The notes below the pieces were generated by a model. It worked only from the letters and a program-made list of their open reading frames with translations. It had not been told where the DNA came from and searched no databases. From Dactylosporangium siamense (GTDB lineage: Bacteria; Actinomycetota; Actinomycetes; Mycobacteriales; Micromonosporaceae): a DNA stretch of 64,000 bases. Where the stretch lies: contig NZ_BONQ01000014.1 in assembly GCF_016862795.1 (NCBI RefSeq), positions 62,001 to 126,000 of the forward strand, in the 5' to 3' direction. Within the stretch, counting starts at the first letter, position 1. Every line of letters begins with the position of its first letter. Below are positions 1 to 64,000 of the stretch, one piece after another. A program made the translations under genes and the position numbers.

Positions 1-362
1 CGGCTGGTGAAGTGGGCCTCGATGCCGGCGAGGTAGGTGGGTGCCGCGGCGCGCAGCCTGGCCCGGCCGGCGGTGGTGATCCTGGCGAACGCGGACCGCC
101 CGTCCGCCGGGTTGGCCACCCGCTCGACCAGGCCGGCCCGGGTGAGCTCGTCGACGACGCGGCTGGACCGGCTGCGGCTGACCACCGCCTTCGCGCCCAG
201 CTCCCCCATCGTGAGCTGCCGCTCCGGCGCGGCGTTGAGCTCGAGCAGCACGTCATACCAGGTCAGTGGCAGGCCGTGGGCGGCCTGCAGCTCCTGGTCC
301 AGCACCGGGACCAGCGCGGCGTGCACCCGCAGCAGGCCCGCCCAGGCGGCCGTGTTGTCCAT
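1..362 (-). CDS. MarR-family transcriptional regulator (3' end outside window)
   Basis: The minus-strand frame starts with ATG at 362 and runs off the window edge, giving about 120 codons. It reads MDNTAAWAGLLRVHAALVP, then a winged-helix core (LTWYDVLLELNAAPERQLTMGELG, VSRSRSSRVVDELTRAGLVERVANPADGRS), which is the standard MarR order: dimerisation helix, HTH, and the 'DGRS' wing. MarR proteins usually repress a neighbouring gene and release DNA on binding phenolic or oxidising ligands. The gene is divergent from the flavin reductase at 451, and two near-identical palindromes lie between them, so control of both genes is likely. Family confidence is high; the ligand is unknown. Confidence 0.88.
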   Translation of the reverse strand, partial: MDNTAAWAGLLRVHAALVPVLDQELQAAHGLPLTWYDVLLELNAAPERQLTMGELGAKAVVSRSRSSRVVDELTRAGLVERVANPADGRSAFARITTAGRARLRAAAPTYLAGIEAHFTS

Positions 363-383
363 CGTCACACCGTACCAACTCTT

Positions 384-428
384 GTGCGTGCGCACACAAT
401 TGGCTAACTTAGTGCGTGCGCACACACT
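384..428. promoter_or_regulatory. twin MarR-type operator candidate
   Basis: Two copies of the near-palindromic 14-mer TGCGTGCGCACACA (12 of 14 positions symmetric) lie at 385-398 and 413-426, 28 bp apart, in the gap between the divergent MarR gene and the azoreductase-like gene. The second copy ends 24 bp before the azoreductase start codon. Paired palindromes in a divergent MarR promoter are typical autoregulatory operators. Assignment to this MarR protein is inference. Confidence 0.6.
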
Positions 429-450
429 TTCTTCGTCCCGGAGGTTGGAC

Positions 451-1077
451 ATGACCACGCTGCTGCACATCTCGGCGTCCCCCCGCGGCGCCCGTTCGGA
501 GTCACTCGCGCTCGCCTCGCGTTTTCTGGAGGTGTACAGCGAGCAGAACCCGACGCACGCAACCGCCGAGTGGGATCTGTGGGACGGCACCCTGCCCGCG
601 TTCGGGCCCGCCGCCGCCGGCGCCAAGATGGACGTCTTCGCCGGCGTCGAGCCCACCGGCGCGGGCGCCGCCGCGTGGGCCGCCGCCCGCGCCGCGTTCG
701 ACCGCCTCGCCGCCGCGGACAAGGTGCTCTTCTCGGTGCCGATGTGGAACGCCGGCGTCCCCTACATCCTCAAGCAGTTCATCGACGTGGTGAGCCAGCC
801 CGGCCTGGTCTTCGGCTTCGACCCGGCGGCCGGCTACAGCGGCCTGCTCACCGGCCGCAAGGCCGCGGTCATCTACACCAGCGCCGTCTACGGCGAGGGC
901 CGCGGCCCCGCCTTCGGCGCCGACTTCCAGCGGCCGTACTTCGACGACTGGCTGCGCTGGGCCGGCATCACCGACATCACCACCGTCGAGTTCCGCCCGA
1001 ACCTCGCCACCCCCGACGCCGACGCCGGCCGCGTCCTCGCCACCGCCGACGCCATCGAGGCCGCGAAGCGCTTCTGA
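451..1077 (+). CDS. FMN-dependent NADH-azoreductase / quinone reductase family
   Basis: This 208-aa protein begins MTTLLHISASPRGARSES, the flavodoxin-like phosphate-binding loop of AzoR proteins. It has the family block VPMWNAGVPYILKQFIDVV around residues 95-115 and ends near the usual AzoR length (about 200 aa). AzoR enzymes bind FMN and use NAD(P)H for two-electron reduction of quinones and azo compounds in the cytoplasm. The ATG at 451 is preceded by GGAGG at 440-444; a longer frame upstream would run through the MarR operators and is rejected. With the divergent MarR gene it looks like an inducible electrophile or quinone detoxification unit. Confidence 0.9.
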   Translation: MTTLLHISASPRGARSESLALASRFLEVYSEQNPTHATAEWDLWDGTLPAFGPAAAGAKMDVFAGVEPTGAGAAAWAAARAAFDRLAAADKVLFSVPMWNAGVPYILKQFIDVVSQPGLVFGFDPAAGYSGLLTGRKAAVIYTSAVYGEGRGPAFGADFQRPYFDDWLRWAGITDITTVEFRPNLATPDADAGRVLATADAIEAAKRF

Positions 1078-1152
1078 GGTATGCCTGGCACTACCACGAG
1101 TCTCGGTCCAGCGTCCTGGTCCGGCCCATCCGGCCACGGCTAGCTTGGGCGC

Positions 1153-2445
1153 ATGACCCCAGGCACCACCTTGCTGCGGGCGGTGCTGCGTCCCCGGTTC
1201 CTCGCTTCGGCGTGGCCGTGGCGCGGCATCGCCTACGCCGCGTCCACGGCGGCGGCCTCCGGCGTGCTGTGGCTGCTGCTGTCCGGCCCGGCGGCGCCGC
1301 TCGTCCTCGCCGTCGAGGTGCTGCGCCCACCGCGGGCGGCCCATCATCTGCTGCTCGCCGCCGTGCTCGGCCTGGTCGGGGTGGGCCTGCTCGCGCTCGT
1401 GGGGCCGGGGCTGGCCCTCGCCGTCGCCCGCGTGGAGCGGTGGCGGCTCCGGCTGGCCGGCGACGGCCCGGCGCCCTTCCGGCACACGGGCGCCCTGGGC
1501 ACCGACCCGGCCACCTGGCGTACGGGCACCCTGTACACCGACCCGGCCACCTGGCGTGCGGTGGCGTACCTGCTGCTGCTCGCCGTCGTCGCACCGGTCT
1601 GGGGCGCGGTGCTCGCCCTGATCGCCCTGCTCGTGGTGTCCACACCGCTGTCGGTGCACCACCACGTGGTCAACCTGCACTCGCCCGGGACCGCGGTCGG
1701 CCGCACCCTGCTCGGGCTGGCGCTGATCCCCGTCCTGTTGTACCTGGCCGCTGCCTTCGGCGGTGCGCACGCCGCCCTCGCCCGGCTGCTGCTGTGTGCC
1801 GAACCCGACCCGGCCGCCGCCGAACTGGTCGAGGTGGCCAGATCCCGGGCCCGGCTCGCCGACGCGTTCGACGCCGAGCGCCGCCGCATCGAGCGCGACC
1901 TGCACGACGTCGCCCAGCAGCGCCTCGTCAGCCTCACCATGCAGCTCGGCCTCGCCAAGCTCGACCTGCCACCCGACTCCCCAGCGGCGGCGGCCGTGGC
2001 CTCGGCACACGAGCAGGCGAAGGTCCTCATGGTCGAGCTGCGCGACCTGGTCCGCGGCATCAGTCCACGGACGCTGCGCGAGCTCGGCCTGCGGGCCGCG
2101 GTCGAGGAGCTCGCCGCCGGCAGCCCGCTACGGGTCCGCGTCGACGCCGACGCGGGCCGGTTCACCCCCACCGTGGAGACGGTCGCCTTCGCCGCCGTGT
2201 CCGAGGCGCTCGCCAACGCCGTGAAGCACGCCACCGCCACCGAGGCCGTCGTCAGCGCCCGGCGGTCCGGCGGCAGGCTGACGGTCCAGGTCCGCGACGA
2301 CGGGTGCGGCGGCGCCGACCCGGCACGGGGAACGGGCATCACCGGCCTCGCCGACCGGGCCGCGGCGGCCGGCGGCCGGCTGCTCATGTCGAGCCCGGCC
2401 GGCGGTCCGACGATCCTGCGGGTGGAGCTGCCGTGCGCGTCGTGA
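1153..2445 (+). CDS. NarL-type sensor histidine kinase
   Basis: This 430-aa protein has hydrophobic segments at roughly residues 25-55, 62-95, 137-165 and 185-210. A HisKA_3 dimerisation box follows (ERDLHDVAQQRLVSL, phospho-acceptor His near 251), and an HATPase_c domain closes it (N box SEALANAVKHA, G box DDGCGGADPARGTGITGLADR). It should autophosphorylate and pass phosphate to the response regulator whose start overlaps its end by 13 bp. Residues 117-134 contain an internal 12-residue tandem duplication (TDPATWR repeated) in the first cytoplasmic or loop region. The stimulus is not predictable. The membrane sensor part resembles the actinobacterial 'sensor domain' kinases. Confidence 0.9.
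   Translation: MTPGTTLLRAVLRPRFLASAWPWRGIAYAASTAAASGVLWLLLSGPAAPLVLAVEVLRPPRAAHHLLLAAVLGLVGVGLLALVGPGLALAVARVERWRLRLAGDGPAPFRHTGALGTDPATWRTGTLYTDPATWRAVAYLLLLAVVAPVWGAVLALIALLVVSTPLSVHHHVVNLHSPGTAVGRTLLGLALIPVLLYLAAAFGGAHAALARLLLCAEPDPAAAELVEVARSRARLADAFDAERRRIERDLHDVAQQRLVSLTMQLGLAKLDLPPDSPAAAAVASAHEQAKVLMVELRDLVRGISPRTLRELGLRAAVEELAAGSPLRVRVDADAGRFTPTVETVAFAAVSEALANAVKHATATEAVVSARRSGGRLTVQVRDDGCGGADPARGTGITGLADRAAAAGGRLLMSSPAGGPTILRVELPCAS
1501..1557 (+). repeat. 36-bp-period direct repeat inside the histidine kinase gene
   Basis: A 21-bp segment starting ACCGACCCGGCCACC occurs identically at 1501-1521 and 1537-1557, so the protein carries TDPATWR twice, 12 residues apart. The 36-bp period keeps frame. 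It looks like a recent in-frame duplication in a hydrophilic linker between membrane segments. Confidence 0.85.
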
Positions 2446-3080
2446 TCGCGGAGGACTCCGTCCTGCTCCGCGAGGGCCTCGCCGGCCTGCTGACCCGCTT
2501 CGGCTTCGAGGTCGTCGCCGCCGTCGGTGACGCCGCCGCCCTCGTCGCCGCCGTCCGCGAGCACCGCCCGGACCTGACCGTCACCGACGTGCGCATGCCG
2601 CCCGGCTTCACCGACGAGGGCCTCCGGGCCGCGGTGGCGCTGCGCGCGGCCGACCCGGATCTCGCCGTGGTGGCGCTCAGCCAGTACGTGCAGCACAGCT
2701 ACGCCGGTGAGCTGCTCGCCTCGGGTCAGGGCCGCGCCATCGGCTACCTCCTGAAGGACCACATCGCCGACGTCGCGGAATTCGTCGACAAGCTGCGCCG
2801 GGTCGCCGAGGGCGGCACCGTCGTCGACCCGGAGGTGGTCCGCCAGCTGATGCAGCGCGGCCGCGACCCGCTCGGCCGGCTCTCCGCCCGCGAACGCGAG
2901 GTCCTCGCGCTGATCGCCGAAGGCCACTCGAACGCGGCGATCGCCCGCATCCTCATCCTGACCGAGGCCGGTGTGGGCAAACACATCGGCAGCGTCCTCA
3001 CCAAACTGCACCTGCCCGTCAGTGACGACACGAACCGGCGCGTCCTGGCCGTGCTCACGTACCTGCGCGGACAGCAGTGA
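2433..3080 (+). CDS. LuxR/NarL-family response regulator
   Basis: This 215-aa protein starts GTG at 2433 inside the kinase gene (VRVVIAEDSVLLREGL). The receiver domain carries acidic residues ED at 7-8, phospho-acceptor Asp at about 52 (TVTDVRMPP) and Lys in the YLLKD motif. The C-terminal HTH is LSAREREVLALIAEGHSN followed by VGKHIGSVLTKL. It is translationally coupled to the kinase by a 13-bp overlap, forming a standard two-component pair. Targets are unknown; the membrane protein immediately downstream is a candidate. Confidence 0.93.
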   Translation: MRVVIAEDSVLLREGLAGLLTRFGFEVVAAVGDAAALVAAVREHRPDLTVTDVRMPPGFTDEGLRAAVALRAADPDLAVVALSQYVQHSYAGELLASGQGRAIGYLLKDHIADVAEFVDKLRRVAEGGTVVDPEVVRQLMQRGRDPLGRLSAREREVLALIAEGHSNAAIARILILTEAGVGKHIGSVLTKLHLPVSDDTNRRVLAVLTYLRGQQ

Positions 3081-3091
3081 AAAGGAGTCCT

Positions 3092-3856
3092 GTGCACAGA
3101 CGCTCAGCCACACTCGCCGGGTGCGCCGTCGCACTCGTCGTGGCCTTCGTCGTCGCCCCGCCCGCCCTCGCCGGTGTGGGCTCGGACGGGTTCACCGACG
3201 AGCGTGACCTCATCGGCGCCCTCCATGCGGCGTTCACCGGATACTGGCGCACCGGCGGGCCGGGCTTCACCCCCGACCTGGAGCGGGTCGTCGACTACTG
3301 GTTCCGCTACCACGTGGCCAAGGCGGCGATCGCCGCGCTGCTGCTGGCCGTCCTCGTCGCGCTCGGCGCCAGGCTGTGGCAGGCGTACCGCACCTCCGGC
3401 GGCGCCGCCGTCGCGACCGCCGGAGCCGCCGTCACGGTGCTCGCGCTGTCCTCGCTGACCGTGGTGATGGCCAACGTCCAGGGCGCGGCCGCGCCGTTCG
3501 CCTCCCTGCTGCCGATGCTGCTCGAGGGGCCGGTGGACTGGCCGGCGGACCAGATCCGGCAGCAGCTCGCCGGCGACCCGCACTCACCCGCCCTCACCGT
3601 GATCATCGACGACTACGCGTGGTACCACACGGTGATGGCGGTCGTCGCCACCGTCGTGGCGCTCGCCCTCGCCGCCCTGAGCGTCGCGTCGTGGCGGAGG
3701 TTCGTCAGGGCCCGCGACCGGCGCGTGGCGCGGGCGGCGTTCGGGGTGCTCCTGGTGCTGTCCACCCTCGCGGTGGCCGTCGTCGCGGTGGCCAACACCA
3801 CGGTCTCGGCGGACCCCCTGCCCGGCCTCAGAGGGTTCTTCGACGGCGGCTGGTGA
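3092..3856 (+). CDS. membrane protein of unknown function, co-transcribed with a two-component system
   Basis: This is about 254 aa. GTG at 3092 is chosen because AGGAG (3083-3087) lies just upstream; an in-frame GTG at 3077 overlaps the regulator stop and is the alternative. The N-terminus (HRRSATLAGCAVALVVAFVVAPPALAG) is a signal-like helix, followed by about three more membrane segments (AAIAALLLAVLVALGARLW; AVTVLALSSLTVVMANV; VMAVVATVVALALAALSVA; VLLVLSTLAVAVVAVAN). I recognise no domain. The position 11 bp after the response regulator suggests a regulated target or accessory sensor. Confidence 0.75.
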   Translation: MHRRSATLAGCAVALVVAFVVAPPALAGVGSDGFTDERDLIGALHAAFTGYWRTGGPGFTPDLERVVDYWFRYHVAKAAIAALLLAVLVALGARLWQAYRTSGGAAVATAGAAVTVLALSSLTVVMANVQGAAAPFASLLPMLLEGPVDWPADQIRQQLAGDPHSPALTVIIDDYAWYHTVMAVVATVVALALAALSVASWRRFVRARDRRVARAAFGVLLVLSTLAVAVVAVANTTVSADPLPGLRGFFDGGW

Positions 3857-3862
3857 CCGGGT

Positions 3863-3893
3863 GCGGGCCCGTGGCACGTGTCCACGGGCCCGC
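3863..3893. terminator. bidirectional hairpin terminator
   Basis: A perfect 12-bp stem (GCGGGCCCGTGG paired with CCACGGGCCCGC) closes a 7-nt loop. It sits between the convergent membrane protein gene and the secreted dehydrogenase gene, so it can stop transcription from both sides. There is no U-tract, as is common in actinomycetes. Confidence 0.8.
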
Positions 3894-3898
3894 GACGG

Positions 3899-6340
3899 TC
3901 AAGGTGTGAAGCGCAGCCGCACGATGACGTTGTTCAGCACCGTCGGTGTGCCGCCGTTCATGTCGTTGTTCGTCGAGGTGAGCCAGAGCCCACCGTCCGG
4001 GGTCTTGACCACGGTCCGCAGCCGGCCCCAGGAGCCGTTGAAGAACGCCCGGGGCGTGTCGGTGGTGGCCCCGGTGATCTTCATGACCCACAGCCGGGTG
4101 CCACGGACGGCGGCCATGTAGATCCAGTCGTTGACGATCTCGATGCCGCTCGGCGACGCGGACGAGGTGCTCCACTGCCGCACCGGGTTGACGAAGCTCG
4201 GGTTGCTGCAGGTTCCCTCGCAGGTCGGCCACCCGTAGTTGGCGCCCGGGGTGATCAGGTTGAGCTCGTCCCAGGTGTTGTCGCCGAACTCCGAGGACCA
4301 CAGCCGTCCCTGGGAGTCCCAGGCCAGGCCCTGCGGGTTGCGGTGGCCGAGGCTGTAGACCCGGGTGCCGAACGGGTTGCCGGGCGCGGCCGCGCCGGTG
4401 GTGGTGACCCGCAGGATCTTGCCGTTGAGCGAGTTGAGGTTCTGCGCGCGGCTGCTGTCCTGCCCGTCGCCGGTGGTGATGTAGATGTAGCCGTCCGGGC
4501 CGAACTTCACCCGCCCGCCGTTGTGGAACCGGTTCTTGGCGATCCCGGTGACGAGGGCCTCACGCGGCCCGATGGCGCCGTTCTCGAACTTGAAGCGCAC
4601 GAGGCGGTTGTCGGACGCGGCGGTGTGGAAGGCGTACACCCAGTGATCGGTGGCGAAGTTCGGACCGACGGCGAGGCCCAGCAGGCCGCCCTCGCCGGTG
4701 GTGGTGACCGCCTCGGAGATGGTGCCGACCACCGTCTTCTGCCCGGCCAGCGTCACCCGGACGATCTCGAACCGGTCCCGCTCGGCGACCAGGGCGCTGC
4801 CGTCGGGCAGGAAGGCGATCCCCCACGGCAGGTCCAGCGCGGTGTTGACGTTCCGGTCGAAGATCGGGTCGCCGCCGCCGGCCTGGGTCGACGTGGTCAC
4901 CGCGAGGGCCGCGCTCGCCGGTGAGGTGTTGCCGTTGGCGTCGTAGGCCAGCACCGTGTACTGGTACGTGGTCGCGGCGGTCAGACCGGTGTCCGTCGCG
5001 GTCAGGTCCGGCACGTCGGCGATCTGGGTGCCGTTGCGCGACACCCGGTAGCCACGGACCCCGACGTTGTCGGTGGCGGCGTTCCAGGCCAGGGTGACCG
5101 TGTTGGCGGTGATCGCGGTGGTGCGAAGGTTCGCCGGCGTGCCCGGTGGCTGGGTGTCGGTGCCCGGCGGCGTGGTGACCGCCAGGTTGTTGCTGCCCTG
5201 CGACGGGTTGCCCGCCGCGTCGTAGGCCAGCACGCTGAACACGTAGGACGTGTTGGGCTGCAACGACAGCGTGGCGGTGAGGATGTTGCCGCCGACCTCC
5301 GCGACCACGTTGCCGCCGTTGTAGACGACGTAGCGGGACACGCCGACGTTGTCGGTGGCGGCGTTCCAGGCCAGGTCGACGCCCGTGGGCCGGACCGCGC
5401 CGACCACGCGGAGGTTGCTCGGCGCGGTGGGCGGCTGGCTGTCCGACGGCGCGGTGACCCGCAGCCGGTCCAGGTTGGGCCCGCCGTTGACGGTGGTGGC
5501 GGCGGCCCGCACCGTGTTCGTGCCGGCGGCCAGGGTCGCGGTGACCGTCTTCTCGGCCCAGGTCGGCCACGCGCCGGTGCCGGGGAAGGACAGCCCGGGA
5601 GCGGCCGGCGCGCCGTTGACCGTGACGTCCATCGGCCGGTCGACGGTGGTGCCGTTGGCGTAGCGCAACGTCAGCGGATAGCTTCCCGCCGCGGTCACCG
5701 ACACGGTGAACTGGACGTAGGAGCCGGCCACGTTGTCGTAGTTGACGAAACCGGTGCCCGTGTAGCCGGCGTGGTTCGCCTCGACCACGCCCTGCGAGAT
5801 CGTCGCGCTCTCGGCCTGGTAGTCGGTGAACGCGGGCGGCGGCGCGGCGCCCAGGTTCCACTGCTGGCTGCTCACGGCGGCGTTGCAGGCCCAGATGTGC
5901 AGCTTGGCGGCGTCGGCGGTGCTGCCGTCGACCACGTCGACGCACTTGCCGGTGGCCGGGTTGACCAGCGTGCGGGCCGTGGCGTTGTAGGTCCACTGCT
6001 GGTTGGCGTTGCCCGCGGCGCAGTCCCAGATCTGGACCTTGGTGCCGTTGGCGTTGACCCCGCCGGCGACGTCCAGGCACTTGTTGCCCAGCGCGCGGAT
6101 CGTGCCGTCGGTGCCGACGGTCCAGGTCTGCGCCGCGCTGGCGTTGCACGTGTAGATCTGCACCTGGGTGCCGTTGACGGTGCTCGCCGCCGGGACGTCG
6201 ATGCACTTGCCGGACGTGCCGCCGGTGATCGGGCCGACGGTGTCCGCGCTGGCCGGGGCGGCGCCCGCGATCTGGAGGGCGGCAACGCAGGCCGCGGCGG
6301 CGAGGACGGCAAGGGTGCGCCTGATCCATGGGGAGTGCAT
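3899..6340 (-). CDS. secreted modular PQQ-type sugar dehydrogenase with ricin-B lectin, CBM and FN3 domains
   Basis: This 813-aa protein has a clear signal peptide (RRTLAVLAAAACVAALQIAGAAPASA). Domains in order: ricin-B/CBM13 lectin at about 36-165 with repeated QxW motifs (AQTWTV, NQQWTY, SQQWNL); a CBM6/35-like beta-sandwich at about 172-295 (YQAESATISQGVVEANHAGY); two fibronectin III domains at about 303-395 and 400-487; and a C-terminal glucose/sorbosone dehydrogenase-like propeller at about 492-813 (LPWGIAFLPDGSALVAERD, GRVKFGPDGYIYITTGDGQD, GHRNPQGLAWD). Such enzymes oxidise aldoses or polysaccharide ends extracellularly using PQQ. The architecture fits a plant-polysaccharide-targeted oxidoreductase. 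Substrate and cofactor are inferred from family. Confidence 0.88.
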   Translation of the reverse strand: MHSPWIRRTLAVLAAAACVAALQIAGAAPASADTVGPITGGTSGKCIDVPAASTVNGTQVQIYTCNASAAQTWTVGTDGTIRALGNKCLDVAGGVNANGTKVQIWDCAAGNANQQWTYNATARTLVNPATGKCVDVVDGSTADAAKLHIWACNAAVSSQQWNLGAAPPPAFTDYQAESATISQGVVEANHAGYTGTGFVNYDNVAGSYVQFTVSVTAAGSYPLTLRYANGTTVDRPMDVTVNGAPAAPGLSFPGTGAWPTWAEKTVTATLAAGTNTVRAAATTVNGGPNLDRLRVTAPSDSQPPTAPSNLRVVGAVRPTGVDLAWNAATDNVGVSRYVVYNGGNVVAEVGGNILTATLSLQPNTSYVFSVLAYDAAGNPSQGSNNLAVTTPPGTDTQPPGTPANLRTTAITANTVTLAWNAATDNVGVRGYRVSRNGTQIADVPDLTATDTGLTAATTYQYTVLAYDANGNTSPASAALAVTTSTQAGGGDPIFDRNVNTALDLPWGIAFLPDGSALVAERDRFEIVRVTLAGQKTVVGTISEAVTTTGEGGLLGLAVGPNFATDHWVYAFHTAASDNRLVRFKFENGAIGPREALVTGIAKNRFHNGGRVKFGPDGYIYITTGDGQDSSRAQNLNSLNGKILRVTTTGAAAPGNPFGTRVYSLGHRNPQGLAWDSQGRLWSSEFGDNTWDELNLITPGANYGWPTCEGTCSNPSFVNPVRQWSTSSASPSGIEIVNDWIYMAAVRGTRLWVMKITGATTDTPRAFFNGSWGRLRTVVKTPDGGLWLTSTNNDMNGGTPTVLNNVIVRLRFTP

Positions 6341-6661
6341 CGGGTCTCCGTTTCCATGGTTGTTAGTTAGGTTTACTTATAGACGTTGCACAATATGTAC
6401 CGCTGCAGCCCCGGTCAAGTGCACGGCGTCGAATGGCACACGGCAGGCGCGCGTCCTGCCGTGTGCCGGTGCCGCGGCGGCAGGTCAGCCCAGCGAGCGA
6501 CTCGGCCAGCTGGTCAGGAACGGCCCGAGACCGATGGCCCCAGGCCCAGCCCCACTGGGTTATCCGGTGCTCGGACATGATCAGGTGGAGCGCCGGGGGC
6601 CCGTCTGGACCCGACCCAGACCCGGGTCAATAGATGCTCATATGTTTCTGGAACAACCTTG
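6341..6661. other. intergenic region with AT-rich promoter segment and a hairpin
   Basis: This 321-bp gap lies between the secreted dehydrogenase start and the end of the HAD gene. The part next to the dehydrogenase (6360-6400) is unusually AT-rich for this genome and presumably holds its promoter and operator, including TTAGTTAGGTTTACTTAT. I see no convincing gene in it. Short open frames on the plus strand have no ribosome site or recognisable product. Confidence 0.6.
6435..6467. terminator. hairpin terminator downstream of the Thg1-HAD operon
   Basis: A perfect 13-bp stem (GGCACACGGCAGG with CCTGCCGTGTGCC) encloses a 7-nt loop. It is about 195 nt past the HAD stop codon on the minus strand, the only transcript expected to reach it. 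It has no U-tract. Confidence 0.6.
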
Positions 6662-7345
6662 TCAGGTTTGTGCAGGGCGGCCGCCGCGCCGGGGCAGGCC
6701 GGTCAGGACCGCGTCCAGGGGCAGCTCGGCGGCGCTGGTCAGGAGCAGGTCCGCGGCCGTGAAGCGGGCGTGGTCCGCGTGCGGGTTCGGCACCGCCACG
6801 CAGCGCAACCCGGCGGCGTGCGCCGCGGCCACGCCGTGCACGGTGTCCTCGAACGCGACCGCTTCCTGTGCCGGCAGCCCGAGCCGCTCCAGCGCCAGCA
6901 GGTAGACGGCCGGGTCCGGCTTGTGCGCGGCCACCTCCTCGCCGGTGGCCAGCACCTCGAACCGCGCCCGTAAACCGGCCCGGTCCAGCATCGTGCCCAC
7001 GTGGGTGACCGCCGAGCTGCTCGCCACCGCCAGCCGCAGCCCCAGCTCCCCGGCCCGATCCAGCCAGTCGACGACGCCGGGCGCCGGCTCCAGCACCGTG
7101 TTCAACGCCAGCCGGTGCGCCATCCGCAGCGTGTGACTGGATTCGCGGTCGTACGCCGGCCCGACCGCCGCGGCGAGCGCCGCATACCGTGGCTCGTTCG
7201 CATCGCCGCCGTGGTCGGCGAAGAAGCCGGCCGGGTCCAGCTCAAGACCGTGCCGCCGCCACTCCCACTGCCAGCTTTCCAGCAGCGTGGTCTCGGTGTC
7301 CATCAACAGACCGTCGAAGTCGAAGATCAGCGCCTTGATCGTCAC
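6662..7345 (-). CDS. HAD-superfamily phosphatase (beta-phosphoglucomutase / phosphatase subfamily)
   Basis: This 227-aa protein starts with GTG at 7345, overlapping the previous stop by 4 nt (GTGA). Motif I is IFDFDGLLMDTETT with both catalytic Asp. Motif II is LAVASSS. Motif III/IV residues lie in GEEVAAHKPDPAVYLLALERLG and VAFEDTVHGVAAAHAAGLRC. The cap helical domain lies between motifs I and II. Such proteins hydrolyse small phosphomonoesters such as sugar phosphates or nucleotides in the cytosol. Coupling to the Thg1-like gene suggests a joint function, possibly nucleotide or pyrophosphate handling, but this is inference. Confidence 0.92.
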   Translation of the reverse strand: MTIKALIFDFDGLLMDTETTLLESWQWEWRRHGLELDPAGFFADHGGDANEPRYAALAAAVGPAYDRESSHTLRMAHRLALNTVLEPAPGVVDWLDRAGELGLRLAVASSSAVTHVGTMLDRAGLRARFEVLATGEEVAAHKPDPAVYLLALERLGLPAQEAVAFEDTVHGVAAAHAAGLRCVAVPNPHADHARFTAADLLLTSAAELPLDAVLTGLPRRGGRPAQT

Positions 7346-8163
7346 GACGCCAAGTATCCCGCCGCGCACTGCGCTCGCGACCCGGCCGGCCCGAGGGCGG
7401 GCAGCGTGGGGATCGTGGCGGCGAGGAAGCCGTCCGGGTTCGGGGTGAAGTGCGGCGCCGCGCCGACCTCCCACCATGACCGCAGCGCCGTCACGGTCTC
7501 CTCGACACCGCTGCGTTTGTGCACGAACGTCACGGCCCGCTCACCCGACGCCCGCACGACCACCCGGCCGCGCTTGCAGCCGGCGGGGTAGTCGTTCCAG
7601 TTGATGCCCTTCTCGGCGAACAGCAGGTCCTGTGCCTGGCCGGAGTTGACGCCGTGCAGGCGCTGGTGCGGGAACACCGCCCGGGCCGCCATCGAAATGC
7701 TGTTGCGGACCGCGTCCCGTTGCCGCCAGATGAAGTAGTTGGCGACCTCGGTGGGGTCGGCGATCGTGAACACGCGGGCGTCGAACATCGCCGGCGGTCC
7801 CGGTCGCCGCGCGTTGAGGGTCGCGGTCGCCACGGACGCGGCGACGGAGCACCACTTCTGCACCTCGCCGCCGAACCACGGCTGTGTCCCGGGCGCGGCG
7901 AAGTCGACGGCGAGGACCGAGATCTCGTCCGACTGCACGTAGGCGAACACGCTGCCGGCGATCTCCGCGCACAGCGCCTGGGCGACCGCGTCCATGTCCG
8001 CCATGAACGCCGCGTCGAACGGCCTGGCGGCACCACGCAGGTAGGACCCGAACGACCTGCCGTCCACGCGCAGCAGCGTGTGGGTGCGCCTCGGCAGCAC
8101 CGTCCTCGTCACCCGCTCGTAGGCCTTCATCCGGTCGCCGATGCCGTCCCGGTCGCCGCTCAT
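7342..8163 (-). CDS. Thg1-like protein: tRNA(His) guanylyltransferase / 3'-5' tRNA polymerase family
   Basis: This 273-aa protein begins MSGDRDGIGDRMKAYERVTR; the GDRMKAYE block is characteristic of Thg1-like proteins and supports the start at 8163. Catalytic motifs are visible: LLRVDGRSFGSYLRG (metal-binding Asp in RxDGRxF) and SVFAYVQSDEISVL (second Asp/Glu pair), followed by the W/F-rich region. Thg1 enzymes add G-1 to tRNA-His; bacterial Thg1-like proteins instead repair 5'-truncated tRNAs with template-directed 3'-5' synthesis. It is divergent from vanH and lies about 4.6 kb from the amber tRNA described below. A functional link to that tRNA is speculative. Confidence 0.9.
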   Translation of the reverse strand: MSGDRDGIGDRMKAYERVTRTVLPRRTHTLLRVDGRSFGSYLRGAARPFDAAFMADMDAVAQALCAEIAGSVFAYVQSDEISVLAVDFAAPGTQPWFGGEVQKWCSVAASVATATLNARRPGPPAMFDARVFTIADPTEVANYFIWRQRDAVRNSISMAARAVFPHQRLHGVNSGQAQDLLFAEKGINWNDYPAGCKRGRVVVRASGERAVTFVHKRSGVEETVTALRSWWEVGAAPHFTPNPDGFLAATIPTLPALGPAGSRAQCAAGYLAS

Positions 8164-8185
8164 GCGCTGTCACCCCGTCCGTGCG

Positions 8186-8224
8186 TCGCAGGAGAAGCCA
8201 GCCCGTCCTGCGAGAGTCGCAGGA
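8186..8224. promoter_or_regulatory. three-fold TCGCAGGA repeat element upstream of vanH
   Basis: The 8-mer TCGCAGGA occurs at 8186-8193 and 8217-8224, with its inverse TCCTGCGA at 8206-8213. The last two form an 8-bp perfect palindrome around a 3-nt centre. The element lies in the 135-bp gap between the divergent Thg1-like gene and vanH, and could bind a regulator such as VanR or form a hairpin. The binding partner is unknown. Confidence 0.5.
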
Positions 8225-8233
8225 GCATCGGAA

Positions 8234-8250
8234 CATATCGTCGGCGTATC
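8234..8250 (+). promoter_or_regulatory. candidate VanR box upstream of vanH
   Basis: CATATCGTCGGCGTATC is found here, 49 bp before the vanH start codon. The same 17-mer with one change occurs upstream of vanR at 12764-12780. VanR-type regulators are known to activate both the vanH and vanRS promoters, so a shared motif in just these two promoters is a good operator candidate. Confidence 0.6.
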
Positions 8251-8298
8251 CGAAATCGAATACGTGCCGGCAACAGCCGGTTGCCTTGACTGGAACGC

Positions 8299-9297
8299 AT
8301 GACCCACCGCGAACCAGCACGAGCAGGCACCCCCGCGACGGGCATCACGGTGTACGGGTGCGAGCCCGACGAGGCCGCCCTGTTCCGGGAGCTGGCGCCG
8401 CACCTCGGGGTGGTGCCGACCATCACGGCGGCGCCGGTGTCCGAGGCCGACGCCGGCCTGGCGCTCGGCAACCGGTGCGTCAGCGTCGGCCACAAGACCC
8501 GGGTCACCGGCGCCACGCTGCTCGCGCTGCGCCGCGCCGGCGTCGCCTATGTCTCCACCCGGAGCGTCGGGTTCGACCACATCGATGTGCGGTCCGCGCA
8601 GCGGCTCGGCATCGTCGTGGGGAACGTCGCCTACTCGCCCGACAGCGTGGCCGACTACACGCTGATGCTGATGCTGATGGCGGTCCGGGACGCGAGATCC
8701 GTCCTGCGCCGCGTGGACGTCCATGACTACCGGTTGCCCGCCACCCGCGGGAGGGAACTGCGCGACCTGACCGTCGGGGTGGTGGGCACGGGACGCATCG
8801 GCGCGGCGGTCATCGACCGGCTGCGAGGCTTCGGCGGCAAGGTCCTGGCCAGCGACAGCCGCCCGAAGGCCGGCACCGACCACGTCCCGCTCGACGCGCT
8901 GCTGCGGCAGAGCGACATCGTGACCCTGCACACCCCGCTGCACGCGGACACCCGTCACCTGCTGGACCGGCGGCGGATCGAGCTGATGAAACGCGGCGCG
9001 TTCGTCATCAACACCGGGCGCGGCCCGCTGCTGGACACCGATGCCCTGGTGCAGGCGCTGGAGAGCGGCAGATTGGGCGGTGCCGCGCTGGACGTCCTGG
9101 AAGGCGAGGAAGGGATCTTCTACACCGACCGCAGGAACCGGCCCGTCGCCGACGAGCGGCTGCTGCGGCTGCGGCGGCTGCCGAACGTGATCGTCACTCC
9201 GCACACGGCCTACTACACGGACCACGCCCTGAGCGACATCGTGCAGCACTCCATCGTCAATTGCCTGGAATTCGAGAACGGGAGCCAGCGTGGCTAG
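8299..9297 (+). CDS. vanH: D-lactate dehydrogenase VanH
   Basis: This 332-aa D-2-hydroxyacid dehydrogenase has the NAD-binding loop VGVVGTGRIGAAVIDRLRGFG, the catalytic region NTGRGPLLDTDALVQALESGRLGGAALDVLEGEE and the His-containing IVTPHTAYYTD. VanH reduces pyruvate to D-lactate, the substrate for the VanA ligase encoded directly downstream. The 8-bp overlap with the ligase gene and position at the head of an H-A-X order make the specific call secure. The frame ends in UAG. Confidence 0.95.
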   Translation: MTHREPARAGTPATGITVYGCEPDEAALFRELAPHLGVVPTITAAPVSEADAGLALGNRCVSVGHKTRVTGATLLALRRAGVAYVSTRSVGFDHIDVRSAQRLGIVVGNVAYSPDSVADYTLMLMLMAVRDARSVLRRVDVHDYRLPATRGRELRDLTVGVVGTGRIGAAVIDRLRGFGGKVLASDSRPKAGTDHVPLDALLRQSDIVTLHTPLHADTRHLLDRRRIELMKRGAFVINTGRGPLLDTDALVQALESGRLGGAALDVLEGEEGIFYTDRRNRPVADERLLRLRRLPNVIVTPHTAYYTDHALSDIVQHSIVNCLEFENGSQRG

Positions 9298-10330
9298 GTT
9301 GAAGATCGGCGTCATGTTCGGCGGATGCTCCGAGGAGCACCCCGTCTCCGTCACATCCGCGCGGGAGGTCGCCCGGAGCCTGGACCCCGAGCGGTACGAA
9401 CCGTTCTACATCGGGATCACCAGGGACGGCGCCTGGCGGCTGTGTGACGGCCCCGGCGCGGGTTGGGAGCGCGGCGGCGGACGCCCGGCCGTGCTGTCAC
9501 CGGACCGGGGCGTGCCCGGGTTGCTGGTGCTGGAGCAGGGCCGCTACGAGACGATCGGGCTGGACCTGGTGCTGCCCGTCCTGCACGGCAGGTTCGGCGA
9601 GGACGGCGCGGTGCAGGGGTTGCTGGAGCTGTCCGGCATCCCCTACGTGGGCTGCGACGTGCAGAGTTCCGCACTGTGCATGGACAAGTCCCTGGCCTAC
9701 CTCGTCGCCGGCAGCGCGGGCATCGCCACGCCGGACGTCCGGACCGTCATGGCGGACGAGACCCCCGATCCCGACCGGATCACCTATCCCGTCTTCGTCA
9801 AACCGGCCCGGTCCGGCTCGTCCTTCGGCGTCAGCAAGGTGTCCCGAGGGGAGGAGCTCCCGGGCGCGGTGGAGGTCGCGAGGCGGTACGACGCGAAGGT
9901 GCTCATCGAAGCGGCCGTCGCCGGTCGTGAGGTCGGGTGCGCGGTCCTGGGCGACGGACCGGACCTGGTCACCGGCGAGGTGGACCGGATCGCGCTGTCC
10001 CACGGCTTCTTCAGGATCCATCAGGAGCGTGCACCCGAGACCGGCTCCGAGAACTCGACCCCGATCGTCCCCGCCGACATCCCGGCGGCGTCGCGCGAGC
10101 TGGTCCAGGAGACGGCGAAGACCGTCTATCGCGCCCTGGGCTGCCGGGGGCTGGCGCGGGTCGACCTGTTCCTCAAGGACGATGGCACGGTGGTCCTGAA
10201 CGAGGTCAACACCCTCCCCGGTCTGACCTCGTACAGCCGCTACCCGAGAATGATGGCGGCGGCGGGTTGGCCGCTCGCCGAGGTGATCGACCGGCTCGTG
10301 TCGCTGGCACTGACGGGAAAACTCCGATGA
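9290..10330 (+). CDS. vanA: D-alanine--D-lactate ligase VanA type
   Basis: This 346-aa ATP-grasp ligase starts at GTG 9290 (ARLKIGVMFGGCSEEHPVSV). The omega-loop reads EVDRIALSHGFFRIHQER, with the FRIHQE signature that separates D-Ala-D-Lac ligases from ordinary Ddl enzymes. ATP/Mg residues lie in FVKPARSGSSFGVSKV and the C-terminal RVDLFLKDDGTVVLNEVNTLPGLTSYSRYPRMM. The product, ending in D-Ala-D-Lac, is incorporated into peptidoglycan precursors that vancomycin binds poorly. The stop overlaps the vanX start (ATGA). Subtype (A/B/other) cannot be fixed without alignment. Confidence 0.95.
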   Translation: MARLKIGVMFGGCSEEHPVSVTSAREVARSLDPERYEPFYIGITRDGAWRLCDGPGAGWERGGGRPAVLSPDRGVPGLLVLEQGRYETIGLDLVLPVLHGRFGEDGAVQGLLELSGIPYVGCDVQSSALCMDKSLAYLVAGSAGIATPDVRTVMADETPDPDRITYPVFVKPARSGSSFGVSKVSRGEELPGAVEVARRYDAKVLIEAAVAGREVGCAVLGDGPDLVTGEVDRIALSHGFFRIHQERAPETGSENSTPIVPADIPAASRELVQETAKTVYRALGCRGLARVDLFLKDDGTVVLNEVNTLPGLTSYSRYPRMMAAAGWPLAEVIDRLVSLALTGKLR

Positions 10331-10971
10331 GCGACGTCTTCGTGTTCGTCGACGAGTTCGTGCCCGGAATCCGCTGGGACGCCAAGTATGCGACCTGGGA
10401 CAACTTCACCGGCAAACCGGTGGACGGATACCGGGCCAACCGGATCGTCGGCACGACGGCCCTGTGCGCCGCTCTGCGGAGGGCCCGGGACGGGGCCGCG
10501 TCGCGCGGCTTCGGCCTGCTGCTGTGGGACGGGTACCGCCCGCAACGCGCCGTCGACTGCTTCGTGCGCTGGTCGCGGCAGCCCGAGGACGGCCGGACGA
10601 AACCGCGGCACTACCCGAACATCGACCGGGCCGAGATGATCGAGCGCGGATATGTGGCCACCAGGTCGGGCCACAGCCGGGGCAGCACCGTCGACCTGAC
10701 GCTCTACCATCTCGCCACCGGCGAGCTGGCCGCGATGGGCGGCGACCACGACCTGATGGACCCGGTCTCGCATCACGCGGCGGCGGGCATCACGCCGGTC
10801 GAGGCGGACAACCGGCAGACCCTCTGCGCCGTCATGGAGGCCGCCGGGTTCGCCCGCTACGACTTCGAGTGGTGGCACTACACGTTGCGCGACGAGCCGT
10901 ACCCGGACACCTATTTCGACTTTCCCATCACCGAGCTGATCGGGCTCCAGCACCTGGCAGCCGCACCGTGA
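10327..10971 (+). CDS. vanX: D-Ala-D-Ala dipeptidase VanX
   Basis: This 214-aa zinc dipeptidase has SGHSRGSTVDLTLYH (the SxHxxGxxxD zinc motif with His and Asp ligands) and EWWHY (catalytic Glu and third ligand His), plus the WDAKYATWDNFTG and LLLWDGYRPQRAVDCF blocks typical of VanX. It removes D-Ala-D-Ala so that only D-Ala-D-Lac precursors are built. It is the last gene of the vanHAX operon, and its 3' end overlaps the end of the opposing vanS by 44 bp. Confidence 0.96.
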   Translation: MSDVFVFVDEFVPGIRWDAKYATWDNFTGKPVDGYRANRIVGTTALCAALRRARDGAASRGFGLLLWDGYRPQRAVDCFVRWSRQPEDGRTKPRHYPNIDRAEMIERGYVATRSGHSRGSTVDLTLYHLATGELAAMGGDHDLMDPVSHHAAAGITPVEADNRQTLCAVMEAAGFARYDFEWWHYTLRDEPYPDTYFDFPITELIGLQHLAAAP

Positions 10972-12061
10972 CGCTGAGCCCACCGTCGGGGCGGGGGGTG
11001 AGGGTGAGGGTCCCGTCGTGTGCCTCGGCGATGCGCTTGACGATGGCCAGGCCGAGGCCGACACCCGCGTGGCCGTCGTGGATCCGGCCGGTGCCGCGCT
11101 GGAACGGCTCGACGATGGTGGCGACCAGCGTCGGGGTGAGCCGCTCGCCGGTGTTGTCGACCGTGAGCGTCACGGTCGTCGCCTCGACACCGGTCGTGAC
11201 CCACACCGTGCCGCCCGCCAGGTTGTGGACGATCGCATTGTGCACGAGGTTCGTCGTCAGCTGCAGCAGCAGCGCGTGGGAGCCGGTCGTGGGCGCGATG
11301 TCGCCGGAGGTCTCGACGGTGATGCCGCGTCGCTCCGCGAGCGGGAGCAGCGTCTCGGCGGCCTCCTCCGCGATGAGCGACAGGTCGACGTGCTCCCGGG
11401 TGAAGGAGCGTTGCTCGGCCCGGCTGAGCAGGAGCAGCGCCTCGGTGAGGTCGATCGCCCGGGTGTTGATCACCCGGAGACGCTCGACGAGCTCGCCATT
11501 GTCGCGGTCCGGATCGTTGCGGGCCACGTCGAGCAGCGTCTGCGTGACCGCGAGGGGGGTGCGCAGCTCGTGGGAGGCGTTGGCGGCGAATCTGCGCTGC
11601 TCGGCGACGTGGGCCTCCAGGCGCGCGAGCATGGCGTCGAAGGCGTCGGCGAGCTCGCGGAACTCGTCACCGCGGCCTTCCAGCTCGATCCGGTGGGACA
11701 GCGACCCGTCCCCGGCCTGGCGGGTGGCCCGGGTGATGCGGGTCAGGGGCGCGAGCATGCGGCCGGCGAGGATCCATCCTCCCAGCAGGCCGAAGATCAG
11801 CAGGACGACCAGCATCGCGGCGGCCTTCGGGGCGAAGGCGGCCTCCAGGTCGGCGCGGTTCGGCGCGATGATCGGCGACGGCGGGCGCCGGCCGCCCTGC
11901 CCCATGGTGGGCACGTCCGTGCCGGACTGGATCACCTCGGGCACGTAGCGCAGCAGGAACACCCACACCACGGCGAGCAGCAGGACACCGGCCAGCATGA
12001 GGAACCCCGCGTAGCTGAGGGTCAACTTCAGGCGGACGCTCGGACCGGGCGCCCTATCCAC
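10928..12061 (-). CDS. vanS: sensor histidine kinase VanS-like
   Basis: This 377-aa protein starts with GTG at 12061, about 2 codons after the vanR stop, rather than at a far upstream in-frame ATG inside vanR. Two membrane helices (LTLSYAGFLMLAGVLLLAVVWVFLL and MLVVLLIFGLLGGWILAGRM) flank a short extracytoplasmic loop, followed by HAMP, HisKA (FAANASHELRTPLAVTQTLL, phospho-His) and HATPase_c (NLVHNAIVHN, GVGLGLAIVKRIAEAHDG). The short loop is typical of actinomycete VanS, which can sense glycopeptide directly. Identity as VanS rests on position facing vanHAX and the shared promoter motif. Confidence 0.82.
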   Translation of the reverse strand: MDRAPGPSVRLKLTLSYAGFLMLAGVLLLAVVWVFLLRYVPEVIQSGTDVPTMGQGGRRPPSPIIAPNRADLEAAFAPKAAAMLVVLLIFGLLGGWILAGRMLAPLTRITRATRQAGDGSLSHRIELEGRGDEFRELADAFDAMLARLEAHVAEQRRFAANASHELRTPLAVTQTLLDVARNDPDRDNGELVERLRVINTRAIDLTEALLLLSRAEQRSFTREHVDLSLIAEEAAETLLPLAERRGITVETSGDIAPTTGSHALLLQLTTNLVHNAIVHNLAGGTVWVTTGVEATTVTLTVDNTGERLTPTLVATIVEPFQRGTGRIHDGHAGVGLGLAIVKRIAEAHDGTLTLTPRPDGGLSVTVRLPGAGARSAR

Positions 12062-12740
12062 GGTCCCCTCCGGCGCCGGCTGCCGTCTCGATGCGATAGC
12101 CGACGCCGGCCACGGTGGCGATGATCGCGGGTTCGCCGAGCCGTTTGCGTAACGCCGAGACGGTGATGCGCACGGCGTTGGTGAAGGGGTCGGCGTTCTC
12201 GTCCCAGGCCCGTTCCAGGAGCTCCTCGGCGCTGACGACACCGCCTTCCGCGGTGACGAGGACCTCGAGCACGGCGAACTGTTTCCGGGTGAGCGCGACG
12301 TAGCGGCCGTCGCGGTACACCTCGCGGCGGAACGGGTCCAGGCGCAGGCCCGCGATCTCCCGCACGGGCGGCCGGTTGTGGGCCCGCCGGCGGTCGAGCG
12401 CCCTGAGCCGCAGGACCAGCTCCCGCAGTTCGAACGGTTTCGTGAGGTAGTCGTCGGCGCCGAGCTCGAACCCGGAGGTCTTGTCGTCGAGCCGGTCGGC
12501 GGCGGTGAGCATCAGGATCGGCATCCCGCTGCCGGAGGCGACGATACGTTCGGCGATCTCGTCGCCGGAGGGCCCGGGAATGTCACGGTCGAGGACGGCG
12601 ATGTCGTAGGCGTTGACGCTCAACAGCTCCAGTGCGATGTCACCGGTGCCGGCGATGTCGGCCGCGATCGCCGCCAGGCGCAGCCCGTCCCGGATGGCCT
12701 CGGCCATGAACGGCTCGTCCTCGACGACCAGTACCCGCAT
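12054..12740 (-). CDS. vanR: OmpR-family response regulator VanR-like
   Basis: This 228-aa protein begins MRVLVVEDEPFMAEAI. The receiver has phospho-acceptor Asp at about 51 (IAVLDRDIPGPSG), Thr in ILMLTAAD and Lys in YLTKPFELRELV. The C-terminal winged helix ends VRITVSALRKRLGEPAIIATVAGVGYRIE. It forms a unit with vanS and should activate vanHAX and its own promoter. The frame ends in UAG at 12056-12054, just ahead of the vanS start. The tRNA-like gene lies immediately upstream on the same strand. Confidence 0.85.
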   Translation of the reverse strand: MRVLVVEDEPFMAEAIRDGLRLAAIAADIAGTGDIALELLSVNAYDIAVLDRDIPGPSGDEIAERIVASGSGMPILMLTAADRLDDKTSGFELGADDYLTKPFELRELVLRLRALDRRRAHNRPPVREIAGLRLDPFRREVYRDGRYVALTRKQFAVLEVLVTAEGGVVSAEELLERAWDENADPFTNAVRITVSALRKRLGEPAIIATVAGVGYRIETAAGAGGDRG

Positions 12741-12763
12741 GATCCCGATGCTACGAGCGGCGG

Positions 12764-12780
12764 CATATCGCCGGCGTATC
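12764..12780. promoter_or_regulatory. candidate VanR box upstream of vanR
   Basis: CATATCGCCGGCGTATC matches the vanH-proximal copy at 16 of 17 positions and lies 23 bp before the vanR start, between the tRNA-like gene and vanR. Its core CGCCGGCG is palindromic, so orientation relative to the promoter may not matter. Confidence 0.6.
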
Positions 12781-12803
12781 GAACACCGGATCCGCCGCGA
12801 CGC

Positions 12804-12874
12804 GCCTCAGACGGGAGTCGAACCCGCTACGGGCTGTTTTAGAGACAGCTGCCCGGCCGTCGGGCTTCTGAGGC
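12804..12874 (-). tRNA. tRNA with CTA anticodon (amber-reading, tRNA-Trp-like anticodon loop)
   Basis: On the minus strand 71 nt fold into a full cloverleaf: acceptor GCCTCAG/CTGAGGC (7 bp), D stem GCCC/GGGC with loop GACGGCC, anticodon stem GCTGT/ACAGC with loop CTCTAAA, 5-nt variable loop, T stem GCGGG/CCCGT and T loop TTCGACT. U33 and A37 are canonical, and the anticodon (12842-12840) is CTA, cognate to UAG. The next base gives discriminator G73; CCA is not encoded. Deviations are A at position 8, G at 14 and a 7-nt D loop, so core tertiary contacts must differ. The loop is one base from CTCCAAA, which I recall for actinobacterial tRNA-Trp. It lies at the end of the operon holding an amber-interrupted Pth2 gene. 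It could be a degenerate relic, but all four stems are intact. Confidence 0.82.
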
Positions 12875-12877
12875 TCG

Positions 12878-12906
12878 GTGGGGGTGACCGCCGGGGTCAC
12901 CCCCAC
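12878..12906 (-). terminator. 12-bp hairpin between the 80-aa gene and the CTA tRNA
   Basis: GTGGGGGTGACC pairs perfectly with GGTCACCCCCAC around a 5-nt loop. On the minus strand it begins 11 nt after the stop of the 80-aa gene and ends 3 nt before the tRNA. It lacks a U-tract, so it may be a terminator, a leaky terminator, or a processing structure that releases the tRNA from the operon transcript. Confidence 0.65.
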
Positions 12907-12917
12907 AGTGTGGAGGG

Positions 12918-13160
12918 TCAGGGCGACATCTCGTCGATCCGGTCCCGGAGCTGCTCGTCGGTGACGCGGTCGCGGGCCGTGCGGAACTCCGCCGCGGTCA
13001 GCGACCGGCCGAGCTCGTCCAGCGTGCGCAACACGAGCCGCTGGGACACGACCCGCCGGTTGAGGGTGTCGAGCGCCGCGGCCTGCCGCAGCACCTTCGC
13101 CTGCAGCCAGCGGATCGCCTTCGGCAGGTCCGAGGGGTCCGCGATGAGGTCGGTGGTCAT
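12918..13160 (-). CDS. small helical protein of unknown function, last ORF of the amber/Pth2 operon
   Basis: This 80-aa protein (MTTDLIADPSDLPKAIRWLQ...RDRIDEMSP) starts at ATG 13160, with GGGAGGT 7 nt upstream. The ATG overlaps the TGA of the Pth2 frame (ATGA), so its translation is probably coupled to Pth2 translation and hence to amber readthrough. It is rich in Leu, Arg and Glu and likely forms two or three amphipathic helices or a coiled coil. I recognise no family. Its position suggests a partner of the kinase-Pth2 protein. Confidence 0.75.
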   Translation of the reverse strand: MTTDLIADPSDLPKAIRWLQAKVLRQAAALDTLNRRVVSQRLVLRTLDELGRSLTAAEFRTARDRVTDEQLRDRIDEMSP

Positions 13161-13501
13161 GGTTTCACCTCCCCTCGTGGTCCACGAAGGGCAACGGGGA
13201 GGTGCGAGAGAAGCTTGTACGCGGCCGGCTCGAGGGCGACCGCGGTCAGCGCGCCGCCGAGGTCCGGCTCGTGGAACCTGGTGTGCCGGTGCCCGGCGAC
13301 GGACGCGGCGCCGCACAGGTGGCGCAGGGCGTCCTCGTCGCGCGCGGCGACCAGGACGAGCGTGTTGGAAGCGGTGTGCCAGTCGCGGAAGGCGTCAGGA
13401 TGGGCGACGGCGAAGTCGAGCGCGGCATGGGTCGCCTGCGTGGCCTGGGTCCCGGGCGGCAGATCGGCGCGGGTGACCAGATAGAGACGCGGGGTGCGAA
13501 C
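13157..13501 (-). CDS. Pth2-type peptidyl-tRNA hydrolase domain, reachable only by UAG readthrough
   Basis: Directly after the kinase stop codon UAG the same frame stays open for 114 codons to TGA at 13159-13157. It encodes VRTPRLYLVTRADLPPG, TQATQATHAALDFAVAHP, SNTLVLVAARDEDALRHL and FHEPDLGGALTAVALEP, which match the order of Pth2 proteins (first strand, QxxHA helix, central strand, and the E-P-D-L...TA(V/L)AL end). Pth2 enzymes cleave peptidyl-tRNA esters to recycle stalled tRNAs. There is no ATG, GTG or TTG before the conserved first strand and no ribosome site; the first near-start is CTG inside that strand. Third positions are strongly G/C. The frame is best explained as the C-terminal half of a kinase-Pth2 fusion read through UAG. 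Confidence 0.85.
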   Translation of the reverse strand, partial: VRTPRLYLVTRADLPPGTQATQATHAALDFAVAHPDAFRDWHTASNTLVLVAARDEDALRHLCGAASVAGHRHTRFHEPDLGGALTAVALEPAAYKLLSHLPVALRGPRGEVKP

Positions 13502-13504
13502 CTA
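13502..13504 (-). other. in-frame UAG codon separating kinase and Pth2 domains (candidate programmed readthrough site)
   Basis: The minus-strand codons are CCG CAC TTC TAG GTT CGC ACC, so kinase residues P-H-F are followed by UAG and then V-R-T of the Pth2 domain in one frame. A tRNA with the complementary CTA anticodon is encoded about 630 nt downstream on the same strand. Full readthrough would give a 295-aa protein. A sequencing or assembly error (for example UGG or CAG read as UAG) is the main alternative. Confidence 0.8.
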
Positions 13505-14044
13505 GAAGTGCGGCATGGCTTGATGGTACCGATGCCATCCGGTCAATGCCAGGATCTGCGCTGCGAGTTCGCTGAGAGCCCTGCCGTCGGTCGGGATCCG
13601 GTGCACCGACGGCGGCGCGTGCGCCTCGAGGGACCTGGCCGCGGCGTCGCTGCGCACCACGTGCCGCTGCAGCGCGCTGCCGATCTCGCGGCGGGCCAGC
13701 CGCTCCCGGGCCGTCGCGTCCGAGGACGTGAGCAGCACGGCGGTGACGCGCGGGTCGTCGCCCATCGCGGCGGTGAGCGCGTCGACGTGCTGGACGCTCA
13801 CCGTGTTCGTGTAGATCAGGCGGCGGTAGCCCAGGTCGCGGTAGTTGGCCCACATGGCGGCGAGGTTGCGCTCGGCGAGGCGGTGCTCCCAGGGCGGCGG
13901 GTGGGCCAGGTCGAGGTTGTCGCCTTCGATGAGGCAGTGCCGCACGTCGGCGTCGCACAGCTGGACGTGCAGCTCGACCGCGACGCTGCTCTTGCCGACG
14001 CCGGACCGCCCGCCGAGGAACAGCACCTCGCTGCGGTCGCTCAC
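13502..14044 (-). CDS. P-loop kinase / AAA-type small ATPase; N-terminal half of the amber-interrupted protein
   Basis: This 180-aa protein starts at GTG 14044 (SDRSEVLFLGGRSGVGKSSVAVEL), overlapping the preceding stop by 4 nt (GTGA). Walker A is GGRSGVGKSS. The segment HCLIEGDNLDLAHP resembles the substrate-binding turn of small-molecule or nucleotide kinases, and ARERLARREIGSALQRHVVRS looks like an Arg-rich lid. It belongs broadly with gluconate/shikimate/APS-kinase-like P-loop phosphotransferases. An RNA-end or nucleotide kinase would suit the Pth2 and tRNA context, but no diagnostic motif proves this. It terminates in UAG followed in frame by the Pth2 domain. Confidence 0.85.
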   Translation of the reverse strand: MSDRSEVLFLGGRSGVGKSSVAVELHVQLCDADVRHCLIEGDNLDLAHPPPWEHRLAERNLAAMWANYRDLGYRRLIYTNTVSVQHVDALTAAMGDDPRVTAVLLTSSDATARERLARREIGSALQRHVVRSDAAARSLEAHAPPSVHRIPTDGRALSELAAQILALTGWHRYHQAMPHF

Positions 14045-14328
14045 CGGCGCGGGCACGGGCCGGTGCTGATGACGACGCCGTTCTGGCCGTCGAGGATGAC
14101 GTAGACGTCGCCCTCGACGATGTTGAGGCGGCCGCCGGGCATCGGGGCGCCGGTGCAGTAGCTCGGGATCGGCAGCTGGTGCGCGAAGGACACGGTGACC
14201 GGCGCGGTGGCCGGGGCCGCGGCGAACAGGGCGCAGGCGGCCAGCAGCAGGACCCGGGGCAGCCTCACCTGCCGCGGCGCCGGCTCCGGCCGCACCGGCG
14301 TGTCGAGGTCGATCACGACGTCGGTCAT
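14041..14328 (-). CDS. short single-pass membrane protein, possibly truncated PQQ-like beta-propeller protein
   Basis: This 95-aa protein starts at ATG 14328 (MTDVVIDLDTPVRPEPAPRQ). A cytoplasmic Pro-rich tail is followed by one membrane helix (RVLLLAACALFAAAPATAP) and about 45 outside residues ending VYVILDGQNGVVISTGPCPRR. The start and the DVYVI...NG phrase resemble actinomycete membrane-anchored PQQ-repeat proteins, which are normally several hundred residues, so this could be a truncated relative. It is coupled by GTGA overlap to the kinase and so heads the amber operon. The function is unknown. Confidence 0.65.
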   Translation of the reverse strand: MTDVVIDLDTPVRPEPAPRQVRLPRVLLLAACALFAAAPATAPVTVSFAHQLPIPSYCTGAPMPGGRLNIVEGDVYVILDGQNGVVISTGPCPRR

Positions 14329-14337
14329 CACCACCGA

Positions 14338-14372
14338 TGGTAGCCCCGGCGCCGGGAGCGCCGGGGCTACCA
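14338..14372. terminator. strong hairpin terminator after the GH9 cellulase gene
   Basis: A perfect 14-bp stem (TGGTAGCCCCGGCG with CGCCGGGGCTACCA) closes a 7-nt loop, starting 5 nt past the cellulase stop on the minus strand. It ends 10 nt before the first gene of the kinase/Pth2 operon, leaving little room for a separate promoter there. Confidence 0.8.
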
Positions 14373-14376
14373 GCAT

Positions 14377-17223
<2,847 letters not shown>

Positions 17224-17245
17224 TCACCGCCCCTTCGAGGGGATC

Positions 17246-17650
17246 TCACCCCTGGCGGATGCCGTCCGCCCTGCTCACGCCGTGAAACTTTCGTGTGATC
17301 AGTACGTGGACCAGCACCAACGGCACGACGCCGACGGGGTACCAGATGAGGTCGACCGGGTCGAACGTCACCCCGAACACGTACCTGGCGAGAAGGCTGC
17401 GACTCGACAGCTCGGCCGGGACGCCGGTGAGCTGGAAGGTCTCCATCGCCCAGCAGAACGCGATCGCGGCGGCGCCGGCGACGAGCGGGGTCGTCCGGGG
17501 CCGGACGAAGAAGACCCCGGCGTAGATCATCGACGCGTAGAGGGCGGTGCCGGAGTATTGCCGCAGCGCACCGTCGTCGACGGCCCGGATGGCGAAGGCG
17601 ACGGCGAGCGCGAGCCCGGCGCCGAGCAGCGCCAACAGGCGGCTACGCAC
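17246..17650 (-). CDS. DUF2809-family membrane protein
   Basis: This 134-aa protein has about four membrane helices (LLALLGAGLALAVAFAIRAV; GTALYASMIYAGVFFV; PLVAGAAAIAFCWAMETFQL; DLIWYPVGVVPLVLVHVLI). The R-Q-Y-S-G-T-A-L-Y and FCWAMETFQLTG blocks match the DUF2809 family of small actinomycete and proteobacterial membrane proteins of unknown function. Its start overlaps the preceding lipoprotein gene by 8 nt, so they are co-transcribed. Confidence 0.82.
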   Translation of the reverse strand: MRSRLLALLGAGLALAVAFAIRAVDDGALRQYSGTALYASMIYAGVFFVRPRTTPLVAGAAAIAFCWAMETFQLTGVPAELSSRSLLARYVFGVTFDPVDLIWYPVGVVPLVLVHVLITRKFHGVSRADGIRQG

Positions 17651-18257
17651 GCGGGATCTTCACGGCGCGCCCGGTGCGCAGGTCGACCGCGGCGCCGCCC
17701 GGCTTGGGGTCCCCGGCAGTCAGCAGCACGGTCTGCCCGACCGGGACGCGCACCGCGAGGATCGCCGCGGCGATCGGGTCGCCGTCCTGCGGGTCGACCA
17801 GCGGCGCCGACTCGTAGCGGGTGGGGACGGCGCAGGGTCCGGTTGCGTCCGCCGGGCAGCCGACCCGCCAGGCGTCGGTCATTCGGGCCGAGACGATCAC
17901 GGTGCTCACCGGGTGGATCTTAGGATCCCCGCCGGGCAGCCGGGTGACCAGGGCGAGGACGTATTCGTGGGTGTCGTCGTCGGCGATCAGCCCGTCGCCG
18001 TCTCTGTGCCAGTCGGCCGCGCTCTCGTCGAGCTGCTGCGATGTGGCGACGGCGTCGACCCGCAGCGTGTCGAGGTCGGCGCCGGCGATGACGGGCACTC
18101 CGGCGAGCTTGCCGAGAACGGCCCGGTCGGCGTTGATGCAGCACTCGTCGTAGTCGGCCGGGGTGTCCTGGACCGCCTCGTCGAACGTGTCCGCGAACGG
18201 CCCGATGCAGCCGAGCAGGAGCACCGCGGCCACGGCGAGGAGCATTGATCGTCTCAC
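17643..18257 (-). CDS. putative lipoprotein of unknown function
   Basis: This is about 204 aa, starting at GTG 18257 (RRSMLLAVAAVLLLGCIGP); the two Arg and the LLLGC lipobox make a plausible lipoprotein signal, with a shorter ATG start at 18245 possible. The mature part contains DECCINADRAVLGKLAGVPVIAGADLDTLRV and a later CPADATGPCAVPTRYESAPLVDP segment with four Cys. I do not recognise the family. It is divergent from the MarR-GNAT regulator whose operator sits 35 bp away, so it may be in that regulon, together with the DUF2809 gene. Confidence 0.7.
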   Translation of the reverse strand: MRRSMLLAVAAVLLLGCIGPFADTFDEAVQDTPADYDECCINADRAVLGKLAGVPVIAGADLDTLRVDAVATSQQLDESAADWHRDGDGLIADDDTHEYVLALVTRLPGGDPKIHPVSTVIVSARMTDAWRVGCPADATGPCAVPTRYESAPLVDPQDGDPIAAAILAVRVPVGQTVLLTAGDPKPGGAAVDLRTGRAVKIPRA

Positions 18258-18291
18258 CGCGCCGAGTATGCCCGTCGCATGCCACCAATTA

Positions 18292-18307
18292 CCTGACTAT
18301 AGTCAGG
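18292..18307. promoter_or_regulatory. perfect 16-bp palindromic operator and leaderless promoter of the MarR-GNAT gene
   Basis: CCTGACTATAGTCAGG is a perfect palindrome. Its centre contains TATAGT, a good -10 hexamer spaced 7 bp from the ATG at 18311, with no ribosome site between. That suggests a leaderless transcript repressed when the palindrome is bound, most simply by the encoded MarR domain. Confidence 0.7.
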
Positions 18308-18310
18308 CAT

Positions 18311-19198
18311 ATGACCGAGGATCTGGTGGCGACCGTCCGCCGCTTCAACCGGACCGTGACGCAGCGCGTCGGCGCGCTCGACGACGAGTACCTGTCCCGG
18401 GGCAGGCCGCTCGGCCAGGCTCGCCTGCTGTGGGAGATCGGCCCGGCCGGCGCCGAGGTCGCCGCCCTGCGCGCCCGCCTGGGCCTGGACGCGGGCTACC
18501 TGAGCCGGTTGCTGCGGGCCCTCGAGGCCGACGGCCTGGTCGACGTCTGCGCCGGCACGGGTGGCGACGCCCGCGTCCGCGAGGCCACCCTGACCACCGA
18601 AGGCCGGGCCGAGTGGGCGGTGCTCGACCGCGAGTCCGACGACCTGGCGCGCTCGATCCTCGGCCCCCTCAGCACCGGCCAGCAGGGCCGCCTGGCGACC
18701 GCGATGGCCGAGGTCGAGCGCCTGCTCATGGCCTCGATGATCGACCTGGCGCCGAGCCCGCCGGGCGACCCGCGGGCCCGCTCGTGCCTGCGCGCCTACG
18801 CCCGGGAGCTGTCCCAGCGCTTCGACGCCGGCTTCGACCCAGCGGTCAGCAAGCCCGTCGACGACGATGACCTGGTCCCGCCGAAGGGCGTGTTCCTCCT
18901 GGCCACACTGTCCGGCGAGCCGGTCGGCTGCGGCGCCCTGAAGCTGCTCCCGGACGTGCCGGCGGAGATCAAGCGCCTGTGGGTGTCCGGGACGGTGCGC
19001 GGTCTCGGCGTCGGCCGGCGCATCCTGAGCGAGCTGGAACGCCGCGCCGCCGAGGCCGGCCGGGACTCGGTGCGCCTGGACACCAACCGCAACCTGGTCG
19101 AGGCGATCCGCCTCTACCGCTCCAGCGGCTACACCGAGGTCCCCGCCTACAACGACGAGCCGTATGCCCACCACTGGTTCTCCAAGCGGCTCACCTAG
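18311..19198 (+). CDS. MarR HTH / GNAT acetyltransferase fusion protein
   Basis: This 295-aa protein starts at ATG 18311 (MTEDLVATVRRFNRTVTQRVG). Residues 1-145 form a MarR winged helix (LGQARLLWEIGPAGAEV, LGLDAGYLSRLLRALEADGLV, RVREATLTTEGRAEW). Residues 150-295 are a GNAT domain with the acetyl-CoA loop VRGLGVGRRILSELERRAAEAG and LYRSSGYTEVP. This fusion is a known actinobacterial family whose acetylation target is mostly uncharacterised. It should autoregulate through the palindrome just upstream. It ends in UAG. Confidence 0.9.
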   Translation: MTEDLVATVRRFNRTVTQRVGALDDEYLSRGRPLGQARLLWEIGPAGAEVAALRARLGLDAGYLSRLLRALEADGLVDVCAGTGGDARVREATLTTEGRAEWAVLDRESDDLARSILGPLSTGQQGRLATAMAEVERLLMASMIDLAPSPPGDPRARSCLRAYARELSQRFDAGFDPAVSKPVDDDDLVPPKGVFLLATLSGEPVGCGALKLLPDVPAEIKRLWVSGTVRGLGVGRRILSELERRAAEAGRDSVRLDTNRNLVEAIRLYRSSGYTEVPAYNDEPYAHHWFSKRLT

Positions 19199-19372
19199 CG
19201 ATTCCCATGACCAGGCCTTCGATGGTGCGAACTCGCCAGAGGATCACCGCGCCGCACCGCCTGGAGATCCGGGAGAGCACCAGCCCCCGCGCGACGGCGT
19301 AGCAATGGACCTCGCCGCTGCGTGCCGGACCCGGGAACCGTTCATCCGGTCCCGGGCCTACGATCTTCGATC

Positions 19373-19966
19373 ATGGTGGAACCGTTGCACGACCGCATCG
19401 AACTCGCCGGTGAGGTCGGCGGCATCGAGTCGATGGTGGTCGACGGCCGGCGCTGGTTCTTCGGCTTCTCCTACAGCTCCGACCTGGTGCTGACCCCGCT
19501 GATCGAGGACCCCGCCGAGATGGCCGCGTTCGCCGCCCGGCACCTGGCGCAGACCGACGGCCGGCACGACGCCGCGTACTGGCTCGAACTGGTCGAGCTG
19601 TCGGTGGCGGAGTCCGCGCTGACGGACGACGACGAGGACCGGACCGTCGACACCGCGGCGCTGGCCCGGGAACCCGCCCTCTCCTACCACCTGCGATACC
19701 TGCTGGGCGCCGCGACGGGCTGGCGGGACGACACCGTCCACGCCGAGCCTGACGTCGTCGCCGCCTTCGCCACGCTCGGTGTGCCGAGCGCCGACGCCGA
19801 CAGCCTGGAGCAGGCGGTGGACGCCCTCGGCGGCACCGGCGCGACGCGGGCGGCCGCGCAGCTGATCCTGCGCCGGCACCTGGCGCGGACGCTGGCCGAC
19901 CTGCCGGGCAACTGGCCGGTGGTGTTCGCCGCCCTGCGCCCCCTGGGCGGGGCGGATGACCAGTAG
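19373..19966 (+). CDS. hypothetical protein
   Basis: This 197-aa soluble protein starts at ATG 19373 (MVEPLHDRIELAGEVGGIES); a longer frame to 19322 lacks support. It is acidic, without a signal or membrane segment, and predicted mostly helical in the C-terminal half (AAAQLILRRHLARTLADLPGNW). I recognise no family. It precedes another unknown gene by 10 bp, so the two are probably one operon. It ends in UAG. A GC-rich imperfect hairpin lies in the 174-bp gap upstream of it. Confidence 0.7.
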   Translation: MVEPLHDRIELAGEVGGIESMVVDGRRWFFGFSYSSDLVLTPLIEDPAEMAAFAARHLAQTDGRHDAAYWLELVELSVAESALTDDDEDRTVDTAALAREPALSYHLRYLLGAATGWRDDTVHAEPDVVAAFATLGVPSADADSLEQAVDALGGTGATRAAAQLILRRHLARTLADLPGNWPVVFAALRPLGGADDQ

Positions 19967-19976
19967 ATTGACGGGC

Positions 19977-20639
19977 ATGACGTCGGTGTTGTCGTTGTCC
20001 GTCGAGGATCTTCGGGTGATCGTGCGGATCGACGGCGAGGACGTCAGTCGCGCCGACGGCCACGCCGGCCCCGATCCGTGGCAGGTGCTGGTGCCGGTCA
20101 ACCGGTTCGTGGCGACCGGCGAGACCACGACCGCGACGATCGCCCGCTGCCCGAGCTGCGGCCCGGGGTGCTTCTCCGTCCGGGCGCAGATCCGCCGCGA
20201 GGGTGCCGCGGTGCGCTGGGAGTGGGGCCCGACCGGCGCGGCGGCGCTGGTGACCGAGCGGCGCACGGCGCTGTTCGACGCCGTGGCCTATGACGCCGAG
20301 GTGGCCCGCGCCGGGGCGGAGCGCGGCTGGGAGACGGCGGCGCTGCGGGCCGGGCGGCTCATCCTCGTCGACCTGGCCCTGCCACCGGGGATCGAGAGTG
20401 TCAGGGTCTACGCCCGCCAGGCCGGCACGATCGAGGTGGAGCTCGTGGAGCCGGACGAGTATCAGATCTGGGTGACGCTGCCCTGGGACGAGGCGCGGCC
20501 CGACGGGAGTGCCGCCGAGGCGCGGGCCGTGCTCGCCGGGCCGGCCGCGGACTGGACGGCGAAGTGGCACAGCATTCAGGGCGGCCGCGAGGAGCCGCCG
20601 GCGTACGCCGGTCCGGCCTGGGAGCACCTGGAGTTCTGA
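19977..20639 (+). CDS. hypothetical beta-rich protein
   Basis: This 220-aa protein starts at ATG 19977 (MTSVLSLSVEDLRVIVRIDGED). Early residues contain a Cys cluster (IARCPSCGPGCF) that could bind zinc. The middle is beta-rich (GIESVRVYARQAGTIEVELVEPDEYQIWVTLPW) and the C-terminus carries AADWTAKWHSIQGG. There is no signal or membrane segment. Function is unknown; it is adjacent to, and likely co-transcribed with, the preceding unknown gene. Confidence 0.7.
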   Translation: MTSVLSLSVEDLRVIVRIDGEDVSRADGHAGPDPWQVLVPVNRFVATGETTTATIARCPSCGPGCFSVRAQIRREGAAVRWEWGPTGAAALVTERRTALFDAVAYDAEVARAGAERGWETAALRAGRLILVDLALPPGIESVRVYARQAGTIEVELVEPDEYQIWVTLPWDEARPDGSAAEARAVLAGPAADWTAKWHSIQGGREEPPAYAGPAWEHLEF

Positions 20640-20656
20640 TCCGGGACGCGCCGGGG

Positions 20657-20682
20657 CGCCCGGGGAAGCCTTCCCCCGGGCG
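20657..20682. terminator. hairpin between convergent genes
   Basis: CGCCCGGGGAAG pairs with CTTCCCCCGGGCG apart from one bulged C, with a very short loop. It lies between the plus-strand hypothetical gene and the minus-strand substrate-binding protein gene and can serve both. Confidence 0.6.
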
Positions 20683-20697
20683 TCACGGTCGGTTGGG

Positions 20698-21714
20698 TCA
20701 GGCGTTGGACTTCGGCAGGCCGGGCGGGTTCACCTGGGAGGTCGGCACGGCCTCGGTGTCGAGGTTGTAGGCGGCGAGCCACTGCTGGTACTGGCCGTTG
20801 GCGATCAGGTAGTTGATCGCCTCGGCGAGGGCCTTGGCCAGCTGGTTGTCCTTCTTGGTGGTGGCCGCGATCAGGCCCTGGAGGGTCTCACCGGCGCCGG
20901 AGTAGGTGCCGGCGTTGCGGACGGCGTCGGCGGTGCCCTTGGTCCGGCTGAGCTGGTAGGCGATGCCCGGGTTCGGGCCGAAGTAGGCGTCGAGCTGCCC
21001 GGAGACGAGCGCCTTGAACGTGGTCGGCGTGTCGGCGAAGTACTTGATCTCGAAGGGCTTGCCCTCGGCCTTCAGCTTCTCCTGCCACGCGACCAGGATC
21101 TTCTCCTGGTTGGTGCCGGCGCCGACGGCGACCTTGAGCCCGGCGAGCTTCCTGTAGTCCTTGTCGAAGTTCCAGGCGTTGCCGTCCTTCACGGCGAAGC
21201 CCAGGTTGTCCTGCCGGTAGGAGGCGAAGTCGTACCTCTCCTTGCGCTGTTCGGTGTCGGTGATGTTCGAGAAGCCGACCTCGGTCTTGCCGGAGTCGAT
21301 GCCGACGAACAGGTTGTCCCACGTGGCGTTGTTGATCTCGGGCGTGAGACCGAACACGGCCGCGACGAGACGGCCGAGGTCGGGCTCGGCGCCGGTGAGG
21401 GTCTTGTCGTCGTCACCGACGAAGGCGAGGGGCGGGAAACCCGTCGGCAGGGCGCCGAGGCCGATGGTCAGCTTGCCGTCGGACTTGATGGCGTCGGGCA
21501 CCAGATCCGCGATCTTCTGTTGCTTCTCGACCTTGATCTCGGTCTTCTGGGCGATGCCGTTGGCCTGGGCACCGATGGTCACCGTGCCTGCGCCGGCCGG
21601 GGTGCCGGCGTTCGCCTTGTCCTCGTCGCTGCCGCAGGCGGAGAGGCTCGCGGCGAGCACGACGGCAAGGGCTGCGGCCGAGAACGTCCGGCCGGTAGGT
21701 CTGACGGTGGTCAT
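20698..21714 (-). CDS. ABC transporter solute-binding lipoprotein, polar amino acid family 3
   Basis: This 338-aa protein has a lipobox signal (FSAAALAVVLAASLSACGSDED). The mature part has the SBP_bac_3 core: KLTIGLGALPTGFPPLAFVGDDDKTLTGAEPDLGRLVAAVFG, then WDNLFVGIDSGKTEVGFSNITDTEQRKERYDFASYRQDNLGF, typical of periplasmic-type amino-acid receptors. It delivers the solute to the permease and ATPase encoded upstream on the same strand. The exact solute (amino acid, cystine or a sulfur compound) cannot be read from the sequence. Confidence 0.93.
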   Translation of the reverse strand: MTTVRPTGRTFSAAALAVVLAASLSACGSDEDKANAGTPAGAGTVTIGAQANGIAQKTEIKVEKQQKIADLVPDAIKSDGKLTIGLGALPTGFPPLAFVGDDDKTLTGAEPDLGRLVAAVFGLTPEINNATWDNLFVGIDSGKTEVGFSNITDTEQRKERYDFASYRQDNLGFAVKDGNAWNFDKDYRKLAGLKVAVGAGTNQEKILVAWQEKLKAEGKPFEIKYFADTPTTFKALVSGQLDAYFGPNPGIAYQLSRTKGTADAVRNAGTYSGAGETLQGLIAATTKKDNQLAKALAEAINYLIANGQYQQWLAAYNLDTEAVPTSQVNPPGLPKSNA

Positions 21715-21761
21715 GGTTCGTTCTCCCTGGAAATCAGAGCTGGAAAATTCAGAGCTGGAGA

Positions 21762-22541
21762 TCAGAGCACTTTGGAAAGGAATTCCCGGGTGCGGGAATG
21801 GTGTGGCGCGGTGAGCACCTGGGCCGGCGGCCCCTGTTCGACGACGAGGCCTTCGTCGATGAACACGACGGTGTCGGCGACCTCACGGGCGAAGCCGATC
21901 TCGTGGGTGACGATGATGAGCGTGGTGCCGGTCGCGGCGAGCTGCCGGATCACCGAGAGCACCTCCCCGACCAGTTCCGGGTCCAGCGCCGAGGTCGGTT
22001 CGTCGAAGAGCAGCAGCGTCGGCTCCAGCGCGAGGGCGCGGGCGATCGCGACGCGCTGCTGCTGGCCGCCGGACAGCTGCCGCGGATACGCGTCGCCACG
22101 GTCACCGAGGCCGACCTTGGCGAGCAGTTCGACGGCCCGCTCGAAGGCGGCGGACTTGTCGAGCCGCTTGTGCGCGATCAGCGGCTCGGCGACGTTGTCC
22201 CGCGCGGTGAGGTTGGGGAAGAGGTTGAAGCTCTGCGCGACGAACCCGATGCGGGTCCGCTGGTGCCGCACGGCGCGCTGGGACAGCTCGTGCAGGTGCG
22301 TGCCGCGGACCTCGACACCGATCAGGTCGCCGTGGACCGCGACGTAACCGAGGTCGGGCTTCTCCAGGTGGTTGACGGTGCGCAGCAGCGTCGACTTGCC
22401 GGAGCCGGACGGGCCGATGATCGCCACGACGTCGCCGGGGTTGACGGTGAGGTCGACGCCGTTGAGGACCTCGCGCGTCCCGAACGACTTGTGCACGTTG
22501 CGGATCTCCAGGGCCGCGGCCGCGTTCAGCGTCGCCGTCAT
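21762..22541 (-). CDS. amino-acid ABC transporter ATP-binding protein
   Basis: This 259-aa protein starts at ATG 22541 (MTATLNAAAALEIRNVHKSFG), sharing one base with the permease stop (TGATG). It has Walker A GPSGSGKST, Q-loop FVAQSFNLFPNLT, signature LSGGQQQRVAIARAL, Walker B LLLFDEPTSALD and the switch His in IIVTHEIGFAREV. It powers import by the adjacent permease and binding protein. Confidence 0.96.
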   Translation of the reverse strand: MTATLNAAAALEIRNVHKSFGTREVLNGVDLTVNPGDVVAIIGPSGSGKSTLLRTVNHLEKPDLGYVAVHGDLIGVEVRGTHLHELSQRAVRHQRTRIGFVAQSFNLFPNLTARDNVAEPLIAHKRLDKSAAFERAVELLAKVGLGDRGDAYPRQLSGGQQQRVAIARALALEPTLLLFDEPTSALDPELVGEVLSVIRQLAATGTTLIIVTHEIGFAREVADTVVFIDEGLVVEQGPPAQVLTAPHHSRTREFLSKVL

Positions 22542-23524
22542 CAGAAGCCCCTCCGGGTCAGGCGGACGTAGGACGAGGTGGTGAAGTTGCGCAGCCGCTG
22601 GATCGGGGTCGGCGGCAGCGCGCGGGCGTTGCCCCGGGCGTAGAACCGCTCGACGTAGAACTGCACGACCGACAGCACGGCGGTGAGGACGAGATACCAG
22701 GTGGCACCGACGATCAGGATCGGCACGATCGACTCGGGGTGCCGCGACTCCAGCACGTACACCGCGCCGAACAGGTCGAGCAGCGAGACGTAGTACACCA
22801 GCGAGCTGGCCTTGATCAGGCCGACGAGCTGGTTGCCGTAGGCGGGCACGATGGAGCGCAGCGCCTGCGGCAGCACGATCCGGCGCAGCTGCCGGGCCTT
22901 GGTGAGGCCGAGGGCGTTGGCGGCCTCGATCTGGCCGCCCTCCACGGACAGGATGCCGCCGCGGATGACCTCCGCCGCGTACGCCGCCTCGTTGAGGCTC
23001 AGCGCGATGACGCCGATCGCCAGCGGCGTGAGCGCGCTGGTCTGCACCTCGGCGAAGACCGGGCCCCAGGGGATGCCGACGCCGAGCCGCGGGTAGAAGT
23101 ACGAGAAGTTGAACGTGATGATCAGTAGCAGCGGCAGCGGCAGCGCGCGGAAGAACCACACGTACGCCCATGACAGGCCGTTGATCAGCGGGTTCGTCGA
23201 CAGCCGGCCGAGCGCGACGAGCACGCCGAGGACCAGCCCGACGACCGCGCTCAGGGCGACGACCTGCAGCGTGACCACGACGCCGTCGAGGATCGACTCG
23301 CGGGTGAAGTACGCCCAGAACTTGTTCCACTCGTAGTGGGAGTTGGTGAAGACGCCGACGATGAACTGGGTGAGCACCACGAGCACGGCCGCGCTGACGA
23401 TCCAGCGCCATGGGCGCAGCCGCGGGGTGACCCGGCGGTGCGCCACCTGCGGGTCGAACCGGGTGACGTGATCGCTGATCGGTGGATGTTCGGACGGCGG
23501 TGTCAGCGTTACGGGCTCACTCAT
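22541..23524 (-). CDS. amino-acid ABC transporter permease (HisM/GlnP family)
   Basis: This 327-aa protein starts at ATG 23524 (MSEPVTLTPPSEHPPISDH). An N-terminal cytoplasmic extension of about 45 residues precedes the membrane helix PWRWIVSAAVLVVLTQFIVGVF. The BPD_transp_1 core includes ILDGVVVTLQVVALSAVVGLVLGVLVAL and the EAA loop around EVIRGGILSVEGGQIEAANALGLT. A single permease gene implies a homodimer. It is the first gene of the permease-ATPase-receptor operon. Confidence 0.94.
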   Translation of the reverse strand: MSEPVTLTPPSEHPPISDHVTRFDPQVAHRRVTPRLRPWRWIVSAAVLVVLTQFIVGVFTNSHYEWNKFWAYFTRESILDGVVVTLQVVALSAVVGLVLGVLVALGRLSTNPLINGLSWAYVWFFRALPLPLLLIITFNFSYFYPRLGVGIPWGPVFAEVQTSALTPLAIGVIALSLNEAAYAAEVIRGGILSVEGGQIEAANALGLTKARQLRRIVLPQALRSIVPAYGNQLVGLIKASSLVYYVSLLDLFGAVYVLESRHPESIVPILIVGATWYLVLTAVLSVVQFYVERFYARGNARALPPTPIQRLRNFTTSSYVRLTRRGF

Positions 23525-23625
23525 GCGAGGGCTCCATCGGGTATGACGGCAGGCCCGCACCACGGGAGCGCGAGCAGTGAAGGGATTCGGGGGATGGCGG
23601 TGCGTCCTCGCGGCCGCCTACTGAA

Positions 23626-23654
23626 ACGGTAGGGAGCCCGGTATTAGTTGTCAA
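23626..23654 (-). promoter_or_regulatory. sigma-70-type promoter of the ABC importer operon
   Basis: On the minus strand TTGACA (23654-23649) and TACCGT (23631-23626) are separated by exactly 17 bp and point at the permease gene about 100 bp away. The near-palindrome CCCTATCGGG at 23656-23665 just upstream is an operator or activator-site candidate. The rest of the 279-bp gap to 23803 shows no gene. Confidence 0.65.
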
Positions 23655-23803
23655 TCCCTATCGGGTAACTAGTATTTAGGCATCCACGCCCGTGCCGCTG
23701 CGCGGCGCGGAAGGCCCTGGGAAAATGGTCCGGGCGCAGGTGTCGATTCGGGGTGGTCCCTTTCGTAGCCCTGATGAGAGCCTTTCACCTACGGAGGATC
23801 ACC

Positions 23804-24163
23804 ATGAAGCTGTACCTGCTGTCGGTGCACACCGTCGAGGGCGAGCAGCCGCTGTCCGACGAGGACACCCGGACCATGTTCCGTGAGACCGACAGGGTCA
23901 ACGACGAACTGCGGGCCGCGGGCGCCTGGGTCTTCGCCGGCGGCCTCCTGCCGGTGGACAGCGCCGCCGTCGTGCGGATCCAGGGCGGCACCGCCACCAC
24001 GACCGACGGGCCGTTCGCCGAGACGAAGGAGCACGTCGCCGGGTTCTGGGTCATCCGGTGCGCGGACCTGGACGAGGCGCTGGCCTGGGCCGGGAAGTGC
24101 GCGGTGGCCTGCTTCGGACCGGTCGAGGTGCGACCCTTCGACGAGCTGACCAACGCCTCCTGA
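23804..24163 (+). CDS. YCII-related (DGPF) domain protein
   Basis: This 119-aa protein starts at ATG 23804 (MKLYLLSVHTVEGEQPLSDED), with GGAGG at 23793-23797. TTTDGPFAETKEHVAGFWVIRCADLDEALAWAGKC is the DGPF/YCII signature region. These ferredoxin-like dimers are often encoded beside ECF sigma factors of the SigJ/ECF41-like groups, but none is adjacent here. The enzymatic role is unknown. Confidence 0.9.
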   Translation: MKLYLLSVHTVEGEQPLSDEDTRTMFRETDRVNDELRAAGAWVFAGGLLPVDSAAVVRIQGGTATTTDGPFAETKEHVAGFWVIRCADLDEALAWAGKCAVACFGPVEVRPFDELTNAS

Positions 24164-24171
24164 TCGCCGGG

Positions 24172-24852
24172 TCAGCTCATGCGTTCTCCCGAGGCGCTGC
24201 CGATCAGGGCCTCGATCCGGGCGGCGAGGACCAGGTCCATGGCACCTTCGAGGCGGACGTCGATCGCGGCGGAGGGCTGGGGCCGGGCGAGGCGGACGAG
24301 CAGCGGCGGCGTGCCCGCGAGGGGGTACTCGAACGAGGCGCCCGGGTCGTCGAACGCCCCAGTCAGTGCCGCCTCGTCCAGGTCGTCGTAGGCGTACCCG
24401 ATGCAGCGGCCGACCCGCTGGAGCAGCCACCCGAGGCGGTCCTCATCGACCCGCCCGGCGACGTGCCCGATCGCGTCGAGGTCCGCCCCGCCCGGGCCGG
24501 TCGGGCTGGGCCGGGTCAGCTGGTCGCACTGCGGGTCGTAGCAGTCCATGCCATACGCGCCGGCGAGGACGGGCAGCGCGTCGGTGGCGGGCCAGTGGTA
24601 CGGGAGCGTGAGCAGGACATACCGGTGGGCGGCGTCGGCGGGGCCCGCGGGGCGCGGCCACGGCTGGTCGGTGTGCCACGGCTCGAGGTAATTGACGACG
24701 TCCGGCCAGCGGCGCACGAGCTCGGCGCGGAACTCCAGCACCCGCGGGTCCGGCGCCAGCCGGCCGGGGCGCCCCTCCGCGAGCCGGCCGGCCGTCCGGC
24801 CGGGGTTGCGCACCGCGCCGGTGGGCCAGAAGTACAGGTCGTAGCTCACCCA
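24172..24852 (-). CDS. hypothetical cytoplasmic protein
   Basis: This is about 226 aa, starting at GTG 24852 (SYDLYFWPTGAVRNPGR), preferred over an ATG 45 nt upstream because SYDLYFW is a recurrent N-terminus of actinomycete hypothetical proteins. The sequence has no signal peptide or membrane helix. It contains HRYVLLTLPYHWPATDALPVLAGAYGMDCYDPQCDQL in the middle. I can assign no activity. It is convergent with the YCII gene, 8 bp away. Confidence 0.7.
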   Translation of the reverse strand, partial: WVSYDLYFWPTGAVRNPGRTAGRLAEGRPGRLAPDPRVLEFRAELVRRWPDVVNYLEPWHTDQPWPRPAGPADAAHRYVLLTLPYHWPATDALPVLAGAYGMDCYDPQCDQLTRPSPTGPGGADLDAIGHVAGRVDEDRLGWLLQRVGRCIGYAYDDLDEAALTGAFDDPGASFEYPLAGTPPLLVRLARPQPSAAIDVRLEGAMDLVLAARIEALIGSASGERMS

Positions 24853-24927
24853 TAGCAGCCTAAAGGGGGGATCCGAACCGGTCGGCCAACTGGCCAAGGG
24901 CCACCGGGATCGTTATCTTCGGGGTCC

Positions 24928-25893
24928 ATGACAGGTCCCGACGGAGACGCCGAGCCGCTACGGGTGCCGCCGTGGCTCGCCGGCCACGTGCCGGCCGCCG
25001 GGACGGAGCCGGGCCCGGTCGAGCCGCCGGTCGAGCCGCGCGCCGAGCCGCCGGTCAGGCCGCCGGTCGAGCCGCCGGTCAGGCCACCGGTCGAGCCGCG
25101 TGCCGAGCCCGCCGTGGTCGACGTGGTCGCCGACGAGGCGGACTGGCCGGTGGCGCCGGACCGGGACGGCTGGCACGCCACCGACGAGCCGTCCGAGCTG
25201 CGCCGCCGGCTCACGCCGTGGTGGCCGCGGCTGATCGTGGCCGGCGTCGCCACGGCCCTGTCGCTGCTGGCGATCCTGCTGGTGTCGGCGCTGCTCGGGG
25301 GCGGCGGTGGCCCCGACCGCCGGGCCGCTCCCCCGGCCGGGGCGCCCACCTGGTCCGACGTGTCCATGCCCGGTCCCACGCCCGCCGAGGCAACACGGGC
25401 GCCGTCGACCGTCGCGTCGGCGACCACCGCCTCGGCGACCACCACCTCGACGCGGTCGTCGCCACGGTCGTCGCCGCCGGTGACGTTCGGGCCGGTCACG
25501 TACGAGGCGGAGGCGCCAGGCAACACGCGCGGCGGGTCGGCGTGGGTGGACCGGTACCCGGGCGCGTCGGGCGGTTCGATCGTGCGCAACATCGGCGACT
25601 GGGGCAGCCGCGACGGTGACGGATTCCTGCGGTTCGAGAACGTCACGGTTCCGGTCGCCGGCACGTACACGTTGCGGCTGTTCCACGTGAACATCGACAA
25701 CGAGCGGACCCGGACCGCGGTCGTCACCGTGGCCGGGCGGGACCCGCAACGGGTCACGCTCACCGGCGGTTCGACCTGCTGCACCGGCTCGACACTGAAG
25801 GTGCAGCTGCGCAAGGACGGCAACACCATCACCGTGTCCAACCCGGACGGGCACGCGCCGTCGGTCGACCGGATCGTGCTCAGCCTGCCCTGA
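24928..25893 (+). CDS. membrane-anchored CBM6/35-like carbohydrate-binding protein
   Basis: This 321-aa protein has an N-terminal cytoplasmic tail with tandem Pro/Glu/Val repeats (EPPVRPPVEPPVRPPVEP) at about residues 31-62, one membrane helix (RLIVAGVATALSLLAILLVSALLG) near 90-115, and a Ser/Thr/Pro linker. The C-terminal beta-sandwich begins VTYEAEAPGNTRGG and has AGTYTLRLFHVNIDNERTR and VDRIVLSLP, the pattern of CBM6/CBM35 modules. It probably displays a sugar-binding domain on the outer face. The Pro-rich tail is coded by an imperfect DNA tandem repeat around 25015-25110. Confidence 0.8.
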   Translation: MTGPDGDAEPLRVPPWLAGHVPAAGTEPGPVEPPVEPRAEPPVRPPVEPPVRPPVEPRAEPAVVDVVADEADWPVAPDRDGWHATDEPSELRRRLTPWWPRLIVAGVATALSLLAILLVSALLGGGGGPDRRAAPPAGAPTWSDVSMPGPTPAEATRAPSTVASATTASATTTSTRSSPRSSPPVTFGPVTYEAEAPGNTRGGSAWVDRYPGASGGSIVRNIGDWGSRDGDGFLRFENVTVPVAGTYTLRLFHVNIDNERTRTAVVTVAGRDPQRVTLTGGSTCCTGSTLKVQLRKDGNTITVSNPDGHAPSVDRIVLSLP

Positions 25894-25903
25894 TCCGGCG
25901 CGG

Positions 25904-26623
25904 TCAGGACGCGGTCACCGGCAGCAGCGCCCAGCGCGCGTGGTAGTCGGGGCCGGCCGAGTGGCGGATGACGGGCCCCGAGCCAGGTGGGCACTGTGGC
26001 GCCTGACAGTCCGGCCGGTGGCCGGCGACGAGTTGGCTGCGCACGCTCAGCAGCAGCCCGGTCCGGCGCAGCGCGACGACGATGTGCAGCTGCGCCGCCG
26101 GGCACCGGTGCCCGAGTTGGAACAGCTCGTGCAGCGCGGACCGGGCCGGGTGGACGAGGTCCGGTAGGTGCCACGCCGTGCACGCGTCGGCGACGAGGCA
26201 ACCGGCCAGGCGCAAGGTCTGCGGCCCCGGCGCGAACCGCCGGTGCGTCCAGCGGCCGGTGCGGGGTGGCTCGCCGGCGGCGGCGACGGCCTCGGCGAGC
26301 GTCCGGAACTGCGGCAGCGCCGGGTCCAGCACCCGGATCCGCTGGGTGAGGGGGCCGTGGCCGCCGTGCAGCAGCAGTTCGACGTCCGCGGCGGCGGCGT
26401 CGCGGTGCATCGCCACGAACGTCGCCGCGGCGGGCGGGTCGGCGAGCTCCAGCCCGGTGATGTCGAGGATGACGGCGATCGGGCACTCGACGAGGCGTTT
26501 CTGGACCGCCCTGCGCAGCCGGTGCCGGTTGCGGGCGGTGAGACGGCCGGCGGCTCGCACCAGCTGCGCGTCTCGGACCAGGAGCGGCTCGACCGAGATG
26601 GCCAGCTGTTCCACTGCTTCCAC
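25904..26623 (-). CDS. STAS-domain regulator, possibly with degenerate kinase-like C-terminus
   Basis: Residues from GTG 26623 (EAVEQLAISVEPLLVRDAQLVRAAG) contain a STAS fold with CPIAVILDITGLELADPPAAATFVAMHRDA, as in anti-sigma-factor antagonists. The C-terminal half (GCLVADACTAWHLPDLVHPARSALHELFQLG...LHIVVALRRTGLLLSVRSQ) resembles an HATPase_c_2-like anti-sigma segment without clear ATP motifs. The start is uncertain: an upstream TTG at 26683 gives 259 aa, while 26623 has GGAG 6 nt upstream. It likely acts in partner switching or stress signalling, with partners not evident nearby. Confidence 0.75.
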   Translation of the reverse strand: MEAVEQLAISVEPLLVRDAQLVRAAGRLTARNRHRLRRAVQKRLVECPIAVILDITGLELADPPAAATFVAMHRDAAAADVELLLHGGHGPLTQRIRVLDPALPQFRTLAEAVAAAGEPPRTGRWTHRRFAPGPQTLRLAGCLVADACTAWHLPDLVHPARSALHELFQLGHRCPAAQLHIVVALRRTGLLLSVRSQLVAGHRPDCQAPQCPPGSGPVIRHSAGPDYHARWALLPVTAS

Positions 26624-26690
26624 GGAGATCTCCACGGGACGAGGGGCGGACCCGCAGCCCACTACCCGGCACGTGCAGCTCAACGCACGA

Positions 26691-26735
26691 TTCGCCGGTC
26701 AGCGGCCGGCGCACCCGGACCGGCCGACCGGCGAA
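26691..26735. terminator. long hairpin terminator after the lectin gene
   Basis: TTCGCCGGTC pairs with GACCGGCGAA and, after a 3-nt bulge, GGCCGG pairs with CCGGCC, giving a stem of 16 bp. It begins 4 nt past the lectin stop codon on the minus strand and probably ends the type VII effector operon. Confidence 0.7.
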
Positions 26736-26739
26736 GGCC

Positions 26740-27588
26740 TCAGCGCCAGAACCACTTCTGGTTGTCCTGGCCGTTGCACCAGTACAGCTTCACCGGGCTG
26801 CCGTTGCCGGTGCGCCGGTCGATGACGTCGGCGCATTTGTCGGCGTTGACGCTGACCAGGTCGTTGGAGGTGTTGAGGCGCCACTGCTGGGCGCTGTTAC
26901 CCCTGCAGTAGGCGACCTGGACGACGGTGAAGACGTCCGTGCCGCCCCAGGCGGCGTCCATGCACAGCCCGACGGAGCGGATCGTGCCGTCGGACAGTGC
27001 CTCCCAGTGCTGGACCGCGGAGCCGTCGCAGGTGGCGATGACGAGGGCGGCGCCGTCCTTGCCGGCGGCGGCGCTGAGACACAGGCGGGACTGCACACCG
27101 ACGATCGCCCGGCCGGGAATCGGCGGCGCGGCGGCCTTCGCGGTGGTCTTCGCCGGCGCCGGTGGAGCCACCGCGGGCGGAGCCGCCGCCGTGGTCGTCC
27201 CACCGCCCGCCGCGGAGCCCGAGCCGCCGGAACCACCCGCCGCCGAGCCCGAGCCACCGGAGCCCGAACCACCGCCGGCCGCGGAGCCCGAACCGCCCGG
27301 AGCCGAGGCGGCGGAGGTGGGCGTCCCCGATGCGGGGCCGGAGGTGACGGTGCCCGGTGCCGGCGTCGCGGACGTGGCAGCGGAGGTCACCGCCGCGGGG
27401 CGCGGGGCGCCGGCAGGCTCACGTGCGGCGCTCCGGTCGGCACCCGCCGATGAGCCGCCCGGCAGGACGAACGGCAGGGTCGTCGCCGCCAGTACCACAC
27501 CCACCACCACGAACACACGGGGCGCCGGGACGAACCCCCGGCGGGGCACGGTGGGCCGTCGGGTGAAGGCGTCGGCGAACGGGGACAT
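26740..27588 (-). CDS. membrane-anchored ricin-B lectin protein with Gly/Ser linker
   Basis: This 282-aa protein has a cytoplasmic N-terminus, one membrane helix (VFVVVGVVLAATTLPFVLPG), and a low-complexity Ala/Gly/Ser/Pro linker (SGSAAGGGSGSGGSGSAAGG) over about residues 60-155. The C-terminal ricin-type trefoil has three QxW repeats (VQHWEA, AQQWRL, NQKWFW) and paired Cys. It should bind carbohydrate outside the membrane. It follows the AAA+ gene by 15 bp and is probably co-transcribed with the type VII effector genes. Confidence 0.85.
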   Translation of the reverse strand: MSPFADAFTRRPTVPRRGFVPAPRVFVVVGVVLAATTLPFVLPGGSSAGADRSAAREPAGAPRPAAVTSAATSATPAPGTVTSGPASGTPTSAASAPGGSGSAAGGGSGSGGSGSAAGGSGGSGSAAGGGTTTAAAPPAVAPPAPAKTTAKAAAPPIPGRAIVGVQSRLCLSAAAGKDGAALVIATCDGSAVQHWEALSDGTIRSVGLCMDAAWGGTDVFTVVQVAYCRGNSAQQWRLNTSNDLVSVNADKCADVIDRRTGNGSPVKLYWCNGQDNQKWFWR

Positions 27589-27603
27589 GGCTGCTCCAGT
27601 CGG

Positions 27604-30012
27604 CTATCGGGTCGGGAGGTCTTCGGGGGCGAGCAGGACGAGGTCGTCGCCGGTGGCGGCGGGGAGTTCGGCGACGCGTTGGGCCTGCCGTTCGGTCATC
27701 TCCTGGAAGACCTGGCGGGCGAGGCGGCCGTTGCCGAACCCCGCACCGCGGGGCAGGGCGGTGAAGTAGTCGGCGAGGCCGGCGCGGGAGACGTCGGTGA
27801 GCTCGTAGCGGTGCCCGGCGGCCTGGTGCTCGACGATGGAGACCAGTTCGGCGCTGTCGTAGTCGTCGAAGTGCAGCGTGCGGGTGAAGCGGGAGGCGAG
27901 GCCGGGGTTGGCGCCGATGAAGCGGTCCATCTCGCCGGGATAGCCGGCGGCGATGATGACGACGTCGTCGCGGTGGTCCTCCATCATCTTGACGAGGGTG
28001 GCGATGGCTTCCTGGCCGAAGTCGTTGCCGCCGAAGCGGGGCACGAGCGAGTAGGCCTCGTCGATGAAGAGGACGCCGCCGAGCGCGCTCGTGACGGCGG
28101 CGGCGGTCTTGGGGCCGGTGTGGCCGACGTACTCGCCGACCAGGGCACTGCGGTCCACCTCGATGAGGTGGCCGCGGCGGAGCAGGCCGAGGGCTTTGAG
28201 CAGGCGGCCGTAGAGGCGGGCGACGGTCGTCTTGCCGGTGCCGGGGTTACCGGCGAAGACGAGGTGCCGGCTCAGCGGCGGGGCGGGCAGGCCGGCCTCC
28301 TCGCGGCGGCGGACGGTCTGCATGAGCTTGACGAGGGTGCTCACGTCGCGTTTGACCCGGTCGAGGCCGACGAGCTCGGCGAGCTCACCCAGGAGATCAT
28401 CAAGGGATTCATCTGGAACGTCCGGGATGTCCGACGATCCGGGCTGCGGCAGGGCGGGTGCCAGGAGCCCGTCGCCGATGGTGCACTGCGAGAAGGCGGC
28501 GCGGGAGCCGGGTTCGGTGCTGGTGTCCGGGATGCGGCAGTGCTCGAAGGCCGGGTCGGCGTCGGCGCCGATGTGCACGCCGGCGAACTTGGAGCCGGTC
28601 ACGTCGCATCGCGTGTACTGCCCACCGGCGCCGGGGGCGACGTAGATGCCGTTCTTCGCGACCCCGTCGACACGCAGGCCCTCGACGTGCGGCCGGGCCC
28701 CGGTCCACGCGACGAGGCCGGAGCCACCGCCGCCGGTGATGTCGGTGGCGCTCACCCGCACCGCGGCGGCGGTGTCGACGACGATCCCCGCAGCTCCGGC
28801 ATCGACGACGCGGCCGCCCGCGAAGGTGAGCGCGCCACCGGCAACGACCTCGACGCCGACCTCGCTGGGCCGCAGCACCGTGCACTGGCGCAGTTCGGCG
28901 GGCTCCGACGAGGCGATCCGGACTCCGGTGGCGACGTCGGCGACGGTGCAGCCGGCGACGGTGAGACTGGCCCGGTCCCCGGCGTGCAGGCCGGTCATGG
29001 TGAGCTCGCGCAGGTCGCAGTCGGTGAGCCTGACCCGGGACTGCTCGACGGCGTGCACGCCGTGCTCAGCGCCGCGCAGCACCCGGCAGCCGGTGAGGTG
29101 GACGTCGGCGGTGCCGGCGGTGTGCACGGCGCTGAAACCGGCGGCGGTGAGCCGGCAACCGTCGAGGACGGCGCGGGCCGCGCCGACCGCGAGCAGCGCG
29201 TTGGCCACGGTGTCGCGGACGGTGCAGCCGGTCGCGGTGAGCTCGGCGTCGTCGGCGACGACGAGGCCGCTGGCGCCGGGGGCGGTGATCCGGCAGTCGG
29301 TGAGCCGCACCCGTGCCGCCCCGGAGGCCTGGACGGCGGCGGCGCCGGACGTGTCGATGCGGGTCTCCTCGGCGACCGCGGCGGCGGCGTCCTCGACGAG
29401 GAGGCCGTTGCGGCCGGCCCGGTCGATCCGGCAGTCGGTGAGGGTGAGCCGGGCAGTGCCGCGGACCCGGATCCCGGAGCCGTCGGTGGCGCGGACGAGC
29501 AGCCGGGTGGCGGCGAGCTGGGCCGCTCCGGACAGCACGATCCCGACCCCGGCGACGGTGTCGAGGCGCACGTCGTGCCCCTCGGCCTTCACGTCGCCGG
29601 CCAGGTGCAGCGCGGTGCCGGCGGCGCCGTGGACGGCGACGTCGCGCAGGACGAGGGCGGCGACGTCGTTGACGGCGCGGGCCTCGATCCGTCCGTTGTG
29701 GACCTCGACGTGATCCAGGACGGCGCCGGCACCGTCCAGGACGGACACCGCTGGGCGCGAGGGGTCCAGGCCGCGCACGACGAGCCCGGTGAGGGTGACG
29801 GCCGCCGCGGTGAGGGTCATCGGTCCGACCTCGACGCTGCCGGTGCCGTGCTCGGGGCGCAGGTGCACGTCCTGATCGACGTGGACCTCCTCGGGATAGC
29901 GACCCGGGGCGACGGTGATGGTGTCGCCGGGCGCGGCGGCGCGCAGCGCCTCGGTGATGCTGCGGTGGGTGCCGCGGCCGCGTGCCGGGCTGACGGTGAG
30001 AACCCTGGTCAT
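27604..30012 (-). CDS. parallel beta-helix / CbbX-type AAA+ ATPase fusion (EccA-like)
   Basis: This 802-aa protein starts at ATG 30012, overlapping the effector stop (ATGA). Residues 1-490 are a pectate-lyase-like right-handed beta-helix, opening RGTHRSITEALRAAAPGDTITVAPGRYPEE and continuing as about 20 turns with repeated RLTDCRI, GLLVEDA and ALLAVGA motifs. Residues 515-802 are a CbbX/EccA-type AAA+ ATPase: LVFAGNPGTGKTTVARLYG (Walker A), GGVLFIDEAYSL (Walker B), and sensor/Arg-finger region NPGLASRFTRTLHF. EccA ATPases of ESX systems normally carry N-terminal TPR repeats; here the beta-helix takes that place. Likely role: cytosolic chaperone or remodeler of the huge neighbouring secreted protein. 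It ends in UAG. Confidence 0.88.
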   Translation of the reverse strand: MTRVLTVSPARGRGTHRSITEALRAAAPGDTITVAPGRYPEEVHVDQDVHLRPEHGTGSVEVGPMTLTAAAVTLTGLVVRGLDPSRPAVSVLDGAGAVLDHVEVHNGRIEARAVNDVAALVLRDVAVHGAAGTALHLAGDVKAEGHDVRLDTVAGVGIVLSGAAQLAATRLLVRATDGSGIRVRGTARLTLTDCRIDRAGRNGLLVEDAAAAVAEETRIDTSGAAAVQASGAARVRLTDCRITAPGASGLVVADDAELTATGCTVRDTVANALLAVGAARAVLDGCRLTAAGFSAVHTAGTADVHLTGCRVLRGAEHGVHAVEQSRVRLTDCDLRELTMTGLHAGDRASLTVAGCTVADVATGVRIASSEPAELRQCTVLRPSEVGVEVVAGGALTFAGGRVVDAGAAGIVVDTAAAVRVSATDITGGGGSGLVAWTGARPHVEGLRVDGVAKNGIYVAPGAGGQYTRCDVTGSKFAGVHIGADADPAFEHCRIPDTSTEPGSRAAFSQCTIGDGLLAPALPQPGSSDIPDVPDESLDDLLGELAELVGLDRVKRDVSTLVKLMQTVRRREEAGLPAPPLSRHLVFAGNPGTGKTTVARLYGRLLKALGLLRRGHLIEVDRSALVGEYVGHTGPKTAAAVTSALGGVLFIDEAYSLVPRFGGNDFGQEAIATLVKMMEDHRDDVVIIAAGYPGEMDRFIGANPGLASRFTRTLHFDDYDSAELVSIVEHQAAGHRYELTDVSRAGLADYFTALPRGAGFGNGRLARQVFQEMTERQAQRVAELPAATGDDLVLLAPEDLPTR

Positions 30013-33000
30013 TTGGCGTAGTACCAGGGGTTGTCGTGCATGCGGAACTCCTTGAGGAGCTGCGACGTGACCGTCTTCTCGATGATCTTCCAGGGCAGTT
30101 GGAACGCGAACTCGGCCAGGCCCTGGCGGTGGAACGCGCGCCCGCCGAGCCCGGAGTTGAACAGCGTCTTGGCGATGCTGGTGGTGACCGCGCCGGTGAC
30201 GCCGGCCGCGGCGGACAGCAGCCCGTCGAAGGCGGCGGCGCCACCGGTGAGGTAGACGGTCTCGCCGTTGGCGTTGGTGATGCCGAAGACGGCGGCGTTC
30301 ATGCTGCCGTTGACGAACCCGGTGAGCCCGGCGACCGGCACGTTGAACGCGAAGTCGTAGGTGCCGCCACGCCAGCGGGTCGCGGTCTCGTTGCCGGCCC
30401 ATTCGTTGGACCAGTGCTTGTCGTGGTTGAGCGGCTTGCGGTGCCAGCCCTTGCCGCCGTCGATGTTGGCGAGACCGGCCTTCCAGTCGCCGGAGCGTTG
30501 CATGGCGCCGAACTTGTTGTCGTGCACGAGCGAGCCGACCGCCTGTTTGACGGCCGCGCCGACGGCCGCGTTGGCGAACGCCTTCAGCACGTCCTTGCCG
30601 TTGAACTCGGTGCCGGCGATCGCGTCGACGATGCCGTTGACGGCGAGGTTCGCCGCGAACTCGAGCAGGAACTCCTGGGTGAACTCCAGCGCGGCCTTCT
30701 GCAGGGCGAGTTTCCAGTACGGCTCGTACAGCGCCTCGGTGTGCGTGCCGAGGCGCAGCTCGCCGCCCCATTCCATGCGGTTCGCCTCGCGAATGCGCCG
30801 GTTCCAGCCGCGCAGCTCGGTGACACCGCCGCGGTAGTCCAGTTCGCGGCCGACGGACTCCCAGGCGCCATTGGCGCGTTCGAACACGTAGCCGTCGTCG
30901 GTGCGGCGGGCGATGGTGAGGCCGGTGTTGTCGTACTGCCGCCACTGCCCGCGCCAGGCGTCGCGCTCCAGGAACCCGCCGGGGATCTGCGAGCGTTCGC
31001 GGACGGTGGTGCCCATGTCGAACTCGCGCCACGCGCCGGGGGTGCCGAGGTTGTATTCGCGGATCCGGCCGATCTCGGCGCCGGCCGGGATCTCCCGGAC
31101 GGTGACGGCCGCTCCGGCGCCGTCGGTGACCTCGTCGCGGAAGCGGGTGGCGCCGCCGAACCAGTCCGCGACCCAGCCGCCGGCGCCGCCGTTGGCGTTG
31201 GTGTCCCACCAGCGGCGCAGCGGGTTCGCGCCGGGCGCGGCGGCGACGTTGCCGTACCTGTCGACCTTCCGCCAGTGCCACTCGTGGCCGCCGCCGGGCA
31301 GGTCGACCCGCCACGAGTCGACGTGGCCGCCGCTGTCGAGCATCCGCCGTTCCCGGATGAGGACCTGGTGGCCGTCGGCGCCGCGGACGGTGTCACGGAA
31401 CGAGTCGTCGTAGGTGGTGTGCGGGCCGTTGAAGCCGCGCCCGTACTCGCGGGAGCCGGTCTGCCCGGCGCCGTCGCGCCACTGCCAGGTCCGGCTGTCG
31501 CTGCGCGCGTCGTATCCGGACCAGCTCCAGTTCCCGGCGCGATCCGGGGCGTTGGCCTCGACGCGGTGGACGCCGCCGGCGGGGTCGGGCCAGTCGTCGG
31601 CGCGGCCGATGATGACGCCGTGCGGATCTTTGCGCACCCAGACGCCGGTGCCCTCGTGGGCGGCGCCGCGGCTGGCGATGCCGCCGTCGGCGGCGCCGGG
31701 CGCGGGCGGGCGGTGGAACTCCTTGATCGAGCCGTCGGCGTAGCCGGCCCGGGCCACGGAGTGCTGCTGGCCGCCGAACTCGTACCAGTTGCCGTGCTGC
31801 TGCCCGACGACGAACCGGTCCTCCCAGATCCGCCCGTCGGGGTGCGGGCCGACGTTGACACGGTGCCCGGACAGCCGGCCGTTGCCCTCGCTCCACGGGA
31901 TGCGGTTGGCGTCGCGGACCGCGGCCGGCGGGAGGTCGACGACGTCGTGGCCGACCTTGAGCGTGTTGCCGTGGTCGAGTTTCGCGCTGGACCGCACGAA
32001 CCGGCCGGTGTTGTTGAAGTCGTAGGTGCTGTCGTTCATGCTGACGAACCGGAAGCCCTGCGCCCGCACGTTGCCGTGCTGGTCGAGGCGGCGCCACTCG
32101 AAGAGCTGGAAGCGGGTGTCGGTGCGCAGGTGCGGGTTGGCGCGGAACACGTCCTCGTCGACGCCGGCGAGGAACTTGCGGGCCCACTGCGGCGGCCGCT
32201 GCTCCGACCAGCGGCGGGTCTCGAGGCGGTCGCCGGTGGGCAGGGACTCCAGCTTGCCGGCGTCCTTGCCGTGCGGGGACTGCGCCTGCCAGGTGTCCCG
32301 GCGCACGCCGCCGGCGCCGAGGTCGAACTGCTGATACATGCCGGCGTTGGCGGGTGCGTGCGCGGTGCCCCACTGCCGCTGCACGACGGGGCCCGGGTTG
32401 CCGCCCACCGGGGGCAGCCGGTCGGTCCAGCCACCGTCGCGGTCCAGGGCACGGGGGCCGTGGCCGAGCCGGTTGCCGGCGTTGTCGAAGCGGTGCCAGG
32501 TCCAGTCGCCGAGCGCGCCGCGCAGCCCGACCACGTCGCCGCCGCCGATGCCCTGCCGGATCTCGTGGACGAGCCGGCCGTTGTGGTTGACGTCGCGCCA
32601 GCCGACGGCGTTGGTGTCGAAACGCCGCACGCCGTGGTCCACGACCCGGCCGTCGGCGGTGAGCTGCACCCACTGCGGGCGCTGCGAGGTGCGGCCGAAG
32701 TCGCCGTCGATGCGGCGGAACACGTCGAGGGTGGTGCCGCCGGGGATGGGGCGCCGGTCGAAGACCTCGACGCCGGTCCGGTTCAGCAGCCGCACCCGGC
32801 CGGTGCCGGCGGCCGCCGCGTCGAGCGTCCCGGCATGGAACGCGCCGGTGGCGGGCGTCGGCAGGCCGTTGTCGTGGAGGCGCCAGGTGCGGCCGGCCGC
32901 GTCGACGACGAACTGCCGGGTCGTGGGTGCCGCGTCGCGCAGCACGTTGAAGGACTGCTCCAGGAGGTTGCCGGCGGCGTCGTAGCGGCGGAACTCCCCC

Positions 33001-36000
33001 GTGTGCAGGCCCAGTTGGTCGGTGATGCGGTAGCCGGCCCCGTCCGGGGCGACCTGCCAGCCGTGGAGGCGGACGCCGGTGAGGCTCTCCACGTGCCCGG
33101 CACCGCCGGCGGCGGGGTTGACCACGACCCGGTCGGCCTGCCCGGCGAGGTTGTGTGCCGGTGTGCCGGTCTCGATGTGTGCGCCGGTGCCGTCGAACCG
33201 CTGGAACGCGTTGCCCGCGGCGGTGTCGGTGATCTGGGTGCCGCCGCCGTGGGCCGCGACCGTGAACCTGGCGTCGGTCACCTCGATCCGGCCGCCGTGT
33301 GCGTCCGTGACGAAGAACCGGTTGCCGAGCACACCCCCGCCGGCGTCGGTCAACGGCCGGCCGGTGGCGGTCAGGGTGCCGGCGTTGTCGAAGCGCTGGA
33401 AAGCATGGTGCGCGGCGGTGTCGGTGATCTGGAACCCGCCGCCGTGCGCCGCGACCGTGAACCTGGCGTCGGTCACCTCGATCCGGCCGCCGGCACCGTG
33501 CGCATCCGTCACGAAGAACCGGTTGCCGAGGACCCCGCCGCCCGCGTCGGTCAGCGGCCGCCCGGTCGCGGTCAGGGCACCGGCGCCGTCGAAGCGCTGG
33601 AACGCGTGGTGGGCGGCGGTGTCCGTGATCTGGAACCCGGCGCCGTGCGCCGCCACGGTGTAGCGGGCGTCGGTGACCTCGATGCGGGTGGGGGCGCCGC
33701 CGGTCGGCGTGACCAGGAACCGGTCGCCGAGCACGCCACCGCCCGCGTCCCGCAGCGGCCGGCCGGTCTCGGTGAGCGCGCCGGTGCCGTCGAAGCGCTG
33801 GAACGCGTGGTGGCCGAGCGTGTCCGTGACCTGGAACCCGCCGCCGCCGTGCGCCGCGACGGTGAACCGGGGGTCGGCGACCTCGACGACGGTGCCGCCG
33901 GCGCCGTGGGTGACGACGAACTGCCCGCCGATCGGGGCGCCGGTCGCGTCCCGCAGCGGCCGGCCGGCGGCGGTCGCGGCGCCGGCCGCGTCGAAGCGGT
34001 GGAACCCGGCGCCGTCGGCGACCTGGAACCCGTTGCCGTGCTGGGTGATCGCGTGCCCGCCGGTGCTCTCGATCCGCACGCCGCCGGCCGCGTATCCGCC
34101 GGTGGGCTCCACCACGAATCGGCCGTCGAGGTCGTGCCCGTCCAGCCCCCTCAGGATCGTGCCGACCTCGGTGAGATCACCGTCGGCGTCGAAGCGCTGG
34201 AAGCCGGTGCCGTCGCTGATCTGGTAGCCGCCGTCGTGCTCGGTCACCGTGCGGTTGACGACCACGGCGCCGTCGTCGTCCAGGAGCCGCAGCTGCACCG
34301 CGCCGGCACCGTCGGCGAGCTCCTCGACCCGCAGCCCGAGCCCGCCGCCGTCGGCGCCGCGCAGCACGACGTGCCCGTCGATCGGGGCGCCGGCCCACAG
34401 ATCGTTGATCATCTGCGAGAGGTTCTGGCCGCCGCCGAGCATCCGCGGCCGGTCCCGCAGCGAACCGGCGGTCAGCTCGGAGATCCGGGCGTCCATCGCG
34501 GCCGGGTTGACGCCGAGGCCGCGCAGGTCGGTCTCCAGGCGCGCGACCTTGGTCAGCGCCGCCTGGTGGGTGCGTTCGGCGTGCACGTGGGCGAGGCCGG
34601 GGCCGCTGGAGGACTGGCCGGGCCGGGCCCGGATGTCGTCCCACATCGCCTCGACGCGGCCGAGTTCGTTGCGGGCCGCGGTGTAGGAGCCCCAGGCGTC
34701 CAGCCGTTGCCGGCGCAGCGGGTCGTCGAGGGCACCGAACAGCCCGGCGATGCGGTTGCTGTCGCGCTGCCAGGCCGCGTCGAGCTGGGCACCGGTCGGT
34801 CGCCCGCTCGCCGGCGGTGGCGGGGTCGTGGCGACGTCCCGGACCGCGGCGCTTCCCGCGTGCGGCGCGCCGCGGCCGATCTGGGTCTGCAGCAGGCCCA
34901 GCGCGAGGGTCACGGTGACCGGGTCGACCCCGGCGTCGGCCGCCCCGCCGGGTGGTGGGGGGGCGCCGGCTCCGATGTCCTCGCCGGTGCGGCCGACCGG
35001 ACCGAGGGCCGGTGGGGGTGCGGCGTGGCGGGCGCTGTCGGCCAGGCCGGTGTGGTCGGCGATCCGCGTGCCGGAGCCGTTGAGGGCCCGGGTGTCGGGC
35101 ATGTGCACGGTGACCGGCTGGGGCGCGATCAGTTCGTCCGGTGTGAGGTTTCGTGGCGCGCCGAGGTGCGTGCCGCCGCCGCCCGGGGTGCCGGCGAGAT
35201 GTGCCGGGTTGGTGGAGACGCCCGGTGGCGGCCCGTGCATCGCGGCGCCGGGCGGCACGTCGAGGCCGTGACCCGCTCCTCCGCCCGGCGGCACGTCGAG
35301 GCCGCGACCCGCTCCCCCGCCCGGCGGCACGTCGAGGCCGCGACCCGTGCCCGGCGGCACGTCGAGGCCACGGCCCAGTGCTCCGCCTCCGGCGGAGAGG
35401 CCGGTCAGCTCCGATGTGGCACCGCCGTGCGGCATCGGGGTCGGGGTGGCGTGCAGGGCCTGGACGGTGGTGCCGTGCAGGGCGGGCGGGGCGCCGGCGA
35501 GGTGGGCGGGCGTGACCCCCGGTCCGGTCGGGCCCGCGTGGGCTGAGACGCCGTCGAGGCGGGTGACGACGAGCTGCGACACCGGTGGGGTGTCCAGGTT
35601 GCGGCCCAGGGTGCCGAGGTCCTGGGTCACGTGCTGGGCGCCGATCGCGAGGCCGGTGTGGTCGCCGATGCGGGCCCCGGCACCGTTGACCGCGCCGCCC
35701 GGGGCGCCGATCAGCGTGTGGGCCGCCGGTGCCGCGCCGGGGTGCTGGGCGAGCAGGTCCATCGCCCCGGCGTGCACCGACGGCGGCGGCGTGCCGAGGT
35801 GCGTCGCGGTCGTGAATCCATTGTGGACGGCGGGCAGGCCGGCGGGGCCCAGGTCGCCGAGGGTGACCGGGGCCGGGCCGCCGTGGGTGAGGCCGGCGGG
35901 TGGGGGCGCGGCATTGGCCACCACCACCGGTGCGGCACCCGCGTGGGTGAGGCCCGCCGGCGGCGGCACAGCGTTCGCGAGCACCGGCGAGGCGCCCAGA

Positions 36001-37751
36001 TGGGTCACGGCGGTCGGCGGGGGCACCGCAGTGGCGAGGACGCTCGCCGGCGGGACCGCGCTGTGTGTGATCGCGCCCGGCGGGGTCAGGTGGACCGCGC
36101 CGGCCATCGACCCGGTCTCACCCAGGTGGATCCCGCCGAGCAACGTGCCCGGCGGCGGGGCGGTGACCGCGGAGATGCCGGGCAGGTGCAGGTTGCTCCC
36201 GGCGCCGGCGTGCTGGGCCGGTGACACCGGCTGCAGGTGCACGCCGGCGCTGACGCCGGTCCCCGGGTCGACGGTGTGCAGGACCGGCGCGCCGCTGGTC
36301 AGACCCTCCAGCCGCAGCCGGGACAGGGTGTCGACCGGCGACAGCATGATGGTGTCGATGGTGCGCACCGCGTCGGCGCTGAAGTGGAAGCCGTCGCCGA
36401 TGGTGGAGTGCAGCTGCAGCGTCGGCGGGGTCGGGGTGATCCGGCCGAGGCCCTCGAACGATCCGACGTGCGCGGTCTCGATCCGCGGCGGGACGGCGAG
36501 GTTGCCGGTGCGCACGTCGTTGAGGTCGAGGTGGACGCCACCGCCGCCGCTCTCGGGGACGAAGACGTGGGGGCGGGGCAGGCCGTACAGGTGGTTGCCC
36601 ATGATCCCGCGGTCGACGACGGCGAGCTTCATCGCCTTCCACACCCCGAGGTGCAGCTCGTCGGCCTCGGCGGGCAGGAACAGCCGCAGCCAGCGGTTGC
36701 CGCCGAACTCGGTCTTCAGGAACTGCCAGGTGCTGGTGCCGAACTTCGCGACCATCGACGGGATGCCGGTGGCGAACGCCTGGATGCCCTTGACCCCGTT
36801 GACGATGAACAGGCCGGTCTTGGACAGGGCGATGCCGGCCAGGCCGGGCAGGTCGGTGATGCCGTTGCGGACCCAGAGGGCGCCGTTGCGGACCCAGGTC
36901 CCCGCCACGGTCGCGATGTCGTGCAGGCTCGGGAAGAGCACGAACGGGTGGCTGATGATGCCGCGGAAGGCGTTGCCGAAGAACTTGAACACGGCGAACG
37001 CGCCGGCCTTGATGCCGGCCCAGGCAAACTTCGCGCCCGCCGCGATCAGCTGGAAGATCGGCACGGCGCGGGTGGTCGGGGCGAGGATGCCCAGGGCGGA
37101 GAGGAAGAACTCCAGGGCGGTGGCGTTGCCGTGGGCGAAGTCGACCGCGGTCTTGATGAACAGGGCCAGGTTGACGCCGATGGCGACGAGCGCGATCGGG
37201 CCGCCGAAGACCAGCGCCGGCAGGATCAGGGCGATCGCGATCCACTTGAAGATCTCCCAGAACTCCTCGCAGCCGGACACGGGCTGCTTGATGTTCTGGT
37301 ACGCCTCGACGATGCGGCTCGACGCGCTGTCGGCGGCGGTGCGCTGGTGCTCGCCCGCCGTGCGGGCCGTGTCGGTGAGCGCCTGCCGGCCGGGGTCGTC
37401 CTCGGCCATGCCACGGGCCTGGGTGAGGGCCTGGTCGGCGCGCCACTGCTCGTCGCGCATCACCGCCACGTAGGTGGTGAGCGCGGTGGTGGACCACTCG
37501 AACGCCTCGGCGAGACTCTGCACGAAGCCGCGGAGGCGACCGCTGATCTTCTCCCGGAGCGCCTCGGCGGTCTTGCCGGCGAACGCCTCCGGGCCGGCGG
37601 TGTCCAGGACGGCGGCGAGCGCGGTGTCGACCTCCCGGGCAACGGTGCCGAGGTTCCGCAGCGAGGTGATGACCTCGTCGATACGGGCGGGGTCGCCGGG
37701 GGTCGGGTCGGCGCCGAGGCCGACCTTGTCCCAGTCGGTGGGTCGTGGCAC
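30009..37751 (-). CDS. giant WXG-type type VII secretion effector-like protein (2580 aa)
   Basis: GTG start at 37751. The N-terminal 150 residues (MPRPTDWDKVGLGADPTP, VITSLRNLGTVAREVDTALA, then long helices) resemble WXG/LXG export domains. A hydrophobic patch follows at about 163-260 (FWEIFKWIAIALILPALVFGG), then a Pro/Gly/His-rich linker of about 700 residues. From about 1150 to 1530 lie tandem 65-67-residue repeats (IEVTDARFTVAAHGGGFQITD...), and after them a long Trp/Gly/Asp-rich YD/Rhs-like region. The C-terminal about 170 residues form the variable tip (GLTGFVNGSMNAAVFGITNANG...HDNPWYYAK), where polymorphic toxins carry their toxic domain, but I recognise no toxin motif and no immunity gene follows. 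Its stop overlaps the AAA+ gene. Confidence 0.85.
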   Translation of the reverse strand: MPRPTDWDKVGLGADPTPGDPARIDEVITSLRNLGTVAREVDTALAAVLDTAGPEAFAGKTAEALREKISGRLRGFVQSLAEAFEWSTTALTTYVAVMRDEQWRADQALTQARGMAEDDPGRQALTDTARTAGEHQRTAADSASSRIVEAYQNIKQPVSGCEEFWEIFKWIAIALILPALVFGGPIALVAIGVNLALFIKTAVDFAHGNATALEFFLSALGILAPTTRAVPIFQLIAAGAKFAWAGIKAGAFAVFKFFGNAFRGIISHPFVLFPSLHDIATVAGTWVRNGALWVRNGITDLPGLAGIALSKTGLFIVNGVKGIQAFATGIPSMVAKFGTSTWQFLKTEFGGNRWLRLFLPAEADELHLGVWKAMKLAVVDRGIMGNHLYGLPRPHVFVPESGGGGVHLDLNDVRTGNLAVPPRIETAHVGSFEGLGRITPTPPTLQLHSTIGDGFHFSADAVRTIDTIMLSPVDTLSRLRLEGLTSGAPVLHTVDPGTGVSAGVHLQPVSPAQHAGAGSNLHLPGISAVTAPPPGTLLGGIHLGETGSMAGAVHLTPPGAITHSAVPPASVLATAVPPPTAVTHLGASPVLANAVPPPAGLTHAGAAPVVVANAAPPPAGLTHGGPAPVTLGDLGPAGLPAVHNGFTTATHLGTPPPSVHAGAMDLLAQHPGAAPAAHTLIGAPGGAVNGAGARIGDHTGLAIGAQHVTQDLGTLGRNLDTPPVSQLVVTRLDGVSAHAGPTGPGVTPAHLAGAPPALHGTTVQALHATPTPMPHGGATSELTGLSAGGGALGRGLDVPPGTGRGLDVPPGGGAGRGLDVPPGGGAGHGLDVPPGAAMHGPPPGVSTNPAHLAGTPGGGGTHLGAPRNLTPDELIAPQPVTVHMPDTRALNGSGTRIADHTGLADSARHAAPPPALGPVGRTGEDIGAGAPPPPGGAADAGVDPVTVTLALGLLQTQIGRGAPHAGSAAVRDVATTPPPPASGRPTGAQLDAAWQRDSNRIAGLFGALDDPLRRQRLDAWGSYTAARNELGRVEAMWDDIRARPGQSSSGPGLAHVHAERTHQAALTKVARLETDLRGLGVNPAAMDARISELTAGSLRDRPRMLGGGQNLSQMINDLWAGAPIDGHVVLRGADGGGLGLRVEELADGAGAVQLRLLDDDGAVVVNRTVTEHDGGYQISDGTGFQRFDADGDLTEVGTILRGLDGHDLDGRFVVEPTGGYAAGGVRIESTGGHAITQHGNGFQVADGAGFHRFDAAGAATAAGRPLRDATGAPIGGQFVVTHGAGGTVVEVADPRFTVAAHGGGGFQVTDTLGHHAFQRFDGTGALTETGRPLRDAGGGVLGDRFLVTPTGGAPTRIEVTDARYTVAAHGAGFQITDTAAHHAFQRFDGAGALTATGRPLTDAGGGVLGNRFFVTDAHGAGGRIEVTDARFTVAAHGGGFQITDTAAHHAFQRFDNAGTLTATGRPLTDAGGGVLGNRFFVTDAHGGRIEVTDARFTVAAHGGGTQITDTAAGNAFQRFDGTGAHIETGTPAHNLAGQADRVVVNPAAGGAGHVESLTGVRLHGWQVAPDGAGYRITDQLGLHTGEFRRYDAAGNLLEQSFNVLRDAAPTTRQFVVDAAGRTWRLHDNGLPTPATGAFHAGTLDAAAAGTGRVRLLNRTGVEVFDRRPIPGGTTLDVFRRIDGDFGRTSQRPQWVQLTADGRVVDHGVRRFDTNAVGWRDVNHNGRLVHEIRQGIGGGDVVGLRGALGDWTWHRFDNAGNRLGHGPRALDRDGGWTDRLPPVGGNPGPVVQRQWGTAHAPANAGMYQQFDLGAGGVRRDTWQAQSPHGKDAGKLESLPTGDRLETRRWSEQRPPQWARKFLAGVDEDVFRANPHLRTDTRFQLFEWRRLDQHGNVRAQGFRFVSMNDSTYDFNNTGRFVRSSAKLDHGNTLKVGHDVVDLPPAAVRDANRIPWSEGNGRLSGHRVNVGPHPDGRIWEDRFVVGQQHGNWYEFGGQQHSVARAGYADGSIKEFHRPPAPGAADGGIASRGAAHEGTGVWVRKDPHGVIIGRADDWPDPAGGVHRVEANAPDRAGNWSWSGYDARSDSRTWQWRDGAGQTGSREYGRGFNGPHTTYDDSFRDTVRGADGHQVLIRERRMLDSGGHVDSWRVDLPGGGHEWHWRKVDRYGNVAAAPGANPLRRWWDTNANGGAGGWVADWFGGATRFRDEVTDGAGAAVTVREIPAGAEIGRIREYNLGTPGAWREFDMGTTVRERSQIPGGFLERDAWRGQWRQYDNTGLTIARRTDDGYVFERANGAWESVGRELDYRGGVTELRGWNRRIREANRMEWGGELRLGTHTEALYEPYWKLALQKAALEFTQEFLLEFAANLAVNGIVDAIAGTEFNGKDVLKAFANAAVGAAVKQAVGSLVHDNKFGAMQRSGDWKAGLANIDGGKGWHRKPLNHDKHWSNEWAGNETATRWRGGTYDFAFNVPVAGLTGFVNGSMNAAVFGITNANGETVYLTGGAAAFDGLLSAAAGVTGAVTTSIAKTLFNSGLGGRAFHRQGLAEFAFQLPWKIIEKTVTSQLLKEFRMHDNPWYYAK
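33160..34230 (-). repeat. tandem about 200-bp coding repeats within the giant effector gene
   Basis: Roughly six units of 65-67 codons occur here, each containing (I)EVTDARFTVAAHG, QITDTAAHHAFQRFD and TGRPLTDAGGG-LGNRF. The three units between about 33230 and 33700 are nearly identical at DNA level; outer ones are more diverged. This suggests recent expansion by unequal recombination. Confidence 0.8.
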
Positions 37752-37781
37752 GCGGGCAACCCCCTCTCACCGGATCTGCAT

Positions 37782-37819
37782 GACCACGTGTGAACCCGCC
37801 GGACGGTTCACACGTGGTC
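37782..37819. promoter_or_regulatory. 15-bp perfect inverted repeat in the divergent type VII promoter region
   Basis: GACCACGTGTGAACC at 37782-37796 is repeated inverted as GGTTCACACGTGGTC at 37805-37819, with an 8-bp spacer. It sits in the 106-bp gap between the giant effector gene and the oppositely oriented WXG-type gene. It could be an operator controlling both directions or a transcript hairpin in the leader of either gene. Confidence 0.7.
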
Positions 37820-37857
37820 TGGGCGGGACCCGAGCGGAACCACGAGAGGAGGCCGCG

Positions 37858-38742
37858 GTGCCCGACTTCGCCATCGACTACGGGCTGTTGCACGAGGCCA
37901 AGAAGGATCTGCACGATCTCGCCGACCGGATCGGGCCGAAGCTCGGCGACACGGCGTTCTCGCAGGTCGGCAGCATCGAGTACGAGGACTCCGACGCGGT
38001 GTTCGGCAACGACGGGCTGGCTGAGTCGTTTCGCAGCCTGTACCGGATCGCCCAGCACCCGATGAGCAAGGCCGAATCGGACCTGCGGGAGCTCGGCGAC
38101 ATCTTCGGCGCGGTCGCCGACGGCTACTTCGACGTCGACGCCCAGATCGCCAACGGGATGGGCATGATGGGCGCCAGCCTGGACCTGGACCGGTGGAAGG
38201 ACGACAAGGCCGCCTGGGACTACCTGCAGGCGCACCGGGGTGACTGCGTCCCGGGGCCGGACGGGTCGATGCCGGGATTCTGCTCCGCGACCGACCCCGG
38301 GCCGCCGCCGACGGACTCGACGATCACGACCGAGACCGGGTCGGTGCACACCCACCTCACCCTCGACGAGAACAACAACGTGATCAAGGAGGAGACCACG
38401 GTCGTCAACGGCGACCAGCGGTACACCTCGACGACCACGTACACGCCGGATCACAAGTCGTACACGACGGACACCACGTACAGCGACGGCAGCACGACGC
38501 ACTCCGTGACGACGACGGGCGAGCACGGCTCGTCGGTGACCGACACGACGTCCGGCGACGGCTCGACCACGCACACGGTGATCGCCCTGAACGAGGGCGG
38601 CGGCGGCACCATGACCGTGACCGAGAGCGACGGCACGGTGACCAAGTACACGCGCGGCGACCAGTACGCGCGCTGGGACGAGGTCGAGAAGACCACCCCC
38701 GAGGACGACACCGACTACTCCAGCTACCCGACCGCCGTCTGA
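37858..38742 (+). CDS. WXG-like secreted protein with Thr/Ser-rich beta-repeat tail
   Basis: This 294-aa protein starts at GTG 37858 with AGGAGG at 37847-37852. The N-terminal 135 residues (PDFAIDYGLLHEAKKDLHDLADRIG ... ESFRSLYRIAQHPMSKAESDLRELGDIFG) form an ESX-type helical hairpin. The C-terminal half is a repeat of short beta hairpins rich in Thr and Gly (TSTTTYTPDHKSYTTDTTYSDGS, HTVIALNEGGG), like a miniature of the tail repeats in the giant effector. It lies 15 bp before the WXG100 gene and is probably a type VII substrate. It has no signal peptide. Confidence 0.8.
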   Translation: MPDFAIDYGLLHEAKKDLHDLADRIGPKLGDTAFSQVGSIEYEDSDAVFGNDGLAESFRSLYRIAQHPMSKAESDLRELGDIFGAVADGYFDVDAQIANGMGMMGASLDLDRWKDDKAAWDYLQAHRGDCVPGPDGSMPGFCSATDPGPPPTDSTITTETGSVHTHLTLDENNNVIKEETTVVNGDQRYTSTTTYTPDHKSYTTDTTYSDGSTTHSVTTTGEHGSSVTDTTSGDGSTTHTVIALNEGGGGTMTVTESDGTVTKYTRGDQYARWDEVEKTTPEDDTDYSSYPTAV

Positions 38743-38757
38743 CTGAAGGAGCCCCGC

Positions 38758-39063
38758 ATGCCCAACATCTCACTCGACTACGACAAGATCGAGGCGACCT
38801 CGACCCGCCTGGACGGCGCTGTCCGCGACATCCTGCCGATGCTGGAGTCCCTGCGCAGCGACGTGTCCAACCTCCTCGAGGACGGCCTGGTGTTCCAGCA
38901 GTCCAGCCCGGCGATGAAGGAGTCCTACGACAAGTTCAACACCAGCCTCCTCGCCGCGATGAAGGGCATCAACGACTTCGCCAAGCAGTTCCGCGACATC
39001 CGCACCTCGATGGAGGAGATGGACGTCGACATGGCTGGCAAGATCCGCTCCGCCGGCTCCTGA
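38758..39063 (+). CDS. WXG100-family ESX protein
   Basis: This 101-aa protein (MPNISLDYDKIEATSTRLDGAVRD...) forms two helices around a central turn (VSNLLEDGLVFQQSSPAMKESYDKF), with the C-terminal helix ending DFAKQFRDIRTSMEEMDVDMAGKIRSAG. The length and layout match EsxA/EsxB proteins, although the W-x-G turn is replaced by a Leu/Val/Phe turn. It is co-transcribed with the preceding gene (GGAG 8 nt upstream). As a small type VII substrate it may pair with the larger partner. Confidence 0.85.
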   Translation: MPNISLDYDKIEATSTRLDGAVRDILPMLESLRSDVSNLLEDGLVFQQSSPAMKESYDKFNTSLLAAMKGINDFAKQFRDIRTSMEEMDVDMAGKIRSAGS

Positions 39064-39071
39064 CCCACCGG

Positions 39072-39099
39072 CCGCGGCGGCCCGTTGTGGCCGCCGCGG
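39072..39099. terminator. hairpin terminator after the WXG100 gene
   Basis: CCGCGGCGGCC pairs with GGCCGCCGCGG (11 bp) around a 6-nt loop, starting 9 nt past the WXG100 stop codon. It lies between convergent genes and is followed by a short tandem repeat. Confidence 0.75.
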
Positions 39100-39100
39100 G

Positions 39101-39133
39101 CCGGCTCCCGGCCGGCTCCCGGCCGGCTCCCGG
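39101..39133. repeat. three tandem copies of an 11-mer
   Basis: CCGGCTCCCGG occurs three times head to tail (39101-39111, 39112-39122, 39123-39133) between the hairpin and the end of the LLM oxidoreductase gene. Each copy is itself nearly self-complementary, so it may form small cruciforms or extend the terminator. Confidence 0.85.
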
Positions 39134-39139
39134 CCGGGG

Positions 39140-40003
39140 TCAGATCAGCGCCGCGGCGAGGGCGCGGAACGCCCTGGCCGGGAACACCGTGGCGTTGCCG
39201 CCGTTGAGCACCTGGATCGCCACCTCATTCGCACCGGCCTGGTAGTGCCGTTCGATCCCGGCGGCGACCTGCTCGACCGTGCCCCAGGGGATGACCGCGT
39301 CGACGAGCCGGTCGCTGCCGCCGCCGGTCAGGTCGTCCTCGGTCCACCCGAGCCGGCGCAGGTTCCTGGTGTAGTTGGGCAGCTCGAGGTACGCGGCCAT
39401 GTACTGGCGGGCGGTGGTGCGCGCGGTGGCGGCGTCCGGGTCGACGACGACGGCGACCTCCGGCGCGAGCAGCCGGTCGGGGCCGAGGACCGCCCGCGCC
39501 TCAGCGGTGTGCTCGACGGTGATGAAGTACGGGTGCGCGCCGGCCGCACGGTCGCGGGCGAGTTCCAGCATCCGCGGCCCGAGCGCGGCCAGGACCCGCC
39601 GGTCGGCCGTGCCCCCGGACGCGTCGAGGGCGTCGAGATACTCCACCATCTTCGAGTAGGGCTTGCGGTATGCGTCGCCCTTCTCCTCGACCATCGGTGC
39701 GTGGCTGGCGCCGAGACCGGCCAGGAACCTGCCGGGATGGGTCCGCTCCGCGTCGGCCGTGAACGCCGCCACCTCGGCCGGCGGCGCATGCCAGATGGAG
39801 AGGATGCCCGGGGCCACCCCGATGCGTTTGGTCCCGTCCAGGATCTCCCGGAAGCGCGGGGGGACGCCGGCCCCGAACCCGGCCGAGAACCAGATCCGGG
39901 AGTAGCCGAGCTCCTCCAGTTCGCTCGCGGCGTCGAGGGCCGCGGTCAGGTCCTCGCTGCGGAGGAAGAACGGTTGCCACACACTGACGAGTCGTGCCGC
40001 CAT
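39140..40003 (-). CDS. LLM-class F420-dependent oxidoreductase
   Basis: This 287-aa protein begins MAARLVSVWQPFFLRSEDLTAALDAASELEELGYSRIWFS. The luciferase-like (beta/alpha)8 barrel shows GILSIWHAPPAEVAAFTADAERTHPGRFLAGLGASHAPMVEE and AYLELPNYTRNLRRLG, matching the TIGR03620 F420-type subfamily. Such enzymes transfer hydride from reduced F420 to small molecules. It lies inside the type VII region but has no evident mechanistic link to secretion. Confidence 0.9.
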   Translation of the reverse strand: MAARLVSVWQPFFLRSEDLTAALDAASELEELGYSRIWFSAGFGAGVPPRFREILDGTKRIGVAPGILSIWHAPPAEVAAFTADAERTHPGRFLAGLGASHAPMVEEKGDAYRKPYSKMVEYLDALDASGGTADRRVLAALGPRMLELARDRAAGAHPYFITVEHTAEARAVLGPDRLLAPEVAVVVDPDAATARTTARQYMAAYLELPNYTRNLRRLGWTEDDLTGGGSDRLVDAVIPWGTVEQVAAGIERHYQAGANEVAIQVLNGGNATVFPARAFRALAAALI

Positions 40004-40100
40004 GCCGGATCAGCTCCTCTGAGACGCTGCCGCAATTATCGTCGGCGGCACACCCTTCCGGCACGGTCTTCGTGCGCCGGACCCCAGAACCACCCGCCGG

Positions 40101-43100
40101 CTAGTCGCGCAGGACCGTCAGGGGGACCTGCACGGCGAGCGCGGTGCCGGCCGGCCCGGACGTGTACGCCCGGCCGACCGGGGCGGCGCCACGGACCTGG
40201 CTGGAGGTGAGCCGGGCGCCGATCGCGTCGCCCTCCGTGACGGACCGGGGGGCCAGCAGCAGCCCCCGCCGGGCCCGGCGGGCCGCGGTGAGCCAGGCGC
40301 CGAGGCCGATCGACAGCGCGTCGGCCGCACCGGCGTACACGACGCACTGCCCGTGGTCGCGGCCCGACGTCGCGACCGCCCGGAGCACCTTGTCCGCGGC
40401 GGGGGTGGTGAGCAGGTCGGCGTCGTCCACCAGGATCACCGCCGGGGCCCGCAGCTCGGCCAGCGCGGCCTGCACGGCGTCGTTGCCCGGGTCCGGGTCG
40501 GTGAACAGCCGGACCTGGGCGTGCCGGGCGAGGGCCCGCAGCGGCGACTCCCGCGGGGTGAAGACGATCAGCCCGGTGCCGCCCGCGAGCAGCGACACGG
40601 CCAGGGTGGCCAGGACGTTGCTGCGGCCGGTGCCGGGTGGGCCGCCGACGTAGAACGCCGACGTGGTGGCGAGGTCGACGCCGACCGCGGTGCCGTCGTC
40701 GCCGCCGACGCCGAGCAGCCCCCACATCGGGCGCCGCAGCGCCGCGGGGACCTGCTCGTAGGCGTCGGTGAACGCGACGCTCGCCGGTAGCCCGGCGACC
40801 GTGAACGGCCGGTCCTCGACCGCGGACGAGGTCGCCGCGGCGCCGATCCTGCGCAGGGCGGCGGCCTGGGCCTGGCCGCTGTCGTCGGGGTCCAGGAGCG
40901 CGACCTGCGTCTCGGTGCGGGACAGCACGTGCCAGCCCCGACCGGCCGGGATCGTCGCCGGGACCTTGCTCGGCAGGATGCCGACGAGCTGGTAGTCGTT
41001 GCGGTCGGCCTGGCGCAGCAGCAGCTTGTGGTCGTTGTGCGCGGCGAGCCGCCCGCCCAGCAGGGCCCGCTCGGAGGTGGCGATCACGTGGATGCCGGCG
41101 GCGGCGCCCTCCCGCACGATGCGGGTCACGTCGCCGAGGAGCCGGCCCTGGTCGTGCTCGTCGAGGACGGGGGCGAGGGCGTCCCAGCCGTCGATGAACA
41201 GCAGGATGTGCGGTGGCCGCTCGGCGGCGGGCACCCGGCGGCGCAGCTCGACGAGCCCGGCGCAGCTGAGCGCGGCGCAGCGTTCCTGCCGTTCGGTCAG
41301 CTCGCGGCCGAGCCGGCGCAGGAGCCGTTCGAGGCGTTCCATGTCGTGCCGGGACACGACCCCGCCGCAGTGCGGCAACGCCTCCAGTGCCGTGAGGCCA
41401 CCGCCGGCGGCGTCGATGCCGTACAGGTGCACGTCGCGGACCCTGACCCGCTGCGCGGCTGCGCCCGCGATGCTCCGCAGCACCTGGGTGCGGCCGGAGC
41501 GCGGCGCACCGATCACGTAGAGGTGGCCGAACGTGCCGAGGTCGACGGTCGCGACCCGGCGCTGCTGGAGCTGCGGGACGTCTTCGAGGGCGTACGGGAT
41601 CAGCGGCGGCACGCTCTCGTGCACCGCACCCTCCCGCCGCACTGCCAGCTCGGCGAGCAGCGCCCGGTCCTGCAGCGCCGGCAGCCACGGGCTCGGCTGC
41701 GCGACGAGGTCGGCGAGACCGCCGGCGGCCGCGACGACCGCGGCGACGAATGCCTGCAGGTCCGTCGGGACGATGGCGGCGGGGGCGTGCGGGTCGAGGT
41801 CGGGGGCGGGAAGGTCGACGGGCCGGCCGAGGCGCTGCCAGGACAGCTCGGCGGTGCGTAGCGGCGCCGCCGCGACGGGTGCGGCGCCGTCGGGGTGCCG
41901 GCCGGCGCCGACCCAGGCGGCCTGGAACGGCACCGCGGTGCGGTGCCCGGCGCGGACCAGGGCGCGGCCGGGGTTGCCGGGTGAGATGTTGACGGCCTCG
42001 CCGGTGTCGATGATGTCCTGGCTCTCGACGGTGTCGGTGACCCGCAACGCGATCCGCAGGTTGGTGTTGGCCTTGATGTCGGGGGTGACCGCCCCGGCGG
42101 GCCGCTGGGTGGCGAGGATCAGGTGGATACCGAGGGACCGGCCGCGCTGGGCGATGCCGATCAGGCCGGGCACGAAGTCGGGCACCTCGCGCACGAGGGT
42201 GGCGAACTCGTCGATGACCAGCAGCAGCCGCGGCAGGCGGGGCAGCGCCGGGTCCACGGCCCGTTTCGCGCGGTACGCGGGCAGGTCCTTGCACTCCGCG
42301 TCGGCCAGGATCCGTTCCCGGCGGCGCAGTTCGGCGCCGAGGGACTCCATCGCCCGCTGGACGAGGTGCGCGTCGAGGTCGGTGACCATGCCGAGGGTGT
42401 GCGGCAGTTCGGCGCACTCCCGGAACGCGCTGCCGCCCTTGTAGTCGACGAGGACGAAGGTCAGTTCGTCGGGCCGGTTCGCGGCGGCGAGCGACGCCAC
42501 GAACGCCTGCAACAGCTCCGACTTGCCGGATCCGGTGGTGCCGGCGACGAGCCCGTGCGGGCCGTCGCGAACCAGGTCCAGGGCCAGCGGGCCGTCGTAG
42601 CTGCGGCCGAGCATGAAGGTGGTGCTCGCCGGCCGCCGCTCCCACCGACGCAGCAGCTCGGCCGGGTCGGGCGGCTCGAGGTCGAGCAGGTCCAGCAGCC
42701 GCACCTCGCGGGGCAGCCCGGCGTCATGTTCGGGGCTGACGTCGCGCAGCGGGGCGAGGGCGCGGGCCAGCCGCTCGCACCAGTCGACGTCGACGAGGTC
42801 GGCGCGGACGCCGGTGAGGTCGGCGTTGCCGGTGCGGCGCAGGGTCACCGTCGTCGCGGCGGCCACCACGACGGCGGTGCACTCCTCCGGCAGGAGGCGT
42901 TCCTGCTCGTCGAGGCAGATGCTGAACAGCCGCACCCGGGGCCCGGCGGTGAGCAGCTGCACCACCCCGGGCACGTCCCGCAGCTGCCGGGCGCCGTCGA
43001 GGATGACGAGCACGTCCGGGTCGGTGAACATGGCCTTGCCCAGCGACGAGCCGAGCGCCCGCTGCCGGGCCTGCAGCTGTGCGACGAGCTCAGCGACGCG

Positions 43101-44618
43101 GTTGGCGACGCTCTCCGGGTCGCTGCCGACACTGATCATCGGCCCGCCCCCACCACCGGCCGGCCGCAGGTGCGGCAGCCAGCGGACCCAGCTCCAGCCG
43201 TCACTGCGCTGCGGCTCGGTGAGCACCACGACCCGCAGGTCCCGGGGGCTGTGCAGCACGGCGCTCTGCGCGACGAACCACCGCGCCAGGGCCTGCACCG
43301 GCGCGACCGGCCCGGCGACCCCGACGACGCCGTACTCGGCGAGCTCGAGGCCGACCGGCACGTCGCGGATGTTCCAGCGCACCGTTCGGTGGTTCTCGTC
43401 GCGGCCCGGGTCGTCGATCTCCTTCACCGACGGCAGGTCCGCGGTGCCGAGCCGCACCAGCAGATGGTCGGGGTCCCGCCGGCGCCGCTCCCACAGCCGC
43501 ACGCCGGGCCCGGTCGCGACGAGGCCGAGGGTCGCCGGGTCGGGGCCGGTCACGCACCGCACGTGCCGTTCCTGCCGGACCGCTTCGTGGATCTCCCGTT
43601 GCAGGGAGTCCATCCGCAGCCGATACCGCCGCCACTGGTCCTCGTGCTGCTTGCGGTTGCCGCGCCGCCCCACCATCCAGTTGGTGATCGCCATGACCGG
43701 GGTGAACAGGATGAAGACCAGGTAGAAGTACGACCGGAACACCCCGACGAGGACGAGTCCGAGCACGATGGGGGCGATGAGCATCAGCAGCGGAAACGGT
43801 TGCCGCGGCGGGCGGGTCGGCGGGTTCGGCAGCCGCACCCGCTCGGCGTCCAGGTGCGGCGCGATCCGCGGCGGCCGGTTGTAGTCCAGCGCGATCCCGT
43901 CGGCAGCCTCGGTGATCGCCGCGTCCGCGACCACGGGCGCCACGAGCCGCAGCAGCACCGGCCCGACGGCCAGGTCCGTGCCGGCCTCCCAGCGACTGCC
44001 GTGCTGGTCGTCCTGCTGCGCGTCCGGTACGGCCGGCCGCTCCCCTCCCTCGAGCGTCATCCCGGTGTCCGGGTCGAACGCGTACGGCGGCTCCACGACA
44101 GCGGGCCGGACCTCGCCGTCTTCGCCGCCGGACTCCCGGTGCCAGGTCACGGTGCCCCGGGTCGACACGGTCACCCAGAGTCCGTGGGCCGGCGCGTCGG
44201 GGCCGGCGACGCGGATCGCGCAGTGCCCGGCGGTGCCGACCTCCCAGCTGCCCGCGGTCAGCAGCCAGCTCCGCCCGGCGGCCGGGCCGGACACGACGTG
44301 GACCTCGGCGAGGACGGGCCCGGCGTCGGGTGACGGGACCCGGACCTGATCCCGGTGCCGGACGGGCCGGCCGAGGCCGAGGACGGTCCCGGATCTGATG
44401 CCGGAGCCGTGCACGGCGGCGGTGAGCGGCACCTCGGCACCGCCGAGGAAGATCTTCCTCGCCGGACCGGCACCGGCGAGGAACCTGCCGGGCCCGTCGT
44501 CGGCGGGCCGGTCGAGCGCGGCGCTGAGCTCGGCGACGGTGCACCCACCGGGCAGGTCGACGAGGTGGTCCCGGCGGGTCCCGTCGATCCCGTCGACGGT
44601 GCTGAGGGTGAGGTTCAC
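40101..44618 (-). CDS. eccC: EccC-type FtsK/SpoIIIE ATPase of a type VII secretion system
   Basis: This 1505-aa protein starts at GTG 44618, overlapping the previous stop (GTGA). The N-terminal about 190 residues look like a ubiquitin/FHA-type region (LDRPADDGPGRFLAG, VHVVSGPAAGRSWLLTAGSWEVGTAG). Two membrane helices follow near 270-320 (LLMLIAPIVLGLVLVGVF, YLVFILFTPVMAITNWMVG), then three FtsK-like ATPase domains. Domain 1 has canonical Walker A GTTGSGKSELLQ near residue 690 and Walker B LLLVIDEF. Domains 2 (GAPRSGRTQV) and 3 (GPPGTGRSNV) carry Arg for the catalytic Lys. It is the substrate-recruiting motor of ESX export and has EccCa and EccCb fused in one chain. It ends in UAG. Confidence 0.94.
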   Translation of the reverse strand: MNLTLSTVDGIDGTRRDHLVDLPGGCTVAELSAALDRPADDGPGRFLAGAGPARKIFLGGAEVPLTAAVHGSGIRSGTVLGLGRPVRHRDQVRVPSPDAGPVLAEVHVVSGPAAGRSWLLTAGSWEVGTAGHCAIRVAGPDAPAHGLWVTVSTRGTVTWHRESGGEDGEVRPAVVEPPYAFDPDTGMTLEGGERPAVPDAQQDDQHGSRWEAGTDLAVGPVLLRLVAPVVADAAITEAADGIALDYNRPPRIAPHLDAERVRLPNPPTRPPRQPFPLLMLIAPIVLGLVLVGVFRSYFYLVFILFTPVMAITNWMVGRRGNRKQHEDQWRRYRLRMDSLQREIHEAVRQERHVRCVTGPDPATLGLVATGPGVRLWERRRRDPDHLLVRLGTADLPSVKEIDDPGRDENHRTVRWNIRDVPVGLELAEYGVVGVAGPVAPVQALARWFVAQSAVLHSPRDLRVVVLTEPQRSDGWSWVRWLPHLRPAGGGGGPMISVGSDPESVANRVAELVAQLQARQRALGSSLGKAMFTDPDVLVILDGARQLRDVPGVVQLLTAGPRVRLFSICLDEQERLLPEECTAVVVAAATTVTLRRTGNADLTGVRADLVDVDWCERLARALAPLRDVSPEHDAGLPREVRLLDLLDLEPPDPAELLRRWERRPASTTFMLGRSYDGPLALDLVRDGPHGLVAGTTGSGKSELLQAFVASLAAANRPDELTFVLVDYKGGSAFRECAELPHTLGMVTDLDAHLVQRAMESLGAELRRRERILADAECKDLPAYRAKRAVDPALPRLPRLLLVIDEFATLVREVPDFVPGLIGIAQRGRSLGIHLILATQRPAGAVTPDIKANTNLRIALRVTDTVESQDIIDTGEAVNISPGNPGRALVRAGHRTAVPFQAAWVGAGRHPDGAAPVAAAPLRTAELSWQRLGRPVDLPAPDLDPHAPAAIVPTDLQAFVAAVVAAAGGLADLVAQPSPWLPALQDRALLAELAVRREGAVHESVPPLIPYALEDVPQLQQRRVATVDLGTFGHLYVIGAPRSGRTQVLRSIAGAAAQRVRVRDVHLYGIDAAGGGLTALEALPHCGGVVSRHDMERLERLLRRLGRELTERQERCAALSCAGLVELRRRVPAAERPPHILLFIDGWDALAPVLDEHDQGRLLGDVTRIVREGAAAGIHVIATSERALLGGRLAAHNDHKLLLRQADRNDYQLVGILPSKVPATIPAGRGWHVLSRTETQVALLDPDDSGQAQAAALRRIGAAATSSAVEDRPFTVAGLPASVAFTDAYEQVPAALRRPMWGLLGVGGDDGTAVGVDLATTSAFYVGGPPGTGRSNVLATLAVSLLAGGTGLIVFTPRESPLRALARHAQVRLFTDPDPGNDAVQAALAELRAPAVILVDDADLLTTPAADKVLRAVATSGRDHGQCVVYAGAADALSIGLGAWLTAARRARRGLLLAPRSVTEGDAIGARLTSSQVRGAAPVGRAYTSGPAGTALAVQVPLTVLRD

Positions 44619-45931
44619 GGCAACTCGCCTCTCGTGGCCGCCCGGGCGCCTCCCACGAGGCTGGCGGAAACCCCGAGCGCGGTGGGCCCGGGCTCGTCGA
44701 ACTCGTCCTCGCCGGACCCGCCCGCCGGCGGTTCGCCGGCGTCGGCGACCCGCGGCGACACCGGAGGCCGGGCCGGGCCGGCCGCCGTCGCCGCGGCCAG
44801 TGCCGCCGCAGCCGGTGCCGCCACGGGCGGCGCGGTCGCAGCCGGTACCGCCGCGGGCGGCGCGGTCGCGGGCGGGGCGGTCGCGGGCAGGGCGGGCACG
44901 GGCGGGGCGGGCACGGGCAGGGCGGGCACGGGCGGTGCGGTCGAGGTCCGGGGCGGCGGCGCGGTGGGAGCGGTCCGCTGGGGTGGGAGGTTGTCGAGCA
45001 GCGCGACGAAGGCGTCCTCGTCGAGGGCCGGGCCGGGGGCCGGCCGGCGAGGTGCCGGCGGGATGGTGCCCAAGGCGCGGGCGACCGACCTCGGCAGCGG
45101 CGTGACGTCCAGGACGAGGGGGGTGCCGAGCGGGCGCACGAGACCCGCGCGGTCCGCGACGAGGAGCCTGGCGTGGCCGCGGGCGCCGCCGAGCCGGACG
45201 GTGCGGATGTCCGGGCGGATGGTGTCCGGGACACCGGCGGAGATCAGGAACTCGGTCGCGGTGGTCGTGGTCGCGCCCTCGAAGCGGGGATGGACGCCCG
45301 GGCCGATGGTGACGGTGCCGTCCGGCTGGCGGACCTCCAGCTGGGCCGCGACGGACTGGACGAGAGCGAGGGCGGTGCGTTCGTCACCGGTCGTGGCGTG
45401 GGTGGCGGGGCCGGCGGCCAGGTCGAGGAAGACGGCACCGCCGCGCAGGTCCTCCACGCCGGCCGCGACCAGCACCGGGCCGGCGCCGCCGGGCGCGGCC
45501 GGGTCGATCGGTGTCCACCAGAGCGACGGGTCGTCCTCGTCGGCCGTCCAGGCCGGGTCGTCCGGCGCGGCGCTGGGCGCGCCGGTCAGGTACACGCCGA
45601 CCGAACCGCCCGAGACGATCGCCGCGTACGGCTGCCGGCCGGGTGCCGGGACGTCGCACAACGCGGTCTCGACCGCTGACCAGGTCTGCGGGTCGGCGAG
45701 CAGGCGGCGGAGCAGCTGGAGCCGCCGCCGGTAGCGCCACCACCGGCGCACCGGACGCACGAACGCCGCCGCGGTCTGCCGCACCTCGCGCGCGAGGCGG
45801 CGCCGCACGACCCGCCAGCCGCCGGCCCGGCGCACGGAGCGTTGCAGCAGGACCAGCGCCAGGATGAGCAGGCCGAGCCCGCCGAGCAGGGCGCTGATCG
45901 GGCCGCGCTGCGCGGAGAGGAACGACGTCAT
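44615..45931 (-). CDS. membrane protein of the type VII locus, Pro/Ala-rich C-terminus
   Basis: This 438-aa protein starts at ATG 45931, overlapping the sigma-factor stop (ATGA). There is one N-terminal membrane helix (GPISALLGGLGLLILALVLLQRS), a strongly basic juxtamembrane stretch with helices, and a mixed alpha/beta domain around 85-285 (PYAAIVSGGSVGVYLTG, GVHPRFEGATTTTATEF). A low-complexity Pro/Ala tail follows (PPVPALPVPAPPVPALPATA). It could be an EccE-like component or an anti-sigma-type partner of the sigma factor, but I cannot confirm either. Coupling on both sides places it between sigma factor and eccC. Confidence 0.72.
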   Translation of the reverse strand: MTSFLSAQRGPISALLGGLGLLILALVLLQRSVRRAGGWRVVRRRLAREVRQTAAAFVRPVRRWWRYRRRLQLLRRLLADPQTWSAVETALCDVPAPGRQPYAAIVSGGSVGVYLTGAPSAAPDDPAWTADEDDPSLWWTPIDPAAPGGAGPVLVAAGVEDLRGGAVFLDLAAGPATHATTGDERTALALVQSVAAQLEVRQPDGTVTIGPGVHPRFEGATTTTATEFLISAGVPDTIRPDIRTVRLGGARGHARLLVADRAGLVRPLGTPLVLDVTPLPRSVARALGTIPPAPRRPAPGPALDEDAFVALLDNLPPQRTAPTAPPPRTSTAPPVPALPVPAPPVPALPATAPPATAPPAAVPAATAPPVAAPAAAALAAATAAGPARPPVSPRVADAGEPPAGGSGEDEFDEPGPTALGVSASLVGGARAATRGELP

Positions 45932-46476
45932 GCGGCCTCTCCAAGGGCGACACGCATGGCCCGCAGGGCATGGTGGGTGCGCGACTTCACGGTGCCGCGG
46001 GGGATGCCGAGGGCGTGGGCGGTGTCGTCGCCGCCGCGCCCGAGCAGGTGGACGTGCACCAGGATCTCCCGGTGCTGGGCCGGCAGCTGCCGCAGACCGT
46101 GGAGCAGGAGGTGCCGATCGGCGACGGTCTCGGCCAGGTCGCTGCGGTCGGCGCGCTCGGGGAACAGGTCGGCGGCGATGCCGATCGGCACGCTGCGATC
46201 CTTGCGCCAGGCGTCGACGACGAGATTCCGCGCGATCCGGAACAGCCATTGCCGGATCGGGCGTTGGGCCCAGTCGAGCTGGTCGGCGTGCTGCCACGCG
46301 CGCAGCAGGGTCTCCTGGACGATGTCCTCGGCCTGGTGCAGGTCGGGGGCGACGAGCCTGGTCACGTAGCGGTGCAGGGCGGCGCGCTGGTCACCGAGGT
46401 CGCGGGCGGCGTCGGCAGAACTCACGTTGGGCGCAGCCTTCCGGTGCATCGTGCTGAACGCCCGGTCGTCGTGCAT
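45928..46476 (-). CDS. ECF RNA polymerase sigma factor
   Basis: This 182-aa protein has region 2 (LHRYVTRLVAPDLHQAEDIVQETLLRAWQHADQLD, IRQWLFRIARNLVVDAWRKD) and region 4 (LRQLPAQHREILVHVHLLGRGGDDTAHALGIPRGTVKSRTHHALRAMR). The SigE/SigL-like layout lacks region 3 and has no C-terminal extension. It heads the operon sigma - membrane protein - eccC, so it probably controls type VII secretion genes. The following membrane protein is the positional candidate for an anti-sigma factor. Confidence 0.93.
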   Translation of the reverse strand: MHDDRAFSTMHRKAAPNVSSADAARDLGDQRAALHRYVTRLVAPDLHQAEDIVQETLLRAWQHADQLDWAQRPIRQWLFRIARNLVVDAWRKDRSVPIGIAADLFPERADRSDLAETVADRHLLLHGLRQLPAQHREILVHVHLLGRGGDDTAHALGIPRGTVKSRTHHALRAMRVALGEAA

Positions 46477-46700
46477 TGGGCGCTTCCGCGCCCACCCTGG
46501 CAGCGCCGGATTGCCTGCGGATAGCGGAAGGTGAACACAGCGTGTCCGTTCATCGACTGGTACCGATCAGCTCCGGGCGGGCGGGTGGCGCGGCGGCGGG
46601 CTGTCCGATCAAGGACGCGGGCGCGAGGGGCGGTAAACCGGGGCGGCGACTGGGGCGTCTGCGACGTGTCATCGATCGCCACCCCTGAAAGGCCATCACC

Positions 46701-47606
46701 ATGCGGATGAACCCGCTCCGAATCCTGTCCGTCGCCGCCGTCCTCCTGCCGGTGCTCCTCGTGACCGGCACCGCGTCGGCGGCGGGTGACCTGCCCGCCC
46801 CGACGAGCGTCACCCCCGTCACCGGCACCGCGACGGTCCCGCCCTGGGACCCGAACCCGCCGACCCTGGTGGGGCTGCGGACCGGCCGCCACGACGCCTA
46901 CGACCGGACGGTCTTCGACTTCACCGGCGGCACCCCCGGCTACCGCGTCGAATACGCCCCGCTCGTCGCCGAGGGCTCCGGCCAGCGGATCCCGCTCGCC
47001 GGCGCGGCCACCCTGCGGGTCGTGTTCGACGGCGCGTACCCCGCCGTCGACCTCACCCGGGTCTACGACCCCCGGCTGCCGACCCTGCTGCAGATCAGGT
47101 CCGGCGGTGCGTCCGAGGGGCACATCACCTTCGGGCTCGGCGTCGCGGACCGGGTCGGGTTCCGGGTGCTGCGCCTGACCGACCCGCCGCGGCTCGCCGT
47201 CGACGTGGCGCACCAGCCGACCCAGCCGTTCACCACCGAACGGTTCAGCGGCGGCGCCGGGACCGCCGCGCAGGTCCAGATCACCGGCGTCCGGTCGGCC
47301 ACCCACCCCGGCTACGACCGGGTCGTGTTCGACCTGGCCACCGCGACCACCCCGCTGGTCACGGTCGCCTACACCGGGCCGAACCCGTCGACGGTCTTCG
47401 TCGGGTTCACCGCCGCCACCACCCAGCGCGGGGTGGTCGGCGGCCCGAACCCGGCCCCGGTCGGACTCGGGCAGGCGAAATCGGTGTCGTTCAACGTCTA
47501 CGACAACGGGACGGTGTCGGCGTTCATCACCACCGGCCACCGCACCGGCTACCGGGTGCTGCTGTTGTCGAACCCGACCAGGGTCGTCGTCGACATTGCC
47601 CACTGA
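46701..47606 (+). CDS. secreted protein with two AMIN-like domains
   Basis: This 301-aa protein has signal peptide MRMNPLRILSVAAVLLPVLLVTGTASAAG. Two homologous modules follow: LVGLRTGRHDAYDRTVFDFTGG...GYRVEYAP and ITGVRSATHPGYDRVVFDLATA...LVTVAYTG, each a beta-rich AMIN-like unit. Such domains bind cell-wall components in secreted actinomycete proteins. Start at ATG 46701 with AAAGG 10 nt upstream. The 224-bp gap to the sigma-factor gene shows no other gene and must hold both divergent promoters. Confidence 0.85.
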   Translation: MRMNPLRILSVAAVLLPVLLVTGTASAAGDLPAPTSVTPVTGTATVPPWDPNPPTLVGLRTGRHDAYDRTVFDFTGGTPGYRVEYAPLVAEGSGQRIPLAGAATLRVVFDGAYPAVDLTRVYDPRLPTLLQIRSGGASEGHITFGLGVADRVGFRVLRLTDPPRLAVDVAHQPTQPFTTERFSGGAGTAAQVQITGVRSATHPGYDRVVFDLATATTPLVTVAYTGPNPSTVFVGFTAATTQRGVVGGPNPAPVGLGQAKSVSFNVYDNGTVSAFITTGHRTGYRVLLLSNPTRVVVDIAH

Positions 47607-47618
47607 ACGTCCACTGTG

Positions 47619-47668
47619 GACCGGCGGATCACCCGTCCGCCGGTCCGCGGCGGATCACCCGTCCGCCG
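47619..47668. terminator. duplicated terminator hairpins between convergent genes
   Basis: A 26-bp unit beginning GGCGGATCACCCGTCC is present as an exact tandem duplication at 47624-47649 and 47650-47675. Each copy folds as GGCGGA-loop-TCCGCC. The first extends to an 11-bp stem (GGACCGGCGGA with TCCGCCGGTCC). The second copy overlaps the stop codon of the AraC gene (47655-47657). Together they likely terminate both the AMIN-like and AraC transcripts. Confidence 0.8.
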
Positions 47669-48596
47669 GTCCGCGGCGGTATCGGCCCGGCGCGGTGCCG
47701 TGCCGGCGTTTGAACGCGGCGGCGAAGGCGAACTCGGACGAGTAGCCGACCTTGGCCGCGATGACACCGAGCGGCGCGTCGGACTCCTGCAGCAGTCGGG
47801 CCGCGGTGGTCATCCGCCACCAGGTCAGGTAGGTCAGTGGCGGCTGGCCGAGCAGGGTGGTGAAGCGGCGCGCGAACGGCGCCCGGGACAGCCCGGCCTC
47901 CGCGGCGAGGGCCGCGACGGTCCACGGCCGCGCCGGATCCCGGTGCATGGCCTGCAACGCCGCGGTGGTGGCCGGGTCGTTGAGCGCGGCGGCCCAGCCG
48001 GTCGTGGTCGCGAGGGCGGGCGGCCGCTCCAGCCACGCCCGCAGGATGTGCAGCAGCAGCGTGTCGAGCAGCGCGGGCACGATGGCGTCCGTGCCGAGCC
48101 CGGGCCGCTCCAGCTCGGCGGCGAGCAGGTCGACGGTGGCTCGCAGCGAAGGGTGCCGGCCGAGGTGCGCGGGGAGGTGGATGAGCTCGGGCAGGTCGCG
48201 CACCAGCGGATGGACCCGGGCCGGGTCGACCTCGTAGGCCCCGCAGAGCGTCACGGTGACCGGTGCGCCGGTGGGGACGCCGACGGTGTCGGTGGCGTAG
48301 CGCTGGAGCAGCTGCGGGTCGTTCGGGTCGCACGCGGGGGTGGTCGGCCGGGTCGACGGGCTGCCGGCCAGGGTGTGCCCGTCTCCGTGGGGCCGGAACA
48401 CCACGTCGCCGGCCCCGAGGGGCACCGGGTCGGCGCCGGGCAGGACGAGCCAGCACGGCCCCTGCAGGATCACGTGGAAGCCGGCGGCGCCGGGCACGGC
48501 CGCGAACTGCTGCGCCCACGGCGCGTGCCAGGCCACCCGCGCCGAGCGGGGCCGGCCGGTCCGCATCACCGTGATCACGTCACTGAGCACGTCCAT
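47655..48596 (-). CDS. AraC-family regulator with cupin domain
   Basis: This 313-aa protein starts at ATG 48596 (MDVLSDVITVMRTGRPRSARVAWHAPW). The N-terminal AraC-binding cupin (FHVILQGPCWLVLPGADPVPLGAGDVVFRPHGDGHTL) spans about 20-190. The C-terminal pair of HTH motifs is WTVAALAAEAGLSRAPFARRFTTLLGQPP and LGVIAAKVGYSSEFAFAAAFKRRHG. It is divergent from the quinone oxidoreductase at 48689, a very common pairing in actinomycetes, and likely regulates it. The last codons and stop lie inside a 26-bp tandem duplication. Confidence 0.92.
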   Translation of the reverse strand: MDVLSDVITVMRTGRPRSARVAWHAPWAQQFAAVPGAAGFHVILQGPCWLVLPGADPVPLGAGDVVFRPHGDGHTLAGSPSTRPTTPACDPNDPQLLQRYATDTVGVPTGAPVTVTLCGAYEVDPARVHPLVRDLPELIHLPAHLGRHPSLRATVDLLAAELERPGLGTDAIVPALLDTLLLHILRAWLERPPALATTTGWAAALNDPATTAALQAMHRDPARPWTVAALAAEAGLSRAPFARRFTTLLGQPPLTYLTWWRMTTAARLLQESDAPLGVIAAKVGYSSEFAFAAAFKRRHGTAPGRYRRGPADG

Positions 48597-48688
48597 GCCC
48601 GCCACAGTATCGCCAGCGAGACGATCAGGTATGAACGAGGGACTGTGACGCATGGTTCGTCTCCCAGCATCGCCGTAGGTTCGAAACC

Positions 48689-49579
48689 ATGAGAGCCATG
48701 CGAATCCACCGGTACGGCGACGCGACCGAGATCCGGGCCGACGACATCCCACTGCCGGTGCCCGGTCCGGGTGAGGTGCTGATCCGGGTCGCCGCGACCT
48801 CGTTCAACCCGTCCGACGTCGGGCTGCGCCGCGGGCTGCTGCGCGAGATCCTCCCGATGGAGCTGCCGCTCACGCTCGGCGGCGACGTCGCCGGCACGGT
48901 CGTCGAGGCCGGCAGCGGCGTATCCGGCCACACCTCCGGCGACCAGGTCATCGGCCGGGTCCACGGGGCCACGGCCGACTACGTCACCGCCGACGCCGCC
49001 ACGCTCGTCGCCGCGCCGCGCACCATCCCGCTCGCGCACGCCGCCGCCATCCCGGTCGCGGGCCTCACCGCCTGGCAGGCGGTGTTCGAGCACGCGGACG
49101 TCCGGCCCGGGCAGCGGGTGCTGGTCAACGGCGCCGGTGGCGGCGTCGGCGGGTTCGCCGTCCAGCTCGCCCGGCACGCCGGGGCGCAAGTGATCGCCAC
49201 CGCCAGCGCCCGCAGCGCCGACCTGGTCCGCCGGCAGGGTGCCGACGAGGTCGTCGACTACACGGCGACCACCCTCCACGAGGCGCTCGACGGACCCGTC
49301 GACGCGATCCTGCACCTCGTCCCGACCAGCGCCGCGGCGGCCGGGTCGCTGCTGCCGCTGCTCGCCGAGGGTGGCGTCTTCGTGTCGGCCACCGTCCCGA
49401 TCGGGGTGCACTTCGTGGCCCGCAACGACACCCGCCACCTCGCCGCCCTGGTCGAGCTGATCGACGCCGGCACGGTCCGGGTCGACGTCGCCGGGTCCCA
49501 CCCCCTCACCGACCTGGCCCTGGTGCACCGGGAGGCAGAGGCGGGCCGGACCCGCGGGAAGATCATCCTCACGGCCTGA
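48689..49579 (+). CDS. NADPH:quinone oxidoreductase, zinc-independent MDR family
   Basis: This 296-aa protein (MRAMRIHRYGDATEIRADDIPLP) has the GroES-like N-domain (ATSFNPSDVGLRRG, TLGGDVAGTVVEAGSGV) and Rossmann domain with VLVNGAGGGVGGFAVQLARHAGAQVIATASA. It lacks the catalytic-zinc His/Cys set, placing it with quinone reductase (QorA-like) or enoyl reductase types. It reduces quinones or enones with NADPH. Its 3' end overlaps the opposing esterase gene by 11 bp. Confidence 0.93.
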   Translation: MRAMRIHRYGDATEIRADDIPLPVPGPGEVLIRVAATSFNPSDVGLRRGLLREILPMELPLTLGGDVAGTVVEAGSGVSGHTSGDQVIGRVHGATADYVTADAATLVAAPRTIPLAHAAAIPVAGLTAWQAVFEHADVRPGQRVLVNGAGGGVGGFAVQLARHAGAQVIATASARSADLVRRQGADEVVDYTATTLHEALDGPVDAILHLVPTSAAAAGSLLPLLAEGGVFVSATVPIGVHFVARNDTRHLAALVELIDAGTVRVDVAGSHPLTDLALVHREAEAGRTRGKIILTA

Positions 49580-50348
49580 CGGACGGCAGGGGCAGCCAGG
49601 CGAGGACGTCACGGATCTTGTCGTCCCAGTGCGACCAGTCGTGGGTGCCGGCGCTGAACTGCGACGTCAGCGGGATGTCGCGCTCGGCGCAGGCGTCGCG
49701 GAAGCGGACGTTGCCCGCATACAGCGGGTCCTCGGTGCCGCACCACTGGAACAGCGGCGGTGGGTCGGTGACCTGGTCCAGCAGGGCGAGGAGGTCGTTG
49801 TCGCCGCCGTCGAAGGGGTCGTCGCCGAAGACGCGCCGCCACATCAAGGGATCGACCTCGGAGGTCATGGTGCGCATCCGGTCGCCGAGGTCGAGGACGC
49901 CGGACAGGCTCGCGGCCGCGCCGAACCGCGACGGGTGGCGCAGGGCGAGCTTGAACGCGCCGTAGCCGCCCATCGACAGGCCGGCCACGTAGGTCTCCGC
50001 CGGGTCGCTGGACAGCCGGAAGAAGCTGCGGGCGATCGCCGGCAGTTCCTCGGCGACGAAGGTCCAGTACGGGCGGCCCCACACCTCGTCGGCGTAGAAG
50101 CTGCGGTGGACCTGCGGCATGACCACGGCGATGCCGAGGTCGGCGACGTAGCGCTCGATCGACGTGCGCCGGGTCCAGACGGTGTCGTCGTCGCTGAGGC
50201 CGTGCAGCAGGAACAGGGTCGGCAGGTCACCGTCGCGGCCGCTGCCGGACATGCCGATCTGCCCGGTGGTGCGCTGGGGCAGCACGACGGTCATCGAGGT
50301 GCTGAAGCCGAGGACGTCGGAGAAGAAATCACAGCGAACGAGTGCCAT
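49569..50348 (-). CDS. alpha/beta-hydrolase, esterase D / S-formylglutathione-hydrolase-like family
   Basis: This 259-aa protein starts at ATG 50348 (MALVRCDFFSDVLGFSTSMTVVLPQ). The nucleophile elbow is VAGLSMGGYGAFKLAL, the catalytic Asp region lies around LFQWCGTEDPLYAGN, and the His is in FSAGTHDWSHWDDKI. This matches the FrmB/EstA-type tributyrin esterase group. It acts on short acyl esters or formyl-thiol adducts; no formaldehyde pathway neighbours are seen. It is divergent from the MFS gene with only 24 bp between. Confidence 0.9.
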   Translation of the reverse strand: MALVRCDFFSDVLGFSTSMTVVLPQRTTGQIGMSGSGRDGDLPTLFLLHGLSDDDTVWTRRTSIERYVADLGIAVVMPQVHRSFYADEVWGRPYWTFVAEELPAIARSFFRLSSDPAETYVAGLSMGGYGAFKLALRHPSRFGAAASLSGVLDLGDRMRTMTSEVDPLMWRRVFGDDPFDGGDNDLLALLDQVTDPPPLFQWCGTEDPLYAGNVRFRDACAERDIPLTSQFSAGTHDWSHWDDKIRDVLAWLPLPSVRP

Positions 50349-50372
50349 CCACCAACCTAAACACGCCTTAAA

Positions 50373-51608
50373 GTGGCTCTTGTGGAACGCCGCGCCAACG
50401 CCGCCCTCGCCGCGTTGTCGGTGGCGACATTCACGTTCGTCACCGTCGAGGTGATGCCGATCGGCCTGTTGACCTTGATCGCGGACGACCTGCACCGCAG
50501 CCGGGCCGAGGTCGGGCTGCTGCTCACGGGGTATGCGGCGGTCGTGGTCCTGCTGTCGGTGCCGATGGCGGCGCTGACCCGCAGGCTGCCGCGGCGGCTG
50601 CTGCTCGGCGCGACCCTCGGGGTGTCGGCGGCGGCGACGGCGATGTCGGCGGTCGCGCAGGGATACGCGATGCTGCTCGGGGCGCGGCTGGTCGTCGCGT
50701 TGACGCAGGCGCTGTTCTGGTCGATCGTGGCGTCGACCGCGACCGCGATGTTCCCGCCGTCGCAGCGGGGGCGCACGGTGGCCAGGATGTCGATCGGGGC
50801 GTCGCTCGCGCCGGTGCTCGGGGTGCCGCTCGGCACGTGGCTGGGCCAGCAGCTGGGGTGGCGGGCGGCGTTCGGGGTGATGGCGGTCATCGGGGCGGCG
50901 ACGTGCGTGGCGGTCGTGACGCTGCTGCCGGCGTCGCTGCCGTCGGGTGCCGCCTCCGCCCGCGCGATGACCCCGGACCGGCGGCGCTACCTGCTGCTGC
51001 TGCTCGTCACCTCGCTGGGCGTGGCGGGGTCAATGACGGCGCAGACCTACGTGACCCCGTTCCTGCTGGACGTGACGCACTTCGACGCCTCGTCGCTCGG
51101 GCCGCTGCTGCTGGTCTCCGGTGCCGGTGGGGTCGTCGGCACGCTCGTCGTCGGCCGTTTCCTCGACCGGCACCCCTGGCCCGCCCTGGCGGTGCCGGTG
51201 GCGCTGCTGTGCGCGGCGGCCGTGGTCCTGTATGCCGGCGGCACCGTGCGGGCCTTCACCATCGCGTCCCTCGCGGCGACCGGCGCGGCATATGCGGCGT
51301 TCGCGGCGGCGGTGCAGAACCGGGTGCTGCAGGTCGCGCCCGGCAGCACCGACATGGCGTCGGCCGGCAGCAGCTCCTCGTTCAACATCGGCATCTCGGC
51401 CGGCTCGTTCATCGGCGGCGTGATCATCGAGGACGTCAGCGTGCGGGCGGTCGCGCTCGCTGCCGCGCTGCTCATCGCCGCGGCGCTCAGCGCGCTGCTG
51501 GTCGACCCGCTGCTGCCGACGGCGGCACCCGCGGCCGGAGCGGCGCCCCAGCACGAACCGGTGAAGGCCGTCGCATGTCAGGAAAAGTCCGGTAATCCGA
51601 ACGTGTGA
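50373..51608 (+). CDS. MFS transporter, DHA1 drug-efflux type
   Basis: This 411-aa, 12-helix protein starts at GTG 50373 (ALVERRANAALAALSVATFTFVTVEVMPIGLL); a GTG at 50382 is the alternative. The GLL.LIADDL..S.AEVGLLLTGYAAVV..SVPMAALTRRLPRR block around residues 25-75 is the typical loop 2-3 of the AraJ/chloramphenicol-exporter group, and LVVALTQALFWSIV marks helix 4. It exports small molecules or sugars using the proton gradient. The following 224-bp gap to 51832 shows no gene. Confidence 0.92.
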   Translation: MALVERRANAALAALSVATFTFVTVEVMPIGLLTLIADDLHRSRAEVGLLLTGYAAVVVLLSVPMAALTRRLPRRLLLGATLGVSAAATAMSAVAQGYAMLLGARLVVALTQALFWSIVASTATAMFPPSQRGRTVARMSIGASLAPVLGVPLGTWLGQQLGWRAAFGVMAVIGAATCVAVVTLLPASLPSGAASARAMTPDRRRYLLLLLVTSLGVAGSMTAQTYVTPFLLDVTHFDASSLGPLLLVSGAGGVVGTLVVGRFLDRHPWPALAVPVALLCAAAVVLYAGGTVRAFTIASLAATGAAYAAFAAAVQNRVLQVAPGSTDMASAGSSSSFNIGISAGSFIGGVIIEDVSVRAVALAAALLIAAALSALLVDPLLPTAAPAAGAAPQHEPVKAVACQEKSGNPNV

Positions 51609-51832
51609 CGGCTGTCGGATCTTCTACATTCTCCCGTGTATCAGGCCGGAAAGACTGGTAATGCGTCCCGCCTGAACCGCTTCCACCTGGCAGAACATCG
51701 GCACAACAATTCACCCGTACCAATGCGATAGCAGCCGGAAGTGGACTCGGCGCGATGGGCGGGCTCACCTACGATCGGGCTAGTTCAAGCCGTTTCGGCA
51801 ATCGCGCAAGGACCGGTGAGGAGGCAGGCAAC

Positions 51833-53779
51833 GTGACGGACGAGCAGCTCGCGACCGTCCGCACCACGCCCGCCGAAAAACGAGCGCTGGCGCGACGCCT
51901 GCGCGACGCCGACACCCACCGCGCCTATGCGGCCTGCAACACCCTCACCGGTCCCCTCACCACCCCTGCCGGTCCCCATTTGCCGGTCGTGTACAGAAGC
52001 ACGGCCCGCCCGGCGCAGCGGTTCATGCTCAGCGTCCTCATTTCGCTGAACTTCCTGACCGCGATCGTCTTCATCGGCTGGCTCGCCCTGCCGCGGCACA
52101 TCCCAGGCGCCATGTCCCAGGCGGACGCCACCGACTGGCACGTGATCGTCGCGCGGGTCGCGTTCTGCTTCGTGATCCTGGTCGAGCTGGTCCGGCTGCT
52201 GCAGAACCTGGCGGTGTGGGTGTTCGCGTGGAAGGCCGCCGACCCGGTGCCGATGGTGCCGGAGCCGGGCCTGCGCATCGCGATGCTCACCACGATCGTG
52301 CCGGCCAAGGAGCCGATCGACGTCGTCGAACGGTCGCTGAAGGCGATGCAGAAGGTCCGCTACCCCGGGCACGTCGACATCTGGATCCTGGACGAGGGCA
52401 ACGACCCGCGGGTCAAGGCGATGGCGAAGAAGCTCGGCGTGAAGCACTTCAGCCGCCGCGGCAGGCCGGAGTTCAACCAGCCCGACGGCCCGTTCCGGGC
52501 CAAGACCAAGGCCGGCAACCACAACGCGTGGCGCTTCACCCACGAGCACGTCTACGACGTGGTGGCGCAGATGGACCCCGACCACGTGCCGCTGCCGAGC
52601 TTCCTGGAGCGCACCGTCGGCTACTTCCGCGACCCCGACGTCGCGTTCGTCGTCGCCCCGCAGGTGTACGGCAACATGTACGGCGGCTGGGTCGTGCACG
52701 GCGCGTCGGTGCAGCAGTACCTCTTCAGCGGCCTGATCGAACGCGGCGGCAACGGGCTCGGCGCGCCGCTGCTCATCGGCACGAACCACCTCTACCGGCC
52801 CCTGGCGTGGGCGCTGATCGACGGGTACCAGGACAGCATCATCGAGGACCATCTCACCTCGATGGTCGTCATGGGATCGAACAACCCGCTCACCGACCGC
52901 CGCTGGAAGGGCGTCTACACCCCCGACGTCATCGCCGTCGGTGAGGGCCCGACAACCTGGACGGACTACTTCAACCAGCAGAAGCGCTGGGCCTACGGGG
53001 TGTGGGAGATCCTGCTGCGCAGCAGCCGGAAACACCTGAGGAACCTCAGTGCCGGGCAGCGGCTCTGCTACGGCCTCGTGCAGTCCTACTACCCGAGCGT
53101 CGCGCTGTCCGCGGTGTCGGGCACCCTCGCCACCGCCGCCTATCTGGGCCTCGGCATCGGCGCGATGCGGGTCGAGTGGCAGCTGTGGCTGCTCCTGTGG
53201 TCGGCGAGCATGGGCAGCTGGGCACTGCTCTGGCTGTGGTTGCGCCGGTTCAACCTCGCGGAGCACGAGCGTCGCGAGCTCGGCGTGCACGGCATGCTCC
53301 TTGCCCTGTTCGCGGTCCCGGTGTACGTCGTAGCCGGGGTCGCCGCCCTGCTGCGCCGCCCGCTCGCCTACGCGGTCACCGCGAAGGGCCGCCTCGCCAG
53401 CGCCGACGGGCCGAAGTCGTTCCGGCTGCACGCGGCATGGGCGGGGGTGTCCGCGGCGCTGCTCGGGGTGAGCGGGTGGCTCGGTCACCACTCCGGCGCG
53501 CTGTGGTTCTGGTCGGCGCTCAGCATCGTCGCCGGGGTCTCGCCACCGCTCATCGCGTGGATCACGTGGCTGCGCAACCGGCGGATCACCGAGCAGGAGG
53601 CCGACCTGACCACGTCCACCGGCCCGCTCGTCATGACCGTGCGCGGCAAGGCCGCCGTGGTCCGCGAGTCGATCACCACGACGTCGACGATCCGGCTGTC
53701 GGACCTGCCGCACGTGCCCGGCCTCGACCTGATCGTGCCCGGCCAGCGACCAGCGGTGGTTGCGAAGGAGCCGGTGTGA
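51833..53779 (+). CDS. GT2 cellulose-synthase-like membrane glycosyltransferase
   Basis: This 648-aa protein starts at GTG 51833 with GAGGAGG upstream. Two N-terminal membrane helices (FMLSVLISLNFLTAIVFIGWLAL; VIVARVAFCFVILVELVRLL) precede the GT-A domain (TTIVPAKEPIDVVERSLKAMQ, DIWILDEGNDPRV, AQMDPDHVPLPSFLE as DxD, and TDYFNQQKRWAYGVWEIL as the Q-x-x-R-W product motif). Four or more C-terminal helices form the channel. Such processive synthases make and extrude beta-glycans. Translationally coupled to the GH26 gene (GTGA), it likely builds an exopolysaccharide. Confidence 0.93.
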   Translation: MTDEQLATVRTTPAEKRALARRLRDADTHRAYAACNTLTGPLTTPAGPHLPVVYRSTARPAQRFMLSVLISLNFLTAIVFIGWLALPRHIPGAMSQADATDWHVIVARVAFCFVILVELVRLLQNLAVWVFAWKAADPVPMVPEPGLRIAMLTTIVPAKEPIDVVERSLKAMQKVRYPGHVDIWILDEGNDPRVKAMAKKLGVKHFSRRGRPEFNQPDGPFRAKTKAGNHNAWRFTHEHVYDVVAQMDPDHVPLPSFLERTVGYFRDPDVAFVVAPQVYGNMYGGWVVHGASVQQYLFSGLIERGGNGLGAPLLIGTNHLYRPLAWALIDGYQDSIIEDHLTSMVVMGSNNPLTDRRWKGVYTPDVIAVGEGPTTWTDYFNQQKRWAYGVWEILLRSSRKHLRNLSAGQRLCYGLVQSYYPSVALSAVSGTLATAAYLGLGIGAMRVEWQLWLLLWSASMGSWALLWLWLRRFNLAEHERRELGVHGMLLALFAVPVYVVAGVAALLRRPLAYAVTAKGRLASADGPKSFRLHAAWAGVSAALLGVSGWLGHHSGALWFWSALSIVAGVSPPLIAWITWLRNRRITEQEADLTTSTGPLVMTVRGKAAVVRESITTTSTIRLSDLPHVPGLDLIVPGQRPAVVAKEPV

Positions 53780-54888
53780 TCACGCTGCCCCGGCTCATGC
53801 TCGCCGCGCTGCTGCTCGTCGGCGGCTACACGTTCGTGGTCGCGCCGCGGGTCGCCGCCGCGACCGGCCCCGCGGTCCGCTGGGAGACCTCCCGGGCCGA
53901 GCCGCGCCCGACCTTCACCCCCTCCCCTGGCCGGAAGGTCGCCTTCCCGCAGGCGAGCAAGGCGTTCTTCGGCGTGTTCACCTCCCGCGGCCCGACCGAC
54001 CTGACCGAATACGACGGGTTCGTCGCCGCCGCCGGCAAGGCACCGCAGGTGATGATGTTCTCGCAGGGGTGGGCGGTCGCCAAGACGTTCGACCGGCAGC
54101 CGTTCGACCGCATCATGAACCGGGGCATGCTGCCGATGCTCGGCTGGGAGCCGTGGAACTTCCGCTCCGAGTCCAAACAGGACAGTTCCCGCGGCAACCA
54201 GCCCGACTACCGGCTGTCGAAGATCAGCGGCGGCGCCTACGACGGCTACATCAAGGCGTGGGCGGCCGGTGTGAAGAGCCTCGGCTACCCGGTCGCGATC
54301 CGCTTCGCGCACGAGATGAACGGCTACTGGTACCCGTGGTGCGAGTCCGCCAACGGCAACCGCAAGGGCGACTACGTCGCCGCGTGGCGGCACGTGCACG
54401 ACCTCTTCGAGGCCGCCGGCGCCGACAACGTCACCTGGGTGTGGAGCCCCAACGTCGCCTACGACGGCTCGACCCCGCTGCAGCAGCTGTACCCCGGCGA
54501 CGACTACGTCGACTGGGTCGGCCTGTCCGGCTACTACGGCACCGGCGGGCTCGAGCAGTACCAGACCTTCGACCAGATCTACCGCAAGACCCTGACGTCG
54601 GTCACCGCGATCTCGAAGCGGCCGATCGTCGTCACCGAGGTCGCCGCCACCGACGCCGCCGGCCGCAAGGCTGAGTGGATCACCGACCTGCTCAAGACCC
54701 TGCCGAAGCACCCGGAGATCATCGGGTTCCTCTGGTACGAGTCGGTCAAGGAGACCGACTGGCGGATCGCGGCGACCCCAGCGGCGTCCAAGGCGTTCGC
54801 GACCGGGATCTCGCAGCCCTACTTCACCGCGTCCTACGCTCCTGACATGGTGCCGCTGGTCGTTCGTCGCTCCGGGAGCACATCGTGA
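53776..54888 (+). CDS. secreted or anchored GH26-type glycoside hydrolase
   Basis: This 370-aa protein starts at GTG 53776 with a signal or anchor helix (LPRLMLAALLLVGGYTFVVAPRVAAA). The catalytic barrel shows VAIRFAHEMNGYWYPW with the acid/base Glu, VTWVWSPN and KRPIVVTEVAAT with the nucleophile Glu, the GH26 (beta-mannanase/beta-glucanase) pattern. In the operon it probably trims or edits the polymer made by the GT2 enzyme, as endoglucanase BcsZ does in cellulose operons. It overlaps the next gene by GTGA. Confidence 0.9.
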   Translation: MITLPRLMLAALLLVGGYTFVVAPRVAAATGPAVRWETSRAEPRPTFTPSPGRKVAFPQASKAFFGVFTSRGPTDLTEYDGFVAAAGKAPQVMMFSQGWAVAKTFDRQPFDRIMNRGMLPMLGWEPWNFRSESKQDSSRGNQPDYRLSKISGGAYDGYIKAWAAGVKSLGYPVAIRFAHEMNGYWYPWCESANGNRKGDYVAAWRHVHDLFEAAGADNVTWVWSPNVAYDGSTPLQQLYPGDDYVDWVGLSGYYGTGGLEQYQTFDQIYRKTLTSVTAISKRPIVVTEVAATDAAGRKAEWITDLLKTLPKHPEIIGFLWYESVKETDWRIAATPAASKAFATGISQPYFTASYAPDMVPLVVRRSGSTS

Positions 54889-57299
54889 CGGGATACGTCG
54901 TCGGCATCGACCTCGGCACCTCCAACACCGTCGCGGTGATCCGCTCCCCCGACGGCCGGCGCCGCCCGGTCCTCTTCGACGGCGCCCCGCTCATGCCGTC
55001 CGCGGTGTTCCTGCAGGACAACGGTCAGCTCGCGGTCGGCCGCGACGCGCAGCGGCTGGCCCAGCTCGACCCGGGCCGCTACGAACCCAACCCGAAGCGC
55101 CGCATCGACGAGACCACCGTCCTGCTCGGCAACACCGAGGTCCCGACCCGGGAGATGCTCGCCTCGGTGCTGTGGGCCGCCGCCGTCGGCGTCGCGGAGA
55201 TCACCCGCACCCCACCGCCGGTCGTGCTCACCTATCCGGCGTCGTGGGCGCACACCCGCCGCTCCCTGCTCCAGGAGGCCGCGACCCTCGCGGGCTGGCG
55301 CCAGGTGAGCCTGGTCCCGGAGCCGGTCGCCGCCGCCCGCTACTTCATCAGCACCCTCAACCATCCGCTGCCGCTCGGCGCGGCCATGGTCGTCTACGAC
55401 TTCGGCGGCGGCACCGTCGACATCGCCGTCGTCCGCCACTCCCCGGACGGCTTCACCGTCGTCGGCGCCGGCGGCCTGCAGGACATCGGCGGCCTCGACA
55501 TCGACGCCACCCTCGTCGAGCACGTCGGCGCCCACCTGCGCCGCTCCGACCCCGCCGTGTGGCAGCGCCTGCAGGCACCGGTCACCGCGCAGGACCGCCG
55601 CGACCGGCGGCTGTTCTGGGAGGACGTCCGCGGCGCGAAGGAGATGCTGTCGCGCACCGCCGCCGCCCCGATCTCCGTCCCCGGCATCGAGGCGGCGCTG
55701 CACCTCACCCGCGACGAGCTCGAGGCGCTCGTCGAGCCGATGCTGCGCCAGACGATCGCCGAGACGTCCCGGGTCGTGGCGAGCTGCCGGCTGGCCCCGA
55801 ACCAGCTCACCGGGATCATGCTCGTCGGCGGGTCGTCGCGGGTGCCGCTGGTCGCCCGCATGCTGCACCGCGCCCTCGGCGTCGTGCCCACCGTCCTGGA
55901 GCAGCCGGAGCTGCCGGTCGCCGAGGGCGCCGTCGTCCACCCGGCGGAGCTCACCGGCACCAGCGCGACCGGCACCGCGTCCGTCGCCGGCCAGCTGCCG
56001 CGCCAGACGTCACCGGGCGTGGCGTATCAGACCCAGGGGTATCCGGCGCAGCAGCTCACCGGCCAGAGCGGTGTCGTCTACGGCACGCAGCCCACCTCGG
56101 CGCCTCCGGTCAGCCCGGCATCCCCGCACTCTCCGGTCTCTCCGGTCTCTCCGGTCTCTCCGGCTGACGCGCCCGTCTCCGCCGTGCCGGTGTCCGGCCT
56201 GCCGGTGTCCGGCATTCCCGTCTCCGGCATGCCGGTCTCCGGGCCACCGGTCTCGGCGCCGCCCGTGCACACCGCCGGCGCTCCCGCGACCGCTCCGGTG
56301 CTCCCGCACGTGCCGGCACGGCCCGCGAAGCGGCGCCGGCTCGCGCTGGTCGCCGCGGCGGTTGTGGCGCTGCTGCTCGTCGCCGGTGGTGCCGCCTGGT
56401 ACCTCACCCGGCCCAGCTGGGAGACCCTGCCGAAGGTGCCGACCGCGCTCGACGGCACCTCCATCGGCATCGAAGGCGCCGGCGCCGCGTTCTTCCACGG
56501 CAAGCTGTACGTCATCGGCGGCTACACCGCAGACCCGCCCCGCAAGTGGCTCAACACTGTGTGGATCTTCGACCCGGCATCCAACACCTGGTCACCGGGC
56601 CCGGGACTGGACTTCGGGACGTCCCAGATGGCGGTCGTGGTGACGCCGACCGATCAGCTGTACATCATCGGCGGCTACACGGAGACCGGCGCCACCGAGA
56701 ACACCTACCAGCTCAACGCCGCCGCCGGGCGCTGGGACGAGAAGACGTCATTGCCCGAGGCCCGCCTGGCGGGTGCTGCGGTCCACGACGGCACCACGGT
56801 CATTTTCGCCGGCGGCGTCGGCAGCGACGGCCAGCCCAAGGACACGATCTGGGCGCTGAAGTCCGACGGCCAGAGCTGGGAGGAACTGCCCGCCCGGCTG
56901 GCGCAGCCCAGGGCGAAGCTGACCGCGGCCACCGACGGCGCCGGCACCGCCTGGTTCATCGGCGGCAGCGGCGGCGGTCACACGTACGACGACATCGACG
57001 TGCTCGTGCAGCGCAAGCCCGGCAACCCGCGCAAGCTGCCTCAGCCCCGCGAGGGCGCCTCCGCCGTCAACCTGGCGGGCTTCGGCCTGTGCGTGCTGGG
57101 CGGCAACAACGGCGACAAGGTCTACCAGTGGTGGTGCGCGAAGGACGGCGTCGCCTCGCGGCTGCCGAAGCTCGCCGTCCCGCGCGCCGGCATGGCCGTC
57201 GCGACCGCCGGCAAGACCGTGTACGCCGTCGGTGGGTACAGCACCGCGAAGAAGTTCAACGGCAGCACCGACGCGGAACGCTTCACCACCGGCTCCTGA
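54885..57299 (+). CDS. membrane-spanning Hsp70-like ATPase / Kelch propeller fusion
   Basis: This 804-aa protein begins VTGYVVGIDLGTSNTVAVI. Residues 1-355 form a complete Hsp70 nucleotide-binding domain (phosphate loops GIDLGTSNT and VYDFGGGTVDIAVV; adenosine loop GIMLVGGSSRVPLV), but there is no substrate-binding domain. A Pro/Ser/Val repeat linker at about 375-475 (VSPVSPVSPADAP, GLPVSGIPVSGMPVSG) leads to one membrane helix (LALVAAAVVALLLVAGGAAWYL, about 485-505). The outside part is a Kelch propeller (GKLYVIGGYTADPP, QLYIIGGYTETG, VIFAGGVGSDG, TVYAVGGYSTAK). It probably couples an extracellular ligand or glycan to cytosolic ATPase activity. It is the third gene of the GT2 operon. Confidence 0.9.
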   Translation: MTGYVVGIDLGTSNTVAVIRSPDGRRRPVLFDGAPLMPSAVFLQDNGQLAVGRDAQRLAQLDPGRYEPNPKRRIDETTVLLGNTEVPTREMLASVLWAAAVGVAEITRTPPPVVLTYPASWAHTRRSLLQEAATLAGWRQVSLVPEPVAAARYFISTLNHPLPLGAAMVVYDFGGGTVDIAVVRHSPDGFTVVGAGGLQDIGGLDIDATLVEHVGAHLRRSDPAVWQRLQAPVTAQDRRDRRLFWEDVRGAKEMLSRTAAAPISVPGIEAALHLTRDELEALVEPMLRQTIAETSRVVASCRLAPNQLTGIMLVGGSSRVPLVARMLHRALGVVPTVLEQPELPVAEGAVVHPAELTGTSATGTASVAGQLPRQTSPGVAYQTQGYPAQQLTGQSGVVYGTQPTSAPPVSPASPHSPVSPVSPVSPADAPVSAVPVSGLPVSGIPVSGMPVSGPPVSAPPVHTAGAPATAPVLPHVPARPAKRRRLALVAAAVVALLLVAGGAAWYLTRPSWETLPKVPTALDGTSIGIEGAGAAFFHGKLYVIGGYTADPPRKWLNTVWIFDPASNTWSPGPGLDFGTSQMAVVVTPTDQLYIIGGYTETGATENTYQLNAAAGRWDEKTSLPEARLAGAAVHDGTTVIFAGGVGSDGQPKDTIWALKSDGQSWEELPARLAQPRAKLTAATDGAGTAWFIGGSGGGHTYDDIDVLVQRKPGNPRKLPQPREGASAVNLAGFGLCVLGGNNGDKVYQWWCAKDGVASRLPKLAVPRAGMAVATAGKTVYAVGGYSTAKKFNGSTDAERFTTGS

Positions 57300-57337
57300 G
57301 CGCCCGCGGCCATGACCGGCCCTGCAATCATCGAAGG

Positions 57338-57724
57338 ATGTCGAGCCTGATCCTGGCGGGCGTGGTGACGGCGGGCGCCGTGGTGCTGTTCACGGGGCTC
57401 GCCTTCCTCGAACGCCGGCGCTTCGCCGCGAGGCGCAGGGCGGCGGCCGCGCGGCTGCCCGAGGTCGAGCTCGACCCGTTCCACGCGCTCGCCGTGGCGG
57501 CGGGCTGGCCCGGCTGGACGACGGGCGACACGAGGCCGGCCGGCGCGGCGGCGGTGGCACTTGCCGTCAGGAAGGCGGCGGCGCTCGCCGCGACGGACCG
57601 CCCCAACCTGCTCCGCGAATACCGCACCCGGCTGCCGCCGCATCCGGCCCTCGCGGGGCTCGCCGCCGACCAGGAGCTGATCAGCAAGAGCGCCGGTCAG
57701 GACGGTGGCCGCGCGGGCCTATGA
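57338..57724 (+). CDS. small membrane-anchored hypothetical protein
   Basis: This 128-aa protein starts at ATG 57338 (MSSLILAGVVTAGAVVLFTGLAFLERRRFAARRR). One N-terminal helix is followed by a basic stretch and a soluble domain ending YRTRLPPHPALAGLAADQELISKS. I recognise no family. Its stop overlaps the response-regulator start (ATGATG), so it is co-translated with the two-component system and may be an accessory or target. Confidence 0.65.
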   Translation: MSSLILAGVVTAGAVVLFTGLAFLERRRFAARRRAAAARLPEVELDPFHALAVAAGWPGWTTGDTRPAGAAAVALAVRKAAALAATDRPNLLREYRTRLPPHPALAGLAADQELISKSAGQDGGRAGL

Positions 57725-58389
57725 TGCGTGCCGTGGCGCACGTGCTGGTGGTCGACGACGACCCACCCCTCGCGGACTCGCTGCGCCGTGCGCTCGTCTA
57801 CGGCGGCTACCGGGTCACCGTCGCCGCGACCGGTCCCGCGGCGCTGGACGCCGTCGCGGCGGAGCGGCCCGACCTGGTGGTGCTCGACCGGATGCTGCCG
57901 GGGCTCGACGGGGTCGGGGTGTGCCGGCGGCTGCGGGCGGCCGACCGGGACCTGCCGGTGCTCATGCTCACCGCCCGCGACGCCACCGCCGACCGGGTCG
58001 AGGGCCTCGACGCCGGCGCCGACGACTACCTCGTCAAACCGTTCGACTACGACGAGCTCCTCGCCCGGGTGCGGGCACTGCTGCGGCGGGCCCGCCCCGA
58101 ACGCCTCGAGTTCCAGGACGTGTGGCTGGACCCGGCCGCGCACGAGTGCCGCCGCGGCGACCTCACGCTCGACCTGACCGCCCTCGAGTTCCGGCTCCTG
58201 GAGCACTTCCTCGCCCACCCGCGGCAGGTGCTGAGCCGGGCGCAGCTGCTCGACGCGGTGTGGGGCATGGACTTCGCCACCGCCAGCAACGTCGTCGACG
58301 TCTACGTCGGCTACCTGCGGGCGAAGCTCGGGGAGCCGCGGCTGCTGCACACGATCCGCGGCGTCGGCTACGTCCTCAAGGCGCCGTGA
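57721..58389 (+). CDS. OmpR-family response regulator
   Basis: This 222-aa protein starts at ATG 57721, with 57724 or GTG 57733 as alternatives (AHVLVVDDDPPLADSLRRAL). The receiver has Asp in LVVLDRMLPGLDG, Thr in VLMLTARD and Lys in YLVKPFDYDELLARVR. The C-terminal wing is LDLTALEFRLLEHFLAHPRQVLSRAQLLDAVWG...VGYVLKAP. It is coupled to the kinase by TGATG. Genes around it encode envelope proteins, suggesting cell-surface control. Confidence 0.93.
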   Translation: MMRAVAHVLVVDDDPPLADSLRRALVYGGYRVTVAATGPAALDAVAAERPDLVVLDRMLPGLDGVGVCRRLRAADRDLPVLMLTARDATADRVEGLDAGADDYLVKPFDYDELLARVRALLRRARPERLEFQDVWLDPAAHECRRGDLTLDLTALEFRLLEHFLAHPRQVLSRAQLLDAVWGMDFATASNVVDVYVGYLRAKLGEPRLLHTIRGVGYVLKAP

Positions 58390-59729
58390 TGTCGATCAGG
58401 CTGCGGATCACGCTGTTCGGGCTCGGCGTCGCCGGGGCGGTCCTCGGGCTGTTCTGCGCCGCGGTGTATCTGCTGCTGGCCGCCGGTGCCGCCGCCGGAC
58501 AGGACACCGCCCTCGCGGCCCGAGCCGACGCGGTCGCGGCGTCCGTGACCGGGCTGCCGGCCGCCGCGGAGGGCCCGGCACCGGCCGCGGTCGACGTGCG
58601 GACCAGTTCCGACATCTTCGTCATGCTCGTCGACCCGCAGGGGCGCGTGCTCTACAGCACCGGCGCGTTCGACGGGCGTTTCCCATCGGTACCGGCGGCG
58701 GCGCTGACCGATCAGAAGTCCACTGTGGACATCGGGGTGCCGGTGCGGGTCGCGGTGCGGCAGGCCGCCGGTGGGCACGTGATCGCGGCGCAGCCGACCC
58801 GGAAGGTCACCGACGACCGGCGGGGGCTGTTCGTGCTGGTCTGCGTCTACGCGGTCCTCGCGCTCGCCGCCGCGGCCGGCGCGACCTGGCTCGTCACCGG
58901 CAGGGCACTGCGACCGCTGCGGCAGCTGACCGGGCACGTGGAGCAGATCGGGCGGGAGCAGGACTTCAGCCGGCGGCTGCCGCCGGTGCCGGTCCGCGAC
59001 GACGTGGGCAGGCTCACCGCCGCGTTCAATACGATGATGGAACGCCTGCAGGGCGGTTACGCCGCGCAGCGGCGGTTCGTCGCCGACGCGTCGCACGAGC
59101 TGCGCACGCCGCTGACCACGATCCGCAACAACGCCGGGTTCCTGCAACGGCATCCGGACGCGGCGCCCGAGGACGTGGCCGCCGCGGTGCGGGACATCGC
59201 CGGGGAGAGTGCCCGGATGAGCCGCCTCGTCGAGCATCTGCTGACCCTCGCCCGGTCCGACGCGTCGGGGCTCGAGCTGGCCGCGGTCGACCTGGGTGCG
59301 CTCGTCGCCGACGTGTGCCGGCAGGCGGAGGCGCAGCACCCCGGCCGGACGTTCCACCGGGCGATCACGCCCGCCCCGCCGGTGCACGGGTCCGTCGACG
59401 CGCTCACCCAACTGGTGTGGATCCTGCTCGACAACGCCGTGAAGTACTCCGCGGCCGGCGGCAACGTGTGGGTCACCGTGACGCAGCGCGGCGACCGGGC
59501 CCAGCTCAACGTCACCGACGACGGCACCGGCATCCCGCCCGGCGCCGAACGTCGGATCTTCGAACGGTTCCACCGCGGCGACGAGGCCCGCACCGGCCCC
59601 GGCGCCGGCCTCGGCCTGGCCATCGCACTGTCCATCGTGGACGCCCACGGCGGCACGATCGTCGCGGCCAACAACGCCACCGGCGGTGCGTCGTTCGTCG
59701 CGGACCTGCCGCTCTCATCGTCTTCTTAA
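58389..59729 (+). CDS. sensor histidine kinase (HAMP-HisKA)
   Basis: This 446-aa protein starts at ATG 58389. Helix ITLFGLGVAGAVLGLFCAAVYLLLA, an outside domain of about 120 residues (DTALAARADAVAASVTGLPAAA, VDVRTSSDIFVMLVDPQGRVLYSTGAFDGRFP), helix LFVLVCVYAVLALAAAAGATWLV, HAMP, HisKA (FVADASHELRTPLTTIRNNAGFL) and HATPase_c (LDNAVKYSAAGG, DDGTGIPPGAERRIFERFHRGD, GAGLGLAIALSIVDAHGG). It is a classic pair with the preceding regulator. The ligand is unknown. Confidence 0.95.
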   Translation: MSIRLRITLFGLGVAGAVLGLFCAAVYLLLAAGAAAGQDTALAARADAVAASVTGLPAAAEGPAPAAVDVRTSSDIFVMLVDPQGRVLYSTGAFDGRFPSVPAAALTDQKSTVDIGVPVRVAVRQAAGGHVIAAQPTRKVTDDRRGLFVLVCVYAVLALAAAAGATWLVTGRALRPLRQLTGHVEQIGREQDFSRRLPPVPVRDDVGRLTAAFNTMMERLQGGYAAQRRFVADASHELRTPLTTIRNNAGFLQRHPDAAPEDVAAAVRDIAGESARMSRLVEHLLTLARSDASGLELAAVDLGALVADVCRQAEAQHPGRTFHRAITPAPPVHGSVDALTQLVWILLDNAVKYSAAGGNVWVTVTQRGDRAQLNVTDDGTGIPPGAERRIFERFHRGDEARTGPGAGLGLAIALSIVDAHGGTIVAANNATGGASFVADLPLSSSS

Positions 59730-59774
59730 CCTCCGCTCATCGACCGCTCATCGGGCGGGGCGACGCTTGGCGGC

Positions 59775-60119
59775 ATGGCCGTGGTGCGGGGACTGCTCGT
59801 GCTGCAGGGTGCGTTCGGGCTCACCGGCACCCTCGGCGTGCTCACGCTGATGGGGTTCAACCCCCTCTACGCGGTCGCGCCGGTCGCGCACGCCGCGCTG
59901 CTCATGACGCTCGGCGCGCTGCTGCGGCGGCGCCGGTGGGCGCTCGTCACCGTCATCGTCGCCGAGGTCCTCGCCGTCGCCGGCTGGGAGCTGCAGCTGC
60001 TGCTCGGGCTGTTGCCGCAGCTGGACTTCACCGTCAACCTCACCGGCCTGCTCACCACCCTGGCGTTGCCGGTGACGGTGCTGGTCCTGTGCGCGAGCCG
60101 CGTGACCGCGCGTGCGTGA
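59775..60119 (+). CDS. small four-helix membrane protein
   Basis: This 114-aa hydrophobic protein (MAVVRGLLVLQGAFGLTGTLGVLTL) has about four membrane helices: residues 5-30, 33-50, 55-80 and 85-110. I recognise no family. It follows the histidine kinase by 45 bp and overlaps the next membrane-protein gene, so it is likely the first gene of a three-gene unit. Confidence 0.7.
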   Translation: MAVVRGLLVLQGAFGLTGTLGVLTLMGFNPLYAVAPVAHAALLMTLGALLRRRRWALVTVIVAEVLAVAGWELQLLLGLLPQLDFTVNLTGLLTTLALPVTVLVLCASRVTARA

Positions 60120-61140
60120 CTTCTGGCTCGGCATCGCCCCCGAGCACCGCGTCGGCCTGCTGTGCCTCCTCGCGGCGCCGCTGCTGCTCGTCCAGATCCG
60201 GCCCTGGCGGGCCGCGCCCACCGAGGTCCGGTGGTGCTCGGGCCTGCTCGGCACCCTCGCCGTCGTCCACCTGGGACTGCCGGTGTGGTTCGGGTCGGTG
60301 CTGTCGGCGGGGCTGTTCGGATGGCTGGCCGTGCGGTGCGTCGCCGGCCGGTCGTGGCGGGTCCAGGCCGGGTTCCTCGTGACGGCGCAGTTGCTGCTGT
60401 TCGTCGCCGCGGCAGGGGTACGGGCAGCGACTCCCGATCAGGTCGGCCTGACCGTCGCCGCCCTGGAACTGATGCTGCTGTCCATCTCGTGCCGGCGGGC
60501 CCTCGCCCGGGTCGGGACGGTCGCGCTCGTGGTCGTGTTCGGCACCGCGATGTGGGTCGTGTCCATCGCCGGGCACGACGAGCACCACGACGGAGACGGC
60601 GTCGACCGCATCCAGGCCGGCACCGTGCAGCGCCCGGCCGGGCCGGCCTCGACCGCGGTCCAGCGGGCCGCGGCCCGGGACCTCGCCGCGCAGGTCCGCG
60701 CGTCCACCGCCCGCTACGCGACCCTGGCGGCGGCGGAGGCCGACGGGTATCACGCCACCGGCCCGCGGACCGGCCTGCAGGTGCACTTCGAGCACAAGGG
60801 GCACCAGAACGACGACCGGGTGCTCGACCCGGCGGCGCCGGAGCAGCTCGTCTACGCCGTCCGCGGCGACCGCACGCGCCTGCTCGGCGTGGTGTTCCAG
60901 GTGCCGGTCGCCGGTGACCGGGGGCCCGCGATCGGCGGCGCCGACACCCGGTGGCACGCCCACGACGTGTGCGTCAGCCTGCTGCCGCTCGGCTTCGGCG
61001 TGGTGTCCCCGTTCGGCTCGTGCCCGGGGTTCACGTTCGCCACGACCCTGCCGGAGATGATCCACGTGTGGGTGGTGGACCCGCCGGGCGGCCCGTACGC
61101 CACCCACGTCGACGACGCCTGGATCACCGCCTTGCCGTGA
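60112..61140 (+). CDS. membrane protein with extracytoplasmic His-rich domain
   Basis: This 342-aa protein starts at GTG 60112, overlapping the previous gene by 8 nt. Five or six helices occupy the first 165 residues (LLCLLAAPLLLVQIRPW; LGTLAVVHLGLPVWFGSVLSAGLFGWLAV; VTAQLLLFVAAAGV; LTVAALELMLLSISCRRAL; TVALVVVFGTAMWVVSIAG). An outside domain follows with HDEHHDGDGVD, GLQVHFEHKGHQNDDRVLDPAAPEQLVY, WHAHDVCVSLLPLG, HVWVVDPPGGPYATHVDD. The many His and acidic residues suggest metal binding. The enzymatic role is not recognised. Confidence 0.75.
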   Translation: MRDFWLGIAPEHRVGLLCLLAAPLLLVQIRPWRAAPTEVRWCSGLLGTLAVVHLGLPVWFGSVLSAGLFGWLAVRCVAGRSWRVQAGFLVTAQLLLFVAAAGVRAATPDQVGLTVAALELMLLSISCRRALARVGTVALVVVFGTAMWVVSIAGHDEHHDGDGVDRIQAGTVQRPAGPASTAVQRAAARDLAAQVRASTARYATLAAAEADGYHATGPRTGLQVHFEHKGHQNDDRVLDPAAPEQLVYAVRGDRTRLLGVVFQVPVAGDRGPAIGGADTRWHAHDVCVSLLPLGFGVVSPFGSCPGFTFATTLPEMIHVWVVDPPGGPYATHVDDAWITALP

Positions 61141-61385
61141 TACTCCGGACCGCCCGATACGCCGGGGTGCCGCAGAGGTACCACGTCACGATCAGCCGGG
61201 CCTGGGTCGAGCTCGTCGCCTGCCATACCGAGGCGGGCGAGGACGACTTCGACGCCTTCCTCGCCCGCTGCCCGGACCTGCTCGACAAGCGGCTGCTGAC
61301 CCGGTTCTACCGCAGCACCACCCTCGCGTCAGTGGCCGCCAGAAACGGCTGGGTCGAGCCGGACCTGCACCCGATCCCCGGCTGA
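61137..61385 (+). CDS. small hypothetical protein
   Basis: This 82-aa protein starts at GTG 61137, overlapping the membrane-protein stop (GTGA): VILRTARYAGVPQRYHVTISRAWVEL. It is soluble and predicted mixed alpha/beta. It is not recognised. Its last 57 bp overlap the end of the opposing MFS gene, so one of the two C-termini is less conserved than usual. Coupling to the preceding two genes supports it as real. Confidence 0.6.
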   Translation: MILRTARYAGVPQRYHVTISRAWVELVACHTEAGEDDFDAFLARCPDLLDKRLLTRFYRSTTLASVAARNGWVEPDLHPIPG

Positions 61386-62762
61386 GGCCGGCGTGGCGCC
61401 GGCCGGACGGCGGACGAACAGCAGCACCAGTACACCCGCCGCCAATGCGACCACTCCGGCCACGAGCAGCGTCTGGTCCAGCGCGTCGGCGACCCCGGCG
61501 CGCGGGTCCCGGTGCGCGGCGAGACGGTGGCTGAACACCGCCCCGAACACGGCGACGCCGAGCGCGAACCCGAGCTGGCGGAACGTGTTGACCGCGCCGC
61601 TGGCCATGCCGCTGCGCTCCGGCGGCGCCGCGGCGAGGGCCGCCGAGGCGAGGACCGGCAGCACCATGGCCACCCCGACACCGGCCACGACCAGGCCCGG
61701 GATGAGCGCCGTGCCCGGGCTGGACGCGGTGAGCCGGGCCTGCAGCAGGTCCCCGGCGCCGACGAGCAGCAGCCCCAGCCCGATCGTCCACCGTGGGGCG
61801 ACCCGCTGCAGCAGCCGCCCGCCGAACGCGGCGACGACGAACGACGCGACGCTCATCGGCAGCGCGCCGAGCAGGCCCGCGTCGACCGGGCCCTTGCCGA
61901 GGAACTGCTGCAGCCAGACGGTGACGAACGGCAGGTACGCGAACGCCGCCGCCTGCGCGAGCACCGCCGCCACCATCAGCGTGGTGAACGACCCGCTGCG
62001 GAACAGCCGCAGGTCCAGCATCGGGTGGTCGGTGGCCCGTTCGACGAGCACGAACACCAGCAGCGCGGCGGCGGAGACCGCGAACGCGGTCAGGGTCGAC
62101 GCCGCGGTCCAGCCGGCCTCGCCGCCGCGGATGAGGCCGTAGGTGACCGCGGCCGCGCTGATCGTGAACGCGACGGTGCCCGGCAGGTCGAAGCGCGCGT
62201 CGGCGCGTCCCCGGGACTCGGTGACCCCGCGGACCGTGAACCACACCGCGAGGAGGCTGACCGGCAGGTTCACCAGGAAGATCCAGCGCCAGCCGAGGTG
62301 CTCGGTGAGCAGCCCGCCGACGATCGGCCCGGCGGCCGCGGCGGCGCCGTTGACCGCGCCCCAGACGCCGAACGCGACGCCGCGGTCCTTGCCGTGGTAC
62401 GTGACGTTGAGCAGCGCCACCGTCGTGGCGAACATCGCCGCCCCGCCGATCCCCTGCAGGAAGCGTGCCGCGACCAGGACGCCGGCGTCGTTCGCGACCG
62501 CGCACAGCAGCGACGCCGCGGCGAACACCACCGTCCCGGCCAGGTACATCCGGCGCCGGCCGTGCCGGTCGGCCAGGGCCCCGGCGCCGAGGAGCAGCGC
62601 CGCGAGGGCCAGGGCGTAACCGTCGAGGACCCACTGCAGCCCGTCCAGCGAGGCGTGCAGGTCACCGGCGATCGCCGGCAGCGCCACCGTCACGATCGTG
62701 ACGTCGACGAGGAGCATGAAGGTGCCGATCGACACGGCGATCAGCGGAGACCATTTGCGCAT
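61329..62762 (-). CDS. MFS transporter, DHA2 (EmrB/QacA) 14-helix drug exporter
   Basis: This is about 477 aa from ATG 62762 (MRKWSPLIAVSIGTFMLLVDVTIVTVALPAIAGDL); upstream ATGs at 62774 and 62804 are possible. Helix 1 motif D1 (LLVDVTIVTVALPAI), motif A (LADRHGRRRMYLAGT) and motif C region (GAVNGAAAAAGPIVGGLLTEHLGWRWIFLVNLP) are clear. It likely exports hydrophobic drugs by proton antiport. It is divergent from an Lrp-type regulator, a probable controller. Confidence 0.93.
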   Translation of the reverse strand: MRKWSPLIAVSIGTFMLLVDVTIVTVALPAIAGDLHASLDGLQWVLDGYALALAALLLGAGALADRHGRRRMYLAGTVVFAAASLLCAVANDAGVLVAARFLQGIGGAAMFATTVALLNVTYHGKDRGVAFGVWGAVNGAAAAAGPIVGGLLTEHLGWRWIFLVNLPVSLLAVWFTVRGVTESRGRADARFDLPGTVAFTISAAAVTYGLIRGGEAGWTAASTLTAFAVSAAALLVFVLVERATDHPMLDLRLFRSGSFTTLMVAAVLAQAAAFAYLPFVTVWLQQFLGKGPVDAGLLGALPMSVASFVVAAFGGRLLQRVAPRWTIGLGLLLVGAGDLLQARLTASSPGTALIPGLVVAGVGVAMVLPVLASAALAAAPPERSGMASGAVNTFRQLGFALGVAVFGAVFSHRLAAHRDPRAGVADALDQTLLVAGVVALAAGVLVLLFVRRPAGATPASAGDRVQVRLDPAVSGGH

Positions 62763-62817
62763 GCCGGCGAGCATGGGACACCGCTGACCGCCTGACGAAG
62801 CCATCCGCGATGAGGTG

Positions 62818-62841
62818 GCGTATTCCGACGTTGCGTTACGC
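62818..62841. promoter_or_regulatory. candidate operator/promoter of the Lrp-type regulator
   Basis: GCGTA at 62818-62822 and TACGC at 62837-62841 form a short inverted repeat in the divergent gap, and TACGCT can act as a -10 hexamer for a leaderless transcript at GTG 62849. The element is short, so support is moderate. Confidence 0.4.
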
Positions 62842-62848
62842 TTCGCTG

Positions 62849-63796
62849 GTGGAAATCGACACGCTGGACCGGCAGATCGTGGACGCGTTGCGAGTCGACG
62901 GCCGGGCCGGGTTCAGCCGGATCGCCGAGCTCCTCGGCGTCTCCGACCAGACGGTCGCCCGCCGGTTCCGCCGGCTGCGCACCGAGGCGGGCGTCCGGGT
63001 CGTCGGCCTGCCCAACGGCATCCGCCTCGGCTACGACAAGTGGATGATCCGCGTGCAGAGCACCCCCGGCGGTGCGTCGGCCATCGCGGAGGCCCTCGCC
63101 CGCCGCCCCGACACGACGTGGGTGACCATCGCCTCCGGCGGCGCCGAGGTGACCTGCATCGTGCAGAACCCCGGCACCGCCGACCGCGACGCGCTGCTGC
63201 TGCGGAAGCTGCCGAACACCCCGCGGCTGGTGTCGGTGCGGGCGCACTGCCTCATCCACTACTTCGCCGGCGGCGCCGTGGACGCCGCCGGCCCGAACGC
63301 GCTCACCCCGGAGCAGGCCGCCGCGGTGCGGCCGCCGGCCGCCGAGGGGCCGGCCGTGCTGCTCGACTCCGACCAGCCGCTCGTTGCCGCCCTCGCCCGC
63401 GACGGCCGCACCGGGCTGCCCGAGCTCGCGGCCGCCACCGGCTGGTCGGAGTCGACCGTCCGCCGCCGCCTCGAGCACCTGCTGCACACCGGCGCGATCT
63501 TCTTCGACGTCGAGGTGAACCCGGTCCTGTTCGGCTACAACGCCCGCATCCTGCTGTGGATGTCCGTCGCCCCCGCGCACCTGGAGACGGTCGGCCGGGC
63601 CCTGTGCACCCACCCGGAGGTCGTGTTCGCGGCGGCGACGACCGGCGCGACCAACCTCGTCGCCACGATCATCTGCCCCGACATGGCCGGCCTGTACGAC
63701 TACCTCACCCACCGCATCGGCCCGCTCCCGGGCGTCGAGCGCGTCGAGACCGCCCCCGCCCTGCGCCACGTCAAGCAGGTCGGCGCCGTCCACTAG
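62849..63796 (+). CDS. Lrp/AsnC-family transcriptional regulator (double-module)
   Basis: This 315-aa protein is taken from GTG 62849 (EIDTLDRQIVDALRVDGRAGFSRIAELLGVSDQTVARRFRRLR), with an ATG at 62810 as a longer option. Two HTH-plus-RAM halves occur: the second HTH is LVAALARDGRTGLPELAAATGWSESTVRRRLEHLL. The RAM-like ligand domains lie at about 60-145 and 225-310. Double-length Lrp proteins are common in actinomycetes. It is divergent from the DHA2 exporter and likely regulates it. It ends in UAG. Confidence 0.9.
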   Translation: MEIDTLDRQIVDALRVDGRAGFSRIAELLGVSDQTVARRFRRLRTEAGVRVVGLPNGIRLGYDKWMIRVQSTPGGASAIAEALARRPDTTWVTIASGGAEVTCIVQNPGTADRDALLLRKLPNTPRLVSVRAHCLIHYFAGGAVDAAGPNALTPEQAAAVRPPAAEGPAVLLDSDQPLVAALARDGRTGLPELAAATGWSESTVRRRLEHLLHTGAIFFDVEVNPVLFGYNARILLWMSVAPAHLETVGRALCTHPEVVFAAATTGATNLVATIICPDMAGLYDYLTHRIGPLPGVERVETAPALRHVKQVGAVH

Positions 63797-63899
63797 CCGA
63801 AGATCGCGGCCGTGGCCGCTGTCACGACAACTGCCAACGCCCGATCCGACTCACCTGGATGGTCGCAGAGCGGCACCACCACGGACGTAGGCTCGGCGG

Positions 63900-64000
63900 A
63901 TGCGGAAGGTGGCGTTGGTGACCGGGTCGGCGTCCGGGATCGGGGCGGCGACGGCGCGGCGGCTGGCGGCCGACGGGATGACCGTGGTGGTCCACTCGCG
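63900..64000 (+). CDS. short-chain dehydrogenase/reductase, 5' fragment
   Basis: ATG at 63900 begins RKVALVTGSASGIGAATARRLAADGMTVVVHS and runs off the window. VTGSASGIG is the TGxxxGxG NAD(P)-binding loop of classical SDR enzymes. Only 33 residues are visible, so the substrate cannot be guessed. Confidence 0.88.
   Translation, partial: MRKVALVTGSASGIGAATARRLAADGMTVVVHS

Follow-up and report, generated by a model that had tools for sequence, protein, structure and literature searches.

An early UAG codon and a linked CUA-anticodon tRNA suggest stop-codon gating of a Pth2-like protein in actinobacteria and phages

How can a protein be made from a gene whose fifth codon is UAG, and does a tRNA with the matching anticodon, encoded a few hundred nucleotides downstream, belong to the answer? 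This question is raised by a locus of Dactylosporangium siamense, which we studied within a stretch of 64,000 nucleotides (contig NZ_BONQ01000014.1, positions 62,001 to 126,000; referred to here as the window) from a draft assembly (98.84% complete, 296 contigs). A sequence-only reading of the locus had described a kinase-Pth2 gene interrupted by UAG, in which the Pth2 half has no usable start codon and needs a tRNA with the anticodon CUA for its synthesis. In this study, we confirmed the UAG (13502–13504, minus strand), the Pth2-like frame that follows it (13501–13160), an 80-amino-acid gene overlapping the stop codon of this frame, and the tRNA on the same strand. The proposed dependence on the tRNA is upheld in so far as UAG, tRNA and pth2-like gene form a conserved unit, but the parts of the claim that concern the kinase and the missing start codon are not.

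The frame 3' of the UAG matches the Pfam family PF01981 (E 1.8e-6; 28.6 bits against a gathering cut-off of 23), and the cut-offs of the NCBIfam Pth2 equivalog models are not reached (18.6 bits for a cut-off of 126, and 17.2 for one of 82). Profile A3, one row of which is the window protein, matches solved Pth2 structures, including 1rzw, 2zv3, 1q7s and others, and the AlphaFold2 model of the protein has a mean pLDDT of 93.2 and a pTM of 0.86. Canonical Pth2 enzymes carry a [RK]GK motif, the lysine of which has a catalytic role. This lysine is absent here, as RGK aligns with p-g-l in the profile alignment, and none of the fully or almost fully conserved columns of alignment A9 is a lysine. Since a residue other than lysine occupies this position, it is uncertain whether the Pth2-like protein is active as a peptidyl-tRNA hydrolase.

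The pth2-like gene extends from 13516 to 13157 on the minus strand, opens with ATG-CCG-CAC-TTC-TAG and ends in TGA, so that the UAG is its codon 5 (MPHF-UAG-VRTPRLYLVTR...). The ATG at 13516–13514, four codons 5' of the UAG, provides the start codon that the gene had been thought to lack. It is preceded by a −10-like hexamer, TACCAT (13523–13528, minus strand), 12 nt upstream, and all 18 actinobacterial loci examined have a TANNNT hexamer 12 or 13 nt 5' of the start codon; each control window gave the motif in none or one of the 18 loci, and shuffles in a mean of 0.74 (maximum 5). A hexamer at this distance predicts transcription to begin at or next to the ATG, and the pth2-like mRNA is therefore probably leaderless. 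With two further Nocardia loci, the actinobacterial set comprises 20 genomes including that of the window; TAG is codon 5 in all 20 (start-N9-TAG), while codons 2–4 vary (MPHF, MPNR, MPFR, MPFE, MPHR, MPHP, MPYR, MTHR, VSQF, VPHR, VPHY). As the same UAG recurs in 20 genomes, a sequencing error at this site can be ruled out.

The tRNA gene (12802–12874, minus strand; anticodon loop CTCTAAA) was called by ARAGORN and scores 47.8 bits against the Rfam tRNA family RF00005 (cut-off 29); position 8 is not a U. As a cloverleaf with the anticodon CUA it is of the amber suppressor type. In the draft assembly, ARAGORN called 85 tRNAs that differ from one another within their first 50 letters in the stretches around the 84 RF00005 matches of the genome, and no other has the anticodon CTA. 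An alignment of 16 loci contains compensatory changes in all four stems, with 99.1% of cells paired and seven pairs changed on both sides, and none of 500 shuffles reached either value. In each of the 17 actinobacterial tRNAs that are complete, the discriminator base is a purine (A or G). ARAGORN labels every CTA tRNA described here as tRNA-Pyl; the tRNAs form ordinary cloverleaves whose acceptor stems vary, and in viral tRNAs these stems are very diverse.

It had been proposed to ask of related loci whether the separating codon is always UAG and whether a CTA tRNA is always close by, and in the 20 actinobacterial loci the answer is yes. A same-strand CTA tRNA lies 587–747 nt 3' of the TAG in 17 of the 18 loci; in the 18th it is cut by the contig end with the anticodon and T arms still visible. 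The two further Nocardia loci also have the tRNA, and the spacing across the 20 genomes is about 590–750 nt. Among 150 genomes of the family, the tRNA pattern was detected in ten, that is in nine of nine with a UAG-pth2 gene and in one of the 141 others (Fisher p = 1.2e-13), and this one genome has retained the UAG leader and the small gene. Genome G072 has lost most of its Pth2 domain and kept the tRNA, which speaks against Pth2 as the sole purpose. Of 148 Nocardia genomes, six have pth2, and these six also show the tRNA pattern; a seventh pattern match is not recognised as a tRNA by ARAGORN. In keeping with the linkage, no tRNA is present in the stretch read around the decayed copies L340 and L341.

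The window copy gives no sign of a prophage origin: positions 12802–19180, which include a GH9 cellulase, are collinear with D. aurantiacum, and a van-like cluster joins the module at the 3' end of the tRNA. No plasmid relatives were found at E 1e-5. The host is not recoded: TAG closes six of the window's 32 long ORFs and so is not generally a sense codon as in genetic code 15.

Between the pth2-like gene and the tRNA lies the second gene (12918–13160, minus strand), whose start overlaps the pth2 stop codon. Its 80-amino-acid product has no Pfam match and is modelled by AlphaFold2 as mostly helical (helix 9–50; mean pLDDT 83). Next to pth2 it is present in all 18 actinobacterial loci, the two further Nocardia loci and four viral contigs. 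In three of the six Nocardia genomes it contains an in-frame UAG at codon 8, and in the remaining ones this site is CAG (Gln). A perfect 12-bp hairpin (12878–12906, minus strand; arms 12878–12889 and 12895–12906), detected in a repeat search, separates this gene from the tRNA. Similar inverted repeats were seen by eye in other loci.

The same association extends to viruses. Among 139 non-redundant viral relatives, whose start type was classed by a crude rule, early in-frame stops comprise 50 UAG, one UAA and one UGA. A CUA tRNA lies within 2 kb in 39 of the 50 early-UAG loci; for the other 11, neither this distance nor the whole records, which may be fragments, yielded a CTA tRNA by pattern search and ARAGORN. 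By our own start rule, the UAG is one of codons 2–5 in 53 of 58 viral loci. A normal start codon for Pth2 had been named among the cases that would count against the proposal, and in part this does occur. Of the 139 relatives, 34 have an ordinary start and no stop-suppressor tRNA in the fetched locus, and a further 42 start ordinarily although the locus as fetched does contain such a tRNA (35 with CTA within 2 kb, two with CTA farther away, five with TTA). Pth2-like genes and suppressor tRNAs are therefore paired beyond the UAG-gated loci as well, and the gate is not essential to the pairing.

How, then, is the protein made? Given the conserved unit of UAG, CUA tRNA and Pth2-like gene, the tRNA is very probably needed for the protein and very probably decodes the pth2 UAG as an amino acid. 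Indirect evidence of such decoding comes from the co-occurrence of UAG and tRNA and from the alternation of UAG with CAG in the second gene of Nocardia. It is very likely that full-length protein arises mainly through this tRNA reading UAG in competition with RF1, and it would then appear only when the tRNA is present, matured and charged. We regard it as likely, from the conservation and layout of the parts, that a dedicated suppressor tRNA gates the Pth2-like protein in a stop-codon-gated operon, the mRNA of which, probably leaderless, would run from AUG-NNN-NNN-NNN-UAG through the Pth2-like protein, the small helical protein and the hairpin to the tRNA. It is possible that all parts of the module are on one transcript, and that the same tRNA regulates other genes ending in UAG.

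Such a gate might in addition be closed into a circuit, and a feedback circuit had been part of the sequence-only reading. Drop-off early in elongation has been documented (PMC10192219, in the part of that paper available to us). Codons 2–5, where the UAG is placed, would be a zone in which short peptidyl-tRNAs drop off easily, and tRNA-CUA might itself be trapped there as short peptidyl-tRNA. If the Pth2-like protein frees the trapped tRNA, then the readthrough product would sustain readthrough, in the manner of an on switch. We put forward only tentatively, as a thought that may well prove wrong, that in actinobacteria and phages the product recycles tRNA-CUA in this way and thereby forms a self-sustaining or threshold switch.

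The feedback could also have the opposite sign, in a self-limiting or toxin-antidote arrangement. The suppressor tRNA would be harmful through readthrough of normal UAG stops, and the UAG-gated Pth2-like protein, produced in proportion to suppressor activity, would damp it. Because UAG is a normal stop in the genome, suppressor activity would be expected to carry a cost, and the decayed copies L340 and L341 (= L035) have neither an intact gene nor, within the stretch read, a tRNA. However, G072 has kept its tRNA after losing most of the Pth2 domain, and with viral acceptor stems so diverse, a specific mechanism of inactivation is not obvious. We consider this arrangement unlikely, if worth keeping in mind.

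It is improbable that the UAG acts as an attenuator, with a start-stop leader followed by reinitiation and an incidental tRNA. Reinitiation is possible where a start codon lies 3' of the UAG, as it does in eight viral loci, including the mycobacteriophage type, and in two of the 18 actinobacterial loci (L006 and L032, with GTG or TTG between UAG and domain). In phage Alice an in-frame start and stop are found just upstream of four of 56 CDS, two of them with TAG and pth2 included. However, the other 16 actinobacterial loci have no ATG, GTG or TTG between the UAG and the first beta strand, and the 50 early-TAG viral loci are, by the definition of their class, without such a start codon. Reinitiation also leaves unexplained the linked CUA tRNA and the bias towards UAG (50 of 52 viral and 20 of 20 actinobacterial loci).

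The view that the module is a relic or by-product of genome-wide TAG recoding in phages (genetic code 15), without any gating, merits still less credence. Coding coverage rises with TAG read as sense in 14 of 58 viral loci, which are possibly recoded, and the pth2 genes of L054, L066, L118, L153 and L154 contain further TAGs. On the other hand, 44 of 58 loci show no gain, by a crude measure that also flags L166 (Bixzunavirus type); TAG serves as a stop in phage Alice (eight of 56 CDS in a 48-kb stretch) as in the host window, and recoding would not place TAG at codons 2–5. For the actinobacterial loci this view is already contradicted.

We give next to no weight to the TAG being part of a second −10 box that drives a shorter leaderless mRNA: TAG and the next three bases do read TANNNT in 10 of 18 loci, and L015, a distant ordinary Pth2, has a box-like in-frame TAG six codons upstream followed by a GTG start, but the motif does not fit in eight of 18, 16 of 18 loci lack a start before the first strand, and the tRNA is left unexplained. 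The kinase (13502–14044, minus strand) is AAA_33-like through weak Pfam matches below the AAA_33 cut-off. Its frame and that of pth2 are continuous in the window genome and share the UAG, which is what had suggested a fusion by readthrough. However, the D. aurantiacum kinase, about 88% identical at the DNA level, is out of frame with pth2 and stops at a TAA that leaves 13 nt to the ATG of pth2. The open frame that meets the pth2 UAG in Asanoa ishikariensis (L010) is another one, and at the remaining loci that were read, the 5' extension of the pth2 frame is not kinase-like. We thus reject the kinase as part of the UAG gene; as a general design the fusion is refuted, and there is hardly any chance of it.

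No description of a UAG-gated pth2 gene paired with a linked suppressor tRNA was found in the open-licence PMC literature among the matches listed. Dedicated suppression of the pth2 UAG would provide a defined target for naturally occurring CUA suppressor tRNAs, both in phages and in bacteria that are not recoded, where the role of these tRNAs can be obscure. It suggests that dedicated nonsense suppression may switch genes even where the standard code applies. Annotation is affected as well, since gene finders that treat UAG as a stop will truncate or mis-start the gene; gp150 of phage Alice, for example, is annotated from the GTG 3' of the UAG.

Several known systems share features with the module. 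Phage-borne CUA suppressors have been described in Xanthomonas phage XacN1, whose authors, in the part of their report available to us, were unable to identify target genes (PMC5852040). XacN1 as a further case of the module is unsupported in the approximately 101 kb of its 385 kb that were read, in which its Pth (ORF295) is canonical-looking, without an early UAG and unlinked to the suppressors. In phages with genetic code 15, CUA tRNAs are likewise encoded together with UAG-containing genes, and suppression has been proposed to control gene timing (PMC9523058 and PMC13037316, available in part). The module differs from these in several respects: its host is unrecoded, no more than one or two genes carry the UAG, mostly at codons 2–5, the UAG gene and the tRNA are linked, and bacterial chromosomes also carry the module. 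The pyrrolysine (pyl) cassette is a self-contained system of UAG decoding with its own tRNA, as the module would be, whereas the module encodes one Pth2-like protein and one without a Pfam match, and its tRNAs have the ordinary cloverleaf form, with acceptor stems that vary. The gene for RF2 (prfB) also belongs to the translation machinery and depends on recoding near its own start, but does so by a frameshift rather than by nonsense suppression through a dedicated linked tRNA. Finally, lambda bar and other minigenes have a very short start-to-stop stretch that should yield short peptidyl-tRNA, the substrate of Pth, and the module contains a comparable stretch expected to do the same; in the module, however, it serves as leader to the very gene that encodes the Pth2-like protein, and would be read through.

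The UAG-interrupted pth2-like gene lies on the minus strand of the window, where a -10-like TACCAT (13528-13523) precedes an ATG (13516-13514) that is followed by CCG CAC TTC and then by an in-frame TAG (13504-13502). The frame runs on to a TGA at 13159-13157. It is followed by the gene for an 80-aa protein (13160-12918), by a hairpin of 12 bp (12906-12878) and by a CTA-anticodon tRNA (12874-12802; RF00005, 47.8 bits). The sequence-only reading had described the UAG with the Pth2 frame continuing beyond it, the overlap of the Pth2 stop with the start of the 80-aa gene and the CTA tRNA at the end of the unit, and our data bear out all three, the frame matching PF01981 with an E-value of 1.8e-6. 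Its statement that the Pth2 frame has no usable start codon does not hold, since an ATG is present before the TAG. A profile that takes in this frame also matched solved Pth2 structures, and the AlphaFold2 model of the protein has a mean pLDDT of 93.2 and a pTM of 0.86; the canonical Pth2 lysine is absent. The tRNA is the sole one with a CTA anticodon among 85 ARAGORN tRNAs, counted as distinct by their first 50 letters, in stretches around the genome's 84 RF00005 matches. Many tRNA types have a second copy in the D. siamense genome, and the tRNA genes are arrayed as well as scattered (tRNA-rich coordinates C14:259500-260422, C44:96022-97517 and C124:2124-3203).

A protein search gave matches in 14 of 150 Micromonosporaceae genomes; nine of these, including that of the window, are close homologues, and the UAG is present in all nine. 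A scan of genome contigs yielded 19 loci, of which seven repeat family genomes, two (L035 and L037) are degenerate or fragmentary with no tRNA in the locus, one is from a Planctomycetales MAG (TAG as codon 8, CTA tRNA present, small gene absent) and nine are new actinobacterial loci from Nocardia, Actinomadura and Streptosporangiaceae MAGs. It had been asked whether the codon is always UAG, and across the actinobacterial loci (nine close family homologues, nine from the scan and two further Nocardia) it is, TAG being codon 5 in 20 of 20. In all 18 loci examined TANNNT precedes the start by 12 or 13 nt (0 or 1 in control windows), and a Shine-Dalgarno-like site is present in one of the 18; this arrangement fits a leaderless mRNA. 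In 16 of the 18, the stretch from the TAG to the first strand contains no ATG, GTG or TTG. The seven distant Pth2 loci read (L002, L011-L015 and L017) all lack a CTA tRNA over about 1.5 kb, and in six of them the 15 codons next to the match contain no in-frame TAG; in L015 a TAG lies six codons upstream, but the GTG start comes after it, and this TAG resembles a portion of a -10 box.

Most likely, synthesis of the Pth2-like protein depends entirely on readthrough, in which tRNA-CUA would compete with RF1 at the early UAG. In the AlphaFold2 model the first strand starts at residue 5 after the UAG, and because the UAG-encoded residue falls before it, the identity of this residue may be unimportant. 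Early elongation is a stage of peptidyl-tRNA drop-off and recycling by Pth, as described in PMC10192219, and the early position of the UAG coincides with it; this makes attractive a feedback loop in which the Pth2-like product would free the tRNA used for its own synthesis. The product lacks the lysine of canonical Pth2, and feedback of the opposite sign, giving a self-limiting circuit, is also possible.

In our hand-typed alignment of 16 actinobacterial tRNAs from 18 loci (omitting L027, which is cut, and L031, which is very like L024) 99.1% of cells were paired and seven pairs had two-sided changes, neither of which was matched by any of 500 shuffles; for further pair types, one of the five measures, the real alignment was equalled by 344 of the 500 shuffles. 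U at position 8 is absent from all 17 complete actinobacterial tRNAs and present in 89 of 112 distinct viral CTA/TTA tRNAs. Because the acceptor stems of the viral tRNAs are highly diverse, the amino acid is probably not the conserved property.

The search pattern CTCTAAAN{10,15}GGTTCGANTCC, which picks up this tRNA type only, occurs in 10 of the 150 family genomes, namely all nine with a UAG-pth2 gene and G072 (Fisher p = 1.2e-13 for co-occurrence). In G072 the Pth2 domain is mostly deleted, the tRNA is intact and the leader MPHY-TAG now continues in frame into the small gene, which shows that leader, small gene and tRNA can outlast the loss of most of the domain. No tRNA was found in the 4-5 kb read around the decayed copies L340 and L341 (the latter in the same place as L035). 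In the decayed small gene of L341/L018, the second copy of Asanoa ishikariensis, the conserved Trp of RWLQ has become TAG. In Nocardia, the protein is found in 6 of 148 genomes and the tRNA pattern in seven, that is, the same six and one match not called a tRNA by ARAGORN. When 396 genomes from the phylum were searched with a profile, scoring only about 11 candidates per genome, one weak match (E 3.8e-4) came up besides the window's own. From these counts the module appears rare and patchy.

The second gene, whose product is predicted to form one long and two short helices, adjoins pth2 in 18 actinobacterial loci and the 2 further Nocardia, and lies beside it in four viral contigs (L044, L053, L058 and L059). 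Its codon 8 is TAG in three of six Nocardia, including L382, whose TAG was seen in one of two readouts, and CAG in the other three. This alternation provides independent evidence that UAG is sense inside the module, and a weak hint that glutamine is inserted.

Five scans yielded 210 viral loci, which were reduced to 139 by removing relatives more than 90% identical. Early in-frame stops with a start before and none after were TAG in 50, TAA in one and TGA in one, and in eight more loci the TAG is flanked by two starts; a CTA tRNA lies within 2 kb in 39 of the 50 and in all eight. Viral CTA tRNAs are on the same strand in 98 cases and on the opposite strand in one. In 53 of these 58 loci our own start rule places the UAG at codon 2-5; upstream of the 58 there is TANNNT in 17, a Shine-Dalgarno-like site in 21 (one has both) and neither in 21. 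Eleven early-TAG records lack a nearby CTA tRNA, and an ARAGORN-checked pattern search over each whole record gave none either. In L173 and L175 a TANNNT box is present and TAG directly follows the start codon, but a search of these records gave no CTA tRNA. By crude sorting of the 139, an ordinary start occurs with a CTA tRNA within 2 kb in 35, with one farther away in two, with a TTA tRNA in five and with no such tRNA in the locus in 34; three have a stop nearby but no clear start. The ordinary-start loci count against the UAG gate as a universal rule. The TTA-anticodon (ochre) tRNAs are in L040, L055, L122, L137 and L193, where pth2-like starts are ordinary. In L138, L142 and L154 a TAG lies in the pth2 frame just upstream, between similar residues (...K/R-TAG-NV...), and possibly an upstream gene is read through UAG in these phages, which have no early UAG in pth2.

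A protein search matched 202 records of deposited phages, and 193 of these are from Mycobacterium phages. Among those read, Alice and Cane17 have ATG-TAG-GTG, and ScoobyDoobyDoo and Phabba GTG-TAG-GTG, each with a CTA tRNA downstream. Two huge-phage records (L066, MS-TAG; L072, MK-TAG) have CTA tRNAs; a third (L073, MKN-TAG) has none in 6.2 kb and Tenacibaculum pT24 (L068, MK-TAG) none in 4.3 kb. Lak-A1 and Aeromonas phages 65 and CC2 (L069-L071) show neither early TAG nor CTA tRNA in the stretch read. Of 56 CDS in a 48-kb stretch of Alice, excluding cut and joined CDS, eight use TAG as stop, and four are directly preceded by a start and a stop in the same frame; in two of the four, one being pth2, that stop is TAG.

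The sequence-only reading had joined the upstream kinase to Pth2 as one gene, and in the window genome the two are in frame. As a general design this is contradicted by D. aurantiacum, whose DNA is 86-88% identical to window 12802-19180 and collinear with it: there a TAA closes the kinase frame 13 nt upstream of the pth2 ATG, and that frame is a different one. In addition, another open frame leads into the same UAG in A. ishikariensis (L010), and in the remaining loci read the upstream pth2 frame, the one frame searched for a kinase, is not kinase-like. The kinase is a neighbour that is in frame by coincidence in this genome. On the other side, a vanH/vanA/vanX-like cluster, named by eye from translations and accompanied by a response regulator and a sensor-kinase-like gene, adjoins the tRNA 3' end (8236-12802). 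This region is collinear with G106, a family genome without the module in the protein search, and collinearity switches from G106 to D. aurantiacum exactly where the tRNA ends at its 3' side, resembling a site of integration or recombination.

Our literature search found no description of the dedicated circuit, and passages from PMC5852040, PMC6102473, PMC13037316, PMC7162821, PMC9523058 and PMC10865867 contain no link between Pth2 and a suppressor tRNA. The individual parts are already known and, as far as we found, their combination into a dedicated circuit is new.
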